Assembly: GCA_019113395.1 (NCBI GenBank)
Contig: DXHL01000006.1
Coordinates: 1-64,000 of the forward strand
Source: Candidatus Rikenella faecigallinarum
GTDB taxonomy: Bacteria > Bacteroidota > Bacteroidia > Bacteroidales > Rikenellaceae
Direction of reading: 5' to 3'
DNA: 64,000 bases
Shown: one piece after another, positions 1-64,000 of the stretch
Numbering within the stretch: position 1 is the first letter of the stretch
How the letters are laid out: every line of letters begins with the position of its first letter
Notes under the pieces: generated by a model
Told to the model about the DNA's origin: nothing
Seen by the model: only the letters and a program-made list of their open reading frames with translations
Databases searched by the model: none
Translations under genes and position numbers: made by a program

Positions 1-123
1 TAATTCAAAAAACTCTTATCGCAAAACCTTTTTTTCACCACCTCCCTGCTTTCACTCCCCCATCACTCTCATCCCCTCCTCTCTCACTCCCCTAAGCGGC
101 GAACCTTATCGCGATTGCGGTTG

Positions 124-154
124 CAAAGGTAGGCACGTTTTCTGATTCTGCAAA
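124..154 (-). promoter_or_regulatory. Leftward Bacteroidota-type promoter
   Basis: Read on the minus strand, a -33 box TTTG (151-154), a 19-base spacer and a -7 box TACCTTTG (124-131) match the Bacteroidota consensus exactly. Transcription would start near 118 and run off the left edge, giving an untranslated leader longer than 117 nt. Confidence 0.7.
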
Positions 155-262
155 TATTTTCGAAACTATTTTTTAATATTTTTTTCATTTGGAGCGCTAT
201 TGTGCCATTAATCAAGCACTTGCCTGACAAACTTTTTTTCGTTTCCTGGCGTCCAAAACAAT

Positions 263-292
263 AAAAAAGCCGACCATCTGTGGATGGTCGGC
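263..292 (-). terminator. Rho-independent terminator after the DUF3829-like gene
   Basis: A perfect 10-bp stem (269-278 with 283-292), loop TGTG, is followed on the minus strand by six T's (268-263). It lies 20 bases past the stop of the gene at 313-1188. Confidence 0.9.
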
Positions 293-312
293 CCGAGTTC
301 ATACCCGAAAAA

Positions 313-1188
313 TTAATCCACAAAGTAATTATACATGGTCACCGCATCCCCGTACTCTTCGTTCATATCTTCGAGCGCCGATTGGGTATAGCTGCTGTCA
401 CGTTTAGCTTTGCGCACTTCGCCCAGGAAAGCATCCACCTCGTCCAGGAATTTCCCATACCAGGTCATTTGGACATCCATTCCATCGACCGCAGGCAGTT
501 CACGCCCGATTTTGACCATCTGCTCGAGTTCAGCATATTGGGTATCGAGGAGTTGTTCATTGACGTTCTCGTCAGCAACCGTTCCAAGGATACTCTCCAT
601 TTGCACAAAAATCTTTTTCGAGAGGATAATATGCTCTTTCAGCGGATTGTCAGCCAGGAAGTAGGTTTCGGCCGCATCCGCAGCCGGGGTAATGATTGCG
701 TAGACCTGGGGTTTGATTTGTTCGATAACGGCCGCAGCCGCTTCGACACCCTGGGTCAGTTCAACCCCTTTGGCCCAATTGTCATCTTTGTAGTCTTCGG
801 CCTCTTTGTAGGCTTTGAAGGCTTCGAAGTTATCGTCAATGGTTTTGCAGGCGGCGTAATATTGCCGGAAGAGCATGGTGAGCGAATCTCCCGCCTGTTT
901 ACCAAAGAGATTCCCGGGAGCAACCAGCGTAGCCGAGTCATCGTACATGTCGGACAGTGACATGACAGGTCTGATGGCAAAGCGGTTGGCTTTGGCATTC
1001 ATGAAATCGACCACCCGGGAAATTTGGTCCGGAGAGTACCCTTCACGGAATGCCTCGATAGTGAGGTTGTAGTACTCAATGATTTTGTTGGCTTGGTCGT
1101 CGTTCATTTTGGAGGTGCCCGAGCCACCGCAGGCAGTCAGGAAGAGCGAGCCGGCCAGTGCAGGCATCAGAAGGAGATGTTTTTTCAT
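313..1188 (-). CDS. DUF3829-like lipoprotein
   Basis: Predicted lipoprotein of 291 residues. The signal peptide ends in a lipobox (LFLTAC, about residues 15-20) followed by a Gly/Ser linker, so it is probably anchored in the inner or outer membrane facing the periplasm. The mature part is acidic and mostly helical, with no catalytic motif I recognise; the overall pattern (YYN near the start of the mature part, then long helices) resembles the DUF3829/YiiG family of unknown function. I chose the ATG at 1188 rather than an in-frame upstream start because the signal peptide begins there and a promoter lies just upstream. It is a single-gene unit bounded by terminators on both sides. Confidence 0.75.
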   Translation of the reverse strand: MKKHLLLMPALAGSLFLTACGGSGTSKMNDDQANKIIEYYNLTIEAFREGYSPDQISRVVDFMNAKANRFAIRPVMSLSDMYDDSATLVAPGNLFGKQAGDSLTMLFRQYYAACKTIDDNFEAFKAYKEAEDYKDDNWAKGVELTQGVEAAAAVIEQIKPQVYAIITPAADAAETYFLADNPLKEHIILSKKIFVQMESILGTVADENVNEQLLDTQYAELEQMVKIGRELPAVDGMDVQMTWYGKFLDEVDAFLGEVRKAKRDSSYTQSALEDMNEEYGDAVTMYNYFVD

Positions 1189-1216
1189 ATCGGAAGGAGT
1201 TTTGGTTGGATTAGGA

Positions 1217-1247
1217 CAAATATAAGCAAAACGACCAGAAAAACAAG
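1217..1247 (-). promoter_or_regulatory. Promoter of the DUF3829-like gene
   Basis: On the minus strand the -7 box TATATTTG (1217-1224) is preceded, 19 bases away, by CTTG (1244-1247) as a one-mismatch -33 box. It lies between the leu operon terminator and the start codon at 1188, leaving a leader of about 25 nt. Confidence 0.65.
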
Positions 1248-1249
1248 TC

Positions 1250-1288
1250 AAAAAAACAAGGCGATGGAAACAGAAGTTCCCATCGCCT
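1250..1288 (-). terminator. Terminator of the leu operon
   Basis: A 9-bp stem (1259-1267 with 1280-1288) with a 12-base loop is followed on the minus strand by TGTTTTTTT. It begins about 40 bases past the leuB stop and separates the leu operon from the next lipoprotein gene. Confidence 0.85.
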
Positions 1289-1329
1289 GTAACAAACATA
1301 CAAGAGTCTTTACCTCTGGATAAAATGCG

Positions 1330-2400
1330 CTACACATTAGCCGCCACAAAGTCGCCCACTTGCGACGTGGAGCAGGCCTTTTGTTCGGGTCGATTGGCAT
1401 CGACAAGGTCTTCGGTAACGACCCCTTGTGCAATGGCCTTTTCGACCGCCGCACGAACGGCCGCCCCTTCCGTCTGGAGTCCCACGTGTTCGAGCAGCAT
1501 GGCCGCACTGAGAATGGTGGCCATCGGGTTGGCAATGTTTTTGCCGGCCGCCTGGGGGTAGGAGCCGTGAATCGGTTCGAAGAGCGCCACCGAGCTACCC
1601 AGTGAAGCCGAGGGGAGCAGGCCGAGTGAGCCGCTGATGACGCTCGACTCGTCGGTCAGGATATCGCCGAAGAGGTTTTCTGTGACCAGCACGTCGAAAT
1701 AGGTCGGTCGTTGGATGATTTGCATGGCCGCGTTATCCACAAACATGTAATCGACCTGCACGTCGGGGTATTGGGGTGCCATCTCCTTGGCAATCTGGCG
1801 CCAGAGACGCGAGGTGGCGATTACGTTGGCCTTATCGACCACCGTCAGGAGTTTGCGGCGTTTGCGCGCCTGTTCGAAGGCCACGCGGAGGATGCGTTCC
1901 ACCTCTTCCCGCGAGTAGACACAGGTATCGTAGGCCGTATTTCCGTCTTCGGAGCGTCCCTGGGGGCGTCCGAAATACATACCGCCGGTGAGCTCACGGA
2001 TGCAGACAAAGTCGGCACCCTTGACGCGTTCTGCTTTGAGGGGCGAGCGGTCCACGAGCGAGTCGAAAACTACAAGCGGGCGGACATTGGCAAAGAGTCC
2101 GAGCGACTTGCGCATGCGGAGGAGTCCCTGTTCGGGCCGCACTTTGGCCGAGGGGTCGTTGTCATATTTCGGGTCGCCAATGGCCCCGAAGAGGACGATG
2201 CCCGCCTCTTCGCAGATTTTATGGGTTTCCGCCGGATAGGGGTCACCCGTAGCATCGATGGCACAGGCGCCGACCAATCCTTTTTTGTAGTTGAACGAGT
2301 GTCCGTACTTTTTGCCGACGGCATCGAGCACTTTGACCGCCTCGGCAATGATTTCAGGCCCGATGCCGTCACCCGGCAGCAGGGCAATATTCAGATTCAT
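1330..2400 (-). CDS. leuB: 3-isopropylmalate dehydrogenase
   Basis: Oxidatively decarboxylates 3-isopropylmalate to 2-oxoisocaproate with NAD in leucine synthesis; cytosolic, normally a homodimer. The 356-residue length is typical. The N-terminal [10 protein letters not shown] motif, the [10 protein letters not shown] segment and the C-terminal half with [20 protein letters not shown] mark the isocitrate/isopropylmalate dehydrogenase family and, from the LTGG loop, isopropylmalate rather than isocitrate as substrate. It is the last gene of the leu operon; its ATG overlaps the stop of the upstream LeuA-like gene by four bases (ATGA), suggesting translational coupling. A 2-methylmalate-derived substrate is also possible if the upstream enzyme is a citramalate synthase. 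Confidence 0.97.
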
Positions 2401-3935
2401 ACTTTCGAGGTATTGATATTGTTTTCGATTTTGTTGAGCATCTTGACCGTAGCCTTGATGGCGGCCACGGTTTGGTCCGCGTCAAGGCCCCGCGTTTTGA
2501 AACGCACGCCGTCCCACTCCCAGGTGATAAGGGTCTGCACAAAGGCATCGGTCCGTCCTCCCGGCGGGATGCTGACCGAGTAATCCACCAGTTCAGGGAA
2601 TGCCCGCCCGAGCTGCTGTTTATAGATAGCCTCTACCGCCGATACAAAAGCGTCATACTGTCCGTCCCCGGCCGAAGTCTGTTGGTAGGCCTCTCCGTGG
2701 ATTTCGATTTTAACTGTCGCCACGGGCCTCAACCCCTGTGCCACCGAGAGGGAGTAGTTCAGGATGCGCACCGCTTCCCGCTCTTCGGCCGTTCCGAGCA
2801 GGTCGGAAATGATATAGGGGAGGTCTTCAGCCGTCACAATTTCCTTGCGGTCGCCCAGCTCCACGATATATTGCGTCACGCGGTTCATCGACTCCTCGTC
2901 GAGTTCGATGCCGAGCAGTTCGAGGTTTTTGCGGATATTGGCCTTGCCGGAGCTTTTGCCCAGGGCGTACTGGCGTGTCCGCCCGAAGCGTTCGGGGAGC
3001 AGGTCGTTGAAGTAGAGGTTGTTTTTGTTGTCGCCGTCGGCATGGATACCCGCACACTGGGTAAAGACATTCTCCCCAATGACCGGTTTATTGGCCGGGA
3101 TGCGGATACCGGAATAACTTTCTACCACCGTAGCCACCTGATTGGTGCGGGCCTCATCGACCGCCATATCGGCTTTGAGATGGTCGTGAAGCACGGCAAT
3201 CACGCTGGAGAGCGGCGCATTTCCGGCCCGTTCGCCGAGGCCGTTCACGGTAGTGTGCACTCCCCGAATCCCCGCCTTCACGGCCGCCACGGTATTGGCC
3301 ACAGCCAGGTCATAGTCGTTGTGGGCATGGAAGTCGAAGTGAAGGTCGGGATAGCGTTCGACCATGGCACGGCAGGCTTCGTAGCACTCCCACGGTTCGT
3401 AGATTCCGAGTGTATCGGGGAGCATGAATCGCCGAATGGGCAGGTCGCTCAGGGCATCGACCATGCGATAGACATAGTCACGTGAGTGGCGCATGCCGTT
3501 CGACCAGTCTTCGAGATAGAGGTTCACCTCTATTCCCCGTTCCCGCGCCATCTGCACATCACGACGGATATCCGCCACATGTTCTTCGAGGGTTTTCCGA
3601 AGCTGGTAGGTACAGTGTTTTTCGGAGCCTTTGGTGAGGAGGTTGATGACCTTTCCCCCGCAATTTTGAATCCAGTCGAGCGAGACACCGCCGTCCACGA
3701 AACCGAGTACTTCGACCCGGTCGAGGTATCCGTTTTTTTCGGCCCAGTCCATGATTTTACGAACGGCCTGCCGTTCGCCTTCGCTGACGCGCGCCGAGGC
3801 GACCTCGATGCGGTCCACGCGCATTTCGGTAAGCAGGAGCCGTGCGAGGCTCAGTTTTTCCTGGGGAGCGAACGAGACCCCTGAGGTCTGTTCGCCGTCC
3901 CGCAGGGTGGTATCCATTATCTCGACTCGGGGCAT
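2397..3935 (-). CDS. Second LeuA-like synthase (2-isopropylmalate or citramalate synthase)
   Basis: A 512-residue DRE-TIM metallolyase that condenses acetyl-CoA with a 2-oxo acid. The active-site motif [12 protein letters not shown] is near residues 8-19, the metal-binding HAHNDYDLA and the [12 protein letters not shown] motif follow in the barrel, and a C-terminal LeuA-type allosteric domain (about 390-505) begins after a linker. It is clearly a paralogue of leuA in the same operon and differs in the substrate-binding segments. Candidates are (R)-citramalate synthase, giving a threonine-independent route to isoleucine, or a second isopropylmalate synthase with other feedback control. The presence of LeuB and LeuCD in the same operon fits both. 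The substrate cannot be decided from sequence by eye. Confidence 0.85.
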
Positions 3936-4011
3936 AGATCAGCGGAGTAGATACGGTTTTATAAACAAAAAGGACAAAGCATCCCCTCGACAACAATAAA
4001 GGAGCAACAAA

Positions 4012-4611
4012 CTATCGCGCACGTTCGTGTTCGAAACGTTCGACCTCGGGACGGAGGGTGACGAGGTAGTCCACGTCGTCGTAGCCGTTGAGCAGACACT
4101 CTTTCTTGTATCCGTCAATGGCGAAGGTTTCGCTGCGTCCGGTGGTATTGTTGGTAAAGGTTTGGTTTTCGAGGTCCACGGTGAATTGGGCGTGCGAATC
4201 TTTGGCCATGGTGTCGAAGATTTCGGCCAGGAATTCGGGGGTCACCTGAATCGGCAGCAAGCCGTTGTTCAGGGCGTTGTTGCGGAAGATGTCGGCAAAG
4301 AAGCTGCTGACCACGACACGGAATCCGTAGTCGTAGATGGCCCAAGCAGCGTGTTCGCGCGAGGAGCCGCAACCGAAGTTATACCCTGCGACGAGGATGG
4401 TTCCTTCGTAGTGGGCGTGGTCATTGACCGGAAAGTCGGGGATGAGTTGGTTATCCTTGGTATATCTCCAGTCTCGGAAGAGGTTGTCGCCGAATCCTTT
4501 TCGTTCGGTTGCCTTGAGGAATCGGGCGGGGATAATCTGGTCGGTATCGATATTTTCGACATGGACGGGGACAGCCGCCGAGACGAATTTGACAAATTTT
4601 TCTCTTGCCAT
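4012..4611 (-). CDS. leuD: 3-isopropylmalate dehydratase small subunit
   Basis: Small (swivel-domain) subunit of isopropylmalate isomerase, which with LeuC interconverts 2- and 3-isopropylmalate; cytosolic heterodimer. At 199 residues it has the length of bacterial LeuD. The motif [13 protein letters not shown] near residue 20 and [13 protein letters not shown] in the middle are the family signatures; the latter carries the Ser-Arg pair that binds the substrate carboxylate. It begins 51 bases after leuC, as expected for obligate partners. Confidence 0.97.
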
Positions 4612-4662
4612 GGGTTTGTGTGAATGGTCTGTGAGCGCCCTGCAGTAGGAGCAGCTATGTGT

Positions 4663-6051
4663 TTATTTCAAAAAGAGTTCACGCGGGTCGGTGACACGTC
4701 CGGTTACGGCTGCAGCGGCAGCCACAAGGGGCGACGCGAGCATGGTACGGGCTCCGGGTCCCTGCCGCCCTTCGAAGTTTCGGTTGGAGGTCGAGACGGC
4801 ATATTTACCGGCAGGCACCTTGTCGGCGTTCATGGCCAGACAGGCCGAGCAGCCGGGCTGGCGAAGTTCGAATCCCGCTTCGTGGAGGATATCGAGGAGT
4901 CCCTCTTCACGGACGAGCCGTTCGACGATGTGCGAGCCGGGGACGAGCCATGCCGTTACGTTCGGCGCCTTTTTGTGTCCCTTGACGGCGTTGGCAAAGA
5001 GGCGGAAATCCTCGATACGCCCGTTGGTACAGCTGCCGAGGAAGACGTAGTCCACCGGTTTTCCAATCATCTGTTCTCCTGCGTGGAATCCCATGTATTC
5101 GAGGGCCTTGACATCGCTTTCGGAGGCCGGTTCGGGAATTACGCCCGGAATCGGCAGCCCCATCCCCGGGTTGGTCCCGTAGGTAATCATCGGCTGGATA
5201 TCGGCCGCGTCAAAACGGTACTCCTTGTCGAAGACCGCATCGGGGTCACTGTAGAGGGTTTTCCAGTAGGCAAGCGCCTTGTCCCAGGCTTCGCCTTTGG
5301 GAGCGTGTTCACGCCCTTTGACATATTCGAAGGTGGTTTCGTCCGGAGCGACGATGCCGCCGCGCGCGCCACACTCGATGCTCATGTTGCAGAGGGTCAT
5401 GCGCCCCTCCATCGAGAGGGAGCGGATGGCCGAGCCGGCAAATTCGATGAAGTGTCCCGTACCGCCGGCCGCCGTGATTTGGGAGATGATGTAGAGGGCC
5501 ACGTCTTTGGCCGTCACCCCTTTTCCGAGCACCCCATCCACCGTGATGCGCATCTTTTTGGGTTTGGGCTGCATGATACACTGCGAGGCGAAGACCATTT
5601 CGACCTCCGAGGTTCCGATACCGAATGCCACGGCACCGAAGGCTCCGTGGGTCGAGGTGTGGCTGTCGCCGCAGACAATGGTCATACCGGGCTGCGTAAA
5701 ACCGTACTCGGGACCAATGATATGCACAATCCCGTTTCGGGGGTTGTTCAGGCCGAAGTAATTGACGATTCCGAACTCCTTGCAGTTTTGGTCGAGCTGG
5801 TCGAGCTGCGTTTTGGACTCACCGGGTTCGAGGGGTTTGTCCTGATTGAGGGTCGGGGTATTGTGGTCGGCCGTAGCGGTGGTCTGGTCGGGGCGGAAGA
5901 TAGTGAGTCCGCGTTTACGGAGTCCGCCGAAGGCCACGGGCGAGGTGACTTCGTGGATATAGTGTCGGTCGATGTAGAGCACCGAGCGTCCGCCGTCGAG
6001 CTGCCGGACCACGTGTGCATCCCAAACTTTATCAAAGAGTGTCTGAGGCAT
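4663..6051 (-). CDS. leuC: 3-isopropylmalate dehydratase large subunit
   Basis: Large subunit of isopropylmalate isomerase, an aconitase-family enzyme with a [4Fe-4S] cluster used as Lewis acid. The 462 residues include [13 protein letters not shown] (substrate/cluster region) and the three cluster cysteines in [13 protein letters not shown] and GCSACLAMN. It lies between leuA and leuD in the order of the pathway partners, with gaps of 68 and 51 bases. No separate promoter is evident, so it is probably expressed from the leuA promoter. Confidence 0.97.
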
Positions 6052-6119
6052 GGTTTATCGTAATTGTTTCGTAGTTCAGTGTATCGTTATCAAAGGATAA
6101 GGAGCGATGCGGGAGCGGA

Positions 6120-7613
6120 TTAGGCGAGTGCCTTGTTCACCCCGTCAATATAGGCCTCCACGGCAGCCATAATGACATCCGAGTTGATGGCAAAGCCGTG
6201 TACCGAGACATTGCCGTAGACGAGTTGCATGTGTACGCGTCCGAGGTCGTTCGAGCCTTTGGTCATGGCCTGGATAAGGAACTCCTGGAGGGTGATTTTG
6301 TCTTTGATAATGGTCCGGATGGCATTAATGGCCGCATCGATAGGTCCGTTCCCGGTTGCCGTAGCGGTCACTTCACTGCCGCCGATTTGCACGCGCACGG
6401 TGGCCGTCGGGACAAGCGTTCCGGAGAGCACCTGCAGGTAGGTCAGTTGGATATGTCGGTCCTTTTTCTCTTTAGCCCCGACCAGCGCCAGCAGGTCTTC
6501 GTCCTGAATATTTTTGTTGTTGTCGGCCATGACGAGGAACTTTTCGTAGGCCTTGGCCAGTTCGTCGCCTTCGAGGAGGTATCCGAGTTGTTCGAGGCGA
6601 TGCTTGAGGGCAGCACGTCCGCTGCGCGCCGTGAGGACGATAGCGTTATCGGCCAGCCCCACATCCTCGGGGTTCATGATTTCGTAGCTTTCGCGGTTTT
6701 TGAGCACCCCGTCCTGGTGGATACCCGAGGAGTGCGCAAAGGCGTTTCGCCCCACTACTGCCTTGTTGGCCTGTACGGGCATGTTCATGAGGCTTGAGAC
6801 CATGCGGCTGGTCGAGGTGAGGCGTTTGGTGTTGATGTCGGTATCGATACCGAGCTCCTTGTGACAACGCAGAGCCATGACGACCTCTTCGAGGGCCGTA
6901 TTCCCGGCACGTTCCCCGATACCGTTGATGGTACATTCCACCTGCCGCGCCCCTGCTGCAATACCGGCCAGCGAGTTGGCCGTAGCCATTCCGAGGTCGT
7001 TGTGGCAGTGGGTCGAGAGGATGGCGCGGTGCACCCCGTCCACATGCTCCATGAGGTAGGCGATTTTGGCGGCATATTCGGCCGGGAGGCAGTATCCCGT
7101 CGTATCGGGGATGTTCACGACCGTAGCCCCGGCCTTGATAACAGCTTCGACGACGCGAGCCAGGTATTCATTGTCGGAGCGTCCGGCGTCTTCGGCGTAG
7201 AATTCAACATCTTCGACGAACCGTTTGGCATATTTGACAGCCGCGACAGCCCGTTCGAGCACCTCTTCGCGGGTGGAGTTGAATTTGTAACGGATGTGTT
7301 CGTCGGAGGTTCCGATACCGGTATGGATACGTCCCCGGGCAGCATACTTGAGGGCATCTGCCGCCACTTCGATATCTTTTTCGACGGCGCGTGTCAGGGC
7401 GCAGATAGTGGGATGCGAGACGGCTTTGGATATTTCGCGGACAGAGTTAAAGTCGCCGGGGCTGGAGACGGGGAATCCTGCTTCAATCACATCGACCCCG
7501 AGGAGTTCGAGTTGTCGGGCGACTTCGATTTTTTCGACCGTATTGAGCTGGCAGCCGGGCACTTGTTCACCGTCGCGCAGCGTCGTGTCGAAGACATAAA
7601 GTTTATCTGCCAT
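6120..7613 (-). CDS. leuA: 2-isopropylmalate synthase
   Basis: Catalyses the committed step of leucine synthesis, acetyl-CoA plus 2-oxoisovalerate to 2-isopropylmalate. The 497-residue product starts [20 protein letters not shown], which is where the family normally begins; an in-frame ATG 57 bases upstream (7670) would add residues without similarity and overlap the likely promoter. The HCHNDLGMA metal motif and [14 protein letters not shown] are present, followed by a C-terminal regulatory domain that usually binds leucine as inhibitor. First gene of the leu operon; no leucine-rich leader peptide is visible in the region upstream. Confidence 0.96.
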
Positions 7614-7637
7614 ATCGTTTTCGAATTTTAGAGCACG

Positions 7638-7645
7638 TAAAGGTA
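7638..7645 (-). promoter_or_regulatory. Probable -7 box of the leu operon promoter
   Basis: TACCTTTA on the minus strand is one base from TAnnTTTG and would give a leader of about 20 nt before the leuA ATG. No good -33 box is present at the right spacing. The 90 bases further upstream are very A+T-rich, unlike the surrounding genes, which suits a promoter region. Confidence 0.4.
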
Positions 7646-7761
7646 CTTTTAGAAAAGCGACCTCTATCATTACCCCAAAAGGTTTCTACGATGGCAAATT
7701 CTTTTTATAATTATTTATTACACTATAAATCAAAAAATTAACCACATAAAATCCCCGACAT

Positions 7762-9057
7762 CTAACCCACTATACGTCGTCTAGACCAGAGCCACTGCAT
7801 CAGGCCGCGCATCAGGAGGTATGCCAGGAAGGCTATCCAGAGGCCGGCGTTTCCGAGCAGCGGCTGGAGGATGAAGTAAAGGGCAAAGAAGGTGAGGGTG
7901 GCCACGAACATGGCGTTCCGCATTATCCAGGTGGCGGTAATGCCGACGACGATTCCGTCGAGCAGGAAGGCGAGGAAGCTGCAGGCGGGGACAAGGACGG
8001 CCCAGAGGGCATAGTCGTGTGCAGCGGTGAGGATGGTTTGGCTGGAGGTGAAGATGCCGAGGATTTGCTCTCCGAAGAGGGCGTAGAGCAGGGTGAAGAG
8101 GAGCATCAGGGCAGTCCCCCAGCGCAGCAGTCCGCGCACGGCTTTATGGAGCATGGGTGTGTTACCGGCTCCGTAGTATCTTCCGGCGAGGGCCTCTCCG
8201 GCGTAGGCAAAGCCGTCCATCATGTAGGAGAAGAGGGTAAATAGTTCGAGCATGAGGGTATTGACGGCCAGCAGGGTATCTCCCATACGGGTGGAGGCTA
8301 CGGTGAAGTAGGTGAATACGGCCACCAGGCAGAGTGTTCGCAGGAAGATGTCCCGATTGACACGGAAGAACCGCCGAAGCGTTTTCCATTCGAAGAGTCC
8401 CTCACCCTGGAGGTTCCGTCGGCTGAAGAATCGGCCGTAGTATCGACGAATGATGACGAGGGCGATAAGCACCCCGCTCCACTGGGCAATGACCGTTCCG
8501 AGCGCCACCCCTCGGATGCCCATCCCGAGGAGTTGGACGGCCGCGAGGCTGCAGGCGATGTTCACGAGGTTGATGGAGATGGAAATCCACATGGGGATAC
8601 GGGAGTTTTGCATCCCGATGAACCAGCCGGTAAAGGCATAGAGGGAGAGGGTTGCGGGGGCGGCCCATACGCGCACGAGGAAGTAGTCACGCGCTGCGTT
8701 TTCGACGGCAGGGCTTCCGTCCATGACGGCGAGCGCGAGGTGCACGACAGGCACCTGGAGCACCCAGATACCGAGCGCCACGAGGAGCGCGATGGAGAGT
8801 GCGCGCACCAGCACACGCGCCGCTTCGTAGAGGTCACGGCCGCCGTAGGCCTGCGCCGTAAATCCGCTGGTTCCCATTCGGAGGAAACTGAAGTTCCAGT
8901 AGAGGAAGTTAAAGATGGTTCCCCCGACGGCGATACCCCCGATAAGGGCATCGTTCCCGAGCCTGCCGACGATGGCAAGGTCCACCATGCCAAGCAGCGG
9001 AACGGTGATGTTGGAGATGATGTTGGGAATGGCCAGGGCGAGTATTTTCCGGTTCAC
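7762..9057 (-). CDS. MATE family efflux transporter (DinF-like)
   Basis: Integral inner-membrane protein of 431 residues with about twelve predicted membrane segments in two MatE repeats (roughly 1-210 and 230-430). It begins MNRKILALAIPNIISNITVPLLGMVDLAIVG in outline, with the MATE N-terminal pattern P-x-x-x-x-x-x-x-P-L-x-x-x-V-D. The arrangement is closer to the DinF branch than to NorM. It would export drugs or metabolites in exchange for Na+ or H+; the substrate is unknown. It lies 148 bases before leuA in the same direction, but the A+T-rich gap suggests separate transcription. Confidence 0.88.
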   Translation of the reverse strand: MNRKILALAIPNIISNITVPLLGMVDLAIVGRLGNDALIGGIAVGGTIFNFLYWNFSFLRMGTSGFTAQAYGGRDLYEAARVLVRALSIALLVALGIWVLQVPVVHLALAVMDGSPAVENAARDYFLVRVWAAPATLSLYAFTGWFIGMQNSRIPMWISISINLVNIACSLAAVQLLGMGIRGVALGTVIAQWSGVLIALVIIRRYYGRFFSRRNLQGEGLFEWKTLRRFFRVNRDIFLRTLCLVAVFTYFTVASTRMGDTLLAVNTLMLELFTLFSYMMDGFAYAGEALAGRYYGAGNTPMLHKAVRGLLRWGTALMLLFTLLYALFGEQILGIFTSSQTILTAAHDYALWAVLVPACSFLAFLLDGIVVGITATWIMRNAMFVATLTFFALYFILQPLLGNAGLWIAFLAYLLMRGLMQWLWSRRRIVG

Positions 9058-9143
9058 GGTCGGTCAGTTTTGTGAGATAAAGAGGTTGCCAGCCCCAGCA
9101 CACAAGGCATCCACGAAGGACAGCATGCAGAGGGCAAGCGAGA

Positions 9144-9176
9144 GGCGGCATCGGAAAAAAGATTTCCGATGCCGCC
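9144..9176. repeat. 14-bp inverted repeat without T tract
   Basis: A perfect 14-bp stem (9144-9157 with 9163-9176) and 5-base loop lies in the 219-base gap between the M49 peptidase stop and the MATE start. No run of T follows on either strand, so it may be a processing or transcript-stabilising hairpin, or a terminator of a weaker type. Confidence 0.6.
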
Positions 9177-9276
9177 CGTCTTATCGGCAGAGAAGGGGCA
9201 CCGACACGCCGAATGCCACTCCCCTCTTCCTTTGGTAATGGTCAAGTTTCTGAGGTTTGCAACCCCATTTTCCCGC

Positions 9277-11328
9277 TTAGTTGCGGTTGGGGAGGAAGGA
9301 GTAGTCCGAGGAGTAGGTCAGCATCTGCTGTACGTAGTCCGTCGGGTAGTCGATTTTCACGTCCACGATTTTCCCATCGGCATCCAGCACGGGGGTATAT
9401 TGCGGATTGACAAAGCCCGAGTAGGGGGCGATGTCGAGAGCCGCATAGCGTTCGAGCACCTCTTTGTGGAGCGTGGGGTCTACTTTGACACCATACGTTT
9501 CGACCAGCTGTTTGCCGGCCTCGAAGTCGCCTTCCGATTTGATGCGTTGGATTTCGCGGAGGAGTTTCCCGAAGAGGGTGCGCAACTTGTCATAATCATT
9601 GACCACCACATAGGTTTTCCCGTTTTCGTTCACCAGTTCCACCACGCGGTCGGCCTTACCCTGTTCGTAGACCCATCCGGCAATCAGGGCACGGTTGCGC
9701 ATGTGCGCCTCTTCGATGTTCTTGCCCGGTTCGATGCGGGTGAGCTGGGTCATGAGGCCGTTCATCATGTAGTTGTTGTATTCGGCCTTGGCCACATCGA
9801 GGGTCGGGATAACTCCGAGTTCCACCATTTTGGGGTCGTTCATGTAGTAGAGGGCAAAGAGGTCGGCACGTGCCTCTTCGAGTGTCGAGCCGTAGTTTTT
9901 CAGTTCATCGCCGCGCACCCCTTCGGCCAGTTGTCCCGAGCCGTGTCCGAGACATTCGTGGAGGTCGGTGTGAAGGTTGTTCCCGACGGTACCCCACAGA
10001 GCCCGCAGCGCACGGTCTTCCGGCCGCAGAATAAACTCTTCGGCAAATCCGTTTCCGGCAGCCGCCGCATCGTAAGCAGCCGTGATGTTGGCAATGGTCA
10101 CTGATTTCGAACCGTGGTCGCGGCGAATCCAGTCGGCGTTGGGAAGGTTGATACCAATGGGTGTCGAAGGGTAGCAGTCGCCGCCGAGCATGGCCACGGT
10201 AATCACCTTGGCCGACACGCCTTTGACCTTCGGTTTGCGGTATTGCGAGTCGATGGGCGAATGGTCTTCGAACCACTGGGCATTGTCGCTGATGATTTGG
10301 GTGGTTTTGGTGGCTTCGAAGTCTTTGAAATTGACGGTCGATTCCCAGGATGCCTTGTATCCAAGGGGGTCACCGTAGTTTTCGATAAAGCCGTTCACGT
10401 AGTCCACCGTCGAGGCGGTATCCTGTACCCAGGCTACGTTGTAGCGGTCGAAGAGTGCCAGGTCTCCCGTATTGTAATATTCGATAAGGGTACGGGTATA
10501 AGCCTCCTGTTCAGGAGTATCGGCCACTTTCGCGGCCTTTTCGAGCCATTTGACCACCTCCCGGATAGCCGGGCCATACATACCCTGAGCCGACCAGACG
10601 CGTTCCACCAGTTTCCCGTTTTCATCCTTGGTCAGCTGGCTGTTGAGCCCGTAGGAGACGGGGGTTTTATCCGTCGTGTCGGTCAGCGCCGTGTAGAATG
10701 CTTCGGCTTCCGCCTGCGAGACACCGTCATAGTAGTTGCAGGCCGAAGCAGCCACCATATCGACACCGGCCGTTTGGTCCACCCGTTTGGGGTAGAGGTT
10801 GGGGTCGAAGATGACGAGTTTTACGGTGTCGAGCAGCGTCCCTTGGATGTCGCCGAGTTTTTCGGCGGGCGTAGCGGCCAGCAGAGCGTCGAAATATTCG
10901 GCCGTAAATTCGGGTTTGAACTTGTCGCCCGAATAGTGGTGATGGACGCCGTTGGCAAACCATACCTTTTTGAGGTACTTTTCAAAGGCTTTCCACTGGT
11001 CAGCGGTTTTGTCGCCGTTGTAAGTTGTGTAGATGGCTTCGAGGGTACGGCGCACGGGCAGGTTGTACTTGCAGTTTTGGTCGAAGAGGATGTCTCGTCC
11101 CGAGACTGCGGCCTGACTGAGGTAGTAGATAAACTCTTTTTGTCGTGGAGAGAGGCTGTCGAAGGCAGGCACCTGATAGCGCAGGACGTTGATGTCGTCG
11201 AAGCGGTCAATCTGCCATTGGAAGTTATCCGCAGTCGCTTCGGTCTTTTGGTTTTTGTTTCCACCGCAGGCGGTGGCGAGGAGTGTTGTCATAATCAGTG
11301 TGGCCGTGAGGCCCGTAACGTGTTTCAT
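9277..11328 (-). CDS. Dipeptidyl peptidase III family (M49) lipoprotein
   Basis: Zinc exopeptidase that removes dipeptides from the N-terminus of short peptides. The 683-residue precursor has a lipobox (LLATAC, ending near residue 21) and so is likely a periplasmic or surface lipoprotein. Family M49 is shown by HECLGH at 457-462 and EEARAD at 484-489, the two zinc-binding motifs. The six-residue HExxGH form, rather than HExxH, is diagnostic. The start at 11328 places the signal peptide at the N-terminus; an upstream ATG-like codon 15 bases away is less likely. It follows the PPOX gene by 71 bases on the same strand. Likely role: use of peptides as nutrients. Confidence 0.92.
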   Translation of the reverse strand: MKHVTGLTATLIMTTLLATACGGNKNQKTEATADNFQWQIDRFDDINVLRYQVPAFDSLSPRQKEFIYYLSQAAVSGRDILFDQNCKYNLPVRRTLEAIYTTYNGDKTADQWKAFEKYLKKVWFANGVHHHYSGDKFKPEFTAEYFDALLAATPAEKLGDIQGTLLDTVKLVIFDPNLYPKRVDQTAGVDMVAASACNYYDGVSQAEAEAFYTALTDTTDKTPVSYGLNSQLTKDENGKLVERVWSAQGMYGPAIREVVKWLEKAAKVADTPEQEAYTRTLIEYYNTGDLALFDRYNVAWVQDTASTVDYVNGFIENYGDPLGYKASWESTVNFKDFEATKTTQIISDNAQWFEDHSPIDSQYRKPKVKGVSAKVITVAMLGGDCYPSTPIGINLPNADWIRRDHGSKSVTIANITAAYDAAAAGNGFAEEFILRPEDRALRALWGTVGNNLHTDLHECLGHGSGQLAEGVRGDELKNYGSTLEEARADLFALYYMNDPKMVELGVIPTLDVAKAEYNNYMMNGLMTQLTRIEPGKNIEEAHMRNRALIAGWVYEQGKADRVVELVNENGKTYVVVNDYDKLRTLFGKLLREIQRIKSEGDFEAGKQLVETYGVKVDPTLHKEVLERYAALDIAPYSGFVNPQYTPVLDADGKIVDVKIDYPTDYVQQMLTYSSDYSFLPNRN

Positions 11329-11399
11329 GGTAGGTAACGTCAAATGAGAGGGTATTATTGGGTATGGTATTGTCTGCTAAGTGTTCATAGGCAGGGGAA

Positions 11400-11924
11400 C
11401 TATCGGACAGTGTTTCCCGCCTCAGCCGGCCAATGGAGTTTGGTTCCGAAGCCCAGCGTATTGTCGGTGTATTTCAACCGGGAGATGGCGAGCACCCAGA
11501 GGTCGCTGAGGATAAGCGCCGCAAAGGGGAAGCGTTTGAGGTAGGCTTTTTTAGCCGTTTCACAGAGGACCGGGTTTGTATCCGCACGTATTACGGTACC
11601 TTGCAGTTGGAGTCCCTGGAGTTTGCCGACCACTTTCGATTCGAGGACTATCGAGCCTGCCACGGAGGGATTTTCGGTCATGTAAGTAGCGTGCAGCGTC
11701 TTTTCCGGCGAGGTAAAGACCAACGCCCCGCCGGGAAATGCCTTCCCCGGAGCGATACTGGCATAGAAGAGATTGCAGCACCACAACTCTCCTTCCGTCG
11801 ACGTGGCGGCCAAGGTCATCACGCGGTGCCGCCCGATGAATCGCAGGATGCGTTCATCGGGCGCCTCCCCTGCTCCACCTGCGTCAGCAACGCCCACCGA
11901 CAGTTTATTTGTTTCGTTTGGCAT
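11400..11924 (-). CDS. Pyridoxamine 5'-phosphate oxidase-like flavin-binding protein
   Basis: A 174-residue split-barrel protein of the PPOX superfamily (HugZ/YhbP type). The segment RHRVMTLAATSTEGELWCCNLFYA, an alternation of strands followed by VFTSPEKTLHA, is the flavin-binding half of the fold; many members bind FMN, haem or F420. It lacks the C-terminal residues that define true PdxH, so vitamin B6 synthesis is unlikely. Two starts are possible (11933 and 11924); either way the gene overlaps the 3' end of the upstream M23 gene by 20-29 bases, so the two are probably translated from one mRNA. Physiological substrate unknown. Confidence 0.75.
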   Translation of the reverse strand: MPNETNKLSVGVADAGGAGEAPDERILRFIGRHRVMTLAATSTEGELWCCNLFYASIAPGKAFPGGALVFTSPEKTLHATYMTENPSVAGSIVLESKVVGKLQGLQLQGTVIRADTNPVLCETAKKAYLKRFPFAALILSDLWVLAISRLKYTDNTLGFGTKLHWPAEAGNTVR

Positions 11925-13260
11925 AATCTGCAATCACCTTGTCCACGTCCTGTTTCATGCGGTTAAAAGCCGCCTTGTTCCCGGCCTTGATGGGCGTACT
12001 GGGCTGCGAAGTATTGGTCAGCGGGTTGATGTATTTGCCGTTTTTCTTGAGTCGGTAGTCGAGGTGAGGCCCTGTCGAGGCTCCGGTGTTACCGGAGTAG
12101 GCAATCACCTGTCCCTGAGTGACGCGCTGCCCCTGTTTGACGGCAAAGCGACTCAGGTGGAGGTATGCCGACTCATAGCCGTTGGAGTGTTTAATCCAGA
12201 TTCGGTTCCCGCCGCCAAAGGCATCCCAGCCGCGTTTGGTGACCACGCCCGAAGCCACCGCCCGCACCGGTGTCCCCACCGGACATGCATAGTCCACCCC
12301 GTTGTGTTGGCGTCGGATGCGTTTGATGGGATGGACACGCGACCCGAATTTGGAGGTAACGCGTGCGTTGAAACTGAGGGGCGACATGAGGATGGCCTTT
12401 TTGAGGCTGTTTCCTTTGTCGTCCCAGTATCCCCATTCGTTATCCTGATAGAATCGGTATGCGAGATACTCTTTGCCGGCATGGTGGAAATCGACCCCGT
12501 GAATGGTACCGATACCGATGCTGACGGTGTCGATAAACATCTCCTCGTAGACCACCCGGAACTTGTCGCCCTTTTGGAGGGCATAGAAGTCGATGGTGTA
12601 TTCGAAGATTTTGGACATCCGTGTAGCGAGGTCCTCGGGGAGGTTGTTATCGTAGATGGTGGCGAAGAGGGAGCTGGTAATGACCCCTTCGGCGTATCGT
12701 TCTTCGGTGATGACCTCTTTTTTATCGACCCTCACATAAACACTGTCGCAGAGCCCGAAGGTGACGTAGTCTGTTTTGTTGCGTTCGTATACCAGATAGC
12801 ACAGGGTTTGTGTACTGTCCGGCGTCAGGAAGGCGGTATAGGTATGGCCAGCCCGAATATCGCGGAGTTCAAATTTGCCTTTGGAGAGTTCGATAAGCCG
12901 GTTTACAATGGAGATATTGACGTTGTAACGTTGATTGAGGAGTCTGGAGAATGTTTCTCCGCTTTCGATTTCGCCCCGTTCCACATCGAAGTCTTCGGCC
13001 GGGAGTCCATAGACCCGCTCCTGGGAACGCATGACAATGGAATCGAGTCGGGCATATGCCTCGACAGGAGCAGTCCCGGAGGTTGCATAGGCTTCCGCCC
13101 CGAGTGAGTGTGAGCATCGTTTGACGCAGAGCAGTATTCCGAGGATAAGGATAGTCAGGAGGAGCGTCAGAAAGACCAGTACCAAAGGGTGTCTTTTTAC
13201 GATTTTCCTGAAAATCATGGAGAAAGACTGCGATTTGTTCTCAGGCGTAGGAGGAGTCAT
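11905..13260 (-). CDS. M23 family metallopeptidase, membrane anchored
   Basis: Predicted cell-wall endopeptidase or divisome/elongation regulator of 451 residues. There is a short cytoplasmic tail, one membrane segment (about 25-45), a periplasmic region with an opacity/LysM-like fold (about 80-290) and a C-terminal LytM domain (about 300-420). The zinc motif HxxxD is H319/D323. The usual HxH near the end is H399-L-D401 here, so the second histidine is replaced by aspartate; this HLDYR form is known in some Bacteroidota members and may still bind zinc. A conserved YLHLS motif precedes it. Sits 16 bases after yitT. Confidence 0.88.
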   Translation of the reverse strand: MTPPTPENKSQSFSMIFRKIVKRHPLVLVFLTLLLTILILGILLCVKRCSHSLGAEAYATSGTAPVEAYARLDSIVMRSQERVYGLPAEDFDVERGEIESGETFSRLLNQRYNVNISIVNRLIELSKGKFELRDIRAGHTYTAFLTPDSTQTLCYLVYERNKTDYVTFGLCDSVYVRVDKKEVITEERYAEGVITSSLFATIYDNNLPEDLATRMSKIFEYTIDFYALQKGDKFRVVYEEMFIDTVSIGIGTIHGVDFHHAGKEYLAYRFYQDNEWGYWDDKGNSLKKAILMSPLSFNARVTSKFGSRVHPIKRIRRQHNGVDYACPVGTPVRAVASGVVTKRGWDAFGGGNRIWIKHSNGYESAYLHLSRFAVKQGQRVTQGQVIAYSGNTGASTGPHLDYRLKKNGKYINPLTNTSQPSTPIKAGNKAAFNRMKQDVDKVIADYAKRNK

Positions 13261-13276
13261 GGTGGGAAGTATGGGA

Positions 13277-14194
13277 TTATTTGGTTTTGAGGGCGTCGAA
13301 ACCTTCGCCGAAGACCCCCATAACGCTGGCTTGCGTAATAAATGCTTTGGGGTCGATTTCTTTAATGATGCGATAGATACCGGATGCTTCGCCGCGGCGG
13401 CAGACGACCATTACGACTTTTTGGGGAGTTTTGGAGTATCCTCCGGTGGCATCGAGGATAGTGACACCCCGATGGACGTCATGAATGATTCGGTCGGCTA
13501 TTTCTTCGTGTTTGGCGGAGAAAATCATGATTTGCGACGAAGACTTGCTGCCGGAGAGGAACATGTCGATGGATGTTCCCATGGTGAACATGATGACATA
13601 GCCGTATACGACACTGGGCAGGTCTTTGAGGACAAAGTACGAGCACCCGATGATGACGACATCGATAAGCATGATAAGTTTGCCGAGGCTGACGTTTCGG
13701 TACTTGTTGATAATCATGGCGATGATATCGGTACCGCCGGATGAGCCCCCAACCGAGAAGCACATCCCTATGCCCACACCGGCCAGTCCGCCTCCGAGGA
13801 TGGCGGAGAGGAGTTTATCGTTTTCGAGTCCGACGAGGTCCGGCGGGATTTTCTCCTGGAATATGGTGAGGACAACCGAGGTAAAGATGATGGCATAAAT
13901 GGTTTTTGCACCGAAACGGGGTCCGATAATCCAGAATCCAAAGATAAGGAGGATGATGTTGGCCACCAGATAGGTGACCCCGACGGGGATACCTCCCTGT
14001 CCGGCGGCATCGCTGGTGGCGTAGTAGATGATGGTTCCGAGCCCGCCGGTTCCCCCGCCGACCATTTTGGCCGGAATAAGGAGAGCCGTCCAGGCGAAGG
14101 CATACATCAGCAATCCGATGGAAATCATGAGGTATGCGCGGACTTCGTGGAACACGTCAGTTTTCGAGATGTGCGGTTTGGGTAGTTGATTCAT
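13277..14194 (-). CDS. YitT family membrane protein
   Basis: A 305-residue membrane protein with five to six predicted helices (about 25-210, including the glycine-rich VGGGTGGLGT and GGSSGGTDIIAM loops) followed by a C-terminal DUF2179 domain with the VMVVCRRGEASGI strand. This is the standard YitT architecture (DUF161 plus DUF2179); the function is unknown, and a transport role has been suggested. The ATG at 14194 is preferred over an in-frame upstream start that would run into leuS. It starts 37 bases after the leuS stop, so it is likely cotranscribed. Confidence 0.88.
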   Translation of the reverse strand: MNQLPKPHISKTDVFHEVRAYLMISIGLLMYAFAWTALLIPAKMVGGGTGGLGTIIYYATSDAAGQGGIPVGVTYLVANIILLIFGFWIIGPRFGAKTIYAIIFTSVVLTIFQEKIPPDLVGLENDKLLSAILGGGLAGVGIGMCFSVGGSSGGTDIIAMIINKYRNVSLGKLIMLIDVVIIGCSYFVLKDLPSVVYGYVIMFTMGTSIDMFLSGSKSSSQIMIFSAKHEEIADRIIHDVHRGVTILDATGGYSKTPQKVVMVVCRRGEASGIYRIIKEIDPKAFITQASVMGVFGEGFDALKTK

Positions 14195-14231
14195 GGCAGG
14201 TATCGATATTAATCGAGTGCTGGGACGCGGG

Positions 14232-16976
14232 TCAGCACACGACGTTGATAATCTTACCCGGGACGACGATAACCTTTCGGATATCCTTTCCGTCAGTGTA
14301 TTTGGCGGTTTGTTCGTCGGCCTTGACGGCAGCGGCAATTTCGTCGGCCGTCATGGCGAGGTCGAAGGTGCGTTTGAATCGCATTTTCCCGTTGAACGAG
14401 ACCGGATATTCGAACGATGATTCGGTGAGGTACTTTTCGTCGTAGACGGGGTACGGAGCGTCGCAGACCGATTCGCTGAGGGGATGTCCCAGCGGGCCGT
14501 GCCAAAGTTCTTCGGCAATATGCGGCGCGAAGGGTGCCACAAGTGCCACCAGCGGTTCGAGAATCTCACGCGAAGTGGTTCGGTGGTCGTAGAGTTCGTT
14601 CAGACAAATCATGAAGGCGCTCACCGAGGTGTTGAACGAGAAGTTTTCGATGTCTTCGCCGATTTTTTTGATGGTTTTGTGAAGTGTTTTGCGTTCGGCG
14701 TCGGTCGGTGTGGCGTCATCGGCGGCTTCGACCAACCGCCAGAGGCGGCGCAGGAATTTGTGCACCCCGTCAATCCCGTTGGTATCCCACGGTTTGGACT
14801 GTTCGAGGGGTCCGAGGAACATCTCGTACATACGGAGGGTGTCAGCGCCGTAGTTTTCGACAATCATGTCGGGATTGACCACGTTGAACATCGATTTGCT
14901 CATCTTTTCGATGGCCCAACCGCAGACGTATTTCCCCTCTTCGAGGATAAATTCGGCTTCGCGGAATTCGGGTCTCCAGGCACGGAAGGCATCGAGGTCC
15001 AGGATATCGTTTTTCACGATATTGACATCGACATGGATTTCCTGCGTATGGTACTGGTCTTTAAGTCCCAGGGAGACATAGGTATTGGGTTTGTCCACCA
15101 CGCGGTAGACAAAGTTCGAACGCCCCTGAATCATCCCCTGATTGACCAGTTTTTTGAAGGGTTCGTCCTGACAGATATAGCCGAGGTCAAAGAGGAATTT
15201 GTTCCAGAAGCGGGAGTAGATAAGGTGCCCCGTGGCATGTTCAATCCCCCCGACGTAGAGGTCCACGTTTTCCCAGTAACGGTTGATTTCGAGGTCCACG
15301 AGAGCCTTGTCGTTGTGCGGGTCCATGTATCGGAGATAGTATGCCGACGAGCCGGCGAATCCGGGCATGGTGCTGGTTTCGTATTTCCAGCCGTCCACAC
15401 GCGCCAGCGGGGGTTGTCCGTCTTTGGTGGGGGTAAAGTTATCGACCTCGGGCAGTCGCAGCGGCAACTGGTCGGCGGGGAGAAGTTGCGGCACTCCATC
15501 CGCATCATACGATACGGGGAAGGGTTCTCCCCAGTAGCGTTGGCGGCTGAAGATGGCATCGCGCAGACGATAGTTCACCTTCTTGTGTCCTATTCCCCGT
15601 TCTTCGATGGCGCGGAACATGGCGGGGATGGCCTCCTTGACGTCCATTCCCGTGAGGAAGTCGGAGTTGATGAGTTTCCCCTCTTTGGCATCGTAGCTGC
15701 CTTCGGTCACGTCGCATTCGATGATGGGGATAACGGGGAGGTCAAAATGGCGTGCAAAAGCCCAGTCGCGGCTGTCGTGGGCCGGCACGGCCATAATCGC
15801 GCCGGTACCGTACCCTGCCAGTACGTAATCGCTAATCCAGATGGGTATTTCGACGCCATTGAACGGATTGACGGCATAAGCTCCCGTAAAGACGCCGCTC
15901 ACCCGTTTGGTGTCGGCCATGCGTTCGCGTTCGCTCCGTTTTTTGGTTTCGGCGATGTAGGCCTCCACGGCCGCGCGCTGCTCGGGGGTCACGATTTCGG
16001 GGATAATGGCGTGTTCGGGCGCCAGCACCATGAAGGTCACCCCAAAGACCGTATCGGCACGGGTGGTAAAGATTTCGAGTTTTCGGTCGTCGGGTTGTCC
16101 CTTGATGGGGAAAAACATCGTCGCGCCGGTCGATTTGCCAATCCAGTTGCGTTGGATTTCCTTGAGGGATTCGCTCCACTGGAGTTTGTCGAGCCCTTCG
16201 AGCAGGCGTTCGGCATAGGCCGTGACGCGCAGGAGCCATTGGCGCATGAGTTTCTGTTCGACCGGGAAGCCGCCCCGCACCGACAGTCCGTCCTTGACCT
16301 CATCGTTTGCCAATACCGTTCCGAGTCCCTCGCACCAGTTTACGAGCGTATCGTCCTGGAACGCCAGGCGGTAGTTCATGAGGATGTCGGACTGTTCTTT
16401 GGGCGAAAATGCTTTCCAGGCTTCGGCCGTAAAGGAGAGTTCCTTGCCGCAAGCGGCCGTCACCCCATCGGTACCCCGCGTTTCGAAGTGCTGTATCAGC
16501 CCGGTGATGGGCATCGCCTTGTCCGCCGCCGTATCATAATAGTGTCCGTACATCTGCTCAAAGGCCCACTGGGTCCATTTGTAGTAGGCGGGGTCGCAGG
16601 TGCGCACCTCGCGGCTCCAGTCGAACGAGAAGCCGATTTTATCGAGCTGTTCACGGTAACGGGCAATGTTCTGTTCGGTGGTTACGGCCGGATGCTGTCC
16701 GGTTTGGATGGCATACTGTTCGGCCGGCAGTCCGAAGGCGTCATAACCCATCGGGTGGAGTACGTTGAAACCTTTTTGCCGTTTGTAGCGGCTGTAAATA
16801 TCGGAAGCGATATATCCGAGCGGGTGTCCCACGTGCAGCCCTGCTCCCGAGGGGTAAGGGAACATGTCGAGGACGTAGTATTTCGGTTTTCCGGGTTGAG
16901 CTTCGACCCGATAGGTTCCCGCTTCGGCCCAGTGTTTCTGCCATTTCTGTTCAATCGCTCTGAAATCGTATTCCAT
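14232..16976 (-). CDS. leuS: Leucyl-tRNA synthetase
   Basis: Class I synthetase charging tRNA-Leu, 914 residues. The HIGH signature appears as HVGH in the segment [17 protein letters not shown] (near residue 40), a CP1 editing domain is inserted in the middle (T-rich and [17 protein letters not shown] segments), and KMSKS is intact in [11 protein letters not shown]. The anticodon-binding domain and the C-terminal domain ending in VPGKIINVV follow. Lone promoter not seen; it follows the S41 protease by 92 bases on the same strand. Not part of the leu biosynthetic operon, but only 7 kb from it. Confidence 0.98.
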
Positions 16977-17068
16977 AGGGTTATGTCGGTTGTAATGTTT
17001 TTCGTATTTGTGTTTTTTGAGGGAGCAGTGAACCGACGCATACGGTCACTCCATCCTGCCCCAACCAG

Positions 17069-18826
17069 TTATTTCCGCTCCGTATCCTGCAGGGTGAGGA
17101 TGCGGGTGTATTCGCTGCGGTTCAAGAGGATGTCCGCCGCCCGTTTCACCCAGTCGTCCCGCCGCAGGAGAAATTCGAGCCGTCCGGCATCGTAGTACCA
17201 CCGCGTAATGACCGCGTCGGCCATCACCTCGCGTATCTCTTCGGCAAAGGTCTGCAATTCGGCCTGTTGGTCGTCCTGAATTTTTTTGGCGATTGCCTCG
17301 AGTTCCGGAGCAATCCGTTCGGCATATTTTTCGCGTTCGGCCATCCGTTTCAACTGCCCGAGCATTCGTTCCGTGCCCGACTCGAAATTCAGGGTTCGTC
17401 CCTGCATCGAGCGGCAGAAACGGGCATAGGTCGAATCGTCAATCACCAGTTGTCGGGTCGGGGTGTGGGTCACGGCATAGCGGTTTGCAAAGTCGTCGAT
17501 GTAGCCCGAAGCCGCCAATATCAGCGTAAATTTACCAAAATATACGGGTTCCATGCGCACATCGGGCATAATTCCGCCGCCGTCATAGACGACACGCCCC
17601 GCCGCGGTGCGGAACGGGCGAATCAGCGAATCGGGAATGGCTCCCACGCTGCCGTCTTCGTTGCGGTGGCTGTAATCGACCGCCTGAATACAACGTCCGC
17701 TGGGGATATAGTATTTTGCGGTGGTCAGTTTGACGTAACCGTTTTCGCCAACGGGTCGGGTGGACTGCACGAGTCCTTTGCCGAAGCTACGGGTGCCGAC
17801 CACCACGGCTCGGTCGAGGTCCTGGAGCGTACCGGCGACAATTTCACTGGCCGAGGCCGAGGCACTGTTGATAATCACCGCGAGTGGCACCGTCGGGGCA
17901 ATCGGTTCCCCTACGGTGCGGTAGGTTTCGTTCATTTCAGGGACCCGCCCCCGGGTATCCAGCACAACGGTATTGCGCGGGGTAAAGAAGCCGACGATTT
18001 TCACCGCCTCTCCCAGCACTCCCCCTGTATTGTCGCGCAGGTCGAGCATCAGCCCCCGAAGCGCATTCGGAGCCGCCTGTTGTTGCAGGTCAAGCAGGGC
18101 GTTTCGGACTTCATCGGCACAGTTTTCCGTAAATCCGTTCAGCCGAATGTACCCCACCGAGTCGCGTCCTGCGGAGTCTTTTATCCAGCCGTAGTAGGGG
18201 ACGGAAGGCATCGTGATACGTTCGCGTTTGATACGTACGGTACGGGTTTGGGTGGTATCTTCGACCGGGCAAATCACCAGCGTTGCCACCGTTCCGGCCT
18301 TGCCCCGCATCCGTTCGCTGGCAAAGTCTACCGAGCGTCCCCGCATGTCGACCCCGTCTACCGAGAGGATACGGTCTCCGGCCTTGAGTCCCGCCTTGTC
18401 GGAGGGGGTTCCGCGATAGGGTTCCGAGACTTCCACCCACCGCCGGTCGGTCGATTGTCGAATGAGTGCACCCAGTCCGGCGTATGTGCCGGTGGTCATG
18501 GTTTCAAAGTCCGCCATCTGGTCGGCAGGCAGGTATTCGGTATAGGGGTCGAGTCCTTCGAGCATGGCATTTCCGGCCTCTTCCACCATCCGCGCCGGCG
18601 AGGTGGTATCCACATAGTAGAGGTTCACCTCGCGGAAGATGTTGAAGAAGGTCTCCATCGAGCGTCCTATTTCGAGGTCGCGTCGTTGAGCCGCCAGGGT
18701 AGCACTATCCGCCGCCACAGCCGCCGCAGCCGGTTTTCGTTTGGGTGCAGCCGTTCCGTGGAGGGTCAGCATCCCCACCAGCATGAGCCCGCAGGCTCCC
18801 GCAAAGTATCGTCTTTTTGTCATCAT
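17069..18826 (-). CDS. S41 family C-terminal processing protease
   Basis: Secreted serine protease of 585 residues. An N-terminal signal or anchor segment (about 8-24), a linker, an N-terminal helical part (about 45-95), a PDZ domain (about 100-190, with AGLKAGDRILSVDGVDM) and the S41 core follow. The catalytic Ser lies in NSASASASEIVAGTLQD and the Lys in GTRSFGKGLVQ, as in CtpA-type tail-specific proteases. Such enzymes cleave non-polar C-termini of periplasmic substrates. The start is one of two adjacent ATGs (18826 or 18823). It begins 34 bases after the small membrane protein gene and is probably cotranscribed with it. Confidence 0.92.
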   Translation of the reverse strand: MMTKRRYFAGACGLMLVGMLTLHGTAAPKRKPAAAAVAADSATLAAQRRDLEIGRSMETFFNIFREVNLYYVDTTSPARMVEEAGNAMLEGLDPYTEYLPADQMADFETMTTGTYAGLGALIRQSTDRRWVEVSEPYRGTPSDKAGLKAGDRILSVDGVDMRGRSVDFASERMRGKAGTVATLVICPVEDTTQTRTVRIKRERITMPSVPYYGWIKDSAGRDSVGYIRLNGFTENCADEVRNALLDLQQQAAPNALRGLMLDLRDNTGGVLGEAVKIVGFFTPRNTVVLDTRGRVPEMNETYRTVGEPIAPTVPLAVIINSASASASEIVAGTLQDLDRAVVVGTRSFGKGLVQSTRPVGENGYVKLTTAKYYIPSGRCIQAVDYSHRNEDGSVGAIPDSLIRPFRTAAGRVVYDGGGIMPDVRMEPVYFGKFTLILAASGYIDDFANRYAVTHTPTRQLVIDDSTYARFCRSMQGRTLNFESGTERMLGQLKRMAEREKYAERIAPELEAIAKKIQDDQQAELQTFAEEIREVMADAVITRWYYDAGRLEFLLRRDDWVKRAADILLNRSEYTRILTLQDTERK

Positions 18827-18860
18827 GATATGTACACTCCCCTCCTCCTGTTCCACCGCG

Positions 18861-19316
18861 CTATGCAATATAAGTCCCCATACGGAAAGCGGCCCGCACC
18901 ACCTCTTTGCGATTGCCCGAGATGAAGGAGGCTCCGTCGGCATCGGTGATGATTTCGATTTTGTCTTCCCACATCATGGTTATCTTTTTCGCCGTGGAGG
19001 CAGCCTCAAAAAGCATCCGGTCAGCACCGTGATTTTCGGCATCGATACGTTTGAAGCCGCACATGGCCATGATGCGTTCGACATCTTCGGCACGCGAAGC
19101 CGCATTGAAGGAGAGTCTTTTCTGCGTAAATCCGAAGAAGGGATAGAGCAGGGCAAAGATGACGACCACCACCAGGAACATCCATCCGCGGGAGGTTGTC
19201 CAGAGGATGTCTATGGATGAAGCGCTGCCGAAGGCTCGCATCAGGGCGAAAAGGATAAAGAAGAGGATAATGAGATACACGGCATATTTGGCCGCCCGAA
19301 TCGGGTATCTTTTCAT
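18861..19316 (-). CDS. Uncharacterised two-helix membrane protein
   Basis: A 151-residue protein I do not recognise. It has two predicted membrane segments (about 11-28 and 44-64) and an 85-residue C-terminal cytoplasmic part with alternating strands (KKITMMWEDKIEII) that ends in a basic amphipathic helix. The start at 19316 fits because the membrane segments follow directly; the reading frame stays open upstream to 19586 but that part overlaps recN and has no protein-like character. It lies between recN and the S41 protease on the same strand, so it may be a small envelope partner of the protease; that is inference from position only. Confidence 0.65.
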   Translation of the reverse strand: MKRYPIRAAKYAVYLIILFFILFALMRAFGSASSIDILWTTSRGWMFLVVVVIFALLYPFFGFTQKRLSFNAASRAEDVERIMAMCGFKRIDAENHGADRMLFEAASTAKKITMMWEDKIEIITDADGASFISGNRKEVVRAAFRMGTYIA

Positions 19317-19431
19317 GGTTTCGTATGCGTAAGAGTTATTCGTTTTATCAGTTTCCGTTTTCGCTGGGTTTTCCTTGCACTCCCTGCATTCACTCAAAAT
19401 TTTCAAGTCAAAAGTTTCAAGGCCATAGAGC

Positions 19432-21117
19432 TTACATCCCCTGGTTCCGTCCCAAAAGCGCTCTTGCCTGTGTTCGAGCCGCCTCGGTGACGGCACTGCC
19501 GCTGAGCATGGCGGCAATCTGTTCGACGCGTTCATCGTCCGAGAGCAGCCGCATTTGGGTTCCGCCCTGCGGCGTCTTGTAGACAAAATAGTGGTGTGCT
19601 CCTTTGGCCGCCACCTGCGGCAGGTGGGTAATGTTGAGCACCTGCATTCCTTCTCCCATGGCGGTCATCAGTTCCCCCATGCAGTCGGCCACCTTGCCCG
19701 AGACGCCGGTATCGATTTCGTCGAAGATGATGGTCGGCATGTGGATGCTACGTGCCACAAGCCCTTTGAGGGCGAGCATCACGCGCGCCATCTCCCCGCC
19801 CGAAGCCACCTGTTCGATGGGTTGCGGCGCCATGCCCGCATTGGCGCTGAAGAGCAGCGCAATGCGGTCCGCACCGGTGGGAGTCAGCCCCTCGGCCGAT
19901 TCAATCTGCACCGTAAAGGTCGCCCCGCGTATCCCCAGGTCGGCCAACGTCTTGACCACGTGTTTTTCGATTTTCGGAGCCGCTTTCCGCCGTCCGGCTG
20001 AGATTTCCGCCGCAAGAGCTGTCGCTTGCGTTTCAAGTTCCGCAATTTGTCGTTTCAACTCCTCTACCCGCGCATCCACCGCTTCGAAGGCCTGCAATTT
20101 GGCATCCAGCTCCTCCTGCAACCGTCGGAGCTCGGCATCGGCCTGCGTCTCGTCAATGTGGTGTTTGCGGCAGAGGGTATATATCGCATCGAGCCGTTCG
20201 GTCACCTCGGCCAAACGGGCCGGGTCCATGTTGATTCGGTCTCGTTGGGTTTCGAACTCATCGGCCAGGTCCTTCAGTTCCAGATAGACACTCGCGAGCC
20301 GTTCTTCGAGGCTCTTCGCCTCGGGATACTGTTTCGTGAGGCGGGTGAGCGTCCCCACCATACCCTTAATCCCCGCATTGATACCCCCTTCGAGCGGCCC
20401 GTTGTCGGCCGTCAGCATCCCCGCACAATAGTCCAGCCCCTGGGCAATCTCCTCGGCGTGGGTCAGCAGGTTTTGTTCGGCTTCGAGCTCTTCGACCTCA
20501 CCGGCACGCAGTTTCAGCCCCAGCAGCTGGTCAAGTTGGAATTGGAGGTAATCCCGCTCTTTGGTCGCCTCCTGCTGGGTCTGCAAGGCCTGGGCATACT
20601 CCGTTCGACAGCCGTTCAACTGTTTATACAGCCCTCCGTATTGCGCCACTATGGGTCGCTGCCCCGCCACGGCATCCACCAGTTGCGTCTGGAAACCCGC
20701 CGCCCCGAGCAGCAGCGTCTGGTGCTGGGAGTGTATATCCACCAAACGGTCGGCCACCGCCCTCAACACCGTGAGCGTCACCGGCACATCGTCAATAAAA
20801 GCCCGACTTTTGCCCGTTGCCGCCACCACCCGGCGCACCGTAATCTCATCCTCCCACTCCAGGTCGTTCTCGTCCCAAACGGATTGCAACGCTTCGCGGT
20901 AAGCACTCACCTCGAACACCGCCTCCACGACACACGAAACGGCGCCGTCCCGAATCACCGCCGCATCGGCCCGCGCTCCGCCCAAGAGGGAGAGCGCCCC
21001 CAGCAGAATCGATTTCCCGGCTCCGGTCTCCCCGGTGATGATGTTCAGCCCCGGGAAGAGCTCGATGTCGAGATGCTCGATGATGGCGTAGTTCTCTATT
21101 TTGAGTTCCCGTAACAT
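19432..21117 (-). CDS. recN: DNA repair protein RecN
   Basis: SMC-like ATPase that acts in double-strand break repair, 561 residues. The N-terminal half carries Walker A (GETGAGKSILLGAL, near residue 30) and the RAFIDD motif; a central antiparallel coiled coil (about 150-370) separates it from the C-terminal ABC half with ASGGEMARVMLAL (signature) and TIIFDEIDTGVSG (Walker B). Complete and of the usual length. It follows coaBC by 33 bases at the end of the bamD-rpoZ-coaBC-recN run; in many Bacteroidales a DUF4835 gene lies between coaBC and recN, and none fits here. Confidence 0.97.
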   Translation of the reverse strand: MLRELKIENYAIIEHLDIELFPGLNIITGETGAGKSILLGALSLLGGARADAAVIRDGAVSCVVEAVFEVSAYREALQSVWDENDLEWEDEITVRRVVAATGKSRAFIDDVPVTLTVLRAVADRLVDIHSQHQTLLLGAAGFQTQLVDAVAGQRPIVAQYGGLYKQLNGCRTEYAQALQTQQEATKERDYLQFQLDQLLGLKLRAGEVEELEAEQNLLTHAEEIAQGLDYCAGMLTADNGPLEGGINAGIKGMVGTLTRLTKQYPEAKSLEERLASVYLELKDLADEFETQRDRINMDPARLAEVTERLDAIYTLCRKHHIDETQADAELRRLQEELDAKLQAFEAVDARVEELKRQIAELETQATALAAEISAGRRKAAPKIEKHVVKTLADLGIRGATFTVQIESAEGLTPTGADRIALLFSANAGMAPQPIEQVASGGEMARVMLALKGLVARSIHMPTIIFDEIDTGVSGKVADCMGELMTAMGEGMQVLNITHLPQVAAKGAHHYFVYKTPQGGTQMRLLSDDERVEQIAAMLSGSAVTEAARTQARALLGRNQGM

Positions 21118-21150
21118 AGCGGATAGCGAGCTGTATAATATGGGTCCGTA

Positions 21151-22395
21151 TTACTCTGTTTGGATGGCATTGAATTTTTCGGCCATTCGGTCGGCGATTT
21201 TCGCCGCGACCTCCTCTTTGGAGAGGAGCGGCAGCACGACCGCTGCCGTTTCGGCATCGCGGTCAATAAGGGTCACCTTGTTGGTATCCGTACCGAAACC
21301 TGCCCCGGGGTCACGCAGCGAGTTGAGCACCACGACATCCAGGTTTTTCGCGTCGAGTTTGTGTCGGGCATACTCTTCCGCACGGGCAGAGGTTTCGAGG
21401 GCGAAGCCGAAGGTAATCTGACCGGGTCGTTTGATACGCCCCATTTCGGCTGCGATGTCGTGCGTCGGAGCCAGTTCGAGCAGGAACGGTTTTCCCTCCT
21501 CGTGTTTGTATTTCTCGGTCATGGGGTGTGCCGGCGTGTAGTCGGCCACGGCGGCACAAAAGACCGCGCCGTCCATCTGCGGAAAACGCTCCGCGCAGGC
21601 CCGGTACATGGCCTCGGCTGAGAGTGCCTCCACCCGTTCAATTCTTCCGAGAGGATTTCGCAGTGCGGCCGTTGCCGCCCCCGTAACGAGCGTCACCCGC
21701 GCCCCCCGCAGCGCCAACGCCTCAGCCAGCGCATAACCCATCTTGCCCGTGGAGTAGTTGCTGACATAGCGCACAGGGTCAATCGGTTCCACTGTTGCCC
21801 CGGCTGTCACCAGAATCTGTTTTCCGGCCAGGGGTTGCCCCTCCTCCTCGGCGAGAAAGGCACCCAACGCTTCACAAATCTGTTCGGGTTCCGCCATACG
21901 CCCCTTGCCCACCAGTCCGCTGGCCAGTTCCCCCTCCTGCGGCTCGATAATCCGCACTCCGTAATTCTCCCGCAGGATACGCAGGTTCTCCTGTGTGGCG
22001 GGGTGACGGTACATGTCGAGATCCATGGCCGGTGCCACGCTGACCGAACATCGCGCCGAGAGGTAGGTGCAGAGCAGCAGATTATCCGCCACCCCGTGTG
22101 CCATTTTGGCGAGGGTATTTGCCGTAGCGGGCGCCACCACAAAGTGGTCGGCCCACTCTCCGAGCGAGATATGGGAGTTCCATGCTCCGTTCGTAGGGTC
22201 GAAGTTTTCGACCAGGATGGGATGTTTTGCGAGTGTGGCGAGGGTCAGCGGGGTGATAAAGTCCTTGGCGGCCTCGGTCATGACGACCCGCACTTCGGCA
22301 CCCTGCCGCACCAGCAATCTAACGAGCATAGCCGCTTTGTAAGCGGCTATGCTTCCGGTCACTCCCAGGAGGATATGTTTCCCGTTCAGAGTCAT
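21151..22395 (-). CDS. coaBC: Bifunctional phosphopantothenoylcysteine decarboxylase/synthetase
   Basis: Makes 4'-phosphopantetheine for coenzyme A: the C-terminal CoaB domain joins cysteine to 4'-phosphopantothenate and the N-terminal FMN-dependent CoaC domain decarboxylates the product. The 414 residues show GSIAAYK (FMN binding), the catalytic His in WNSHISL, APAMDLDMY, and in CoaB TAGATVEPIDPVRYVSNYSTGKMG. The CoaC flap region reads ELASGLVGKGRM, without the cysteine that acts as proton donor in the E. coli enzyme. I start at 22395, where the family begins, not at the longer open frame. With panB at 43-44 kb it belongs to the pantothenate/CoA route. Confidence 0.95.
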   Translation of the reverse strand: MTLNGKHILLGVTGSIAAYKAAMLVRLLVRQGAEVRVVMTEAAKDFITPLTLATLAKHPILVENFDPTNGAWNSHISLGEWADHFVVAPATANTLAKMAHGVADNLLLCTYLSARCSVSVAPAMDLDMYRHPATQENLRILRENYGVRIIEPQEGELASGLVGKGRMAEPEQICEALGAFLAEEEGQPLAGKQILVTAGATVEPIDPVRYVSNYSTGKMGYALAEALALRGARVTLVTGAATAALRNPLGRIERVEALSAEAMYRACAERFPQMDGAVFCAAVADYTPAHPMTEKYKHEEGKPFLLELAPTHDIAAEMGRIKRPGQITFGFALETSARAEEYARHKLDAKNLDVVVLNSLRDPGAGFGTDTNKVTLIDRDAETAAVVLPLLSKEEVAAKIADRMAEKFNAIQTE

Positions 22396-22476
22396 AGTGG
22401 CGGTACGTAGGTTCACCGCTCGAGGGTTGGCCGCTACGCACAAAGGCAGCGGCACCCCGAGCCGGAGAAAAGGGGT

Positions 22477-22809
22477 TTATTTATCGGCCTGTTTCGGATT
22501 GCGTTCGCGGAACCCCACTTCACCCTCGAGGTACTCTTCAATGGCGATAAGGGTGGGTTTCGGCATTTTCTCGTAATGTTTCGAGATTTCGATTTGTTCG
22601 CGGTTTTCGAAGGTCTCTTCGAGGTTGTCCGACGCAAAGGAGAACTCCGACAATTTGGCCGTCAGCTCCTGTTTGATTTCGCTGTTGATTTGGTTGGCGC
22701 GTTTGGCAATCACATTGACCGTTTCGTAAATGTTGCCGGTAGCGGCATCCAGGTCGCTCAGGGTACGGGTCACCGTATTGTTCGGGACGTTTTGCGTTTT
22801 GATTTCCAT
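22477..22809 (-). CDS. rpoZ: RNA polymerase omega subunit, Bacteroidota type
   Basis: Small RNA polymerase assembly subunit, 110 residues. The central motif ATGNIYETVNVIAKRANQI aligns with the conserved RPB6/omega core (start of domain, then NxxxxxxxxAKRARQI). The rest, with an acidic C-terminal part, is typical of the Bacteroidota version, which diverges strongly from E. coli omega. The location between bamD and coaBC is the conserved Bacteroidota context and supports the call. It starts 18 bases after bamD. Confidence 0.85.
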   Translation of the reverse strand: MEIKTQNVPNNTVTRTLSDLDAATGNIYETVNVIAKRANQINSEIKQELTAKLSEFSFASDNLEETFENREQIEISKHYEKMPKPTLIAIEEYLEGEVGFRERNPKQADK

Positions 22810-22827
22810 GGTTATGTATGGCGTAAT

Positions 22828-23919
22828 TTATTTTATTTCAGCTATTTGTTCCTTGGTCTCGCTGTCGAGCCGTTCGTCGCTCCGCCGCATCTTCGCATCG
22901 TTTTTCTTCAACTTCTTCGCTTCCGCCTTGATGCGTTTTTGCTGCGCCTTGAGGGTAGCCTCGTCCTGCTTCAGTTTCAACTGCGCCTGGCTGCGTTCCA
23001 CCTGGTCGCGGATGGTGCGCAGCTTTTCCTTTTGCTGTTTGATGCTCTCCTTGAGGCTCTCGGCTCCGATACGGTCTTTTTCGATATCGACGGCTGCCTG
23101 TTTGTTCTGCTCGACATAGGCCTGCGCATCGAGAAACATCTTATCGAGCTCCTTGAGGTAATCCTGACTCTCGGGATATTCGCTTTTGAAATTATAATAG
23201 GAATCGACCATTTTCATGTACCGGTCGAGTTTACGCGCCGGAACACTGTTCTTCGCATAGTTGTACCACGATTTGCAAATCAGGAACATCATGGTTTCGC
23301 GATAGGGGTTCTCGGGGGTATCCTTCAGGGAGTAACGCAGTGCCGCCACCGAGGCCGGATACTGGCCTATTTTGAAGTAGAGCGAGGCGTTGATAAACTC
23401 CTTTTCATAGAGTTTTTGCTGCAGCTCTTCGAGCATCATTTTGATATCTTCGGCCTTGATGCTTTCGGGGTGGCGGTTCAGGTATTCATTAAACGTGGTA
23501 ATGGCCTTGTGGGTTTCGGTTTGGTCGCGAGAGGCCGGTCGCGAGAGGTTGTACCAGCACATGGGGAGCAGAAACTCGGCCTCTTCGGCAAAGGGTCTAC
23601 GGCTGAAGTTCTTGCGGTACTGGTCGAACCCTTCGGCCGCCACGCTGTAAAGCCCCTGATAATAGTATGCTTTGGAGGCGTAGAAGAGGATGGTATCGAC
23701 TCGGTCGGAGCTGTAGAGGTCGTTATAGACGGCATCGAAGAGGTCCGTTGCCCGTCTGAATTTTTTATTTCGGTAGGCGTCGATAGCGGCCTGGTATATT
23801 TTTTCGGTATCCTTGCTTTTGAGGAGTTTGTTGATACCCTCAGCCGCAGCGGTATGGATTCCGGTGATGGTCCCCGCGAGTGCGGCGAGCAGGAGGAGAG
23901 GCCGTCGTAAGTATTTCAT
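22828..23919 (-). CDS. bamD: BamD-like outer membrane assembly protein, no lipobox
   Basis: TPR protein of the BAM complex, 363 residues, acting at the periplasmic face of the outer membrane. After an N-terminal signal segment (about 1-26), LLKSKDTEKIYQAAIDAYRNKKFRRATDLFD opens the first TPR, and further TPR helices run to about residue 255. Two features are odd. The signal peptide has no cysteine; it ends TAAAEG, where BamD usually has a lipobox, so membrane anchoring by lipid appears lost. Residues about 255-363 form a very Lys/Glu/Gln-rich coiled coil beyond the usual BamD end. The position upstream of rpoZ and coaBC supports the identification. Confidence 0.85.
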   Translation of the reverse strand: MKYLRRPLLLLAALAGTITGIHTAAAEGINKLLKSKDTEKIYQAAIDAYRNKKFRRATDLFDAVYNDLYSSDRVDTILFYASKAYYYQGLYSVAAEGFDQYRKNFSRRPFAEEAEFLLPMCWYNLSRPASRDQTETHKAITTFNEYLNRHPESIKAEDIKMMLEELQQKLYEKEFINASLYFKIGQYPASVAALRYSLKDTPENPYRETMMFLICKSWYNYAKNSVPARKLDRYMKMVDSYYNFKSEYPESQDYLKELDKMFLDAQAYVEQNKQAAVDIEKDRIGAESLKESIKQQKEKLRTIRDQVERSQAQLKLKQDEATLKAQQKRIKAEAKKLKKNDAKMRRSDERLDSETKEQIAEIK

Positions 23920-23955
23920 ACGAAAATTGGTTCGTGTACGTGCTGTATTAATTTA

Positions 23956-23963
23956 CAAAGGTA
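23956..23963 (-). promoter_or_regulatory. -7 box of the bamD operon
   Basis: A perfect TACCTTTG on the minus strand, 36 bases before the bamD start. No clear -33 box. It presumably drives bamD-rpoZ-coaBC-recN. Confidence 0.55.
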
Positions 23964-24162
23964 ATACTTTTTTGAAAAGCATTCAGCCCCACCGCTATAA
24001 ACAAGCATTTCCGGGTCAGCCCGTGAGTGGGCGAAAGAAACGGGTTTGCAGTTCCCGTTTTGCAGGAAGAAAGCCCACAAGAGGGGGTTAAAAAGATGAT
24101 TGGGAGTTCAAAATACGATTTTATACTTAGCCGCGGACGACACAGCGGAACGGAAAAAAGGC

Positions 24163-24170
24163 TACCTTTG
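24163..24170 (+). promoter_or_regulatory. -7 box of the serine palmitoyltransferase gene
   Basis: A perfect TACCTTTG. Transcription from it would begin near 24175, after the in-frame TTG at 24100, and so decides for the GTG at 24211 as the real start. Confidence 0.6.
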
Positions 24171-24210
24171 TCGCAAAATTTTCGAGCAATCATCAAAAAA
24201 TTACCATACA

Positions 24211-25473
24211 GTGGATATTTTCGAACGCATTAAAAAAGACGCCGGCGGCCCCATTGGTCAGTACCAGAAACTGAGCCACGGCTACTACTCTTTCCCGAAA
24301 CTCGAAGGTCCGATAGGTCCTCGGATGATGTTCCGCGGCAAAATGATGCTGAACTGGAGCCTGAACAACTACCTCGGGCTGGCCAACCACCCCGAAGTGA
24401 TGGCAGCCGATGCCGAAGCGGCTCGGGAGTTCGGGATGGCAGCTCCGATGGGCGCCCGCATGATGAGCGGACAGACCAAGTACCACGAAGAGTTGGAACG
24501 CCGTCTGGCAGCCTTCGTACACAAACCGGATGCCTTCCTGCTGAACTTCGGGTATCAGGGGATGGTGTCGATTATCGACTGTCTGGCTTCGGCTCGTGAC
24601 GTGATTGTGTACGACTCGGAGGCACACGCCTGCATCATCGACGGTCTGCTCATTCACAAGGCCAAGGGCGGAAAACGTTTCGTATATCACCACAACGACA
24701 TGGCCAAATGCCGTCAGATGCTCGAACGGGCATCGCGCCTGGCCGAAAAACAGGGCGGCGGGGTGCTGCTGATTACCGAAGGGGTCTTCGGGATGAAGGG
24801 CGACCTCGGTAAACTCGACGAGATTGCCGCCATGAAAAAAGATTTCAACTTCCGCATTCTGGTAGACGATGCCCACGGCCTCGGTACCATGGGGAAAACC
24901 GGCGCCGGTACGCCTGAACACTTCGGCGTGGAAGACCAGATTGACGTTCACTTCGGTACCTTCGCCAAATCGTTTGCCGGTATTGGGGCATTCGTCGCTT
25001 CGGACCCGGACATTGTGAACTACCTGCGTTACAACATGCGCTCGCAGCTTTACGCCAAATCGCTGCCGATGCCGATGGTGAAGGGTGCAATGAAACGTCT
25101 GGAGTTGATTCAGACCCACCCCGAATACCGCGAAAAACTGTGGACCATTGTCCGTGCCCTGCAAAAAGGGTTCGTGGATGCCGGGTTCGACATCGGGGTG
25201 ACGCAGTCGCCCGTGACGCCGGTATATATGAAGGGTGGCGTGGAAGATGCCACGAACATTGTGGTAGACCTGCGCGAAAACCACAACCTCTTCTGCTCGG
25301 TGGTGGTTTACCCGGTGATTCCGAAGGGCGAAATCATCCTGCGTATCATCCCGACCGCCGTTCACACGATGGAGGATGTGGAATACACGCTGAATGCCTT
25401 TAAGGCCTGCCGCGGAAAACTGGAAGCCGGCGAATACCACAAACCGATTCAGAACATGGCCGACCCGATGTAG
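24211..25473 (+). CDS. spt: Serine palmitoyltransferase (alpha-oxoamine synthase family)
   Basis: PLP enzyme predicted to condense serine with palmitoyl-CoA to 3-ketodihydrosphingosine, the entry to sphingolipids, which many Bacteroidota make. The 420 residues show NYLGLANHPEV, GMAAPMGARMMSG, DDAHGLGTMGKTGAGTPEHFG and the PLP lysine K253 in GTFAKSFAGIGAF. The alternatives in this family (glycine C-acetyltransferase, BioF, ALA synthase) have a different loop after the lysine and a different N-terminal arm; the long N-terminal arm with GPIGPRM fits the Bacteroidota Spt. I use GTG 24211 because it lies after the promoter. A strong terminator follows at 25507. Confidence 0.85.
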   Translation: MDIFERIKKDAGGPIGQYQKLSHGYYSFPKLEGPIGPRMMFRGKMMLNWSLNNYLGLANHPEVMAADAEAAREFGMAAPMGARMMSGQTKYHEELERRLAAFVHKPDAFLLNFGYQGMVSIIDCLASARDVIVYDSEAHACIIDGLLIHKAKGGKRFVYHHNDMAKCRQMLERASRLAEKQGGGVLLITEGVFGMKGDLGKLDEIAAMKKDFNFRILVDDAHGLGTMGKTGAGTPEHFGVEDQIDVHFGTFAKSFAGIGAFVASDPDIVNYLRYNMRSQLYAKSLPMPMVKGAMKRLELIQTHPEYREKLWTIVRALQKGFVDAGFDIGVTQSPVTPVYMKGGVEDATNIVVDLRENHNLFCSVVVYPVIPKGEIILRIIPTAVHTMEDVEYTLNAFKACRGKLEAGEYHKPIQNMADPM

Positions 25474-25506
25474 TAGATTCATCGGCTACGATATGTTTCA
25501 GAAAAG

Positions 25507-25541
25507 GCGGGTTTTCCCATACGGGGAAAACCCGCTTTTTT
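25507..25541 (+). terminator. Terminator of the serine palmitoyltransferase gene
   Basis: A perfect 12-bp stem (25507-25518 with 25524-25535), loop ATACG, followed by six T's. The T tract runs directly into the -7 box of the next gene. Confidence 0.93.
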
Positions 25542-25542
25542 G

Positions 25543-25550
25543 TATCTTTA
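25543..25550 (+). promoter_or_regulatory. Probable -7 box of meaB
   Basis: TATCTTTA, one base off consensus, two bases after the T tract of the preceding terminator. Any -33 box would lie inside the terminator stem. Confidence 0.45.
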
Positions 25551-25579
25551 CCCCAAGTAACACCAAGTCACAGCACACC

Positions 25580-26674
25580 GTGGAACACTACGAAGAGCAT
25601 CATAAAGAGACCTTTAAGGAGAGTGCGCTGGCCGTAGCGGCAGGCATTGAGCAGCCGCCGGCCGTCAACCCCCACTACCGTCGCGCCAAACGCCATCGGT
25701 TGAGCCTCGACGAATATGTCGAGGGGATTTTGGCGGGAAACATCACGATTTTGAGCCAGGCGATAACGCTGACCGAGAGTCTGCTGCCGGAGCATCACGC
25801 CCTGGCCCAGCAGATTATCGAGCGGTGCCTGCCCCACTCGGGCCGTTCGGTACGCATCGGGATAACCGGTGTCCCGGGAGCCGGCAAATCGACCTTCATC
25901 GAGGCGATGGGCGGCAAGGTGACGGGACTGGGTCACAAACTGGCCGTGCTGGCCATCGACCCCAGTTCGGAACGTACCAAAGGGTCGGTGCTGGGGGACA
26001 AGACCCGCATGGAAACACTGGTGCACAATCCCGATGCCTTTATTCGCCCTTCGCCCTCGGCTGGGTCATTGGGGGGTGTGGCGCGCAAAACGCGAGAGAG
26101 CGTGATTTTGTGTGAAGCGGCAGGGTTCGATGTGGTTTTCATTGAAACGGTGGGCGTGGGACAGTCGGAGACGGCCGTACACTCGATGGTAGACCTCTTT
26201 CTGTTGATTCAGATTTCGGGGGCAGGTGACGAGTTGCAGGGCATCAAGCGGGGCATTATGGAGATGGCCGACATGGTGGCCATCAACAAGGCCGACGGCG
26301 ACAACGTGCAGCGGGCAGAGCTGACCCGCCGCCAGTTTTTGAATGCGCTGGCGCTGTTCCCAATGCCGGAGTCGGAGTGGAAGCCCCGTGTCTACACCAC
26401 CTCTTCGACCGAGGGGACAGGATTGACCGATTTGTGGCGGGGGATTGAGGACTACCTGAAGTTTACGAAGTCGAACGGATACTTCGACCTGAACCGCAGC
26501 CGACAGGCGAAATATTGGATGTACGAAACGATAAACGCCGAGTTGCGGGAGAATTTTTATCAATCGCCCGTTATCGAGCCTCTGCTGGCCGAGTACGAAC
26601 AGCGCGTGCTGGAGGATAAGATGAGTTCGTTTGCTGCGGCACGGGAGTTGCTGGACCGCTATTACGGGAAATAG
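25580..26674 (+). CDS. meaB: Methylmalonyl-CoA mutase-associated GTPase MeaB
   Basis: G3E-type GTPase that protects and reloads the adenosylcobalamin cofactor of methylmalonyl-CoA mutase. The 364 residues contain the P-loop GVPGAGKST, DPSSERTKGSVLGDKTRM (switch region), ETVGVGQSE and the base-recognition NKAD, then a C-terminal helical dimerisation arm. The likely start is GTG at 25580, giving the N-terminus V/M-EHYEEHHKETF; the frame is open further upstream but overlaps the spt gene and its terminator. The mutase genes are not in this window, so its partner must be elsewhere. It points to a succinate-propionate pathway. Confidence 0.93.
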   Translation: MEHYEEHHKETFKESALAVAAGIEQPPAVNPHYRRAKRHRLSLDEYVEGILAGNITILSQAITLTESLLPEHHALAQQIIERCLPHSGRSVRIGITGVPGAGKSTFIEAMGGKVTGLGHKLAVLAIDPSSERTKGSVLGDKTRMETLVHNPDAFIRPSPSAGSLGGVARKTRESVILCEAAGFDVVFIETVGVGQSETAVHSMVDLFLLIQISGAGDELQGIKRGIMEMADMVAINKADGDNVQRAELTRRQFLNALALFPMPESEWKPRVYTTSSTEGTGLTDLWRGIEDYLKFTKSNGYFDLNRSRQAKYWMYETINAELRENFYQSPVIEPLLAEYEQRVLEDKMSSFAAARELLDRYYGK

Positions 26675-26718
26675 TGAATTGAATCGGATTTGGGGACTCG
26701 CGTCCGACCGTCCACACG

Positions 26719-27321
26719 ATGAAAAAGATAGCCATTGCCATTACCGGAGCCAGCGGCACGATATATGCCGAGCGGCTGTTGCAGCGACTGGTCGCCCTGC
26801 ACACACAGGGCACGATTGCGGTTCCTGCGGTGATTTTCACCGCCCGGGGCCGTGAGGTGGCACAATACGAGCGGCCTGAGTTTGTGGAGTGGTTATCGGC
26901 GCAGGTCACCGCTGGCACCGTCATCGAGTATCAGGACAACGACCTGTTCACCCCTCCGGCATCGGGTTCGGCAGGGTACGATGTGCTGGCGGTGGTTCCG
27001 TGCAGCATGGGGATGGTCGGGCGACTGGCCGTCGGCACGTCGCCCGACCTGGTGGCTCGTGCAGCCGATGTGATGCTCAAGGAGAACTCGCCCCATGCCC
27101 CCCGCACTCTGATTCTCTGTCCGCGCGAAACACCGCTCTCGCTCATCCACCTGCGCAACCTCACCGCGCTGCGCGAGGCCGGAGCCGTTATCCTGCCCGC
27201 CATGCCCTCGTTCTACACCCACCCCGCATCGCTCGAAGAGGCGGTCGATACGGTTATCCTCCGTATCCTGGCCCTTATGGGGCTACGAGCCGCCGACTTC
27301 CGCGGATGGCAGGAGGAGTAA
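26719..27321 (+). CDS. ubiX: Flavin prenyltransferase UbiX
   Basis: Attaches dimethylallyl phosphate to FMN to make prenylated FMN, the cofactor of UbiD-type decarboxylases. The 200 residues start MKKIAIAITGASGTIYAE, then VVPCSMGMVGRLAVGTS and CPRETPLSLIHLRN, all conserved in the FMN-binding trimer/dodecamer fold. It starts 44 bases after meaB and is likely cotranscribed. No ubiD gene is in the window. In a Bacteroidota making menaquinone by the futalosine or the classical path, the client enzyme cannot be named from here. Confidence 0.95.
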   Translation: MKKIAIAITGASGTIYAERLLQRLVALHTQGTIAVPAVIFTARGREVAQYERPEFVEWLSAQVTAGTVIEYQDNDLFTPPASGSAGYDVLAVVPCSMGMVGRLAVGTSPDLVARAADVMLKENSPHAPRTLILCPRETPLSLIHLRNLTALREAGAVILPAMPSFYTHPASLEEAVDTVILRILALMGLRAADFRGWQEE

Positions 27322-27327
27322 AGAAAA

Positions 27328-27358
27328 TTGGAGGTTTCGGGGAATAATTATACATTTG
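27328..27358 (+). promoter_or_regulatory. Promoter of the ferredoxin gene
   Basis: A -33 TTG (27328-27330), 20-base spacer and -7 box TACATTTG (27351-27358) precede the ferredoxin ATG by 33 bases. The -33 element lies just past the ubiX stop. Confidence 0.65.
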
Positions 27359-27391
27359 TAAAGTAAAACCAACTCTAATTAAACTATAACC

Positions 27392-27565
27392 ATGGCTTAC
27401 AAAATCAATCCCGATACCTGCGTTGCCTGCGGCACCTGTATCGACGAATGTCCGGTAGGAGCAATCTCGGCCGGTGATGTTTACGTTATCGACCCGACGG
27501 CTTGCACCGAATGCGGTACCTGCGCAGACGTTTGCCCGGCAGAAGCTATCGCTCCGGAAGCGTAA
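27392..27565 (+). CDS. 2[4Fe-4S] ferredoxin, 57 residues
   Basis: Small soluble electron carrier of the clostridial type. Two cluster motifs follow one another: CVACGTCIDECP (cysteines 10, 13, 16, 20) and CTECGTCADVCP (cysteines 38, 41, 44, 48), each with the CxxCxxCxxxCP spacing; between them is the short GAISAGDVYVIDP linker. The product is acidic, as usual. It has its own promoter and terminator, implying strong independent expression. Likely partners are pyruvate or 2-oxoacid:ferredoxin oxidoreductases or an Rnf complex elsewhere in the genome. Too short for many gene-calling cut-offs. Confidence 0.97.
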   Translation: MAYKINPDTCVACGTCIDECPVGAISAGDVYVIDPTACTECGTCADVCPAEAIAPEA

Positions 27566-27602
27566 TCGCAACCACCTAAAGCCCTCACCTTTTCGAGGGA
27601 GG

Positions 27603-27639
27603 CGGGGATATGTAAATGGCTTTGCATATCCCCGTTTTT
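27603..27639 (+). terminator. Terminator of the ferredoxin gene
   Basis: A 10-bp stem (27603-27612 with 27625-27634), extendable by three A-T pairs, followed by five T's. Confidence 0.9.
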
Positions 27640-27693
27640 CATTTCCGACCATTTACGCCCACCCGCACCACACGCCTTTCCCCGTACCGCACC

Positions 27694-28272
27694 ATGAAAA
27701 ACGTCATTGCCTATATCCGCTCGATGTATCCGATATCGGAGGATGCCGTGTCCGCCCTGGAGGCGTGCGTCACGCCGTGCCGTTTCCCGAAACGGTATCA
27801 GTTGATACGTGCCGGAGAGTACAGCCGCTGCGCCTACTTTCTGGAGCAGGGAATGACGCGCTCCTTTTGGCCTGTGGACGGCCAGGAGGTGACGACCTCG
27901 TTTTCGACCGAGGGCGGGATTGTCTTCAGCATGGACGAGCTCTATTACGGCAAGCCAAGCGAAGAGGTGGTCGAGACGCTGGAACCGGTAGAAGTCTATC
28001 GGATTTCGGTGGAGGATTTGCGTCGGCTGTGGGAGACCAACCTGGAGTTGTGCAACTGGGGTCGGATAGCCCACCAGAACGAGTATCGGCGCATTCACCG
28101 AAGCCACCAGGAGCGGTTGACACTGCCGGCCCGCGAACGTTACGAGGCTTTTCGGCAACAGTTTCCGGAGGTATGTCGGCGAGCCAATCTAAGCTATATC
28201 GCTTCCTATCTGGGCATTACGCTCTCGACGCTGAGCCGTTTGCGGGGTGCCGAAAATTTTTCAGACGAATAA
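27694..28272 (+). CDS. Crp/Fnr family transcriptional regulator
   Basis: A 192-residue regulator with an N-terminal cyclic-nucleotide-binding-like barrel (about 5-120, with LIRAGEYSRCAYFLEQGMTRSFW and GIVFSMDELY) and a C-terminal winged helix (about 145-190) ending NLSYIASYLGITLSTLSRLR. There is no Fnr-type cysteine cluster, and the phosphate-binding Arg of true cAMP receptors is not evident, so the ligand is unknown. This is the common Bacteroidota short form of the family. It uses the ATG at 27694 just after the ferredoxin terminator; no convincing promoter is seen. Confidence 0.88.
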   Translation: MKNVIAYIRSMYPISEDAVSALEACVTPCRFPKRYQLIRAGEYSRCAYFLEQGMTRSFWPVDGQEVTTSFSTEGGIVFSMDELYYGKPSEEVVETLEPVEVYRISVEDLRRLWETNLELCNWGRIAHQNEYRRIHRSHQERLTLPARERYEAFRQQFPEVCRRANLSYIASYLGITLSTLSRLRGAENFSDE

Positions 28273-28381
28273 CAGAGAAGATACCTCCTGAGGTGGCGGG
28301 CCCGCATTACCATTGGGGAGCACCCCAGTGGATAAGGGGCTGTTTTTGACGTAGGACAAATTTTTAGTGCCGCCCCCACAC

Positions 28382-28389
28382 TATCTTTG
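28382..28389 (+). promoter_or_regulatory. -7 box of the acyltransferase gene
   Basis: A perfect TATCTTTG, 28 bases before the ATG at 28418; no good -33 box. Confidence 0.5.
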
Positions 28390-28417
28390 CGGCACTCACC
28401 CATCCTATTTCTACCCT

Positions 28418-29563
28418 ATGTCGAATACCTCCACTCCCCTGCTCTTCCCTTCGAAACCCCACTACGAGATACTGGACGGCCTGCGCGGTGTCGCCGCATT
28501 GATGGTCGTCGCGTTCCACCTGCTCGAAATCTATGCCGTGGGCGACCTCTATGTCGTCCCCTTTATTCCGCACGGCTACCTGGCCGTCGATTTTTTCTTT
28601 GTCTTGTCGGGGTTCGTTATCGGCTATGCCTATGACGACCGCTGGGGAAAAATGAACCTCCGGGAATTCTTCAAACGACGTATCATTCGTCTCCAACCGA
28701 TGGTCGTGCTCGGAGGTATTATCGGTGCCGTGTGCTTCTATTTCGGGGCAGGCGAACAATTCCCCCTGATTGCCGAAACCCCGTGGTGGAAACTGCTGCT
28801 GGTAGCGGTCATCGGCTGTTTGCTGCTGCCGATACCTCCCGCTTGGGATGTACGGGTATGGGGCGAAATGTTCCCCCTGAACGGCCCCGCCTGGTCACTT
28901 TTCTACGAATACATCGGCAACATCCTCTACGCCCTGATTGTCCGACGCCTTCCCAAACTGATTCTAACGATTGTAGTCGCTCTGTGCGGCGTGGCCCTCG
29001 TGCGGTTGGCCGTGTGGGGTGGCATGGGCAGTGTGCTCGGAGGACACATGCTGACCGGCGAACAGTTCCTGATTGGCATGACCCGTCTGGCCTACCCCTT
29101 CTTCTGCGGCATACTGCTGTTCCGTCTCGGGCGGCTCATTCGGCTGCGGGGCGGTTTCTGGTGGTGCGCGCTGGTGCTGGCACTGGCCTTGGCCTTTCCG
29201 CGGCTGGGCGGTACGGAACAGTTATGGCAAAACGGGCTCTATGAAGCGGGAATTATCCTATTTCTTTTCCCGTTGCTTGTGTTGACGGGAGCCGGGAGCC
29301 CCATTCGCGGCAAAGTATCGGTCGGCATCTGCCGTTTTCTGGGCCGCATCTCCTACCCGCTCTATATCATCCACTATCCGTTCGTCTACCTCTTTATGGC
29401 TTATGTAACGGAGCACAAGTTGAGTGTCAGCGAAAGTTGGCCGCTGATGATTGCCGTGGGAGCCGGATGTGTGGCATTGGCCTACGGAGCCATGCGTCTG
29501 TATGACGAGCCGGTACGGGCATGGTTGCGGCAGCGGTTTCTGGGTCGCCGCACAGCAGCATAG
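28418..29563 (+). CDS. Acyltransferase 3 family membrane protein
   Basis: Integral membrane O-acyltransferase of 381 residues with about ten predicted helices. The N-terminal ILDGLRGVAALMVVAFH carries the family signature, including the essential histidine, and FFVLSGFVIGYAYDDRW with the conserved Arg-containing loop follows. Members acetylate or succinylate surface sugars such as O-antigen or peptidoglycan. No polysaccharide locus surrounds it, so the acceptor is unknown. It converges with the GH16 gene; the terminator between them has its T tract on the other strand. Confidence 0.9.
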   Translation: MSNTSTPLLFPSKPHYEILDGLRGVAALMVVAFHLLEIYAVGDLYVVPFIPHGYLAVDFFFVLSGFVIGYAYDDRWGKMNLREFFKRRIIRLQPMVVLGGIIGAVCFYFGAGEQFPLIAETPWWKLLLVAVIGCLLLPIPPAWDVRVWGEMFPLNGPAWSLFYEYIGNILYALIVRRLPKLILTIVVALCGVALVRLAVWGGMGSVLGGHMLTGEQFLIGMTRLAYPFFCGILLFRLGRLIRLRGGFWWCALVLALALAFPRLGGTEQLWQNGLYEAGIILFLFPLLVLTGAGSPIRGKVSVGICRFLGRISYPLYIIHYPFVYLFMAYVTEHKLSVSESWPLMIAVGAGCVALAYGAMRLYDEPVRAWLRQRFLGRRTAA

Positions 29564-29580
29564 GGCATCGGGGACGTCCT

Positions 29581-29623
29581 AAAAAAGCAGCGGTCGGGTT
29601 GAAACAGATTTCAACCCGACCGC
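29581..29623 (-). terminator. Terminator of the GH16 gene
   Basis: A perfect 15-bp stem (29590-29604 with 29609-29623), loop of four bases, followed on the minus strand by TGC and six T's. It sits between convergent genes. Confidence 0.88.
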
Positions 29624-29658
29624 GCCCATTTCATACGGCATCGAAGGCCGCCTCTATT

Positions 29659-30480
29659 CTATCGTTTCCCTTTGGGTTCCCACACCTTCACCCAGTCAAT
29701 CTCCATCTTGACGGGCAGCGTCTCAGGGTCAACGGCCCCTACCCAGCTACCGCCGAGCTGCATATCCATCAGCAGGTAGTAGGCCTGGTCAAAGGGGAAC
29801 TGCCCCTCGAGGTCGGTTTCGATTTTGGGATAGGTCAGCGTAGGCTCACCGTTCAGGGTAAAAACAATGCGGTCGGGATAGAACTCCACCCCGTAGGTAT
29901 TGTACCCCTCACGGTCAATGGGAGCCGTGGTAAAGCGTTTCGGGGTCTCCTGTTTCAGGTTCAGCGTATAGTGGGAGTGGATGGTCTGATATACGATACT
30001 GTCGTAGCTCAGGTGTTCCATAATATCCACCTCGCCGTTCATGGGATAGCGACCGTATTTTTCGTCCTGCGACAACATCCAGAACGCGGGCCACGAACCT
30101 TGTGCCTCACCCAAACGGGCACGGATTTCGATTTTACCGAACTTCACGGCAAACTTATCCTTGGTCCACACCCCGCCCGTAATATAGCGTGCCGTGTCCT
30201 GGTCGGGACGGTCGTTGATGATGCCGTGCAGGATGAGGTGACCGTCCCTGACTTCGTAGAGGTCTTCGCGCGGTGACATGTACTTGTCCCAATCGGAGCC
30301 TCCGCGGGGGATTTTCGACCACTTGGTGGTGTCGAGACAGCCCGTTTTCTTGAAGTCGTCTTTCCAGACCAGACGCCATTTTTGTGTTTTTTCCTTGGTT
30401 TTGGCCACCCCCGCTGTCGGGATAAGCAGAGCGGCAGCCGCTACGAGCAGCACCGCCCGAACCGTTGTGATTCGATTCAT
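29659..30480 (-). CDS. Glycoside hydrolase family 16 (beta-glucanase-like)
   Basis: Secreted endo-acting enzyme of 273 residues with a type I-like signal peptide (about 1-27, cut near TAGVAK) and a single GH16 jelly-roll domain. The catalytic motif ExDxxE is GEVDIMEH with E150, D152 and E155; E150 is the expected nucleophile and E155 the acid/base. The lack of a lipobox argues for a periplasmic enzyme. Substrate could be laminarin, mixed-linkage glucan, agar or porphyran type; not decidable by eye. I start at 30480, where the signal peptide begins. The neighbours xseB/xseA are unrelated in function. Confidence 0.92.
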   Translation of the reverse strand: MNRITTVRAVLLVAAAALLIPTAGVAKTKEKTQKWRLVWKDDFKKTGCLDTTKWSKIPRGGSDWDKYMSPREDLYEVRDGHLILHGIINDRPDQDTARYITGGVWTKDKFAVKFGKIEIRARLGEAQGSWPAFWMLSQDEKYGRYPMNGEVDIMEHLSYDSIVYQTIHSHYTLNLKQETPKRFTTAPIDREGYNTYGVEFYPDRIVFTLNGEPTLTYPKIETDLEGQFPFDQAYYLLMDMQLGGSWVGAVDPETLPVKMEIDWVKVWEPKGKR

Positions 30481-30545
30481 GGTTTGAGTTTGAGTTAGTT
30501 GAGTATTAGGTAGATTAGCCATGTGTCAGCCATGCAGAGTACCCG

Positions 30546-30758
30546 TTACGCTTCGTCGGATTTCATCACCTTCTCGACCTGCTTCTGCGCCTTGAGAAGT
30601 TTCTCCTTGCAGAGCGTAATCAGGGTCGTTGCCCGCTCTACGTAGGCTCCAAGCTGGTCGATGTCGAGTTCGGCATCGTTCATTTTCTCGAGGATATCCT
30701 CGATTTCGGCCACCGCCTGGGCATAGGTAATGGATTCTGTGGTATTGGTTTTAGCCAT
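30546..30758 (-). CDS. xseB: Exodeoxyribonuclease VII small subunit
   Basis: Small subunit of ExoVII, the ATP-independent single-strand exonuclease; several copies coat the coiled coil of XseA. The 70 residues (TYAQAVAEIEDILEKM...DIDQLGAYVERAT) match the family in motif and length. Its ATG shares one base with the XseA stop (TAATG), so translation is coupled to keep the high small-to-large ratio. The open frame continues upstream inside xseA but the family starts at this ATG. Confidence 0.93.
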   Translation of the reverse strand: MAKTNTTESITYAQAVAEIEDILEKMNDAELDIDQLGAYVERATTLITLCKEKLLKAQKQVEKVMKSDEA

Positions 30759-32125
30759 TATTTGGAGTGTGTTGATTTCGAAATCACTTGTGCACCGAGC
30801 TGCCCGTCGTGCAGCTCGATGGTGAGTTGCTCTCCGAGGGCCGCATCCCTGACACTGCGCACGCCGCGCACCAGGGCATAACCACGCGACAGGATACGTC
30901 GGGGGCTGGCTGCCTCCACGGCCAGGGTCAGCATCTCGAGTTGTGTTTGTCGTTTTTCGAGTGCCTGCGCAGCCGCCGTTTCCAAACGTTGTCCTGCGAA
31001 CGAGACCCAAGCGCCGGCCTGCGCCAGTCTCTGTCCCGAGGCCTGCCCGAGGAGTGTTCCCCACGCCGTACAACGGCGCCGCTCGAGGGTCAGTCGGTCG
31101 TGGACCGCATACCGCAGGTCGGTACGGAAACGTTCGAGCCGCGCCATGCCGCCGTGCAACAGCCCGGTGACGGCCGAAGCCAGTTGCAGGCCGGCGTGTT
31201 CCAGCCGATTGGTTTCGGCCATCAGCGTCTGGCGAGCGACGGCCGTCACCTCCGCATGCAGTGAGGAGAGCGTCTGGTCCATCTCCTCGGCGAGATTGAC
31301 AAAGAAGGCTGCCACGGCAGTCGGTGTTTTGAGGGAGGTATGGGCCACCATGTCCGTGACACTGATATCCTTGTCGTGCCCGATACCCGCCACCACGGGG
31401 AGCGGGAACTGCGCCACATAGGCACAGATACGGTAGTTGTCGAAGCAGCCGAGGTCGCTGGTCGAGCCGCCGCCGCGGATAATCACGGCCGCATCGAACT
31501 CCTCGGCCCGCTCGGCAATCTGTTCGAGCGCTCCGACGATGGAATCTTCGGCCGCGTCGCCCTGCATGACGGCCGGAAAGAGCTCGATATCAAACCGATA
31601 GGGCGAGACCTCGATTTCGCGGCAGAAGTCGCGATAGCCGGCCGCCTGAGGCGATGAAACGACCGCCAACCGCTGTACCACGGCAGGCAGTTCGAGTTCG
31701 CGGTTCATGTCGTAGACCCCTTCTTCCTGCAATTGGGCGATGGTCATCCGTCGGAGTCGTTCGGTTTCGCCAAGGGTGTAGGCGGGGTCGATGCTGCTTA
31801 TCACAAGGCTCAGCCCGTACACGGGATGATACGACACGGTACACTGCACCAAAATCTTCATTCCGCTCGTGAGGTCCGTCCCCGTTTGCTGGCGGAAGTA
31901 GCTTGCAATCAGTTTATAGGTACTGCTCCAAATCACGGCTCGTGCCTGAGCCACGGGGGCTTTTCCGTTTTCGGGCCGTTCGACCAGCTCGAGGTAGCAG
32001 TGGCCGGCGTAATTGACCTTACACTCGCTCACCTCGGCCACCACCCACTGTTCACCGCCCGCATAACGGGCAATAACCGTACGCAGGTGGTTTTGCAGGG
32101 CCGACAGGGTGATGAAGTTTTCCAT
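30758..32125 (-). CDS. xseA: Exodeoxyribonuclease VII large subunit
   Basis: Catalytic subunit of ExoVII, 455 residues: N-terminal OB-fold (about 1-105), catalytic domain with the conserved RGGGSTSDLGCFDN and GIGHDKDISVTDMVAHTSLKTPTA motifs (about 120-320) and a long coiled-coil plus C-terminal segment. The start is ATG 32125 (MENFITLSALQ); the -7 box of its promoter lies only eight bases upstream, making the mRNA almost leaderless. Divergent from the EamA transporter gene. Confidence 0.95.
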   Translation of the reverse strand: MENFITLSALQNHLRTVIARYAGGEQWVVAEVSECKVNYAGHCYLELVERPENGKAPVAQARAVIWSSTYKLIASYFRQQTGTDLTSGMKILVQCTVSYHPVYGLSLVISSIDPAYTLGETERLRRMTIAQLQEEGVYDMNRELELPAVVQRLAVVSSPQAAGYRDFCREIEVSPYRFDIELFPAVMQGDAAEDSIVGALEQIAERAEEFDAAVIIRGGGSTSDLGCFDNYRICAYVAQFPLPVVAGIGHDKDISVTDMVAHTSLKTPTAVAAFFVNLAEEMDQTLSSLHAEVTAVARQTLMAETNRLEHAGLQLASAVTGLLHGGMARLERFRTDLRYAVHDRLTLERRRCTAWGTLLGQASGQRLAQAGAWVSFAGQRLETAAAQALEKRQTQLEMLTLAVEAASPRRILSRGYALVRGVRSVRDAALGEQLTIELHDGQLGAQVISKSTHSK

Positions 32126-32133
32126 AGCGTAGA

Positions 32134-32141
32134 CAAAGATA
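32134..32141 (-). promoter_or_regulatory. -7 box of the xseA-xseB operon
   Basis: A perfect TATCTTTG on the minus strand ending eight bases before the xseA ATG. No clear -33 box. Confidence 0.55.
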
Positions 32142-32281
32142 GCCTCTTTTCGGGATTGTCGGTCATTCGGCACGATGATTCTCGAAGCGAAAATCATCCT
32201 GAGAAACGTTCCCTTGCCGACTTGTCTACGAAAGTATTTCCCTTCCCCAAAAAAGAGTGAACACCCAGCGCATAGAAATTC

Positions 32282-32289
32282 TATTTTTG
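32282..32289 (+). promoter_or_regulatory. -7 box of the EamA transporter gene
   Basis: TATTTTTG fits TAnnTTTG and lies 24 bases before the ATG at 32314. Confidence 0.5.
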
Positions 32290-32313
32290 CAGCCGTAAAA
32301 GGTTCGAAGCAGT

Positions 32314-33288
32314 ATGGGTCGTCTTCAGGCACACATGGCCATTTTGGTCGCCAACATTCTCTTTTCGCTCAACTACTCCTATTCGAAATCCCTGATTCCG
32401 GGTTTTCTGGCGCCCGAGACACTGTGTATGGTCCGTATCGGGTGTGCCGCCGTGGTCTTTGCGCTGGTAGGCGTTACGATGGTGCGGGAGCGCATCCGTT
32501 GGCGTGACCTGGGATGGCTGGCCCTGGCGGCACTCTTCGGCACCGGCGGCAACCAGTACATCTTTCTGCAGGGGTTGCAGTACACCTCGCCGGTCGATGC
32601 CGCCATTATCTCGGTCACGGGGCCCGTGCTGGTGCTGGTAATCTCGGCCATACTGGGACGCGACCGCATTACGTGGTTCAAGAGCATCGGTATTGCCGTG
32701 GGGGCGAGCGGCGCACTGCTGACCATTCTCTACGGCGGCATCGCCAACTTTGGCAGCGGCCACCTCACGGGCAACATTCTGGTATTTCTGGCGGCACTCT
32801 CCTATGCGAGCTATCTGGTGGTGGTCAAGAACCTGATGATGCGTTACCACCCGATAACGGTGACTGCCTGGATGTTCGGTCTTTCGACACTGGCGATGCT
32901 GCCTTTTCTCGGTGGGTCGGTCTTCACGACCGAATGGGGTCGGCTGACCGCCGGAGCCTGGGGCAGTCTCGCTTTTGTGGTGCTGGGGGCCACGGTGACG
33001 GCCTACCTGCTGGTGGCGGGGAGCCTGAAGCGGCTCAAGCCCACCACCGTCAGCATCTACATGTATCTTCAACCGGTTATTGCCTCGGTGGCGGCCATTT
33101 TGCGCGGGCAGGACAAGGCCGACTGGGTGAAGGCTTTGGCGGCGCTGTTGGTTTTCGCGGGGGTCTTTTTGGTGACGCAGTCGTACCGTTTCGAGGAGGG
33201 TCGGTCGAAGGCGGTTTCCCGTTCGGGGAGTGATGGTGTCGGTTTGGCCGAGGGTTCCTCGGGTCAGCCGTCGAAAGATTGTGAATAA
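32314..33288 (+). CDS. EamA (DMT superfamily) transporter
   Basis: Inner-membrane permease of 324 residues with ten predicted helices in two EamA repeats (about 5-140 and 155-290); the second repeat ends with the typical LQPVIASVAAILRGQ segment, where PV/I and the charged residue after helix 9 are conserved. The C-terminal 30 residues are a hydrophilic tail. Members move amino acids, nucleotide precursors or other metabolites outward or inward; the substrate is unknown. It is not followed by an obvious terminator before the GH20 gene. Confidence 0.88.
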   Translation: MGRLQAHMAILVANILFSLNYSYSKSLIPGFLAPETLCMVRIGCAAVVFALVGVTMVRERIRWRDLGWLALAALFGTGGNQYIFLQGLQYTSPVDAAIISVTGPVLVLVISAILGRDRITWFKSIGIAVGASGALLTILYGGIANFGSGHLTGNILVFLAALSYASYLVVVKNLMMRYHPITVTAWMFGLSTLAMLPFLGGSVFTTEWGRLTAGAWGSLAFVVLGATVTAYLLVAGSLKRLKPTTVSIYMYLQPVIASVAAILRGQDKADWVKALAALLVFAGVFLVTQSYRFEEGRSKAVSRSGSDGVGLAEGSSGQPSKDCE

Positions 33289-33306
33289 CCTAAGGCGGGA
33301 TTTTGG

Positions 33307-33362
33307 GTTTTCAACACGTTTTCGACATTTTTCCAACATTTTTTCCACATTTTTCACCTCAC
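33307..33362 (+). repeat. Degenerate T-rich tandem repeat upstream of GH20
   Basis: About four to five units of 11-13 bases of the type TTTTCNNCAT follow one another in the gap between the EamA and GH20 genes. The run is strongly pyrimidine-biased on the plus strand. Confidence 0.5.
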
Positions 33363-33434
33363 CTCTGCCCCACCCCCAATAATTTACCCATACCGCAGCA
33401 CCACCATTGCCGCAAAATCGATAACTTGCGACAC

Positions 33435-35273
33435 ATGAAACGGATTCTTCTCACCCTGCTGCTGACGGCCGCATGCGCCGCACCGCTGACCGCAAAAAAC
33501 ACCCCGTACGAAGTGACCCTGCCCGCCCTGATACCCGCACCCCAACAGGTCGAGGTGACAGGCCCCTATCTCGTGCCGCTGCTCAAGGTTAAGAGTACCA
33601 TCGACACCACGCTCGACCTGCCTGCCGAAGGGTATATTTTGGAGACTTTTCGCCGCGGAGTACGCATCACGGCCAAAGACCGTCAAGGCGAAATTTGGGC
33701 CTACCAGACCCTGCGCCAACTGACCGACAGTCGGGGCCTGGTGCCGAACGTGCGGATTATCGACTGGCCGGCGTTCCGCTGGCGCGGCTTTATGCACGAT
33801 ACGGGGCGCAACTTCATTCCCGTCGAGGAGTTGAAACGCCAAATTGACCTTCTCTCTCAGTATAAGATTAACCTCTTCCACTGGCACCTGACCGACTATC
33901 CGGCCTGGCGCATCGAGTCCCGCGCCTTTCCTCAACTCAACGACCCGCTCTATCAGCGGGCAGGACGCGACCAAGGGAAGTTCTACACCTACGGCGAGAT
34001 ACGCGACGTGATAGCCCATGCCCGCAAACGCGGCATGCTGGTGATTCCCGAGATTGACATGCCGGGCCACAGCACCTATTTTGAACGCACGTTTGGCTTC
34101 GGGATGTCCGACCCGCGGGGGATGAAGATACTGGAGGAGGCTGTTGGGGAGTTCTGCCGCGAAATTTCGGCTGCCGATGCGCCCTGTCTGCATATCGGCT
34201 CGGACGAGGTACACATTTCGAACCCGACCGAGTTCATGCAGTGGGCCGACAGTCTGGTGCGGGCACACGGCCGCACCCCGATGGTATGGGACCCGGGACT
34301 CAAACCCGCATCCGCTGCGACCATCCGTCAGGTATGGTCCGAAGCCCCCGGCTACCTTGAAACCATAGCAGGTGGAGGTCCGATGGTAGACTCCTACATG
34401 GGTTACCTGAACAACTACGACCCGCTGTCGTTCGTGCCGCGGATGCTGCTCCATGCCCCCTGCGGAAAGGCTCAGGGCGATTCGCTGGCCTTGGGTGGTA
34501 TCCTCTGTCTGTGGAACGATACGAAAGCGCCGAGCGTGGCGGAGGTACTGCGCAACAACGGCGCCTGGTCGGGGCTGCTGCCTTTTGCCGAACGACTCTG
34601 GCACGGCGGAGAGATGCCCGCTGGAGTGCCCGCACACCCCAGCCTCTACCCCGACCCCGAGACACCTGCGGGAGAGATGCTGAGGGAGTTTGAGACACGC
34701 ATGGAGGCCCACAAACGCGACCTGCTGCGCGACGAGCCCTTCTGTTGGTGGCCGAATGCGTCACTGACGTGGCGGGTATCGGAACCGACCACGGTCGGAA
34801 GCGACACCAGTGGGTTGCAGTGGCACACGGTGTATGGAGGTGTGGTGGATGTCGATGCGCTGTTCTCGACACTCGGCATCGAACGACCCGACAGCGGTGT
34901 GGTGTGGGCCGAAATGACGCTGACCGTCCCGCGCAACACGGTGCTTCGCGCCCAGGTGGGTTTCGAAGCCCCGTCGCGCTCGAACCGCATCTCGAACGGT
35001 ATCGGCCAGCAAGGGCAGTGGGAGACGGGGAGCGAGCTATGGGTCAACGGCGAGCGAATAGCTCCCCCCACATGGAACGAGCCGGGCGCCTATGCCTTCC
35101 CGTTCAACACGTGGGCCAAACCCGAAGAGGAGCTGCCCTACACCGCCGAACAACTCTTCTGGACACGGCCGTCGGTGGCTCTGCCGCTGCGTGCGGGCAA
35201 AAACACCATTCGTCTCTGCTCCCGCAAGGTATTCCCGGGACAGCACTGGATATTCGCCGTTATCCCGCACTAA
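33435..35273 (+). CDS. Beta-N-acetylhexosaminidase, GH20
   Basis: Secreted exo-hexosaminidase of 612 residues that removes terminal GlcNAc/GalNAc by substrate-assisted catalysis. A signal peptide (about 1-20, cut near LTAKN), a GH20b-type N-terminal domain (about 25-105), the catalytic barrel (about 110-410) with HDTGRNF, LFHWHLTD and the catalytic pair D257-E258 in HIGSDEVH, and a C-terminal beta-rich domain (about 450-610) are visible. Context suggests host-glycan foraging together with the GH16 and GH31 genes, though there is no SusCD pair here. A degraded -7 box (TAACTTGC) ends a few bases before the ATG. The stop codon sits in a palindrome shared with the convergent MATE gene. Confidence 0.93.
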   Translation: MKRILLTLLLTAACAAPLTAKNTPYEVTLPALIPAPQQVEVTGPYLVPLLKVKSTIDTTLDLPAEGYILETFRRGVRITAKDRQGEIWAYQTLRQLTDSRGLVPNVRIIDWPAFRWRGFMHDTGRNFIPVEELKRQIDLLSQYKINLFHWHLTDYPAWRIESRAFPQLNDPLYQRAGRDQGKFYTYGEIRDVIAHARKRGMLVIPEIDMPGHSTYFERTFGFGMSDPRGMKILEEAVGEFCREISAADAPCLHIGSDEVHISNPTEFMQWADSLVRAHGRTPMVWDPGLKPASAATIRQVWSEAPGYLETIAGGGPMVDSYMGYLNNYDPLSFVPRMLLHAPCGKAQGDSLALGGILCLWNDTKAPSVAEVLRNNGAWSGLLPFAERLWHGGEMPAGVPAHPSLYPDPETPAGEMLREFETRMEAHKRDLLRDEPFCWWPNASLTWRVSEPTTVGSDTSGLQWHTVYGGVVDVDALFSTLGIERPDSGVVWAEMTLTVPRNTVLRAQVGFEAPSRSNRISNGIGQQGQWETGSELWVNGERIAPPTWNEPGAYAFPFNTWAKPEEELPYTAEQLFWTRPSVALPLRAGKNTIRLCSRKVFPGQHWIFAVIPH

Positions 35274-35286
35274 GCCGTCGGCTTAG
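35270..35286. repeat. Palindrome holding the stop codons of two convergent genes
   Basis: A 7-bp perfect stem (35270-35276 with 35280-35286), loop GTC. The GH20 stop TAA is 35271-35273 and the MATE stop, read on the other strand, is 35283-35285, so each arm supplies one stop codon. Confidence 0.8.
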
Positions 35287-36641
35287 CTTCTCCCCTGCGA
35301 GGCGGTCAGTTGCGCATATCGCAGCCGAAAACGGCGGTAATAAAGCAACCCCAGCACAGCCAGGCCGACAATAAAGGCAATCCACATGCCGGCGGCTTCC
35401 ATCTTCAGGACAAAACCACAGAGATAGCCCACCGGAGCCGACACACAGAGGTAGGTAAAGATGGCGTAATACATCGGTCGTTTGACCTCCGTGAGGCCGC
35501 GCAATGCCCCGAGGATAACCCCCTGGAAACCGTCGATAATCATAAAGAGAGAGCCATAACGCAGCAGGTTGGCGGCAATGTCAATCACCTCAGGTTCGTC
35601 GGTAAAGAGGGCTGCAATCGGGCGTCCCAGGAAGAAGACCACCACCGAGGCACACACCGTAAAGAGGGTAATGAGGTGCACAGAGGCATTCATGGCTCGT
35701 CGCATCGAGGGATAGAGCCTCAGCCCGTAGTCCTGGCTGACCCGGATGGTGGTTGCGGCAGCCAGCCCCGTCACCACCATAAAGCTGAGCGACGGCAGAT
35801 TGACGGCAATCTGATGAGCGGCCTGCGGTACGGCGCCGAAGAGTCCGATGACAATGGCCAGCAGGCTGAGGGCAGTCATTTCGATAAAGAGCTGCATGGC
35901 AATCGGCACACCGACATTCAGCAGTCTCCGCAGGCGGAAACGGGTAATCTCGACTTTTCGGAAAAGTCCCACATACTCCCGATAATCGGGATTACGCCAA
36001 AAGAGCCGCAAGAAGAGCACCACCATCACCAGTCGGGAGATAAAGGTCGAAGCGCCAGCCCCGACCGCCCCCATTTCGGGAAATATCCACCATCCGTAGA
36101 TAAGGGCGCCGTTCAGGAGCACATTCAGCAGGTTGCCGACGATGGCGATAACCATCGTATGGGTTGTGTTGCCTACCCCTTCGAGGAACTGTTTGCAGGT
36201 GGCAAAGAAGACCATCGGCAGCGCTGAAGCGAGCTGATAGGCCATATAGCCTCGGGCAATGGGCAGAATGGCAGGGTCCTGTCCCATGTAACTCATGGCA
36301 GGAATCATCGCCCCCAACAGCACCATCAATATTACGCCGACCACACCGCCGAGCAGCAGGGCATTTTTGAAGAGCGAGGCGCTGCGCATGCGGTCGCCGC
36401 GGGCAAAACTTTTGCCCACGAGCGGTGTCAGCCCCATCACCACGCCCGTTCCGAGGAAGAGGACGGGCCACGACAGGGCGTAGGCAAACGAGATGGCCGC
36501 CAGCGGGACTGCTTCGCCCAGGTGGCCGACCATCACGGTATCGACAATTTGAACCATGTACTGTCCGACCTGCGAGATTATCACAGGGAGTGCCAGCGCA
36601 AAATTGGCACGGTAGTAGGGAAGGTAACTCTTCAGTAACAT
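35283..36641 (-). CDS. MATE family efflux transporter (NorM-like)
   Basis: Inner-membrane exporter of 452 residues with twelve predicted helices in two MatE repeats. It starts with ALALPVIISQVGQYMVQIVDTVMVGHLGE, the NorM-type first helix and loop, and its second repeat begins near residue 235 with LRRLLNVGVPIAMQLFIEMTAL. It differs from the other MATE gene of the window (7762-9057), which is of the DinF type, so the two are not recent duplicates. Substrate unknown; typically cationic drugs with Na+ or H+ exchange. The ATG at 36641 is preferred to the long open frame upstream, which crosses the preceding terminator region. Confidence 0.9.
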   Translation of the reverse strand: MLLKSYLPYYRANFALALPVIISQVGQYMVQIVDTVMVGHLGEAVPLAAISFAYALSWPVLFLGTGVVMGLTPLVGKSFARGDRMRSASLFKNALLLGGVVGVILMVLLGAMIPAMSYMGQDPAILPIARGYMAYQLASALPMVFFATCKQFLEGVGNTTHTMVIAIVGNLLNVLLNGALIYGWWIFPEMGAVGAGASTFISRLVMVVLFLRLFWRNPDYREYVGLFRKVEITRFRLRRLLNVGVPIAMQLFIEMTALSLLAIVIGLFGAVPQAAHQIAVNLPSLSFMVVTGLAAATTIRVSQDYGLRLYPSMRRAMNASVHLITLFTVCASVVVFFLGRPIAALFTDEPEVIDIAANLLRYGSLFMIIDGFQGVILGALRGLTEVKRPMYYAIFTYLCVSAPVGYLCGFVLKMEAAGMWIAFIVGLAVLGLLYYRRFRLRYAQLTASQGRS

Positions 36642-37032
36642 ATCGTGTCGTTTGTGGGTATTCGTCCTCAAACCTGTGCGATACAACAGGGTGAGACTGA
36701 GGCGGATAATCACGGGAGTAGGCCCTAAATAATTATAGCGTGTATCACACAGGATTTTCGGGTCACCCTCTGATTCCCCCATAACGAAAAAAGGTGTCTG
36801 CCCCACCATAAGGGGCAAGCACCTTTTTTTGATTTTGAAAGCTCGGAGACGGTAATACTCGACCGCTTTACCTACATATCAGCAGAACGTATTGTTACAG
36901 CCCCTCTATCCATCATGGAGTGCAACATCTCGACCGACTCCCTGAGCCTTTGTTTGAGGGAAAAGTGCGCACGACCATAATCAGTCGTCCGCCCCACGGG
37001 AAGGATAAAACCTCCTCGCCCCTGCTGGCAGA
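36642..37032. other. 391-base gap between MATE gene and rplI
   Basis: No gene is visible. A terminator at 36787-36830 divides it. The right part (36831-37032) would be a long 3' untranslated region of the rpsF-rpsR-rplI message, and holds a few short inverted repeats but no tRNA or promoter consensus. The left part must contain the MATE promoter, which I could not find. Confidence 0.5.
36787..36830 (-). terminator. Bidirectional-looking terminator after rplI
   Basis: Two stacked 6-bp stems (36791-36796 with 36820-36825; 36799-36804 with 36812-36817) around a 2+2 internal loop, flanked by A's on the left and seven T's on the right, so it can end transcription on both strands. The gene to be ended is rplI, 200 bases away on the minus strand. 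Confidence 0.8.
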
Positions 37033-37482
37033 CTACTCAGCCGCATCAGCCGTCACCGAGACAGCCACTTCGGCTTTGATGTCTTTGTAAATCTTCACAA
37101 CGGCCTTATATTCGCCGACAGCCTTAATGGCATCCACTTTCACGTTGCGTTTGTCTACCACAAAGCCTTTGGCTTCGATAGCCTCAGCCACTTGCGCCGC
37201 GGTCACCGAGCCGAAGATTTTACCGTCTTCAGCGGCTTTGGCAGCGATAGCGACAGCCACACCGTTCAGTTTATCGGCCACAGCCTGTGCATCGGCCACC
37301 ATTTTAGCCTCTTTGTGAGCCTGTTGTTTGATTTTTTCGGCCAGCACTTTCTTAGCCGAAGGCGTAGCAGCGGTAGCATAGCCTTGCGGAATCAGGTAGT
37401 TATTGGCGTACCCCGGACGGACATTTACAATCTGGTCTTTGTTGCCGAGGTTATCGACGTCTTGTTTCAGGATAATTTCCAT
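37033..37482 (-). CDS. rplI: 50S ribosomal protein L9
   Basis: Ribosomal protein of 149 residues: N-terminal 23S rRNA-binding domain (MEIILKQDVDNLGNKDQIVNVRPGYANNYLIPQG, with the conserved GYARNYL-like stretch), a long connecting helix and a C-terminal domain containing FGSVTAAQVAEAI. Standard length. Last gene of rpsF-rpsR-rplI, 28 bases after rpsR. Confidence 0.98.
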   Translation of the reverse strand: MEIILKQDVDNLGNKDQIVNVRPGYANNYLIPQGYATAATPSAKKVLAEKIKQQAHKEAKMVADAQAVADKLNGVAVAIAAKAAEDGKIFGSVTAAQVAEAIEAKGFVVDKRNVKVDAIKAVGEYKAVVKIYKDIKAEVAVSVTADAAE

Positions 37483-37510
37483 AGTTGAGTATATCTCCTC
37501 GGTTAAACAA

Positions 37511-37780
37511 TTATTTGAGCAGGTCGGTTACGAAGGGCAGGATAGCCAAGTGACGAGCCCGTTTGACGGCCGTAGCCACTTTTTTCTGGTACTTTTGCGA
37601 GGTACCGGTGAGGCGGCGGGGCAGGATTTTCCCTTGTTCGTTCAGGAATTTTTTGAGGAATTCGGCGTCTTTGTAATCGACGTATTTAATACCGGCTTTT
37701 TTGAAGCGGCAATATTTTTTCTTTTTGACCTCAACCGATACGGGGTTCAGGTAACGGATTTCAGATTGCGGTGCTGCCAT
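37511..37780 (-). CDS. rpsR: 30S ribosomal protein S18
   Basis: Ribosomal protein of 89 residues, binds S6 on the 30S platform. The motif [29 protein letters not shown] and [19 protein letters not shown]...[11 protein letters not shown] is unmistakable. It begins two bases after the rpsF stop, ensuring coupled synthesis of the S6:S18 pair. Confidence 0.98.
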
Positions 37781-37782
37781 GA

Positions 37783-38127
37783 TTAGTCCTGTTTTTTAGC
37801 TGCGTTAAGGTTTCTGCGTTTTTCGGCGTACTCGGTGGCGTATTTGTCCTGTTTGAAGGTCAGGAAACGGATGACGCGTTCGTCGCGACGGTACTGCGTT
37901 TCGAGGGTTTCAATCAGGTTGCCTTCACCTTCGAATTCGATGAGGGTGTAGAATCCGGTTGTTTTTTTCTGAATCGGATAGGCGAGCTTACGCAGACCCC
38001 ACTCTTCGGTGTAGGTCACATGGCCGCCGTTTTCGGTGATAACACCCTGGAATTTGCTGACCAGTTCTTTCAGTTGGACATCCGAGAGAACGGGGGTCGC
38101 AATGAAAACGGTTTCGTAACGGTTCAT
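37783..38127 (-). CDS. rpsF: 30S ribosomal protein S6
   Basis: Ribosomal protein of 114 residues ([16 protein letters not shown]..., then [27 protein letters not shown]). First gene of the operon. The ATG at 38127 is the family start; an in-frame upstream start at 38187 adds unrelated residues and lies within the leader. The leader of about 70 nt could hold the S6:S18 autoregulatory site known from other bacteria, but I could not identify the consensus with confidence. Confidence 0.98.
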
Positions 38128-38203
38128 AAAGTTGTCCGTAATTGATGAATAATTGGTTGGTTTTAGGTAGTTTACGGAATCCTCCACGGAGAATTTCGAG
38201 CCA

Positions 38204-38234
38204 CAAAGGTAAGCTTAATTCCCGGTTTTGCAAA
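38204..38234 (-). promoter_or_regulatory. Promoter of rpsF-rpsR-rplI
   Basis: On the minus strand, -33 box TTTG (38231-38234), spacer 19, -7 box TACCTTTG (38204-38211): a full consensus match, as expected for a ribosomal protein operon. Confidence 0.8.
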
Positions 38235-38373
38235 CATTTGGCACGATTTTCCCGGGATAATTCCGCGAGGCATGCCGGAGCGGATGCCGCAAAAAGCGCA
38301 TAATGATATTCAAAAAAGTCCGTTATGTAACACAAAGAGGCTAAATACGAAATATTTAGCCCTATTTATGGAT

Positions 38374-38381
38374 TATATTTG
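38374..38381 (+). promoter_or_regulatory. -7 box of the AraC-type regulator gene
   Basis: TATATTTG, 49 bases before the ATG at 38431, in an A+T-rich stretch. Confidence 0.5.
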
Positions 38382-38430
38382 CGTCCCTTGTGACGGAAAG
38401 TTATATTTTAAAATTATTCTTGTCCAATTT

Positions 38431-39303
38431 ATGTCGGAGTTACAAACAAAAAGAATTGAAAACATCAGCGGCCAGCCGCCCACCCTGTGGCAGTACGCGA
38501 CCCACACCCACCAGGGTGCCGAATGGGTCGAGCTCGGAGAAAACCTCATAGGCATCGTAGAGAGCGGCCGCAAACGTATCCGTTACGCACAAAGCGAATA
38601 CACCGTCGAAAGCGGCGAGTTGTTTTTGCTGGTGCCGGGCAAACACTATGTCGAGAACCTGCCGGCCTCGGACGGGCCCTACAAAGAGACCTGCCTGCGG
38701 TTCGACAACCGGCAGATGGCCGATGCCCTCTCGACACTGGTATCGCTCTACGGAATGGAGATACGCCACTCCCGAAGCGGACGGCCCGACCCGACGCTGG
38801 CTCATGTCCACGTCAAGGTATGGCCCGAGATGCAACTCTTTTTCGACTCGCTGGCACCCTATCTGGATACGGATTACCTGAACCAGCACAAGGAACTGTT
38901 GCGGTTGAAGCTGGCCGAGTTCGCCTACATGGTGATTACGCACAAGGAGTATGGGCTCCAGCACAAGCTCCTGCAGTGCATCGACCGCCTCAGCGACCCC
39001 TTCGAGAGCATCATCCGCAACTCGATATTCGAAAACCTCACCATCGAAGAGCTGGCCGTGCGCACGAACAAGAGCCTGACCTCGTTCAAGAACGATTTTC
39101 AGCGAGTGTTCGGCGAGACCCCTCACCGATGGATTATCAAACAGCGCCTCTTGCATGCCCGTTTGCTGGTGGTATCGACCAACAAGGCGATTTCGCAAAT
39201 CGGGTATGAATGCCGTTTCGACAACATCTCGCACTTCATCAAGCTTTTCAAGCGCGAGTTTGGCATGACCCCGCTGTCGATGCGGCAGGAGCAGCGGCAG
39301 TAG
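38431..39303 (+). CDS. AraC family transcriptional regulator
   Basis: DNA-binding regulator of 290 residues. The N-terminal half (about 10-160) is a cupin-like sensor with GVESGRKRIRYAQ-type strands and SGELFLLVPGKHYVENLPASDGPY; the C-terminal half (about 190-288) has two helix-turn-helix units: NLTIEELAVRTNKSLTSFKNDFQRVFGETPHRWI and AISQIGYECRFDNISHFIKLFKREFGMTP. The latter is the conserved AraC signature. The inducer and target genes are unknown; it is a single-gene unit closed by a strong terminator, facing away from the rpsF operon. Confidence 0.92.
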   Translation: MSELQTKRIENISGQPPTLWQYATHTHQGAEWVELGENLIGIVESGRKRIRYAQSEYTVESGELFLLVPGKHYVENLPASDGPYKETCLRFDNRQMADALSTLVSLYGMEIRHSRSGRPDPTLAHVHVKVWPEMQLFFDSLAPYLDTDYLNQHKELLRLKLAEFAYMVITHKEYGLQHKLLQCIDRLSDPFESIIRNSIFENLTIEELAVRTNKSLTSFKNDFQRVFGETPHRWIIKQRLLHARLLVVSTNKAISQIGYECRFDNISHFIKLFKREFGMTPLSMRQEQRQ

Positions 39304-39364
39304 GCACAGCGGCTCGTCAGCACAAGGGACCGTGGACGAGCTGCCGCCACCCGTTACCCTATGA

Positions 39365-39404
39365 TTCGGCCGACGGAATGAATTTCCGTCGGCCGAACTT
39401 TTTT
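39365..39404 (+). terminator. Terminator of the AraC-type gene
   Basis: A perfect 14-bp stem (39365-39378 with 39384-39397), loop TGAAT, then C and six T's. Confidence 0.93.
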
Positions 39405-39490
39405 CTCCCGGCCACCGCAAGGCCCGCCCCTGCCTGCCGTCACCCGGAGGCTTCACATCGTCTGCCGCGCGAAAAGCCGCCGAAAAAGAT

Positions 39491-39498
39491 TACCTTTG
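39491..39498 (+). promoter_or_regulatory. -7 box of rsgA
   Basis: A perfect TACCTTTG ending five bases before the rsgA ATG at 39504, so the mRNA would be leaderless or nearly so. Confidence 0.6.
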
Positions 39499-39503
39499 TC
39501 GTA

Positions 39504-40454
39504 ATGGCAACCACAATCGAAGGAATCGTTACGAAGAGTACCGGCAGCTGGTACACCGTGCTCGATGCGGCAAGCGGCGAGTCGGTGCGCTGCCGCATTC
39601 GGGGAGTGTTTCGGCTGCGGGGGTCGCGCACCACGAATCCCGTAGTCGTGGGCGACCGCGTGCGGGTGGAGTTGGGCGAGGAGGAGGGCGACAACGTCAT
39701 CACGGAAATATTCCCCCGGACGAACTATATTATACGCCGCGCCTCGAATCTCTCGAAGGAGAGCCACATTATCGCCGCCAACATCGACACGGCCTACCTG
39801 GTCGTGACGCTCGACAACCCGCCGACCAGTACCGAGTTTATCGACCGTTTTCTGGTAACGGCCGAGGCATATCATATTCCGACTGTCGTGCTGCTCAACA
39901 AGATGGACCTTTTTGTAGCACCGGCTTCTCGGGAGGTGATAGACCCCTTTTGTGCCACCTATCGGGACGCGGGATATGAGGTCATGGAAATCTCGGCCAC
40001 CACAGGAATGGGCATTGATGCGCTTCGAGAGCGGATGCGGAACCGCGTGTCCCTCTTTTCAGGCCATTCGGGAGTCGGGAAATCGACCCTGATAAACACC
40101 CTCGAACCGGGGCTGAACCTTCGGACGGGAGCCATCTCGGATTACCACCACAAGGGGAAACATACGACCACCTTCTCCGAGATGTTTCCGCTCAGCGGCG
40201 GCGGGCTGCTTATCGACACCCCGGGCATCAAGGGATTCGGGTTGGTGGAGATTGCCCCGGAGGAGTTGGCGCGCTACTTCCCCGACCTCTTCCGCTACGC
40301 TTCGCAGTGCCAGTACTACAACTGCACCCATACCCACGAGCCCAACTGCGCCGTGACGGAGGCCGTGGCACGGGGGGAGATTGCCGAGTCGCGCTATGTG
40401 AGTTACCTGAAAATGTTAGAGGATGACTACAAAAACGGGAAATACCGAAAATAA
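39504..40454 (+). CDS. rsgA: Ribosome small subunit-dependent GTPase A
   Basis: Circularly permuted GTPase that checks late 30S assembly, 316 residues. N-terminal OB-fold (about 1-85), then the G4 motif NKMD (132-135) before the G1 P-loop GHSGVGKST (187-195), which shows the permutation, DTPGIKGFG (G3), and a C-terminal zinc finger with CQYYNCTHTHEPNC. The ATG is set by the conserved N-terminus MATTIEGIVTKSTGSWY; the longer open frame crosses the terminator and promoter. Its 3' end overlaps the next gene by 32 bases. Confidence 0.96.
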   Translation: MATTIEGIVTKSTGSWYTVLDAASGESVRCRIRGVFRLRGSRTTNPVVVGDRVRVELGEEEGDNVITEIFPRTNYIIRRASNLSKESHIIAANIDTAYLVVTLDNPPTSTEFIDRFLVTAEAYHIPTVVLLNKMDLFVAPASREVIDPFCATYRDAGYEVMEISATTGMGIDALRERMRNRVSLFSGHSGVGKSTLINTLEPGLNLRTGAISDYHHKGKHTTTFSEMFPLSGGGLLIDTPGIKGFGLVEIAPEELARYFPDLFRYASQCQYYNCTHTHEPNCAVTEAVARGEIAESRYVSYLKMLEDDYKNGKYRK

Positions 40455-41259
40455 CTACTTCCGCGAGAACCATATTCCGACGAAGCAGCAGCTGCGCGAC
40501 CTGAACGCGTCGCTGCAGCCGGGCGACCGTCGGGCTACCCTCTCCCAGCCCCAGGCACCGATGGAGCCGTTGGAACAGGTACGGGCAAAAATTGCCTACC
40601 TGCGGGAGTTTGTGCTGCCCGAGCGGTACGCCTCGCTGGAGAACCGTCTGGCGTGGCGCACCCGCTATATGGTGATGTGCCTCGAGGACATCTACTACCC
40701 GCACAACGCCAGTGCCGTCATTCGCAGTTCGGAGGCTTTCGGGCTGCAGGAGATACACGCCGTGGAGCATACCGTGCGTTTCGCACCGAACAAACATATC
40801 GTGCGGGGCACTGACCAGTGGATAGAGTTGCGCAAGTGGCACGACACACCGTCGCTGGTGGCTCATCTGCGGGAGCGGGGCTATCGGATTGTGGTGACGG
40901 CACCGCCTCGCCCCGATGCACCCGAACAGAACAGCACCCCGTCCGACTTCGACTTGACGGCAGGCCCCTTCGCCCTCTTTATGGGGACCGAAAAGAGCGG
41001 CATTTCGCCCGAGTTGATGGCAGCGGCCGATACGGTCATCTCCATTCCGATGGTGGGATTTGCCGAGAGCCTTAACATCTCGGTCTCGGCGGCTATCGTG
41101 GCACAACGGCTGACCGAACGGCTGCGGGAGCCGCAGAGCGGGGTGCAGTGGCCGTTGGACGCCGAGGACCGCGACCGCCTGCTGTTGCGGTGGCTCTGCC
41201 ACTCGATACGCGACTGGCGGGGCATCCTGCGACGCGGCGGCTTTGAGGCGCAACCGTGA
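40423..41259 (+). CDS. TrmH/SpoU family RNA 2'-O-methyltransferase
   Basis: SPOUT-class enzyme of 278 residues that methylates ribose 2'-OH, most likely at G18 of tRNA. All three SPOUT motifs are present: YYPHNASAVIRSSEAFG (motif 1, with the catalytic Arg), LFMGTEKSGIS (motif 2) and VGFAESLNISVSAAI (motif 3, forming the AdoMet knot). N-terminal and C-terminal helical extensions (about 1-85 and 240-278) are as in TrmH. It overlaps rsgA, so it is probably cotranslated. A 23S rRNA substrate cannot be excluded. Confidence 0.87.
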   Translation: MTTKTGNTENNYFRENHIPTKQQLRDLNASLQPGDRRATLSQPQAPMEPLEQVRAKIAYLREFVLPERYASLENRLAWRTRYMVMCLEDIYYPHNASAVIRSSEAFGLQEIHAVEHTVRFAPNKHIVRGTDQWIELRKWHDTPSLVAHLRERGYRIVVTAPPRPDAPEQNSTPSDFDLTAGPFALFMGTEKSGISPELMAAADTVISIPMVGFAESLNISVSAAIVAQRLTERLREPQSGVQWPLDAEDRDRLLLRWLCHSIRDWRGILRRGGFEAQP

Positions 41260-41274
41260 GGCACAACAAAGCAA

Positions 41275-41282
41275 TATCTTAG
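41275..41282 (+). promoter_or_regulatory. Possible -7 box of the class III aminotransferase gene
   Basis: TATCTTAG differs by one base from TAnnTTTG; it lies 76 bases before the ATG and after the trmH-like stop. Confidence 0.3.
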
Positions 41283-41358
41283 CTTTTATAGTTTTCATAT
41301 CATCGGACTGCCCTTCCCGCCGGACGGCAACTCCCACACCATTTAGCAACAAGTGACC

Positions 41359-42567
41359 ATGGAAATTCTGCGAAAACAATTTCTGCAACACGTCGGACAG
41401 ACCTCCGATTCCCCGCTGATGATAGAGGTGGCGCGGGCCGAAGGCATCTACTTCTACGAGCCAGGTACGGCGGCCTGCCCCGAGGGAAAACGGTATGTCG
41501 ATTTAATTTCTGGGGTTTCGGTCAGCAACGTGGGACACGGCAACCCTGCCGTGGTCGAAGCGGTCTGCGCACAGGCGCGTGACTACATGCACATCATGGT
41601 CTACGGCGAGATGGTCGAACGGCCGCAGGTCAAATACGCCGCTGCCATCGCGTCGCTGCTGCCCGCACCGCTCGAGAGTGTCTACTTCGTCAATTCAGGA
41701 GCCGAAGCGGTCGAAGGGGCACTGAAGCTGGCCAAACGGTACACCCACCGCACCGAAATCGTCTCGTTCCTGAATGCCTACCACGGCTCGACCCACGGTT
41801 CGATGAGCGTCATGGGGGGCGAAACGTTTGTCGGAGCCTATCGTCCACTGCTGCCCGACACGCGCAAACTGCACTACAACTGTTTCGACGACCTCGCCCA
41901 AATCACCGAGCGCACGGCCTGCGTACTGGTCGAACCCGTTCAGGGCGAGAGCGGCGTGAGACCGCCGCTGCCCGGGTTTCTGGATGCGCTGCGCCAACGC
42001 TGCTCGGAGGTGGGGGCACTGCTGATTTTCGACGAAATTCAGACCGGCTTCGGCCGTAGCGGAGCGATGTTCGCCCTCGAACGTTACAGGGTTACTCCCG
42101 ACATCCTCTGTCTGGCCAAAGCGTTGGGAGGCGGGATGCCGCTCGGCGCATTTGTCTCCTCGAATGAAATCATGGCCGGGCTGCAGAGCGACCCGCCGCT
42201 GGGACACATTACGACGTTCGGTGGCCATCCCGTCTGCTGCGCTGCGGGTTTGGCAGCCCTGAACTACATTACGGAGCACAACCTGGCTGCCGAAGCGGAG
42301 CCCAAAGGGGCACTCTTCGAAGCATTACTCGGCGACCACCCCACGGTGGTCGAGATTCGCCGCAGCGGACTGCTGCTGGCTGTTGAGTTGGGTAGCTCGG
42401 AACGACTATTCCGTGCCATGGCACTGCTCAAAGAGGCAGGATACCTCTCGGACTGGTTCCTCTTCTGCGACACGGCTTTCCGCATCTCGCCGCCGCTGGT
42501 CATCACCGAGGAACAAATACGCACCTGCTGTGCCGATATTCGGCGTGAGGTGCTCGACAAACTCTAA
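41359..42567 (+). CDS. Class III (fold type I) PLP aminotransferase
   Basis: Aminotransferase of 402 residues. Recognised by YVDLISGVSVSNVGHGNPAVVEA, FVNSGAEAVEGALKLAK, the PLP Asp in LIFDEIQTGFGRSG and the Schiff-base lysine K254 in LAKALGGGMPLGAF. The family includes ArgD (acetylornithine), BioA, GabT, ornithine and lysine aminotransferases; the sequence does not let me choose, and no arginine, biotin or lysine genes are nearby. The ATG at 41359 is preferred to the GTG six bases earlier. Followed at 23 bases by a small membrane protein gene. Confidence 0.85.
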   Translation: MEILRKQFLQHVGQTSDSPLMIEVARAEGIYFYEPGTAACPEGKRYVDLISGVSVSNVGHGNPAVVEAVCAQARDYMHIMVYGEMVERPQVKYAAAIASLLPAPLESVYFVNSGAEAVEGALKLAKRYTHRTEIVSFLNAYHGSTHGSMSVMGGETFVGAYRPLLPDTRKLHYNCFDDLAQITERTACVLVEPVQGESGVRPPLPGFLDALRQRCSEVGALLIFDEIQTGFGRSGAMFALERYRVTPDILCLAKALGGGMPLGAFVSSNEIMAGLQSDPPLGHITTFGGHPVCCAAGLAALNYITEHNLAAEAEPKGALFEALLGDHPTVVEIRRSGLLLAVELGSSERLFRAMALLKEAGYLSDWFLFCDTAFRISPPLVITEEQIRTCCADIRREVLDKL

Positions 42568-42590
42568 ACCATCTTATCCATCATCCGACC

Positions 42591-43094
42591 ATGGAACCCC
42601 AAACCTTCACCACCTCGTTCGACCGCACCAAGATGTGGGTCACCTGTGGCGTCACGCTGCTGCTTGTGGGTATCGCAGTGCTGTTGTGGGCCCTATCCCT
42701 CCATGCAGGAGCCTTCGTTATCCTGCTATGCTGCCTGCTCTCCGTCGTCATTCTTTACGGGCTCCAACCCCGCCGCATCGAGGTCACCCCAGACAGCATC
42801 GTGCTGCACTGCCCGTTTCACACCAAACGAATTCCGCGCACTTCCACCACCCGAGCACGCCGCATGCGCGACGATGACCTGAAGGGGCTGTGGCGCAAGT
42901 TCGGCGCGTCAGGTATTTTAGGCGAATACGGCCTTTTCGCCTCGAAACGCTACCCGAAGATACACTGCTACGCCAAACGTCGGCAGACCGACTGGATTAT
43001 GATATACTCCTCACCTGAGCCTGCGTGTGAGGTGTGGGTGGTGACGCCGGATGACGGGGAGGCTTTTCTGGCTCTTTTCCCTGCGCAGAATTGA
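42591..43094 (+). CDS. Small membrane protein with PH-like domain
   Basis: A 167-residue protein not recognised with certainty. Two predicted membrane helices close together (about 16-36 and 40-56) are followed by a strand-rich soluble domain of 110 residues (RRIEVTPDSIVLHCPFHTKRIP...) that looks like the bacterial PH/DUF304-type fold: after the helix hairpin, the first strands set the pattern V-x-x-D-x-I-x-x. Probably cotranscribed with the aminotransferase. No enzymatic motif. Confidence 0.65.
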   Translation: MEPQTFTTSFDRTKMWVTCGVTLLLVGIAVLLWALSLHAGAFVILLCCLLSVVILYGLQPRRIEVTPDSIVLHCPFHTKRIPRTSTTRARRMRDDDLKGLWRKFGASGILGEYGLFASKRYPKIHCYAKRRQTDWIMIYSSPEPACEVWVVTPDDGEAFLALFPAQN

Positions 43095-43149
43095 GACGTT
43101 TTCACGGACGTGTGTTCGTCGTTCTCGCCTGACAGCGTGAGTTATAAAC

Positions 43150-43187
43150 ATTCGGGGGTGAACTTGTGGAAAAGTTCACCCCCGAAT
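43150..43187. terminator. Hairpin between the PH-like gene and panB
   Basis: A perfect 14-bp stem (43150-43163 with 43174-43187) with a 10-base loop. It lies between convergent genes; flanks TGTTTG on the right and AAACA on the left give a weak T tract in either direction, so it can serve both. Confidence 0.75.
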
Positions 43188-43211
43188 TGTTTGCAGATTG
43201 TGAATAACCTG

Positions 43212-44027
43212 TTAATACTGCTCGCTCTCGTTCGGGAAATCACCGCTCTTCACATCCTCCCGATACTGCTCTACGGCCGCCGTAATCTGCTCGTGCAGAT
43301 TGAGATAACGCCGCAGGAAACGGGGCGAGAAGCCGTTGTTAATGCCCAACATGTCATACGACACAAGCACCTGTCCATCGACCTGATTCCCGGCCCCAAT
43401 CCCGATAATCGGAATCTTCACGGCCGAGGCCACCCGCCCGGCCAGCGCCGCCGGTATCTTTTCGAGGACAATGCCGAAACAGCCCGTTTCGGCCAACAAC
43501 AGCGCATCGTTATAGAGTTTTTCTGCTTCGGCCTCCTCCTTCGCCCGGACGGCATAGGTTCCGTATTTGTTAATTGACTGCGGCGTGAGCCCCAAGTGTC
43601 CCATCACGGGAATCCCCGCACACAGAATGCGCTGCACAGATTCAATAACTTCGGCTCCTCCCTCCAGTTTCACCGCATCGGCCTCCGTCTCCTTCATAAT
43701 CCGAATGGCTGAATTCAACGCCTCCTTCGAATTGCCCTGGTAACTCCCAAAAGGCAAATCCACCACCACCAAAGCCCGTTCCACTGCCCGAGCCACCGCT
43801 TTCCCGTGGTAAATCATGTCATTGAGGGTCATCGGCACCGTCGTCTTGTACCCCGCAATCACATTGGCCGCCGAATCCCCCACCAAAATCACGTCAATCC
43901 CGGCAGCATCCATAATTCCCGCCATCGTATAGTCATAGGCGGTCAGCATCGATATTTTTTCGCCCCGCGCCTTCATTTCGCTCAGACGAAACGTGGTCAC
44001 GGCTCTTGTTTTTCCTTCTGTCGACAT
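43212..44027 (-). CDS. panB: 3-methyl-2-oxobutanoate hydroxymethyltransferase
   Basis: First step of pantothenate synthesis: transfers a hydroxymethyl group from methylenetetrahydrofolate to 2-oxoisovalerate, giving ketopantoate. The 271-residue product has the conserved [31 protein letters not shown] in outline (metal and substrate site), [10 protein letters not shown] and [10 protein letters not shown] with the catalytic Glu. Start at 44027 fits the family; the longer frame runs into the non-coding island. It draws on the same 2-oxoisovalerate as leuA. No panC or panD is nearby. Confidence 0.96.
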
Positions 44028-44053
44028 AATCAATCCAACTTCGTTCGTGGGGT

Positions 44054-44061
44054 CAAAAGTA
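44054..44061 (-). promoter_or_regulatory. -7 box of panB
   Basis: TACTTTTG on the minus strand, 26 bases before the panB ATG. Confidence 0.5.
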
Positions 44062-44138
44062 TAAAACTTTCCCATCAATCCCTCGCCCAAGGCGATAAGA
44101 TTTCGAGCGCCAAACAACACAGGCAACCAACGGGATAT

Positions 44139-44203
44139 GGGGTAGAGGCAGCTCGGCTGGAATGCCCAGCGGCACCTGTGGGCTGACGGTTTCTCACGAA
44201 ACC
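44139..44203. repeat. Intergenic repeat, copy A
   Basis: Its first 37 bases (44139/44140 to about 44176) match copy B at 34 of 37 positions; its last 36 (44168-44203) match copy C at 34 of 36. It ends in the small hairpin GGTTTC-TCAC-GAAACC. Confidence 0.8.
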
Positions 44204-44500
44204 ACATCGGCTCGACTCCTCATCTCAGCCCTTCTCGACCTTGCGCCCACCCCCCCGAGCGGCAGAGCCGCTGGGCGCAACGGTCGGCGGTTTTTACAAA
44301 ACCGCGCGGCGCGGAAACTCAGTGGCCCGGGTTGCCGAGGCAACCCGTCAGCCCGGGGGTGGCTGCGGGCACTCCGAATAAGAGAATGCTCGGTCTCAAA
44401 TGCGGAGGGCTGACGACGGCCTGCGCAATCAGAGCGTTTCGAATCCGGGCGGCTGCGCTCCGAAAACAGAGCACCGTCAGGTCGAAGCCGGCGGAGTTTA

Positions 44501-44537
44501 GGGTAGAGGCGGCTCGGTTGGAGTGCCCAGCGGCACC
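44501..44537. repeat. Intergenic repeat, copy B
   Basis: 37 bases, same orientation as copy A, three transitions as the only differences. Confidence 0.8.
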
Positions 44538-44599
44538 AGGCCTCCGCTGGGGATGGTTTCGGCCTGACACGAATGGCAAGCCATTCGCATTTTCTCAGA

Positions 44600-44660
44600 G
44601 ACGAGTCGGCAGGAGTGCCAGCGGCACCTGCGGGCTGACGGTTTCTCATGAAACCGTTGC
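44600..44660. repeat. Intergenic repeat, copy C
   Basis: The core 44620-44655 matches the second half of copy A at 34 of 36 positions and ends in the same hairpin (GGTTTC-TCAT-GAAACC), here with one more G-C pair. Confidence 0.8.
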
Positions 44661-44863
44661 GGCTCGGAGAATCATTCCCGCCTCTTTCGGCAGCACCGCC
44701 CCCGCTGGCTTCGGCCCTTCGGAATGTGTTCCGTACATACACTCAACTCAGCATCCATTCCCAAAAATCCAAGCAACCTCGCTGACGGCGTTCTTCAAAA
44801 GCCTGCCTACATTAAAAATTCAGACAAGTATCACCGGACAGAACCTATCGAAAGACTCTCCCA

Positions 44864-44905
44864 CAAAAAAAAACGTGTCGGGCTCCGTCACACGGAACCC
44901 GACAC
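44864..44905 (-). terminator. Terminator of mdh
   Basis: A 13-bp stem with one G-T pair (44875-44887 with 44893-44905), followed on the minus strand by C and ten T's. Lies 29 bases past the mdh stop. Confidence 0.92.
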
Positions 44906-44933
44906 ATGTATAAAAGCAATCTCAATCGAGCGA

Positions 44934-45878
44934 CTACAACGCCCCGATTTCTTTCAGGATGGCATTGGTTTTACGCACAGCTTCGGCACTCTTTTCAAAA
45001 GCCTCTTTTTCTTCGGCCGTCAGAGCCACTTCGACAACCTTTTCAGCACCGTTTTTCCCGATAACGGTCGGCACACCGATACAGATGTCTTTTTGGCCGT
45101 ATTCGCCTTCGAGGTATACGCACGAAGGAACGATTTTCTTTTGGTCGCGCACAATCGATTCGACCACCATGGCAGCCGCAGCGCCCGGAGCATACCAGGC
45201 CGAGGTACCGAGCAGTTTGGTCAGCGTGGCACCGCCCACCATCGTGTCAGCCACGACTTTGTCGAGCAGAGCTTTGTCTTTGCAGAGGTCGGTAACGGGC
45301 ACACCCTTCACCGAGGCTTTGCTCACGAGCGGAATCATCGTCGTATCGCCGTGACCGCCGATAACCATTCCGTCCACGTCGTTCGAGTTCACGCCGAGTG
45401 CTTTCGAGAGGTAGCATTTGAAACGAGCCGAGTCGAGCGCACCACCCATCCCGAACACCTGATTTTTGGGAAGCCCCGTAGCTTTGAGAGCCAGGTAGGT
45501 CATCGGGTCCATCGGGTTCGACACAATCAGGATAATGGCTTTGGGCGAATATTTGAGGATATTTTCAGCCACCCCTTTCACGATACCGGCATTCACGCCA
45601 ATCAGTTCTTCGCGGGTCATACCGGGTTTGCGGGGCATCCCCGAGGTAATCACCACCACATCCGAGTTGGCAGTAGCGGCATAGTCATTGGTTACCCCTA
45701 CCATGTTGGTATCGAAATCCATCAGGGTAGCGGTTTGGAAAATGTCGAGGATTTTCCCTTCCGAGAAACCTTCCTTGATATCGAGCAGCACCAGTTCGCT
45801 GCACACTTCGCGCGTGGCCAGTACGTTTGCACACGTTGCACCGACGTTACCGGCGCCCACTACGGTTACTTTTGCCAT
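44934..45878 (-). CDS. mdh: Malate dehydrogenase
   Basis: NAD-dependent malate/oxaloacetate interconversion, 314 residues, of the lactate dehydrogenase-like type. Rossmann motif GAGNVGATCANVLA at the N-terminus, the substrate arginines in SGMPRKPGMTREEL and LPKNQVFGMGGALDSARF, and the catalytic His in IGGHGDTTMIP. In an anaerobic Bacteroidota it would run in the reductive direction towards fumarate and succinate, in line with MeaB in the same genome. Its own promoter and terminator make it a single-gene unit. Confidence 0.95.
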   Translation of the reverse strand: MAKVTVVGAGNVGATCANVLATREVCSELVLLDIKEGFSEGKILDIFQTATLMDFDTNMVGVTNDYAATANSDVVVITSGMPRKPGMTREELIGVNAGIVKGVAENILKYSPKAIILIVSNPMDPMTYLALKATGLPKNQVFGMGGALDSARFKCYLSKALGVNSNDVDGMVIGGHGDTTMIPLVSKASVKGVPVTDLCKDKALLDKVVADTMVGGATLTKLLGTSAWYAPGAAAAMVVESIVRDQKKIVPSCVYLEGEYGQKDICIGVPTVIGKNGAEKVVEVALTAEEKEAFEKSAEAVRKTNAILKEIGAL

Positions 45879-45943
45879 TGTTTATTGTTTTAAGAGTCGT
45901 TTTTGAATGCTGTTTTTCCTTTGTAGGCGATGCCCGCCCCCAA

Positions 45944-45951
45944 CAAAATTA
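45944..45951 (-). promoter_or_regulatory. -7 box of mdh
   Basis: TAATTTTG on the minus strand, immediately after the gcvH stop codon and 65 bases before the mdh ATG. Confidence 0.5.
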
Positions 45952-45955
45952 AAGA

Positions 45956-46336
45956 TTACCCAATATGTGCAGCGTACTCATCGGCCGAGAGCAGGCTGTC
46001 GAGTTCAGCCGGATTGCTGAGGCGGATTTTAATCATCCAGCCGGCGCCATACGGGTCCTTATTCACGGTTTCGGGCGCGTTTTCGAGTTCGCCGTTGAAT
46101 TCGAGCACCTCGCCGCCCACCGGCATAAAGGCATCCGAAACGGTTTTGACCGCTTCAATCGTCCCGAAGACATCGTTTTGGGCGAGGGTTTCCCCTTCCG
46201 TGGTGACATCCACAAAGACGATATCACCCAGTTGGCTTTGGGCAAAATCGGTAATTCCCACATAGGCTTCGTCGCCTTCGACGCGAATCCATTCGTGGTC
46301 TTTCGAGTATTTCAGGTTAGCCGGAATATTACTCAT
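45956..46336 (-). CDS. gcvH: Glycine cleavage system H protein
   Basis: Lipoyl carrier of glycine cleavage, 126 residues. The lipoylated lysine lies in [15 protein letters not shown] (about residue 64), preceded by the [19 protein letters not shown] lead-in strand that defines GcvH. P, T and L proteins are not in the window. Has its own strong promoter. Confidence 0.96.
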
Positions 46337-46368
46337 GACTATTTAAGGTATTTAATGAATGACTGGCT

Positions 46369-46399
46369 CAAAGGTACCGCTTTTTTCGGAACGCGCAAA
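46369..46399 (-). promoter_or_regulatory. Promoter of gcvH
   Basis: On the minus strand, TTTG (46396-46399), spacer 19, TACCTTTG (46369-46376): full consensus. The start codon is 32 bases downstream. Confidence 0.78.
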
Positions 46400-46501
46400 G
46401 AGATTGTTAGCGAAATAACACAAATTTTCCTGACTAAATATGCTCACAAGGCTTTGACCTGATACCGTCGAACCACACTTCACACACTGCCGCTCACAGT
46501 G

Positions 46502-46532
46502 TTTGAAAAAACGCCCCCATTGTGTATCTTTG
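46502..46532 (+). promoter_or_regulatory. Promoter of dnaX
   Basis: TTTG (46502-46505), spacer 19, TATCTTTG (46525-46532): full consensus. The dnaX ATG begins six bases after the -7 box. Confidence 0.78.
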
Positions 46533-46538
46533 CTCTGT

Positions 46539-48425
46539 ATGGAATCATTCGTCGTCTCGGCTCGCAAGTACCGTCCGGCCACGTTTCGGAGCGTTGTCGG
46601 GCAGAGCCACATTACGGAAACCCTGAAGAATGCCATTGCACGCGGGCAGTTGGCACACGCCTATCTTTTTACCGGTCCCCGGGGGGTGGGAAAGACCACA
46701 TGTGCCCGCATCTTTGCCAAGGCGATTAACTGCCTGAACCCCACCCCGGACCACGAAGCATGCGGAGAGTGCGAGTCGTGTCGGGCGTTTAACGAGGGAC
46801 GGTCGTTCTCCATTCACGAACTGGACGCCGCCTCGAACAACTCCGTGGAGGACATTCGCGCCCTGACCGAGAAAGTACGCATACCGCCGCAGGTGGGGAA
46901 ATACAGCGTATACATCATCGACGAAGTCCATATGTTGTCGGCCAACGCCTTCAACGCCTTCCTGAAAACGCTCGAAGAGCCGCCCCACTACGCTATTTTC
47001 ATTCTGGCCACGACCGAGAAGCACAAGATACTGCCGACCATACTGTCGCGCTGCCAGTGCTACGATTTCAACCGCATTCGGGTGGAGGACACCGTGCAAT
47101 ACCTGCAATACATTGCCGGCAACGAGGGCATCGAGTATGACGACGAAGCCCTGCATATCATTGCCCAGCGGGCCGACGGCGGGATGCGCGACGCCCTGTC
47201 GATGTTCGACCGCGTGGTGTCGTTCTGCGGGACAAAACTGACGGGCGACAAGGTGGCCGAGAGTCTGAACGTACTGGACTACAACACCTATTTTGCTGCT
47301 ACGGATTTGATTCTGGCGGGAAACTATGCCGAGTTGCTGACCCTGTTCGACGGGGTACTACGGCGAGGATTTGAGGGGCAACTGTTTATTGCGGGGCTTA
47401 ACGGGCACATGCGCGACCTGCTGGTGTGCAAAAATCCGCAGACGGCACCGCTGCTGGAGGTGACAGGCCATGTGGCGGAACGGTACAAGGAGCAGGCCGA
47501 GGCGTGTGATGTGGGTTTTCTGTTCAATGCCATCAACCTGCTGACCCAGACCGATACGGGCTATCGCACGGCTACCAACCGTCGGCTTCATGCCGAGTTG
47601 GCTTTGATTAAGTTGTGCGGTCTGGGGGAGTTAAAAAAAAAAGATGACGGAGTAGCTTCGGACGAGGCGGAAGCACTGCGTCTGGTGGCGGGAACGGGTC
47701 GGTATCCGATGCCGGCCATTGGGGCAGCCCCATCCACTGCCGGAGTTACGGTAAGCGCCGCTGCAACAACTCCTGCGGTATCAAAAGCAACACAGGCCGA
47801 GTCACCTGCTCCTGCACCAAAGGCGGTTCCTGCTGTCGAGAAAAGCACTATCTCACCCTCCGCGGCCTCGCCGGCTCCATCCTCGGCGACAAACACCGCG
47901 GCCGCGAGACCGCAGGCGACAGCTCCTCAGAAAGTCCCCCAGACGGGGCGTTCGGTCAGCGGGTTCTCGATTTCGCAGCTGGGGAGTCCTGCAGCGAGTG
48001 CGGAAACCTCTGCCCAAGCGGATGTTACCAACCAGTCACAACCACACAATACCCCTATCGTCCAACCCCTGAGCAGCGAGGAGGCCGAGGCCGCTATCCG
48101 TTCACACTACGAGGAGCTGATTCGGATGTGGAACGACCGCCAGCGGCCGCGACTGGCCACAGCCCTGGGAACGGGAACGATTCAGGGTGAAGTGGTGACG
48201 ATAACCGTACCGAACGAGGTGCTGGCCGATGAAATTAACCAGGCCAAATGGGAGATAGAGCGCGACCTGCGCAGCCTGACAGGTGCTGCGGCACGGATTG
48301 AGGTCGAGGTGGTGGAGCAGACGCAGGAGTATAAACCGGTTTCGATGGAGGACAAGTTGCAGTATTTGGTGAATATGAATCCGAACATTCTGAAGTTGCG
48401 GGATGAGTTGGATTTGACGATATAG
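46539..48425 (+). CDS. dnaX: DNA polymerase III subunit tau/gamma
   Basis: ATPase of the replicative clamp loader, 628 residues. AAA+ core: Walker A GPRGVGKT (46-53), four zinc cysteines (65, 75, 78, 81), IIDEVHMLS (Walker B), sensor 1 around TTEKHKILPTILSRCQ; domain III runs to about residue 362. A Pro/Ala/Ser/Thr-rich linker (about 370-520) and a C-terminal tau-like domain follow. The ATG at 46539 is set by MESFVVSARKYRPATF and the promoter just upstream. At codons 365-368 a run of ten A's (47633-47642) marks a likely slippage site giving a short gamma-like form of about 369-371 residues. Confidence 0.97.
   Translation: MESFVVSARKYRPATFRSVVGQSHITETLKNAIARGQLAHAYLFTGPRGVGKTTCARIFAKAINCLNPTPDHEACGECESCRAFNEGRSFSIHELDAASNNSVEDIRALTEKVRIPPQVGKYSVYIIDEVHMLSANAFNAFLKTLEEPPHYAIFILATTEKHKILPTILSRCQCYDFNRIRVEDTVQYLQYIAGNEGIEYDDEALHIIAQRADGGMRDALSMFDRVVSFCGTKLTGDKVAESLNVLDYNTYFAATDLILAGNYAELLTLFDGVLRRGFEGQLFIAGLNGHMRDLLVCKNPQTAPLLEVTGHVAERYKEQAEACDVGFLFNAINLLTQTDTGYRTATNRRLHAELALIKLCGLGELKKKDDGVASDEAEALRLVAGTGRYPMPAIGAAPSTAGVTVSAAATTPAVSKATQAESPAPAPKAVPAVEKSTISPSAASPAPSSATNTAAARPQATAPQKVPQTGRSVSGFSISQLGSPAASAETSAQADVTNQSQPHNTPIVQPLSSEEAEAAIRSHYEELIRMWNDRQRPRLATALGTGTIQGEVVTITVPNEVLADEINQAKWEIERDLRSLTGAAARIEVEVVEQTQEYKPVSMEDKLQYLVNMNPNILKLRDELDLTI
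47633..47642 (+). promoter_or_regulatory. Probable programmed slippage site in dnaX (A10)
   Basis: Codons TTA AAA AAA AAA at the end of the clamp-loader core. One added A, or a -1 shift, gives AGA TGA (stop at 47645-47647); one lost A, or a +1 shift, gives ATG ACG GAG TAG (stop at 47653-47655). A purine-rich GGGGGAG lies three bases upstream and a small 5-bp hairpin (GCTTC/GAAGC) begins 13 bases downstream. Confidence 0.7.
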
Positions 48426-48460
48426 CACATAACGGCAGGAGGCATACCGAATATATGGCC

Positions 48461-48495
48461 GCGGGGCGGTACATCTGGATGATGTACCGCCCCGC
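48461..48495. repeat. Perfect 15-bp inverted repeat between convergent dnaX and gltX
   Basis: Stem 48461-48475 with 48481-48495, loop TGGAT, very G+C-rich. No T tract follows on either strand. As it lies 30 bases from each stop, a shared terminator or RNA 3'-end stabiliser is likely. Confidence 0.75.
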
Positions 48496-48524
48496 CTCGT
48501 TAAGTCAGTATCATACGATGTGGC

Positions 48525-50063
48525 TTATCCCAACACCTCGTGCGCCCGCTCAATACGCCGCAGGAACTCCGGCCGCCCAATCAACTCGGCAATGTCGAAG
48601 AGATTGGCCCCCGTACTTGCCCCCACCAGCGCCAACCGCAGGGTATTCATCACCTTGCCCATCGGCAGCCCGTTGGCTTCAATCCACTCATGTGCGCGCG
48701 CCTCCAGCATCGGAGCCGTAAACTCCTCAACCACTTCCAACTGATGGCGGAGATTTTGGAGATGCTCCGGATTATCATCCTTCCAGAACTTGGCTATGGC
48801 CTTCGGGTCATAAGTCTCTGGCGCTTCAAAAAAGTAGCGCGACAGCTCCCACAGGTCGGTAATAAACGTAGCCCGCTCCTTCACGAGCCCCATGATGCGT
48901 TCCACCTTTTCGACCGGCACATCGCCATGCCCCCGCTCAGCCAACACAGGCAGGAAAAGAGCCGCCAGCTCTTCGTTCGATTTCCGATGCAGATATTGGG
49001 CATTGAACCATTTGGCCTTTTCCGGGTCGAAACGTGCACCCGACTTGCTCACCTTTTCGAGCGAGAAGAGCTGAATGAGTTCCTCCATGGAGAGTATCTC
49101 GGAGTGGTCGTTGCCGGGGTTCCAGCCGAGCAGCGCCAGCAGATTGACGAAGGCTTCGGGGAAATATCCGTCTTCGCGGTAGCCGCGCGCCCCCTCACCG
49201 CCGTCCTGCGGCTTCCACTGCAACGGGAAGACCGGGAAACCCAGTTTATCCCCATCCCGCTTGCTCAACTTGCCCCCGCCCGTGGGTTTCAGCAACAGCG
49301 GCAGGTGTGCAAACTGCGGCATCCGCTCCGTCCACCCGAAAGCGCGGTACAGCATCACGTGCAACGGCAGCGACGGCAACCACTCCTCACCCCGAATCAC
49401 GTGCGTAATCTCCATCAGGTAGTCATCCACGATATTGGCCAGATGATACGTAGGCAACTGGTCAGCCGACTTGTAGAGCACCTTGTCGTCCAGCGTCGAA
49501 CTGTTCACCGTCACGTGGCCGCGAATCATATCCTCCATTTCGATGGTTTCGTTTTCGGGCATCCGAAAACGAATTGTCCACTGGTCGCCGCGGGCTATGC
49601 GTGCCTGCACCTCTGCTTCGGGCAGCGCCAGCGACGTTGCCAACCGTGTCCGCACCGCATAGTTGTAGGCAAAGGTTTCGCCCCGCGACTCATACTCTTT
49701 GCGAATGGCCTCGAGTTCCTGGGGCGTATCGAAGGCGTAATAGGCCCACCCGTCACGAACCAGCTGTTCGGCATATTGGAGGTAGATTTCGCGCCGTTCA
49801 CTCTGCCTGTAAGGCGCATGGGGTCCTCCCACACCCACCCCTTCATCCACCTCGATACCACACCAACGGAGCGATTCGATGATATACTCTTCGGCTCCCG
49901 GCACAAAGCGATGCGAGTCGGTATCTTCGATACGAAGCAGAAAAGCACCGCCATGCTGGCGGGCAAAGAGGTAGTTGTAGAGCGCAGTGCGAACGCCCCC
50001 CATATGAAGCGGCCCCGTGGGGCTGGGGGCGAAACGTACCCGAACAGGTCTGTTGGTCATCAT
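48525..50063 (-). CDS. gltX: Glutamyl-tRNA synthetase
   Basis: Class I synthetase for tRNA-Glu, 512 residues. HIGH appears as PTGPLHMGGVRTALYNYLFAR at the N-terminus and KMSKS as KLSKRDGDK near residue 275. The anticodon-binding helical domain occupies the C-terminal third. Of two adjacent ATGs (50063, 50060) either may be used. Whether it is discriminating, or also charges tRNA-Gln, depends on gatCAB elsewhere. Divergent from the FMN/Fe-S gene. Confidence 0.97.
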   Translation of the reverse strand: MMTNRPVRVRFAPSPTGPLHMGGVRTALYNYLFARQHGGAFLLRIEDTDSHRFVPGAEEYIIESLRWCGIEVDEGVGVGGPHAPYRQSERREIYLQYAEQLVRDGWAYYAFDTPQELEAIRKEYESRGETFAYNYAVRTRLATSLALPEAEVQARIARGDQWTIRFRMPENETIEMEDMIRGHVTVNSSTLDDKVLYKSADQLPTYHLANIVDDYLMEITHVIRGEEWLPSLPLHVMLYRAFGWTERMPQFAHLPLLLKPTGGGKLSKRDGDKLGFPVFPLQWKPQDGGEGARGYREDGYFPEAFVNLLALLGWNPGNDHSEILSMEELIQLFSLEKVSKSGARFDPEKAKWFNAQYLHRKSNEELAALFLPVLAERGHGDVPVEKVERIMGLVKERATFITDLWELSRYFFEAPETYDPKAIAKFWKDDNPEHLQNLRHQLEVVEEFTAPMLEARAHEWIEANGLPMGKVMNTLRLALVGASTGANLFDIAELIGRPEFLRRIERAHEVLG

Positions 50064-50166
50064 GATTGGTCTGCTTTTTAGATATGCGAAAATACAAACT
50101 TTATTCCATACTTTGCGGCCACAGCCCCCGGGAGGCAGAAAATAGTCGGAGAGGTCCGTTTTTTCG

Positions 50167-50174
50167 TATCTTTG
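50167..50174 (+). promoter_or_regulatory. -7 box of the FMN/Fe-S gene
   Basis: A perfect TATCTTTG, 63 bases before the ATG at 50238. No clear -33 box. Confidence 0.5.
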
Positions 50175-50237
50175 TTCGTCGTGTCAGGTTTTCGCAACGA
50201 AACCCCAGCACACCTTTGCCTCACCAACACTCCGCCC

Positions 50238-51452
50238 ATGAACCTCTCTCCCCAGTGGCACAACTTTGTGAATCGCATTCCCAAACTCCTGCTGTTGCTG
50301 GTGGTATTCTATGCCTTGGCACAGAATCGAGAGATGTTGTTCGGCCGGGCGTTGGACTCGGACAACCAAAACAATCCGGTGCGGATAGACACCGCACTGG
50401 TTTCGCAATTTTTCCACCAACCGACCCTCCTGACCACCACCGACTCCGTGCTGTACGAGGTTCGTTTTGCCGCCACGCATGAAGACCCCGACGGATATGT
50501 GATTGTGGAACGCGAAGCGACCAACAGCGCATGGGGTCACGACGGACCTGTTTCGGTGGCTGTTTTTCTGGACGACGGGATGATTATCCGTGGGGTTCAT
50601 CTGTTGGAAGAGCACGAGACCCGACGTTTCGTGGAGCGTATGCAAACGGCCCGTTTTCTGGAACGGTGGAACGGCCGCCATCTCTACGACCCCCAACAGC
50701 CCATCGATGCCACGACCGGAGCTACTGCAACTTCGGTCGCCGTTGCCACCAACGTCAATCGTACGTTGGCGGCACTGCTCGACCGCACCCCGGCCCCCGT
50801 AATGGTACGTGAGACACCCCATACCATGGCCGGACAATGGGCAGTCCTCTTTGTGACGGTCATGTCGCTGGCCTGTTTCTTCGCTCCCGACACCACACGC
50901 CGACTGCGTATCCCCCTGCTAATTCTTTCGGTCGCAGTGCTGGGCATCTGGCAAGGCACCTTCCTTTCCATGGCAGGACTCTACCGCTGGCTGATTATGG
51001 GATTTCCTCCTCTAGCATATTTTGGAGTCTTTATCATCCTGCTGCTCTCGTTCCTGCTACCGCTCTTCACCGGCAGGGGATTTTATTGCCGCTACCTCTG
51101 TCCCTTCGGAGCGGCTCAAGAACTGGTGGGAGTGCTCACCCGACGCAAGCTCAAACTCTCCCCACAGACGCTGACTGTCGCTCGCTGGGTACGACGCGGT
51201 ATCCTGGTGACAGTGGTGATTCTGCTCCTGATACTGCCCCATGTCGAGCTCGCCGACCTGGAGCCGTTTACCCTGTTTCTGTTCCGTTCGGCAGCCCTCT
51301 CGTCACTCGTTTTGGCAGGGCTGAGCCTCGTGGGGTCGCTTTTCGTTCGTCGCCCCTGGTGCCGGCTGCTGTGTCCGACAGGCGAGATTCTCTCGCTCCT
51401 GCGACGTAAAGTGCGCTATCCTCGTTTTCTCTCGCGACATCATCGGGCCTAA
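50238..51452 (+). CDS. FMN-binding, 4Fe-4S membrane protein (NosR/NapH-like)
   Basis: A 404-residue membrane redox protein. An N-terminal anchor (about 15-28) is followed by an outward-facing FMN-binding domain (about 60-185) with the flavinylation motif DATTGATATS at 157-166, as in RnfG, NqrC and NosR, where ApbE attaches FMN to a threonine. Five or so membrane segments follow (about 200-220, 226-246, 255-278, 320-337, 347-370), with two CxxxCP motifs, CRYLCP (284-289) and CRLLCP (375-380), of the NapH/NosR type. It would pass electrons between the quinone pool or an Fe-S donor inside and an acceptor outside. No nos, nap, rnf or apbE genes are nearby; the acceptor is unknown. Confidence 0.83.
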   Translation: MNLSPQWHNFVNRIPKLLLLLVVFYALAQNREMLFGRALDSDNQNNPVRIDTALVSQFFHQPTLLTTTDSVLYEVRFAATHEDPDGYVIVEREATNSAWGHDGPVSVAVFLDDGMIIRGVHLLEEHETRRFVERMQTARFLERWNGRHLYDPQQPIDATTGATATSVAVATNVNRTLAALLDRTPAPVMVRETPHTMAGQWAVLFVTVMSLACFFAPDTTRRLRIPLLILSVAVLGIWQGTFLSMAGLYRWLIMGFPPLAYFGVFIILLLSFLLPLFTGRGFYCRYLCPFGAAQELVGVLTRRKLKLSPQTLTVARWVRRGILVTVVILLLILPHVELADLEPFTLFLFRSAALSSLVLAGLSLVGSLFVRRPWCRLLCPTGEILSLLRRKVRYPRFLSRHHRA

Positions 51453-51467
51453 CCTGCCCCTCATTCA

Positions 51468-51506
51468 CAAAAAAACGGTTCCCGAGTGCCGCGCACCCGG
51501 GAACCG
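51468..51506 (-). terminator. Terminator of the rimP-nusA-infB operon
   Basis: A 9-bp stem (51476-51484 with 51498-51506), one mismatch, then 4 more pairs, followed on the minus strand by seven or more T's. Begins 34 bases past the infB stop. Confidence 0.9.
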
Positions 51507-51539
51507 CCCGTAGACAGGACTGAAAGTCCCAAAATCCCA

Positions 51540-54347
51540 CTACGACAACTTGCGGGCCACCTCTACCTGCTCGTACCCCTCGATAATATCCCCAACCTTG
51601 ATGTCGTTGTAGTTTTCGATGTTCAGACCGCACTCCATGTTCGGCCCCACCTCCTTCACATCGTCCTTGAAGCGGCGGAGCGAACCGAGTTTGCCGGTGT
51701 AGACCACAATACCGTCGCGAATCACGCGCACCAACGTGCTGCGGGTAATCTTCCCTTCGCGCACCAGACAGCCGGCCACCGTCCCGACCTTCGTAATCTT
51801 GAAGACCTCCATAACCTCCACCGAGCAGGTAATCTCCTCTTTGGTTTCGGGGGCCAACATTCCTTCGATGGCATCCTTGATTTCGTTGATGGCATCGTAG
51901 ATAATGGAGTAGAGACGGATTTCGATTTCCTCTTTTTCGGCCAGTTTCCGTGCCGCTGCCGACGGACGCACCTGGAAGCCGATAATCACGGCATTCGAAG
52001 CCGCTGCCAGCAGGATATCGCTTTCGGAGATAGGTCCGACCGCCTTGTGAATGACATTGACCTGCACCTCTTCGGTCGAGAGTTTGACGAGGGAGTCGGT
52101 CAGCGCCTCGATGGAGCCGTCCACGTCCCCCTTGATAATCACGTTGAGCTCCTTGAAGTTGCCCACCGCGATACGACGGCCGATTTCGTCCAGCGTAATG
52201 TGTTTCTGCGTGCGGAGCCCCTGCATACGTTGGAGTTGTTCGCGTTTGTTGGCAATTTCGCGCGCCGACTTGTCGTCTTCCATGACGTTGAAGTTATCCC
52301 CGGCCTGCGGTGCTCCGTTGAGCCCGAGCACCAGCACCGGCGTTGCCGGCCCTGCCTCGGTCACCTTTTGCCCGCGTTCGTTGAACATCGCCTTCACGCG
52401 TCCAGAGTAGGTTCCCGAGAGCATCACATCCCCCACGCGCAGCGTACCGGCGCTCACCAGTACCGTTGCCACATACCCCCGTCCCTTGTCCAGCGAAGAT
52501 TCGATAACGGTCCCCGTGGCCCGTTTGTTGGGATTGGCCTTCAGGTCGAGCAATTCAGCCTCGAGCAATACCTTTTCGAGCAGTTTATCGACATTGATAC
52601 CTTTTTTGGCCGCAATGTCCTGCGACTGGTACTTACCACCCCACTCTTCGACCAACAGGTTCATGTTGGCCAGCTCTTCCTTGATTTTATCGGGATTGGC
52701 TCCGGGTTTATCGATTTTGTTGATGGCGAAGACAATCGGCACCCCGGCTGCCTGGGCATGGTTGATGGCCTCTACCGTTTGGGGCATGACGCTGTCATCC
52801 GCCGCGATAATGATAATCGCCACGTCGGTCACCTTGGCCCCGCGCGCACGCATGGCGGTAAAGGCTTCGTGCCCCGGCGTGTCGAGGAAGGTGATGCGTC
52901 GTCCGTCCTCCATCTTCACACTGTATGCCCCGATGTGCTGGGTAATCCCCCCGGCTTCACCCTCAATCACGTTCGTTTTACGGATGTAGTCGAGCAGTGA
53001 GGTTTTCCCGTGGTCTACGTGCCCCATAACGGTCACAATCGGCGGACGCGGCACCAAATCTTCGGGTTTGTCCTCCTCTTCCACAATGGCTTCCTGGATA
53101 TCGACCGTCACAAATTCCACCTTAAAGCCGAACTCTTCGGCCACAATCACCAGCGCTTCCGCGTCGAGGCGCTGGTTAATCGACACCATCAGCCCCAGGT
53201 TCATGCAGGCCGTAATCACCTCGGTCACCGGGACGTCCATCATGGTCGCCAATTCGCTGACGGTCACAAACTCCGTCACCTTCAGAATCGACTTTTCGCG
53301 TTCCTGCTGTTCCATCTCTTCGGCCATACGTCCGTGGATGGCTTCGCGTTTGTCGCGACGATATTTGGCGCTCTTGCTCCCCTTCCCTTTGTTGGTCAGA
53401 CGAGCCAGCGTCTCTTTAATCTGCTTTTGTACCTCTTCATCGCTCACCTCCTGCCGCACAACCGGTTTCGGTCCACGGGCGTTTTTCCGTCCACCGCTCG
53501 CATTGGCATTCGCCCCGGGACGCCCATTCCGCCCTGCTCCACTGGCTCCGCCATTGCCTGCGCCGTTGCCGCCACCGGCAGCAGGACGCGAGGTGCCCGG
53601 CGTATTGGCCACATCCACTTTCCCTTTCTTGATGCGGTTCCGTTTGCCACGTTCACCGCCTCGTCCCCGTTCATAGGTGGTCGGCAGTTCGATTTTCCCG
53701 AGAATCTTCGGACCGGTCAGTTTATTGGCATCGTCGTTGGCACGGAACACCTCGGGTTCTTTGGGTTGTTCCACGGGAGTCACCCCCGGTACCGGTTCAA
53801 CCACAGCTGACTCAGCCTTCTTTTCTTCGGCAACAACTGTCGCAGGTGCCGCTTTCTTCTCTTCTTCAACAGATACGGTTTTCTTCTCCTCTGTTTCCTT
53901 GACCGTCGGTTGCTCGGCTGCCTGAGACTGAGCTTTCGGCGCAGAATCACTCTTCGGAGCGACATTTTTCTTCCTGTCACCCTCCAGGTCGAGTTTTCCC
54001 ACCACCTTCGGTCCGCTCAACGGCGCTACGGGTGTCGTAAAGACCGTATTGCTCTTCACGTTCACCACCTCCTCCTCATCGGCAGCGGTTTTGGCTGCAG
54101 TCTCTGCATCGTGCAGCGAAACACTCTCCTTCACGGGTTTTATCTTCTCGCGAATGTTCACCTTCTCCACACCCTTGCCGCCAAACTCGTTGCGCACGAG
54201 TTCCACGGCCTGCGGGTCGAGAATCGTACTGGGTCCGTGTTCCACTTTGATACCCTTCTTCTCCAGGAACTCCACGATGGTTCCCTGGCCGACGTTGTAC
54301 TCACGTGCAACGCTGCTCAATCTGACTTTTGTCTGTTTCTCTGCCAT
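51540..54347 (-). CDS. infB: Translation initiation factor IF-2
   Basis: GTPase that brings initiator tRNA to the 30S subunit, 935 residues. N-terminal IF2_N module (about 1-55), a long charged region rich in K, E and V with repeated G-P-K-V/I-x-G-K motifs (about 150-270), a Gly/Asn/Ala-rich stretch (about 280-320), a second IF2_N module (about 380-430), then the G domain with [23 protein letters not shown] and NKID, and domains II-IV. The ATG at 54347 gives the usual [16 protein letters not shown] start. Last gene of rimP-nusA-infB. Confidence 0.98.
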
Positions 54348-54462
54348 GTATCTGTCTTTCCTCGTTTTTGTATGGTTAATCCGGCTTTTCGGCCCGGCTG
54401 CCTTAGCTTCGCTCAACACTTATGCACGGGGAGAGGAAACACCGTCTCCCCGTGAAATCCCC

Positions 54463-55701
54463 CTACTCGAATTCTGCCCGCAGGATGCGCAGAACCTCCT
54501 GAATGGTTTCCATCTCCAGGTCGGTTCGTTTGGCCAGGTCGTCGGGGTTCTGTGCCAGAACACGTTTCGCCGTGTCGAGCCCGATTTTCTTGAACTGGTC
54601 GATAATCCAGGGTTCGATTTCGTCCGTGAATTCGCTCAGGTCCACATCTTCTTCGTCCTCTTCGCCCGTTTCACGGTATACGTCGATATCGTAGCCGGTC
54701 AGCATGCTGGCCAGACGAATATTCAGCCCGCCTTTCCCGATAGCCAGCGAGATTTCACTCGGTTTGAGGTGCACTTCGGCGGTTTTGGTCTCTTCGTTGA
54801 TGCTTATCGAGAGCACTTTGGCCGGGTTCAGCGCCCGCTGAATCATCAGGCTGGGGTTCGAGGTGTAGTTCACCACATCGATATTTTCATTGCGCAGCTC
54901 CTTGACGATGCCGTAGATGCGCGACCCTTTGACCCCCACACAGGCCCCTACCGGGTCGATGCGTTCGTCATAGGATTCCACAGCCACTTTGGCCCGTTCG
55001 CCCGGGATACGGACAATCTTCTTGATGGTAATCAACCCGTCGAAGATTTCGGGAACTTCCAGTTCGAAGAGGCGTTCGAGGAACTCGGGTGCCGTCCGCG
55101 AAAGGATAATCTTCGGGGAGTTGTTAATCATCTCCACCTTCGAGACAATGGCCCGCACGGTATCTCCCTTGCGGAAGAAGTCGCTGGGTATCTGTTCCGA
55201 TTTGGGCAGCAAGAGTTCGTTATCTTCGTCGTCGAGCACCAGAATCTCCCGTTTCCACACCTGATACACTTCGCCGGTGATAATCTCCCCGACCCGTTCG
55301 GTGTATTTTTGGAAGAGGTTAGCCTTCTCGAGGTCCATGATGCGCGAAGCGAGGTTCTGCCGGATGGCCAGCACGCTGCGGCGTCCGAAGTCCGAGAATT
55401 TCACTTCCGTAGCCACCTCTTCGCCCACTTCATAGGTGGGGTCGATTTTCCGTGCATCGCTCAGGCTGATTTGGGTATTTTCGTCCAGCACGTCGCCATC
55501 TTCCATCACCAGCCGATTCCGCCAGATTTCGAAGTCACCGCTTTCGGGGTTGATGATGATGTCGAAATTTTCGTCCGAACCGTAGGTCTTCACCAGCATG
55601 TTGCGGAAGACATCTTCCAGAACGCTCACCATGGTGGCGCGGTCGATGTTTTTCAACTCTTTGAACTCAGCGAATGTGCTAATCAGGTTTATTGTTTCCA
55701 T
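54463..55701 (-). CDS. nusA: Transcription termination/antitermination factor NusA
   Basis: RNA polymerase-bound elongation factor, 412 residues: N-terminal polymerase-binding domain (about 1-130), S1 domain (about 135-205), two KH domains (about 210-345, with RIDPVGACVGVKGSRIYGIVKEL and SLAIGKGGLNIRLASMLTG), then a short acidic tail with EEDEEDVDLSEF. The acidic repeats of E. coli NusA are reduced here, as usual in Bacteroidota. Lies 115 bases before infB and 85 after rimP. Confidence 0.97.
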   Translation of the reverse strand: METINLISTFAEFKELKNIDRATMVSVLEDVFRNMLVKTYGSDENFDIIINPESGDFEIWRNRLVMEDGDVLDENTQISLSDARKIDPTYEVGEEVATEVKFSDFGRRSVLAIRQNLASRIMDLEKANLFQKYTERVGEIITGEVYQVWKREILVLDDEDNELLLPKSEQIPSDFFRKGDTVRAIVSKVEMINNSPKIILSRTAPEFLERLFELEVPEIFDGLITIKKIVRIPGERAKVAVESYDERIDPVGACVGVKGSRIYGIVKELRNENIDVVNYTSNPSLMIQRALNPAKVLSISINEETKTAEVHLKPSEISLAIGKGGLNIRLASMLTGYDIDVYRETGEEDEEDVDLSEFTDEIEPWIIDQFKKIGLDTAKRVLAQNPDDLAKRTDLEMETIQEVLRILRAEFE

Positions 55702-55786
55702 CGCTCTTGGTCTGTCCTCTCTGCGATTCTCCCAAAATCGAGCCGCAGAGTGATTAAGGATTTATGATTTGTTTTTGTTTTGTTCG

Positions 55787-56371
55787 TTATTTGAAGTCGA
55801 AGTATTCGGTTACGGCTTTCAGGTCGTCCCAGGCGAGTTGTTCCTGTTTTTGGACGGTCTCTTTGCGTTTTTTCCCGGGCAAGAGTTCCTTGACCTCATA
55901 CATCACCTCGATAGCTGTCGGCACCTCACCCTCAACACCATACCCCACACCACTCAGCACCACGCCCGAAAGTTTCCGACCGCTTTTGAAGAGCACGTCT
56001 ACCTGCGGCAGCTTATCCGCGGCCAATGCGCGTGTAATCAGTTTTTGGAGTTGGCGTCCGAGGCGAATGGGTTGTCCGAGTCCGGCCGACATCACCGTGA
56101 GCGAAAAATCGGGTTCCTCTTCCACACCCTCCACCACCGTGCGCGGCAAGGCAGCGACCAGTCGGTCCGAGATTTCGCGGCTCAGGAGAGCGCAATCGTC
56201 AATTCCGACACCCTGCCCCTGACCATCGCAATCCACCACGACCTCGATATCATCTCCCGCAGCCCCTTTGCAGGCGACCTCCACCACAAAGAAGCCGCGT
56301 TCGGCCCACACCGAGCCTTCTCCTTCCACCACTGCCGCAACCACCTCCCGCACGATATTGTCGTATGCCAT
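55787..56371 (-). CDS. rimP: Ribosome maturation factor RimP
   Basis: Needed for 30S subunit assembly; 194 residues, somewhat longer than the usual 150-160. The N-terminal alpha/beta domain (VVEVACKGAAGDDIEVVVDCDGQGQGVGIDDCALLSREISD) and the FSLTVMSAGLGQPIRLGRQLQK motif (the Bacteroidota form of L-E-V-S-S-P-G-x-x-x-P) mark the family, followed by the Sm-like C-terminal domain and a basic tail. The ATG at 56371 follows a structured leader. First gene of rimP-nusA-infB, the same order as in most bacteria. Confidence 0.93.
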   Translation of the reverse strand: MAYDNIVREVVAAVVEGEGSVWAERGFFVVEVACKGAAGDDIEVVVDCDGQGQGVGIDDCALLSREISDRLVAALPRTVVEGVEEEPDFSLTVMSAGLGQPIRLGRQLQKLITRALAADKLPQVDVLFKSGRKLSGVVLSGVGYGVEGEVPTAIEVMYEVKELLPGKKRKETVQKQEQLAWDDLKAVTEYFDFK

Positions 56372-56395
56372 AGTCAGTGTCTGTTGTAAAACAGA

Positions 56396-56420
56396 AAACG
56401 GAGGTGACTCACCTCCGTTT
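56396..56420 (-). promoter_or_regulatory. Leader hairpin with sequestered Shine-Dalgarno sequence
   Basis: On the minus strand the leader of rimP forms an 11-bp perfect stem (56410-56420 with 56396-56406), loop of three. One arm contains GGAGGTG, a perfect Shine-Dalgarno sequence; the other contains CACCTCC, identical to the anti-Shine-Dalgarno end of 16S rRNA. The rimP ATG is 24 bases after the hairpin. A modest T-rich stretch (TTTTCTGTTTT) follows it, so an attenuator or a terminator for upstream msrBA is an alternative. Confidence 0.6.
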
Positions 56421-56459
56421 CCACAATCCTCCGTCACAGTTTCAAGAACCGTAACGCTG

Positions 56460-56491
56460 CAAAGATAGGTAATATTATATAGTTCTGCAAA
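56460..56491 (-). promoter_or_regulatory. Promoter of rimP-nusA-infB
   Basis: On the minus strand, TTTG (56488-56491), spacer 20, TATCTTTG (56460-56467). The start site near 56454 gives a leader of about 83 nt. Confidence 0.75.
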
Positions 56492-56565
56492 TTTCGGCAC
56501 GCATCGCCGCCCCTACGCGCAGCAACGCCACCCTTCCGTGCAGCCGCCTGCCGTTCCGCTGCGCG

Positions 56566-57546
56566 TTAGAAGCGGCGCGTATAGGCGTGGCAGTAAGGTT
56601 CCGTCCCCTTGCGTTCGTAGTAGTCCTGGTGATAGGTCTCCGCAGGCCAGAAGGTCGTTGCCGGCGTCACGCGCGTTACCACTCGGTAACCTTTGTCCTT
56701 CAAGGTTTTTATCAACCTCTCCGAGACCTCCTTCTGCTCCGGGGTCAGGTAAAATACCTCCGACCGATACTGAGGCCCCAGGTCAGGCCCCTGACCGTCC
56801 TCCTGAGTCGGGTCGTGGATTTCGAAGAAGAGTTTGGCGAGCGTTTCGTAACTCACCCGCGACGGGTCGTAAGTCACCCTGACGGCTTCGGCATGGCCCG
56901 TGGTTTTGGTACACACCTGTTCGTAGGTCGGGTTCTCCACCGTCCCACCGATGTAGCCCGACTCCACGGAGAGCACCCCCGGCTCTTTTTGCATCATGTG
57001 CTCCACGCCCCAGAAACAGCCGCCGGCAAAGATGGCCTGAGCTGTTTGGAGCGCAGCCTCCTGAGTCGTATCGGCAGGTTGGAACTCCATGGAGATGGAG
57101 TTGACGCAGTGGCGCGTGTTTTTCGAGGTGAAACCCTCCCCGACAAAGACATGCCCCAGGTGAGCCCCGCAACGGGCACAAGTAATTTCAGTACGCTGCC
57201 CGTCGGCATCGAGCGTCCGTTTGACCGCCCCGGGAATTTCGTCGTCGAAACTGGGCCATCCGCATCCCGCATCGAATTTGTCTTCCGAGCGGTAGAGCGG
57301 CGCTCCGCACTGTTTGCAGAGGTAGGTACCCTTTTCGTTGAAACGGTAATATTCGCCCGTAAAGGGCCGTTCCGTTCCCTTGTCGATAATGACCCGTTTC
57401 TCTTCGGGTGTAAGTTCTTTTTTCTTCATATTGTCTTGTGCATTGACCGAGCAGGCCGCCACGAGCAGCACAGCCGGCAGAACCACCCAGCGCCAGCCGT
57501 GGGCTACGGGTGAATTCGAGGAGTGAAAGATACGTGTTTTTCTCAT
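56566..57546 (-). CDS. msrBA: MsrB-MsrA fusion, lipoprotein methionine sulfoxide reductase
   Basis: Repairs both R- and S-methionine sulfoxide. The 326-residue precursor has a signal peptide with lipobox LLVAAC (C32), so the enzyme is exported and lipid-anchored. The MsrB domain comes first (about 42-158), with zinc cysteines 77, 80, 123, 126 and catalytic C147 in RHCVNS; the MsrA domain follows (about 168-326), with catalytic C177 in GGCFWG. The C-terminal tail ends PYCHAYTRRF, holding a possible resolving Cys. The order MsrB-MsrA is the reverse of the Neisseria PilB core. An exported form implies protection of envelope proteins, with electrons from a periplasmic thiol carrier. Confidence 0.95.
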   Translation of the reverse strand: MRKTRIFHSSNSPVAHGWRWVVLPAVLLVAACSVNAQDNMKKKELTPEEKRVIIDKGTERPFTGEYYRFNEKGTYLCKQCGAPLYRSEDKFDAGCGWPSFDDEIPGAVKRTLDADGQRTEITCARCGAHLGHVFVGEGFTSKNTRHCVNSISMEFQPADTTQEAALQTAQAIFAGGCFWGVEHMMQKEPGVLSVESGYIGGTVENPTYEQVCTKTTGHAEAVRVTYDPSRVSYETLAKLFFEIHDPTQEDGQGPDLGPQYRSEVFYLTPEQKEVSERLIKTLKDKGYRVVTRVTPATTFWPAETYHQDYYERKGTEPYCHAYTRRF

Positions 57547-57615
57547 GATATGATTATAACGCAAAAATCGTTCCGAAAATTGGGCAGCACACGCATTCAC
57601 CAACCCGCGCAGCAC

Positions 57616-57646
57616 AAAAAAGCCTTGACACAACGAGTGCCAAGGC
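57616..57646 (-). terminator. Terminator of the GH31 gene
   Basis: A 10-bp stem with one G-T pair (57622-57631 with 57637-57646), loop of five, followed on the minus strand by TTTTTT. Lies 38 bases past the GH31 stop. Confidence 0.85.
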
Positions 57647-57684
57647 AAGAAAAACGGGACGGAGCCCCCTCCTGCAGAATGTTC

Positions 57685-59283
57685 CTACCGTTTGAGTCGA
57701 TAGTAGGGGATTCGGTCAAGCGGCGCGGTCACCTCGAGCACTACCGGCCCGCGATACCGTTTGCCGAGGTCATCGACCCACGTACCGCGCGGCAAACGGA
57801 CGGTCCGTTTGCCGTCGGGCGAGAGCACGGGGGCAATCAGGTAGTCCGACCCGAGCATATACTGGTCGTTGCAGTTCGAGAAGCCTTTGTTGGGGTACAT
57901 ATACTCCATGTGGCGTACAATCGGTTCGCCGGTTTCAGCCGCATGACGGGCCACCTCCAGGATATAGGGTGCCATTTTCTCGTGCAGTTGAGCCGCCGCG
58001 CGACACAGCCGAAGATGAGTGGAGTCGAGCACCCGCCACGGTGCCACCGAGAACTGCATCATCGGCATGAGAGCCTGCAGTTGTGCCGAGCGCACCACCA
58101 GGTCCTGGTCGAGGTTCTCCTGCGCTTCGGGGGTAAAGTCGGCCACCTGTCCTCCGCCAATCATGTCGGGGCAGGTGTAGGCGTACCCCATCAGCCCCGC
58201 ATTTACCATGTCGGGCACCAGCTCCCGCAGTGCCTCCCACGAGTGATTTTTGTCGCTCAGGCGCTGCACCAGCGGCTGTTCCTGCATCTTCCAGCAGGCA
58301 CGAAATTCGTTGTATGGGAACTTTGCCCCCAGTTCGCCCCATTTTTGGAGCTGGTCCACGGCACGGGCCGTCGTATCGGCATAGCTTTGGGTCGCAGGGT
58401 CGTAAAAGTAGGTATCCCCGGCGTCGAACTTAAAGCCGTCCACCCCGTACTCCTCCTGCACCCGACGGAGTTGCTGCAGGAGGTGGTCAAAGGCCTCGGG
58501 GTTGGTCAGGTCGTAGCAGGCACTATACCCGTTCCACCACGGCACAATCGCCGCACGGTCGCTCCCCTTCTGCCGAATCAGGTATCCCCGCGCCTGAAGG
58601 TCACGGAACTCGGGACTGTCGGGACTCACAAAGGGCGAAATCCACAACATCACCTTGAACCCTTTGTCGTGCAACCGCTCCACCATCCCTTTGGGGTCGG
58701 GGAAAGACTCGGCCTTGAAATCAAAATTACCGTAGTAACGCTGCCAGTTATCGTCCACCATCAAAATCCCCGCCGGGAATCCGTTTTTCAGAATATCCTC
58801 CGCATAGCGTTCAATGGCCTCCTGCGTCTGGTCGTACTGCAGTTCAATCCAAGTGTTGTACTGCGGACGGCTGAAGAAGAGCTCCGGCGGCAGCTGTCCG
58901 TTGGGGGCAAAGTGCGCATCTTTCCCCAGGACAAAAGCCTCCCGGAGGTTTTTCCCGGCCTGCGTAGCCGTCACCGCTCCCACAGGAGAGTCAACGACCA
59001 GTTTCTCACCGTCGAACGTAAAGCGGAACGGCGCATCGCTCCACACATACCGTCCGTAATTGGAGACCAAAAACGGCGCCGCCTGGTTCTGCGCGTTGTC
59101 CCGTCCGAGGTCATAGGTAGCCGAAGTTTTTTCGAAGGGCATCGCATCGCCCAGGGCGGTCATCGCCCCCCACCACTTTTCGCCGGGACGGAGCGCAATT
59201 TCACTGACGTGCTGCGCCCGTACGGCGGGCACCAGCGACAAGACACTCAGAGTAAGGGCTGTACAAATATGTTTCTTATTCAT
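57685..59283 (-). CDS. Glycoside hydrolase family 31
   Basis: Secreted exo-glycosidase of 532 residues with a signal peptide (about 1-23, ending VRAQ). The GH31 barrel carries the nucleophile D287 in GVDGFKFDAGD and the acid/base D373 in YTCPDMIGGG. The short length, the FKFDAGD variant (instead of KxDMxE of alpha-glucosidases) and the WIELQYDQTQEAIERYAEDI opening resemble the MYORG-like branch, some members of which are alpha-galactosidases. Substrate not determined. Together with GH16 and GH20 it points to glycan use. It starts 17 bases after the DUF4286 gene and is probably cotranscribed with it. Confidence 0.9.
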   Translation of the reverse strand: MNKKHICTALTLSVLSLVPAVRAQHVSEIALRPGEKWWGAMTALGDAMPFEKTSATYDLGRDNAQNQAAPFLVSNYGRYVWSDAPFRFTFDGEKLVVDSPVGAVTATQAGKNLREAFVLGKDAHFAPNGQLPPELFFSRPQYNTWIELQYDQTQEAIERYAEDILKNGFPAGILMVDDNWQRYYGNFDFKAESFPDPKGMVERLHDKGFKVMLWISPFVSPDSPEFRDLQARGYLIRQKGSDRAAIVPWWNGYSACYDLTNPEAFDHLLQQLRRVQEEYGVDGFKFDAGDTYFYDPATQSYADTTARAVDQLQKWGELGAKFPYNEFRACWKMQEQPLVQRLSDKNHSWEALRELVPDMVNAGLMGYAYTCPDMIGGGQVADFTPEAQENLDQDLVVRSAQLQALMPMMQFSVAPWRVLDSTHLRLCRAAAQLHEKMAPYILEVARHAAETGEPIVRHMEYMYPNKGFSNCNDQYMLGSDYLIAPVLSPDGKRTVRLPRGTWVDDLGKRYRGPVVLEVTAPLDRIPYYRLKR

Positions 59284-59300
59284 GCGAATGGATAAGGAAT

Positions 59301-59630
59301 TTATGAAAGGTCAATCGTTTTGAGCAGCGAGGTGAAGTGCACCACCTGCTCGCCAAACAGCGACAGGGCAATGGTCTGGTACTCGCCCATCACCTCCTGC
59401 ATGAAGCGTTGGTATTCGGCCGTATCGGGCACTTCGACCTGCAGCGAATAGGTGTAGTGCGGGTCTCCGCTGTTGGTCAGTACGCGGCTAAAGATAATTC
59501 GGCGCGGGTGCTCTTCATTCTCCCCAAAGCCCGCTTCACGCAGGAAGGGAATAACCTGATGCACAAAGAGGTCGTACCACCGTTCGTGCACGGGCGGTTC
59601 GACCATAAAGGAGGTATTGACAATATACAT
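59301..59630 (-). CDS. DUF4286 family protein
   Basis: Small cytosolic protein of 109 residues starting MYIVNTSFMVEPPVHERWYDLF, with the ferredoxin-like alternation of strands and helices (HYTYSLQVEVPDTAEYQRFMQEV...FGEQVVHFTSLLKTID) typical of DUF4286. Function unknown; a dimeric alpha/beta-barrel-like fold is likely. ATG 59630 is used; an in-frame TTG 12 bases upstream is less likely. Confidence 0.8.
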   Translation of the reverse strand: MYIVNTSFMVEPPVHERWYDLFVHQVIPFLREAGFGENEEHPRRIIFSRVLTNSGDPHYTYSLQVEVPDTAEYQRFMQEVMGEYQTIALSLFGEQVVHFTSLLKTIDLS

Positions 59631-59649
59631 AATGGTTCTCAAGGAATAA

Positions 59650-59668
59650 ACCGTGTCTCACACACGGT
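59650..59668. repeat. Weak hairpin after serS
   Basis: A 7-bp stem (59650-59656 with 59662-59668), loop CTCAC, followed on the minus strand by TTTATTCC. Could be a weak terminator between serS and the DUF4286 gene. Confidence 0.4.
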
Positions 59669-59740
59669 ATTCATCTAAAAAGATTGCGGAGAGGGTCGCC
59701 GTTGCATACACCTCCCCGCAACCTGTTTCGAATCGGCCGA

Positions 59741-61021
59741 TTACTTAATGATATCGAATCCCGTATAGGGCCGCAGCGCTTCGGGAATCACAATTCCCTC
59801 GGGCGTTTGGTTGTTTTCGAGCAGCGCTGCCACAATACGGGGCAGGGCCAGCGAGCTGCCGTTCAGAGTATGGGCCAGTTCGGTCTTTTTGGTTTCGGCG
59901 TTTCGGAAACGGAGTTTCAGGCGGTTGGCCTGGAACGACTCGAAGTTCGACACGGACGACACCTCCAGCCATTTGTCCTGCGCTTCGCTGTAGACCTCGA
60001 AGTCGTAGGTCAGGGAGCTCGTAAAACTCATATCACCACCGCACAACCGCAAGATGCGGTACGGCAGTCCCAGTTTTTGGACAATGCCCTCGACGTGTGC
60101 CACCATTTCGTCCAGTTTTTCGTAGGAGTTCGACGGGTGCACCACCTGCACGATTTCGACCTTGTCAAACTGGTGGAGTCGGTTCAGCCCCCGCACATCT
60201 TTTCCGTACGACCCCGCTTCACGGCGGAAACAGGGCGTATAGGCAGTCATCTTGATGGGCAGTTCCTTTTCATCGACAATTTCGTCGCGGAAGATGTTGG
60301 TCACGGGGACCTCTGCCGTCGGAATCAGATAGAAGTTATCAACCGTGGCGTGGTACATCTGCCCCTCCTTGTCAGGCAGCTGACCGGTTCCGAAGCCCGA
60401 GGCTTCGTTCACCATAATCGGAGGTTCCACCTCCTGGAAACCCGCCGCGGTATTGATATCCAGGAAAAAGTTAATCAGCGCACGTTGCAGCCGCGCCCCT
60501 TTCCCCTTGTAAACAGGGAAGCCTGCCCCGGTCAATTTATTCCCCAGTTCAAAGTCGATGATATCGTATTTCTTGGCCAGCTCCCAGTGGGGCAAAATCC
60601 CTTCGCCTTTGAGTTGTTTGGCCTCGGGGCCGCCCATTTTCACCACCAGATTGTCAGCCGCCGTTTTCCCTTCGGGCACAATCTCGGCCGGTCGGTTCGG
60701 CAGGGTCACTATCAGCGCCTCCATCTCGTTCACCACCTCGGTCTGCTCACTCTTCAGCGCCTCGGACTGCTCCTTCAGGCTTGCCACACGTTCCTTCAGT
60801 TGGTTGGCTTCGTCGGTCTTGCCGCTTTTGAACAGCCCTCCAATCTCCTTGGCAATCTTGTTCTGTTCCGACAGGTTGCCGTCCAGCATCTGTTGAATGG
60901 CTTTGCGGCGGTCATCCAGCGCAATGATTTTATCCACAATCGGAGCGGCATCCACCCCTTTTTTGGCCAATCGGGCGACCGTCACTTCGCGTTCGTCACG
61001 GATTTGTTTGAGTGTAAGCAT
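59741..61021 (-). CDS. serS: Seryl-tRNA synthetase
   Basis: Class II synthetase, 426 residues. An N-terminal antiparallel coiled-coil arm (about 30-105) binds the long variable arm of tRNA-Ser. Motif 2 is in FRREAGSYGKDVRGLNRLHQF and motif 3 near ALPRIVAALLENNQTPEGI. Also charges tRNA-Sec if present. Standard length and start. Confidence 0.98.
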   Translation of the reverse strand: MLTLKQIRDEREVTVARLAKKGVDAAPIVDKIIALDDRRKAIQQMLDGNLSEQNKIAKEIGGLFKSGKTDEANQLKERVASLKEQSEALKSEQTEVVNEMEALIVTLPNRPAEIVPEGKTAADNLVVKMGGPEAKQLKGEGILPHWELAKKYDIIDFELGNKLTGAGFPVYKGKGARLQRALINFFLDINTAAGFQEVEPPIMVNEASGFGTGQLPDKEGQMYHATVDNFYLIPTAEVPVTNIFRDEIVDEKELPIKMTAYTPCFRREAGSYGKDVRGLNRLHQFDKVEIVQVVHPSNSYEKLDEMVAHVEGIVQKLGLPYRILRLCGGDMSFTSSLTYDFEVYSEAQDKWLEVSSVSNFESFQANRLKLRFRNAETKKTELAHTLNGSSLALPRIVAALLENNQTPEGIVIPEALRPYTGFDIIK

Positions 61022-61091
61022 ATTATCGTATTTTTACTTTGTTCATCTATCATCTTCCGCAGCCACTGTCATCGCCGCGGAATGGAATTTT

Positions 61092-61099
61092 CAAAGTTA
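61092..61099 (-). promoter_or_regulatory. -7 box of serS
   Basis: TAACTTTG on the minus strand, 70 bases before the serS ATG and just after the rpmA terminator. Confidence 0.45.
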
Positions 61100-61112
61100 C
61101 GATTTTTCGGCT

Positions 61113-61153
61113 AAAAAAGAGGCCTGTTTTCTCGCGAGTGGAGAAAACAGGCC
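61113..61153 (-). terminator. Terminator of rplU-rpmA
   Basis: A perfect 13-bp stem (61121-61133 with 61141-61153), loop of seven, then TC and six T's on the minus strand. Confidence 0.92.
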
Positions 61154-61228
61154 ATTTCTTCGATACAATAAGGTGAGTCAGCCCTCCTCAGAGGAGCCAC
61201 ACCGGGCACACAATCCTGCCCCGTGTTG

Positions 61229-61489
61229 TTACTCAACCGTCGGAATCACCGACACGTACGATTTGCCTTCGGCTTTCTTTTTGAAGCAAACCGTTCCGTC
61301 TACCAGTGCAAACAGGGTGTGGTCTTTACCCATCCCCACGTTTTCACCCGGGTTGTGTACGGTACCGCGCTGACGCACGATGATGTTACCGGCTTTCGCC
61401 ACCTGGCCGCCAAAGAGTTTCACCCCCAGGCGTTTGCTTTCGGATTCACGGCCGTTCTTCGAACTACCTACCCCTTTTTTATGTGCCAT
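61229..61489 (-). CDS. rpmA: 50S ribosomal protein L27
   Basis: Ribosomal protein of 86 residues near the peptidyl transferase centre. [29 protein letters not shown] is diagnostic, with no N-terminal extension of the kind that is cleaved in Firmicutes. Follows rplU by 51 bases. Confidence 0.98.
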
Positions 61490-61540
61490 TGTCTTTTACT
61501 TTTAATCGTTGTGAAAACTTGAATCCCCCGGTCGGAAACC

Positions 61541-61852
61541 TTAGGCAATAATGTCTTTGATTTCGATTTGGGTGAGGCACTGCCGATGCCCGTTTTGTTT
61601 TTGGTAGCCTTTGCGGCGTTTTTTCTTGAAGACGATGACTTTATCGTCTTTGAGGTGTTTGAGCACCGTGGCTTCCACTTTGGCGTCTTTTACAGTAGGT
61701 GCGCCAACAGCAACCTTTCCGTCATTGTCAATTAGCAGGACTTTGTCGAAGCTCACGCCGGCACCTTCGGCATCGGCGAGACGGTGAACATACAGCTTGC
61801 GACCTTTTTCCACTTTAAATTGTTGGCCTGCAATTTCTACGATAGCGTACAT
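61541..61852 (-). CDS. rplU: 50S ribosomal protein L21
   Basis: Ribosomal protein of 103 residues ([25 protein letters not shown]..., and [16 protein letters not shown]-type RNA-binding loop near the C-terminus). The ATG at 61852 is set by the family start and by the promoter upstream; the open frame continues for 124 further codons but only through non-coding sequence. Confidence 0.98.
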
Positions 61853-61886
61853 GTTGTTTCGCTTTGTGATTAAGTGATTTGGACTG

Positions 61887-61917
61887 CAAAGGTAAACACT
61901 TTTTCGGGAAACTCCAA
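61887..61917 (-). promoter_or_regulatory. Promoter of rplU-rpmA
   Basis: On the minus strand, TTG (61915-61917), spacer 20, TACCTTTG (61887-61894). The leader of about 30 nt is too short for an L21-type leader structure. Confidence 0.7.
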
Positions 61918-62369
61918 GTGAGTAAGGAAATAGTTTTAGGATTGTGACCTGCGGAGGCGGTATTTTTAAGACCGGGAAGGCGTTTTGGCGCACCCAATGC
62001 AGATCCGGTTGCGCGACTCTGTTGAGCCCCCGGCAGAGCCAGCCGCCGGACACAGCAGGTTCTTGTGAAACCGCCGAGATACGTACCGTCTCGTGTGCCG
62101 AACAGCACCCGCAGCCAGCGGAGGGAAGAAAGGACACGCCGGAGCGGGTCTCTTTCAGCCCTCCGCCCGGGGTGGCTGCGGGCTGAGCGACTTTTGACAA
62201 AGTCGCATTTGCTTTAACAGACACAGGTCGGCTCTATACTTCGTCGGCTGCGCCCCGAAAATCTAAAAACACCTCCCCCTCAGTTGCAGGGCAATCCGAA
62301 TGTTTCTCGGCACAATTAACTGGCATACGCCGCCTCTGCAGATTGCGCTCCATGTAACAACCTTCCCAC

Positions 62370-62403
62370 AAAAAAGCCCCGCCCATCCACCGATGAGCGA
62401 GGC
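62370..62403 (-). terminator. Terminator of the metalloprotease gene
   Basis: A 12-bp stem with two G-T pairs (62376-62387 with 62392-62403), loop of four, followed on the minus strand by six T's. About 32 bases past the stop. Confidence 0.9.
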
Positions 62404-62434
62404 CTGCTATCACGAGCACAACAGAGTCTGAATC

Positions 62435-64000
62435 CTATTTCGGGTCCAGAGCATCGGCTATTTTTTTCGCGAGGTACTGGTAGTGAGCCTGCACCGCCGC
62501 ACTGGACGACGAAGCCCGATTCAACCGTTTCTGGAGACTCCGCAGTTCATAGGTCACCCGCGCCGGCACATCGCTGACCCCGGCTGTTCCCTGTTTGGGC
62601 AGCAGCGAAATCAGACGGTCCACATACAGGTTCTGCAGGCCGCGGCGATAGACATCCGGAGCGGCACCCGTCGAGAGTTCGCGCCAGATGCTGCGATTGA
62701 GGTCCCCAAAGAAATCATCTATCGTGTAGGTTTGTTTCCCCTGAGCCGCTTCGGCAGCAATCAGGTTCCCCAGCACACGGTTGCTGAGCAGACTGTTCAG
62801 CCCCGCCCGCTGAGCGGTCAGAATCATCGCAATCCCCGTGGTGCCGGTTTTGGCATTAATCTCTTCGCTTATCAGCCAGGTCGGGGTAGTGAACAGGTTA
62901 CGGTCGAGGAACTCCATTGCCTCTTTCTGTTTGGCCTTTTCAACCGGTGTGTACACAACCCCCTCCTGTTCCACCATTTTGGGATTTTCGTAGATACCCC
63001 CCACCCATTTGGCCACATGGCCGTTGTAGCGGATAAACTGCATCACCACCTCGCGATAGATATCCTCCAGATTGTCGTATCCTTCGTTCGGAGTACGGGT
63101 CCATTCGGGCAGACCGGCCAGGACAAATTTCAGGTTGCGGATACCCAGTTCGTTGGCACGCATCTGGTTGTCCCCGAGGTCTTCATTCTGTTCGCGCGGG
63201 TCGTCGGGGTTGGTCTCCGTACCAAACCAGAGACGCGGATTGCTCTGTTTCGAAATAACCCATTGATTCAGGGTGTCAGCTTCAGCCTCGGGCGAGGTAA
63301 GGTCCGGGAAACGGCGATAGCCCCACTCGATGGCCCACAAGTCGTAGTCTCCGATACGCGGATAGAGCAGTTCGCGACGAATGCTGTCTTCGGGCTGCGC
63401 CACATAGTTAAAGCGGGCATAGTCCATAATCGAGGCCGTGTGGCCGTTCTTTTCGAGGAACGAGGCGCTGCGGAGGCTGTCCACGGGGGTCATGGCCGAC
63501 GAGCCGAAGTTGTGGCGCAGGCCGAGCGTGTGGCCCACCTCGTGCGACGACACAAAGCGAATCAGGTCGCCCATCAGAGCATCGTCAAAGACCATTTTGC
63601 GGGCTCCCGTATCGCTGGGCGAGGCCTGAATGAGGTACCAGTTGCGCAGCAGCTCCATCACGTTATGGTACCAGTTGATGTGGCTTTCGAGGATTTCGCC
63701 CGTGCGGGGGTCGCTCACATGAGGGCCGCTGGCATTGGCCACGTTCGACGGTTTGTAGACAATGGCGGAATAGCGGGCATCTTCGAGGCTCCAGGTCGAG
63801 TCTTCTTCGGGCGTGGGAGCCACTTTACCCATGATGGCATTTTTGAAGCCGGCCTTTTCGAAGGCCACCTGCCAGTCATTCACCCCGGCAATCAGGTAGG
63901 GAACCCATTTTTTCGGCGTAGCGGGGTCGATGTAGAAGATAATCGGTTTGGCCGGTTCGACCAGTTCACCGCGTTTGTAGGCTTCGACATCTTCGGGTTT
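62435..64000 (-). CDS. Zinc-dependent metalloprotease, Met-zincin type (5' part outside window)
   Basis: C-terminal 521 residues of a large secreted protease; the frame is open to the right window edge, so the start, signal peptide and N-terminal domains (DUF5117/DUF5118 in this family) are missing. The metzincin zinc motif HExxHxxGxxH is HEVGHTLGLRH, first His encoded at 63542-63544, with MDYARFNYVAQPED as the Met-turn segment about 40 residues later. The C-terminal part is helical. Such proteins are common in Bacteroidota, with unknown substrates, and may degrade host or dietary protein. Confidence 0.9.
   Translation of the reverse strand, partial: KPEDVEAYKRGELVEPAKPIIFYIDPATPKKWVPYLIAGVNDWQVAFEKAGFKNAIMGKVAPTPEEDSTWSLEDARYSAIVYKPSNVANASGPHVSDPRTGEILESHINWYHNVMELLRNWYLIQASPSDTGARKMVFDDALMGDLIRFVSSHEVGHTLGLRHNFGSSAMTPVDSLRSASFLEKNGHTASIMDYARFNYVAQPEDSIRRELLYPRIGDYDLWAIEWGYRRFPDLTSPEAEADTLNQWVISKQSNPRLWFGTETNPDDPREQNEDLGDNQMRANELGIRNLKFVLAGLPEWTRTPNEGYDNLEDIYREVVMQFIRYNGHVAKWVGGIYENPKMVEQEGVVYTPVEKAKQKEAMEFLDRNLFTTPTWLISEEINAKTGTTGIAMILTAQRAGLNSLLSNRVLGNLIAAEAAQGKQTYTIDDFFGDLNRSIWRELSTGAAPDVYRRGLQNLYVDRLISLLPKQGTAGVSDVPARVTYELRSLQKRLNRASSSSAAVQAHYQYLAKKIADALDPK

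Follow-up and report, generated by a model that had tools for sequence, protein, structure and literature searches.

What are the diverged direct repeats that lie between panB and mdh, and what place do their hairpins have in this genome? The original prediction saw them as a family of dispersed intergenic repeats, perhaps REP- or MITE-like, that generates spurious hypothetical genes. We examined the repeats within the window (the whole 64,000-nucleotide stretch of DNA analysed), in the remainder of the genome and in relatives.

The hairpin island between panB and mdh

The gap is bordered by panB (43212–44027) and mdh (44934–45878), both on the minus strand according to the list of open reading frames. 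The start of panB at 44027 is common to relatives, and the automatically called panB frame (43212–44207) reaches the first repeat, copy A, only via an unlikely 5′ extension. The repeats themselves are real. Copies A and B (44140–44176 and 44501–44537) are identical at 34 of 37 bases, copies A and C (44168–44203 and 44620–44655) at 34 of 36, and all three differences in the former pair and both in the latter are transitions. Such transition-only differences suit stems that keep their pairing through G-C, G-T and A-T pairs. Within the gap, the best self-match over 36 bases reaches 34 identities, and the maximum among 200 dinucleotide shuffles was 25.

The whole island occupies about 44123–44717 on the plus strand, exceeding the 44139–44660 first proposed, and carries neither of the two elements described below, the cassette and its tail. 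It was delimited by BLAST against its own genome, by its absence from the corresponding gap in two genus relatives (G001 and G004), and by matches to a profile of the repeated module at 44123–44178, 44481–44592 and 44597–44639. Copy A (44139–44203, plus strand) is a partial module, recognized from the sequence and self-comparison, that ends in the hairpin GGTTTC-TCAC-GAAACC (44188–44203). It is followed on the same strand by two adjacent hairpins (44235–44305), which match the own genome and relatives and are the commonest island piece genus-wide, and by a hairpin of the GGGTTGCC-GA-GGCAACCC type (44328–44348), assigned from sequence and fold. One full module, which includes copy B, lies at 44481–44592 (plus strand; profile match E 6e-29, with pair counts on 23 copies). 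It has a nested stem CAGGTCGAAGCC...GGTTTCGGCCTG and an inner stem GTGCC-GGCAC, and then the hairpin CGAATGG-CAAG-CCATTCG. Copy C (44597–44657, plus strand), also a partial module, was assigned from sequence, profile and fold, and ends in the hairpin ACGGTTTC-TCAT-GAAACCGT (44638–44657). The hairpins originally predicted at the ends of A and C and near 44287–44305 are all present in the sequence.

Five of the six gap stretches tested as single-stranded DNA fold better than the shuffle mean. The z scores are −5.4 for 44235–44310, −3.1 for 44600–44665, about −2.6 for both 44320–44380 and 44475–44570, and −1.8 for 44556–44600. The exception is the copy A region, 44145–44200, at +0.2.

The family has another, weaker island on the plus strand of the window, upstream of rplU and between rplU and a metalloprotease-like gene (61950–62235, ends placed by eye; profile match 62156–62212, E 8e-5). 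A tRNA scan of the 64-kb window found none. At the panB–mdh position, G001 and G004 have the gap with no island, G003 and G005 have a different gene with no island seen, and in G006 an island accompanies two other genes. The window island belongs to a dispersed hairpin family, as a member that lacks a cassette; most likely it plays no coding role and is either a relic or an unused site.

The module family across the genus

Searching the own genome with the 601-base gap sequence gave at least 171 BLAST pieces at E ≤ 10 among the best 40 of 93 candidates. These form about 40 or more separate islands on many contigs, several of them at contig ends. Among the islands located, 42 have a full cassette and 16, including the window island, do not. 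In a search of 61 genomes at E ≤ 0.001, with up to nine candidates scored in each, the family was matched in the own genome and in six of seven genus relatives and in none of the 53 genomes outside the genus, among the matches listed. The relative without modules, likewise among the matches listed, is G004, which is also without a cassette match. The family is genus-restricted, dispersed and intergenic, and consists of stem-loop DNA modules that occur in both orientations, even within one island. The repeats are thus neither confined to the panB–mdh gap nor conserved there as part of one gene, and the proposed dispersed family that gives rise to spurious reading frames is borne out by the copy number and by the island-free gap in G001 and G004.

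The pairing of the module was assessed on 23 aligned copies, which were picked from 38 for being free of large insertions and losses. In the nested arrangement 89.6% of cells are paired and 20 cells are altered on both sides. The covariation score of the nested stem, 0.179 vs 0.131, is reached by none of 500 shuffles and exceeds that of all slid versions. The number of pairs with two-sided change is not above shuffles (5 vs 4.1; 176 of 500). The fold given by RNAalifold differs in part from the tested nested stem, and the module can pair in more than one way.

REP and BIME elements are short, clustered, intergenic imperfect palindromes with a GTAG-like motif, associated with RAYT (Y1) transposases. 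The modules share several of these traits, being short, dispersed, multi-copy, intergenic, clustered and imperfectly palindromic, with a GGTAG-type motif in 19 of the 23 aligned copies. They differ in lacking the enzyme: the REP-type transposase suggested by the original prediction did not turn up, since a Y1 (PF01797) search was negative in all eight genus genomes, whereas the identical search was positive in seven of eight genomes from the order's other families. They also differ in being tied one-sidedly to a coding element.

Cassettes, tail and expression site

The original prediction missed a silent adhesin cassette, which is present in most islands and fixed to one side of them. Most islands of the own genome hold a repeated coding segment for a start-less domain, and a composite island reads, from 5′ to 3′, as a start-less but intact cassette of about 206 codons, a conserved tail of 158 bp and an array of hairpin modules. 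A tblastn search with the cassette domain gave 53 matches in the own genome; the counts given here refer to 42 full copies, a 43rd (C25:53344) and pieces at contig ends being excluded. None of the 42 has its frame interrupted before the common stop; all have the first ~40 bases in common, and each is followed by the tail, which was found in none of 20 other genomes. The mean pairwise identity is 0.541 in the coding part (conserved ends excluded) vs 0.904 in the tail, which is the opposite of what is expected for decaying copies. One decayed cassette copy does occur (L067, 2437–2785).

A module profile match stands within 1 kb downstream of 38 of the 42 cassettes and upstream of none; of the four exceptions, two lie at contig ends. 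Of the module matches near cassettes, 59 are on the cassette strand and 38 on the opposite strand. Many cassette loci had been collected through a module match, and loci L099–L118 by protein match alone. In the latter set, where contig ends cut off two, BLAST places a module downstream of 18 of the 19 testable cassettes and misses one, L108; in the stricter profile search L100 becomes an additional miss. Since most islands carry the cassette on one fixed side, the module family appears tied to a system of surface-protein diversification. With neighbouring genes taken as the longest open reading frames in 42 islands of both kinds, those around cassette islands are tandem in 18 cases, convergent in nine, divergent in one and unclear in one, and those around module-only islands are tandem in seven, divergent in four and convergent in two. 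The cassette island beside dnaN (L057) measures about 1.4 kb; at the same place G001 has an empty gap of 171 bp, and the gaps of G006 and G004 measure 590 and 1248 bp.

Some further properties of the cassettes were noted. Two silent sites have 78 identical variable bases running to contig ends. At G000 contig starts, C25 and C30 have identical cassette beginnings and C2 and C17 identical tails, as if one cassette were present at two sites. The tail (e.g., L049 1314–1469) is G-rich. A motif of four G runs with loops of up to 12 bases occurs in 41 of 42 copies (11.1 in shuffled sequences), and with loops of up to 7 bases in 11 of 42 (4.0 on average after shuffling). The shuffling was mononucleotide, for which reason this G-quadruplex motif was set aside as evidence. 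The literature on Borrelia vls discusses G4 DNA, of which the G-rich tail is reminiscent. A likeness of the cassettes to rhamnogalacturonase, suggested by a PDB profile search, was not believed, as the matches were weak (best E 0.011).

The own genome has a single long-frame match to the cassettes, a gene that lies at the end of contig C6 and begins like a lipoprotein. P_gingi_FimA and DUF4906 are matched by this gene, and Mfa_like families by the adjoining one. The cassettes correspond to the C-terminal domain of this FimA-like lipoprotein. This domain matches Fib_succ_major weakly and below the curated cut-off in the cassettes (E 0.002 and 0.006), and likewise below it in two full-length relatives (E 2.4e-6 and 9e-6). 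One full gene, cut here by the contig end, thus stands opposite many start-less copies, as in silent-cassette systems. The variable part of the C6 gene is a mosaic on the ~200 bp before the contig end: 120 bp are 95% like cassette L008, and the following 113 of 113 bp are identical to cassette L107, where other cassettes are ~80% alike.

The start of contig C33 probably represents the 3′ flank of the same expression site. It begins with the tail, followed by the hairpin GGCGGCC-GTAA-GGCCGCC, close relatives of which stand 139–158 bases past the stop of the homologous genes in G001, G005 and G007, and the next genes on C33 match those downstream of the adhesin in G001. From this arrangement, the tail would be the expressed gene's 3′ untranslated region. 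In G001 the same interval holds a reverse transcriptase, for which no counterpart was found in the own genome.

Retroelements in relatives, proposed gene conversion and alternative readings

A reverse transcriptase with the motif IGNLTSQ, typical of the enzymes of diversity-generating retroelements (DGRs), is present in four relatives within the genus, G007 having been left out of this search. In three of the four, the adhesin gene or short copies of it are a few kb away. The own genome gave no PF00078 match and no match at E ≤ 1 with the G001 protein, and none was found in G003, a genome only 70% complete. G001 combines the reverse transcriptase with template and variable repeats whose differences are adenine-specific: 19 of 24 differing sites are template adenines, and most of the others are at the alignment ends. 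For G006, the differences within the matched part fall on template adenines, the figure for the full alignment being 6 of 11. No template repeat was identified for G005, whose nearest copy has 15 of 30 differences at adenines. The most variable positions of the own cassettes fall where the G001 template has AA codons (mean entropy 3.17 vs 1.71, p 2e-7) and, likewise, where the G006 template has them (p 1e-4). This coincidence may reflect shared descent or one binding face.

Start-less cassettes of ~145 codons occur in G002, G003, G005 and G006, and those of G002 stop 5 bases short of a hairpin of the window type. Replacement of the domain is visible between the sister species G005 and G003 (loci L181 and L182), whose four tandem adhesin genes are alike outside the replaced ends. 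In two of the four, the C-terminal ~700 bp are at 31–59% identity (70% in one transition window) between flanks at 81–99%; the remaining two are alike throughout.

We propose that the islands are a dispersed archive of silent cassettes that is used by gene conversion and bordered by hairpin arrays, and we regard this reading as probable. In this view a single FimA-like surface lipoprotein, the probable tip of a type V pilus, is expressed, and the cassettes act as silent donors for its C-terminal lectin-like domain. Homologous gene conversion would carry copies of segments into the expression site, and the conserved cassette start and the tail could serve as common flanks. The hairpin arrays might help as cruciform or single-strand structures, providing break or landing sites. 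From the sequences we infer that conversion is still ongoing and that the arrays assist it. Site-specific recombination at the cassette ends was ranked below homologous conversion because the mosaic junction falls inside the variable part. The data come from one assembly of one strain, with no switching observed, and L107 might instead be a copy derived from the expression site. The tie between module and cassette is also less clear in relatives, where 17 of 48 loci have a module profile match, eight of these 17 having been collected via a module match, and the own genome has its 16 islands without a full cassette.

Pathogens such as Borrelia, Neisseria and mycoplasmas provide most of the known archives of silent cassettes. 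The Borrelia vls locus is such a gene conversion system, as are Neisseria pilE/pilS and Mycoplasma genitalium MgPar. Here, as there, a single expression site with a mosaic sequence faces many donors that are intact, start-less and conserved at their ends, and Neisseria also has a repeat on the 3′ side of its silent donors. Unlike in those systems, single donors are here scattered over the chromosome, each with a hairpin array after it, and the setting is a member of the Bacteroidales with a pilus-tip lectin-like domain. Searches of open-access literature, judged on titles and abstract openings, showed no report of a silent-cassette system in Bacteroidales or Rikenella.

Could the modules instead be ordinary REP/BIME- or MITE-like selfish repeats, the window island being one of them, that merely use the same harmless intergenic sites as the cassettes? 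This is possible, and we hold the archive to be the better supported reading. The genus-wide distribution, intergenic position, both orientations and GGTAG-type motif would all suit selfish repeats, as would the module-only islands and the position of most modules seen in G001 away from cassettes. Mere site sharing, however, fails to explain an association that is one-sided, and the absence of a Y1 match in the genus also argues against it. That the modules encode a structured non-coding RNA is very improbable. The paired stems with compensatory changes and the stable folds are compatible with an RNA, but Rfam gave no relevant match at relaxed or gathering thresholds (a lone tRNA in L099 apart), and opposite orientations inside one island suit a DNA structure better. 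It is quite unlikely, too, that the cassettes are a graveyard of dead adhesin-end duplicates that never were donors. Their start-less state, their unrelated locations and the decayed copy would fit, yet all full copies remain open to the same stop despite the low coding identity, the non-coding tail is better conserved than the coding part, and an identical block is found in donor and expression site.

Another possibility, which we consider unlikely, is that DGRs seeded the islands. Hairpins recognized by structure would have been homing sites for adhesin-end copies, which became silent donors for gene conversion once the reverse transcriptase was lost, and the panB–mdh island would be such a site without a cassette. 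In its favor are the DGR-type enzymes near adhesin genes or short copies in relatives, the adenine-directed differences in G001, the coincidence of variable positions with its template and the hairpin-proximal ends of the G002 cassettes. PMC3240598 describes target hairpins with stems of 7–10 bp and 4-base loops at a distance of 4–34 bp, and homing that depends on the structure and not on the stem sequence; in the modules, too, hairpins stand close behind a variable gene end and pairing is kept while the stem sequence is free. Conversely, the TCAY loops in the window are unlike the GRNA loop of phage DGRs, each island has many hairpins, the modules occur in both orientations, the 5′ border of the cassettes is fixed, and no reverse transcriptase was found here. 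Moreover, no adenine bias is shown between the own cassettes (the six sites differing between C6 and L008 lack such a pattern), and the coincidence of positions may reflect merely one binding face. A related comparison concerns the DGRs that diversify tip pilins of type V pili in Bacteroides, as described in the review PMC12632263. The kind of target protein and the end of the domain are the same, and genus relatives own reverse transcriptase and template repeats, whereas in the own genome the variation covers ~206 codons with insertions and deletions.

If the archive reading is true, a gut lineage varies the same pilus-tip domain by a retroelement in some relatives and by more than 40 scattered donors in one, so that one can ask how one mechanism of diversification replaces another. 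The archive would look like a hidden store for changing the bacterial surface, and its islands would account for one kind of spurious hypothetical gene and of contig break in genomes like this.

The cassette domain itself is widespread in the family, with matches in 91 of 120 genomes; it is the archive with its hairpin borders that is unusual, not the domain. Several genomes of the family from other genera (G017, G026, G036, G063, G104 and others) have at least 20 matches to the domain each. Within the genus, G006 holds tandem short adhesin-end copies with a 251-base period (L187, 2172–3499); they lie a few kb from a reverse transcriptase of the DGR type and may be several template repeats or a local array of donors.
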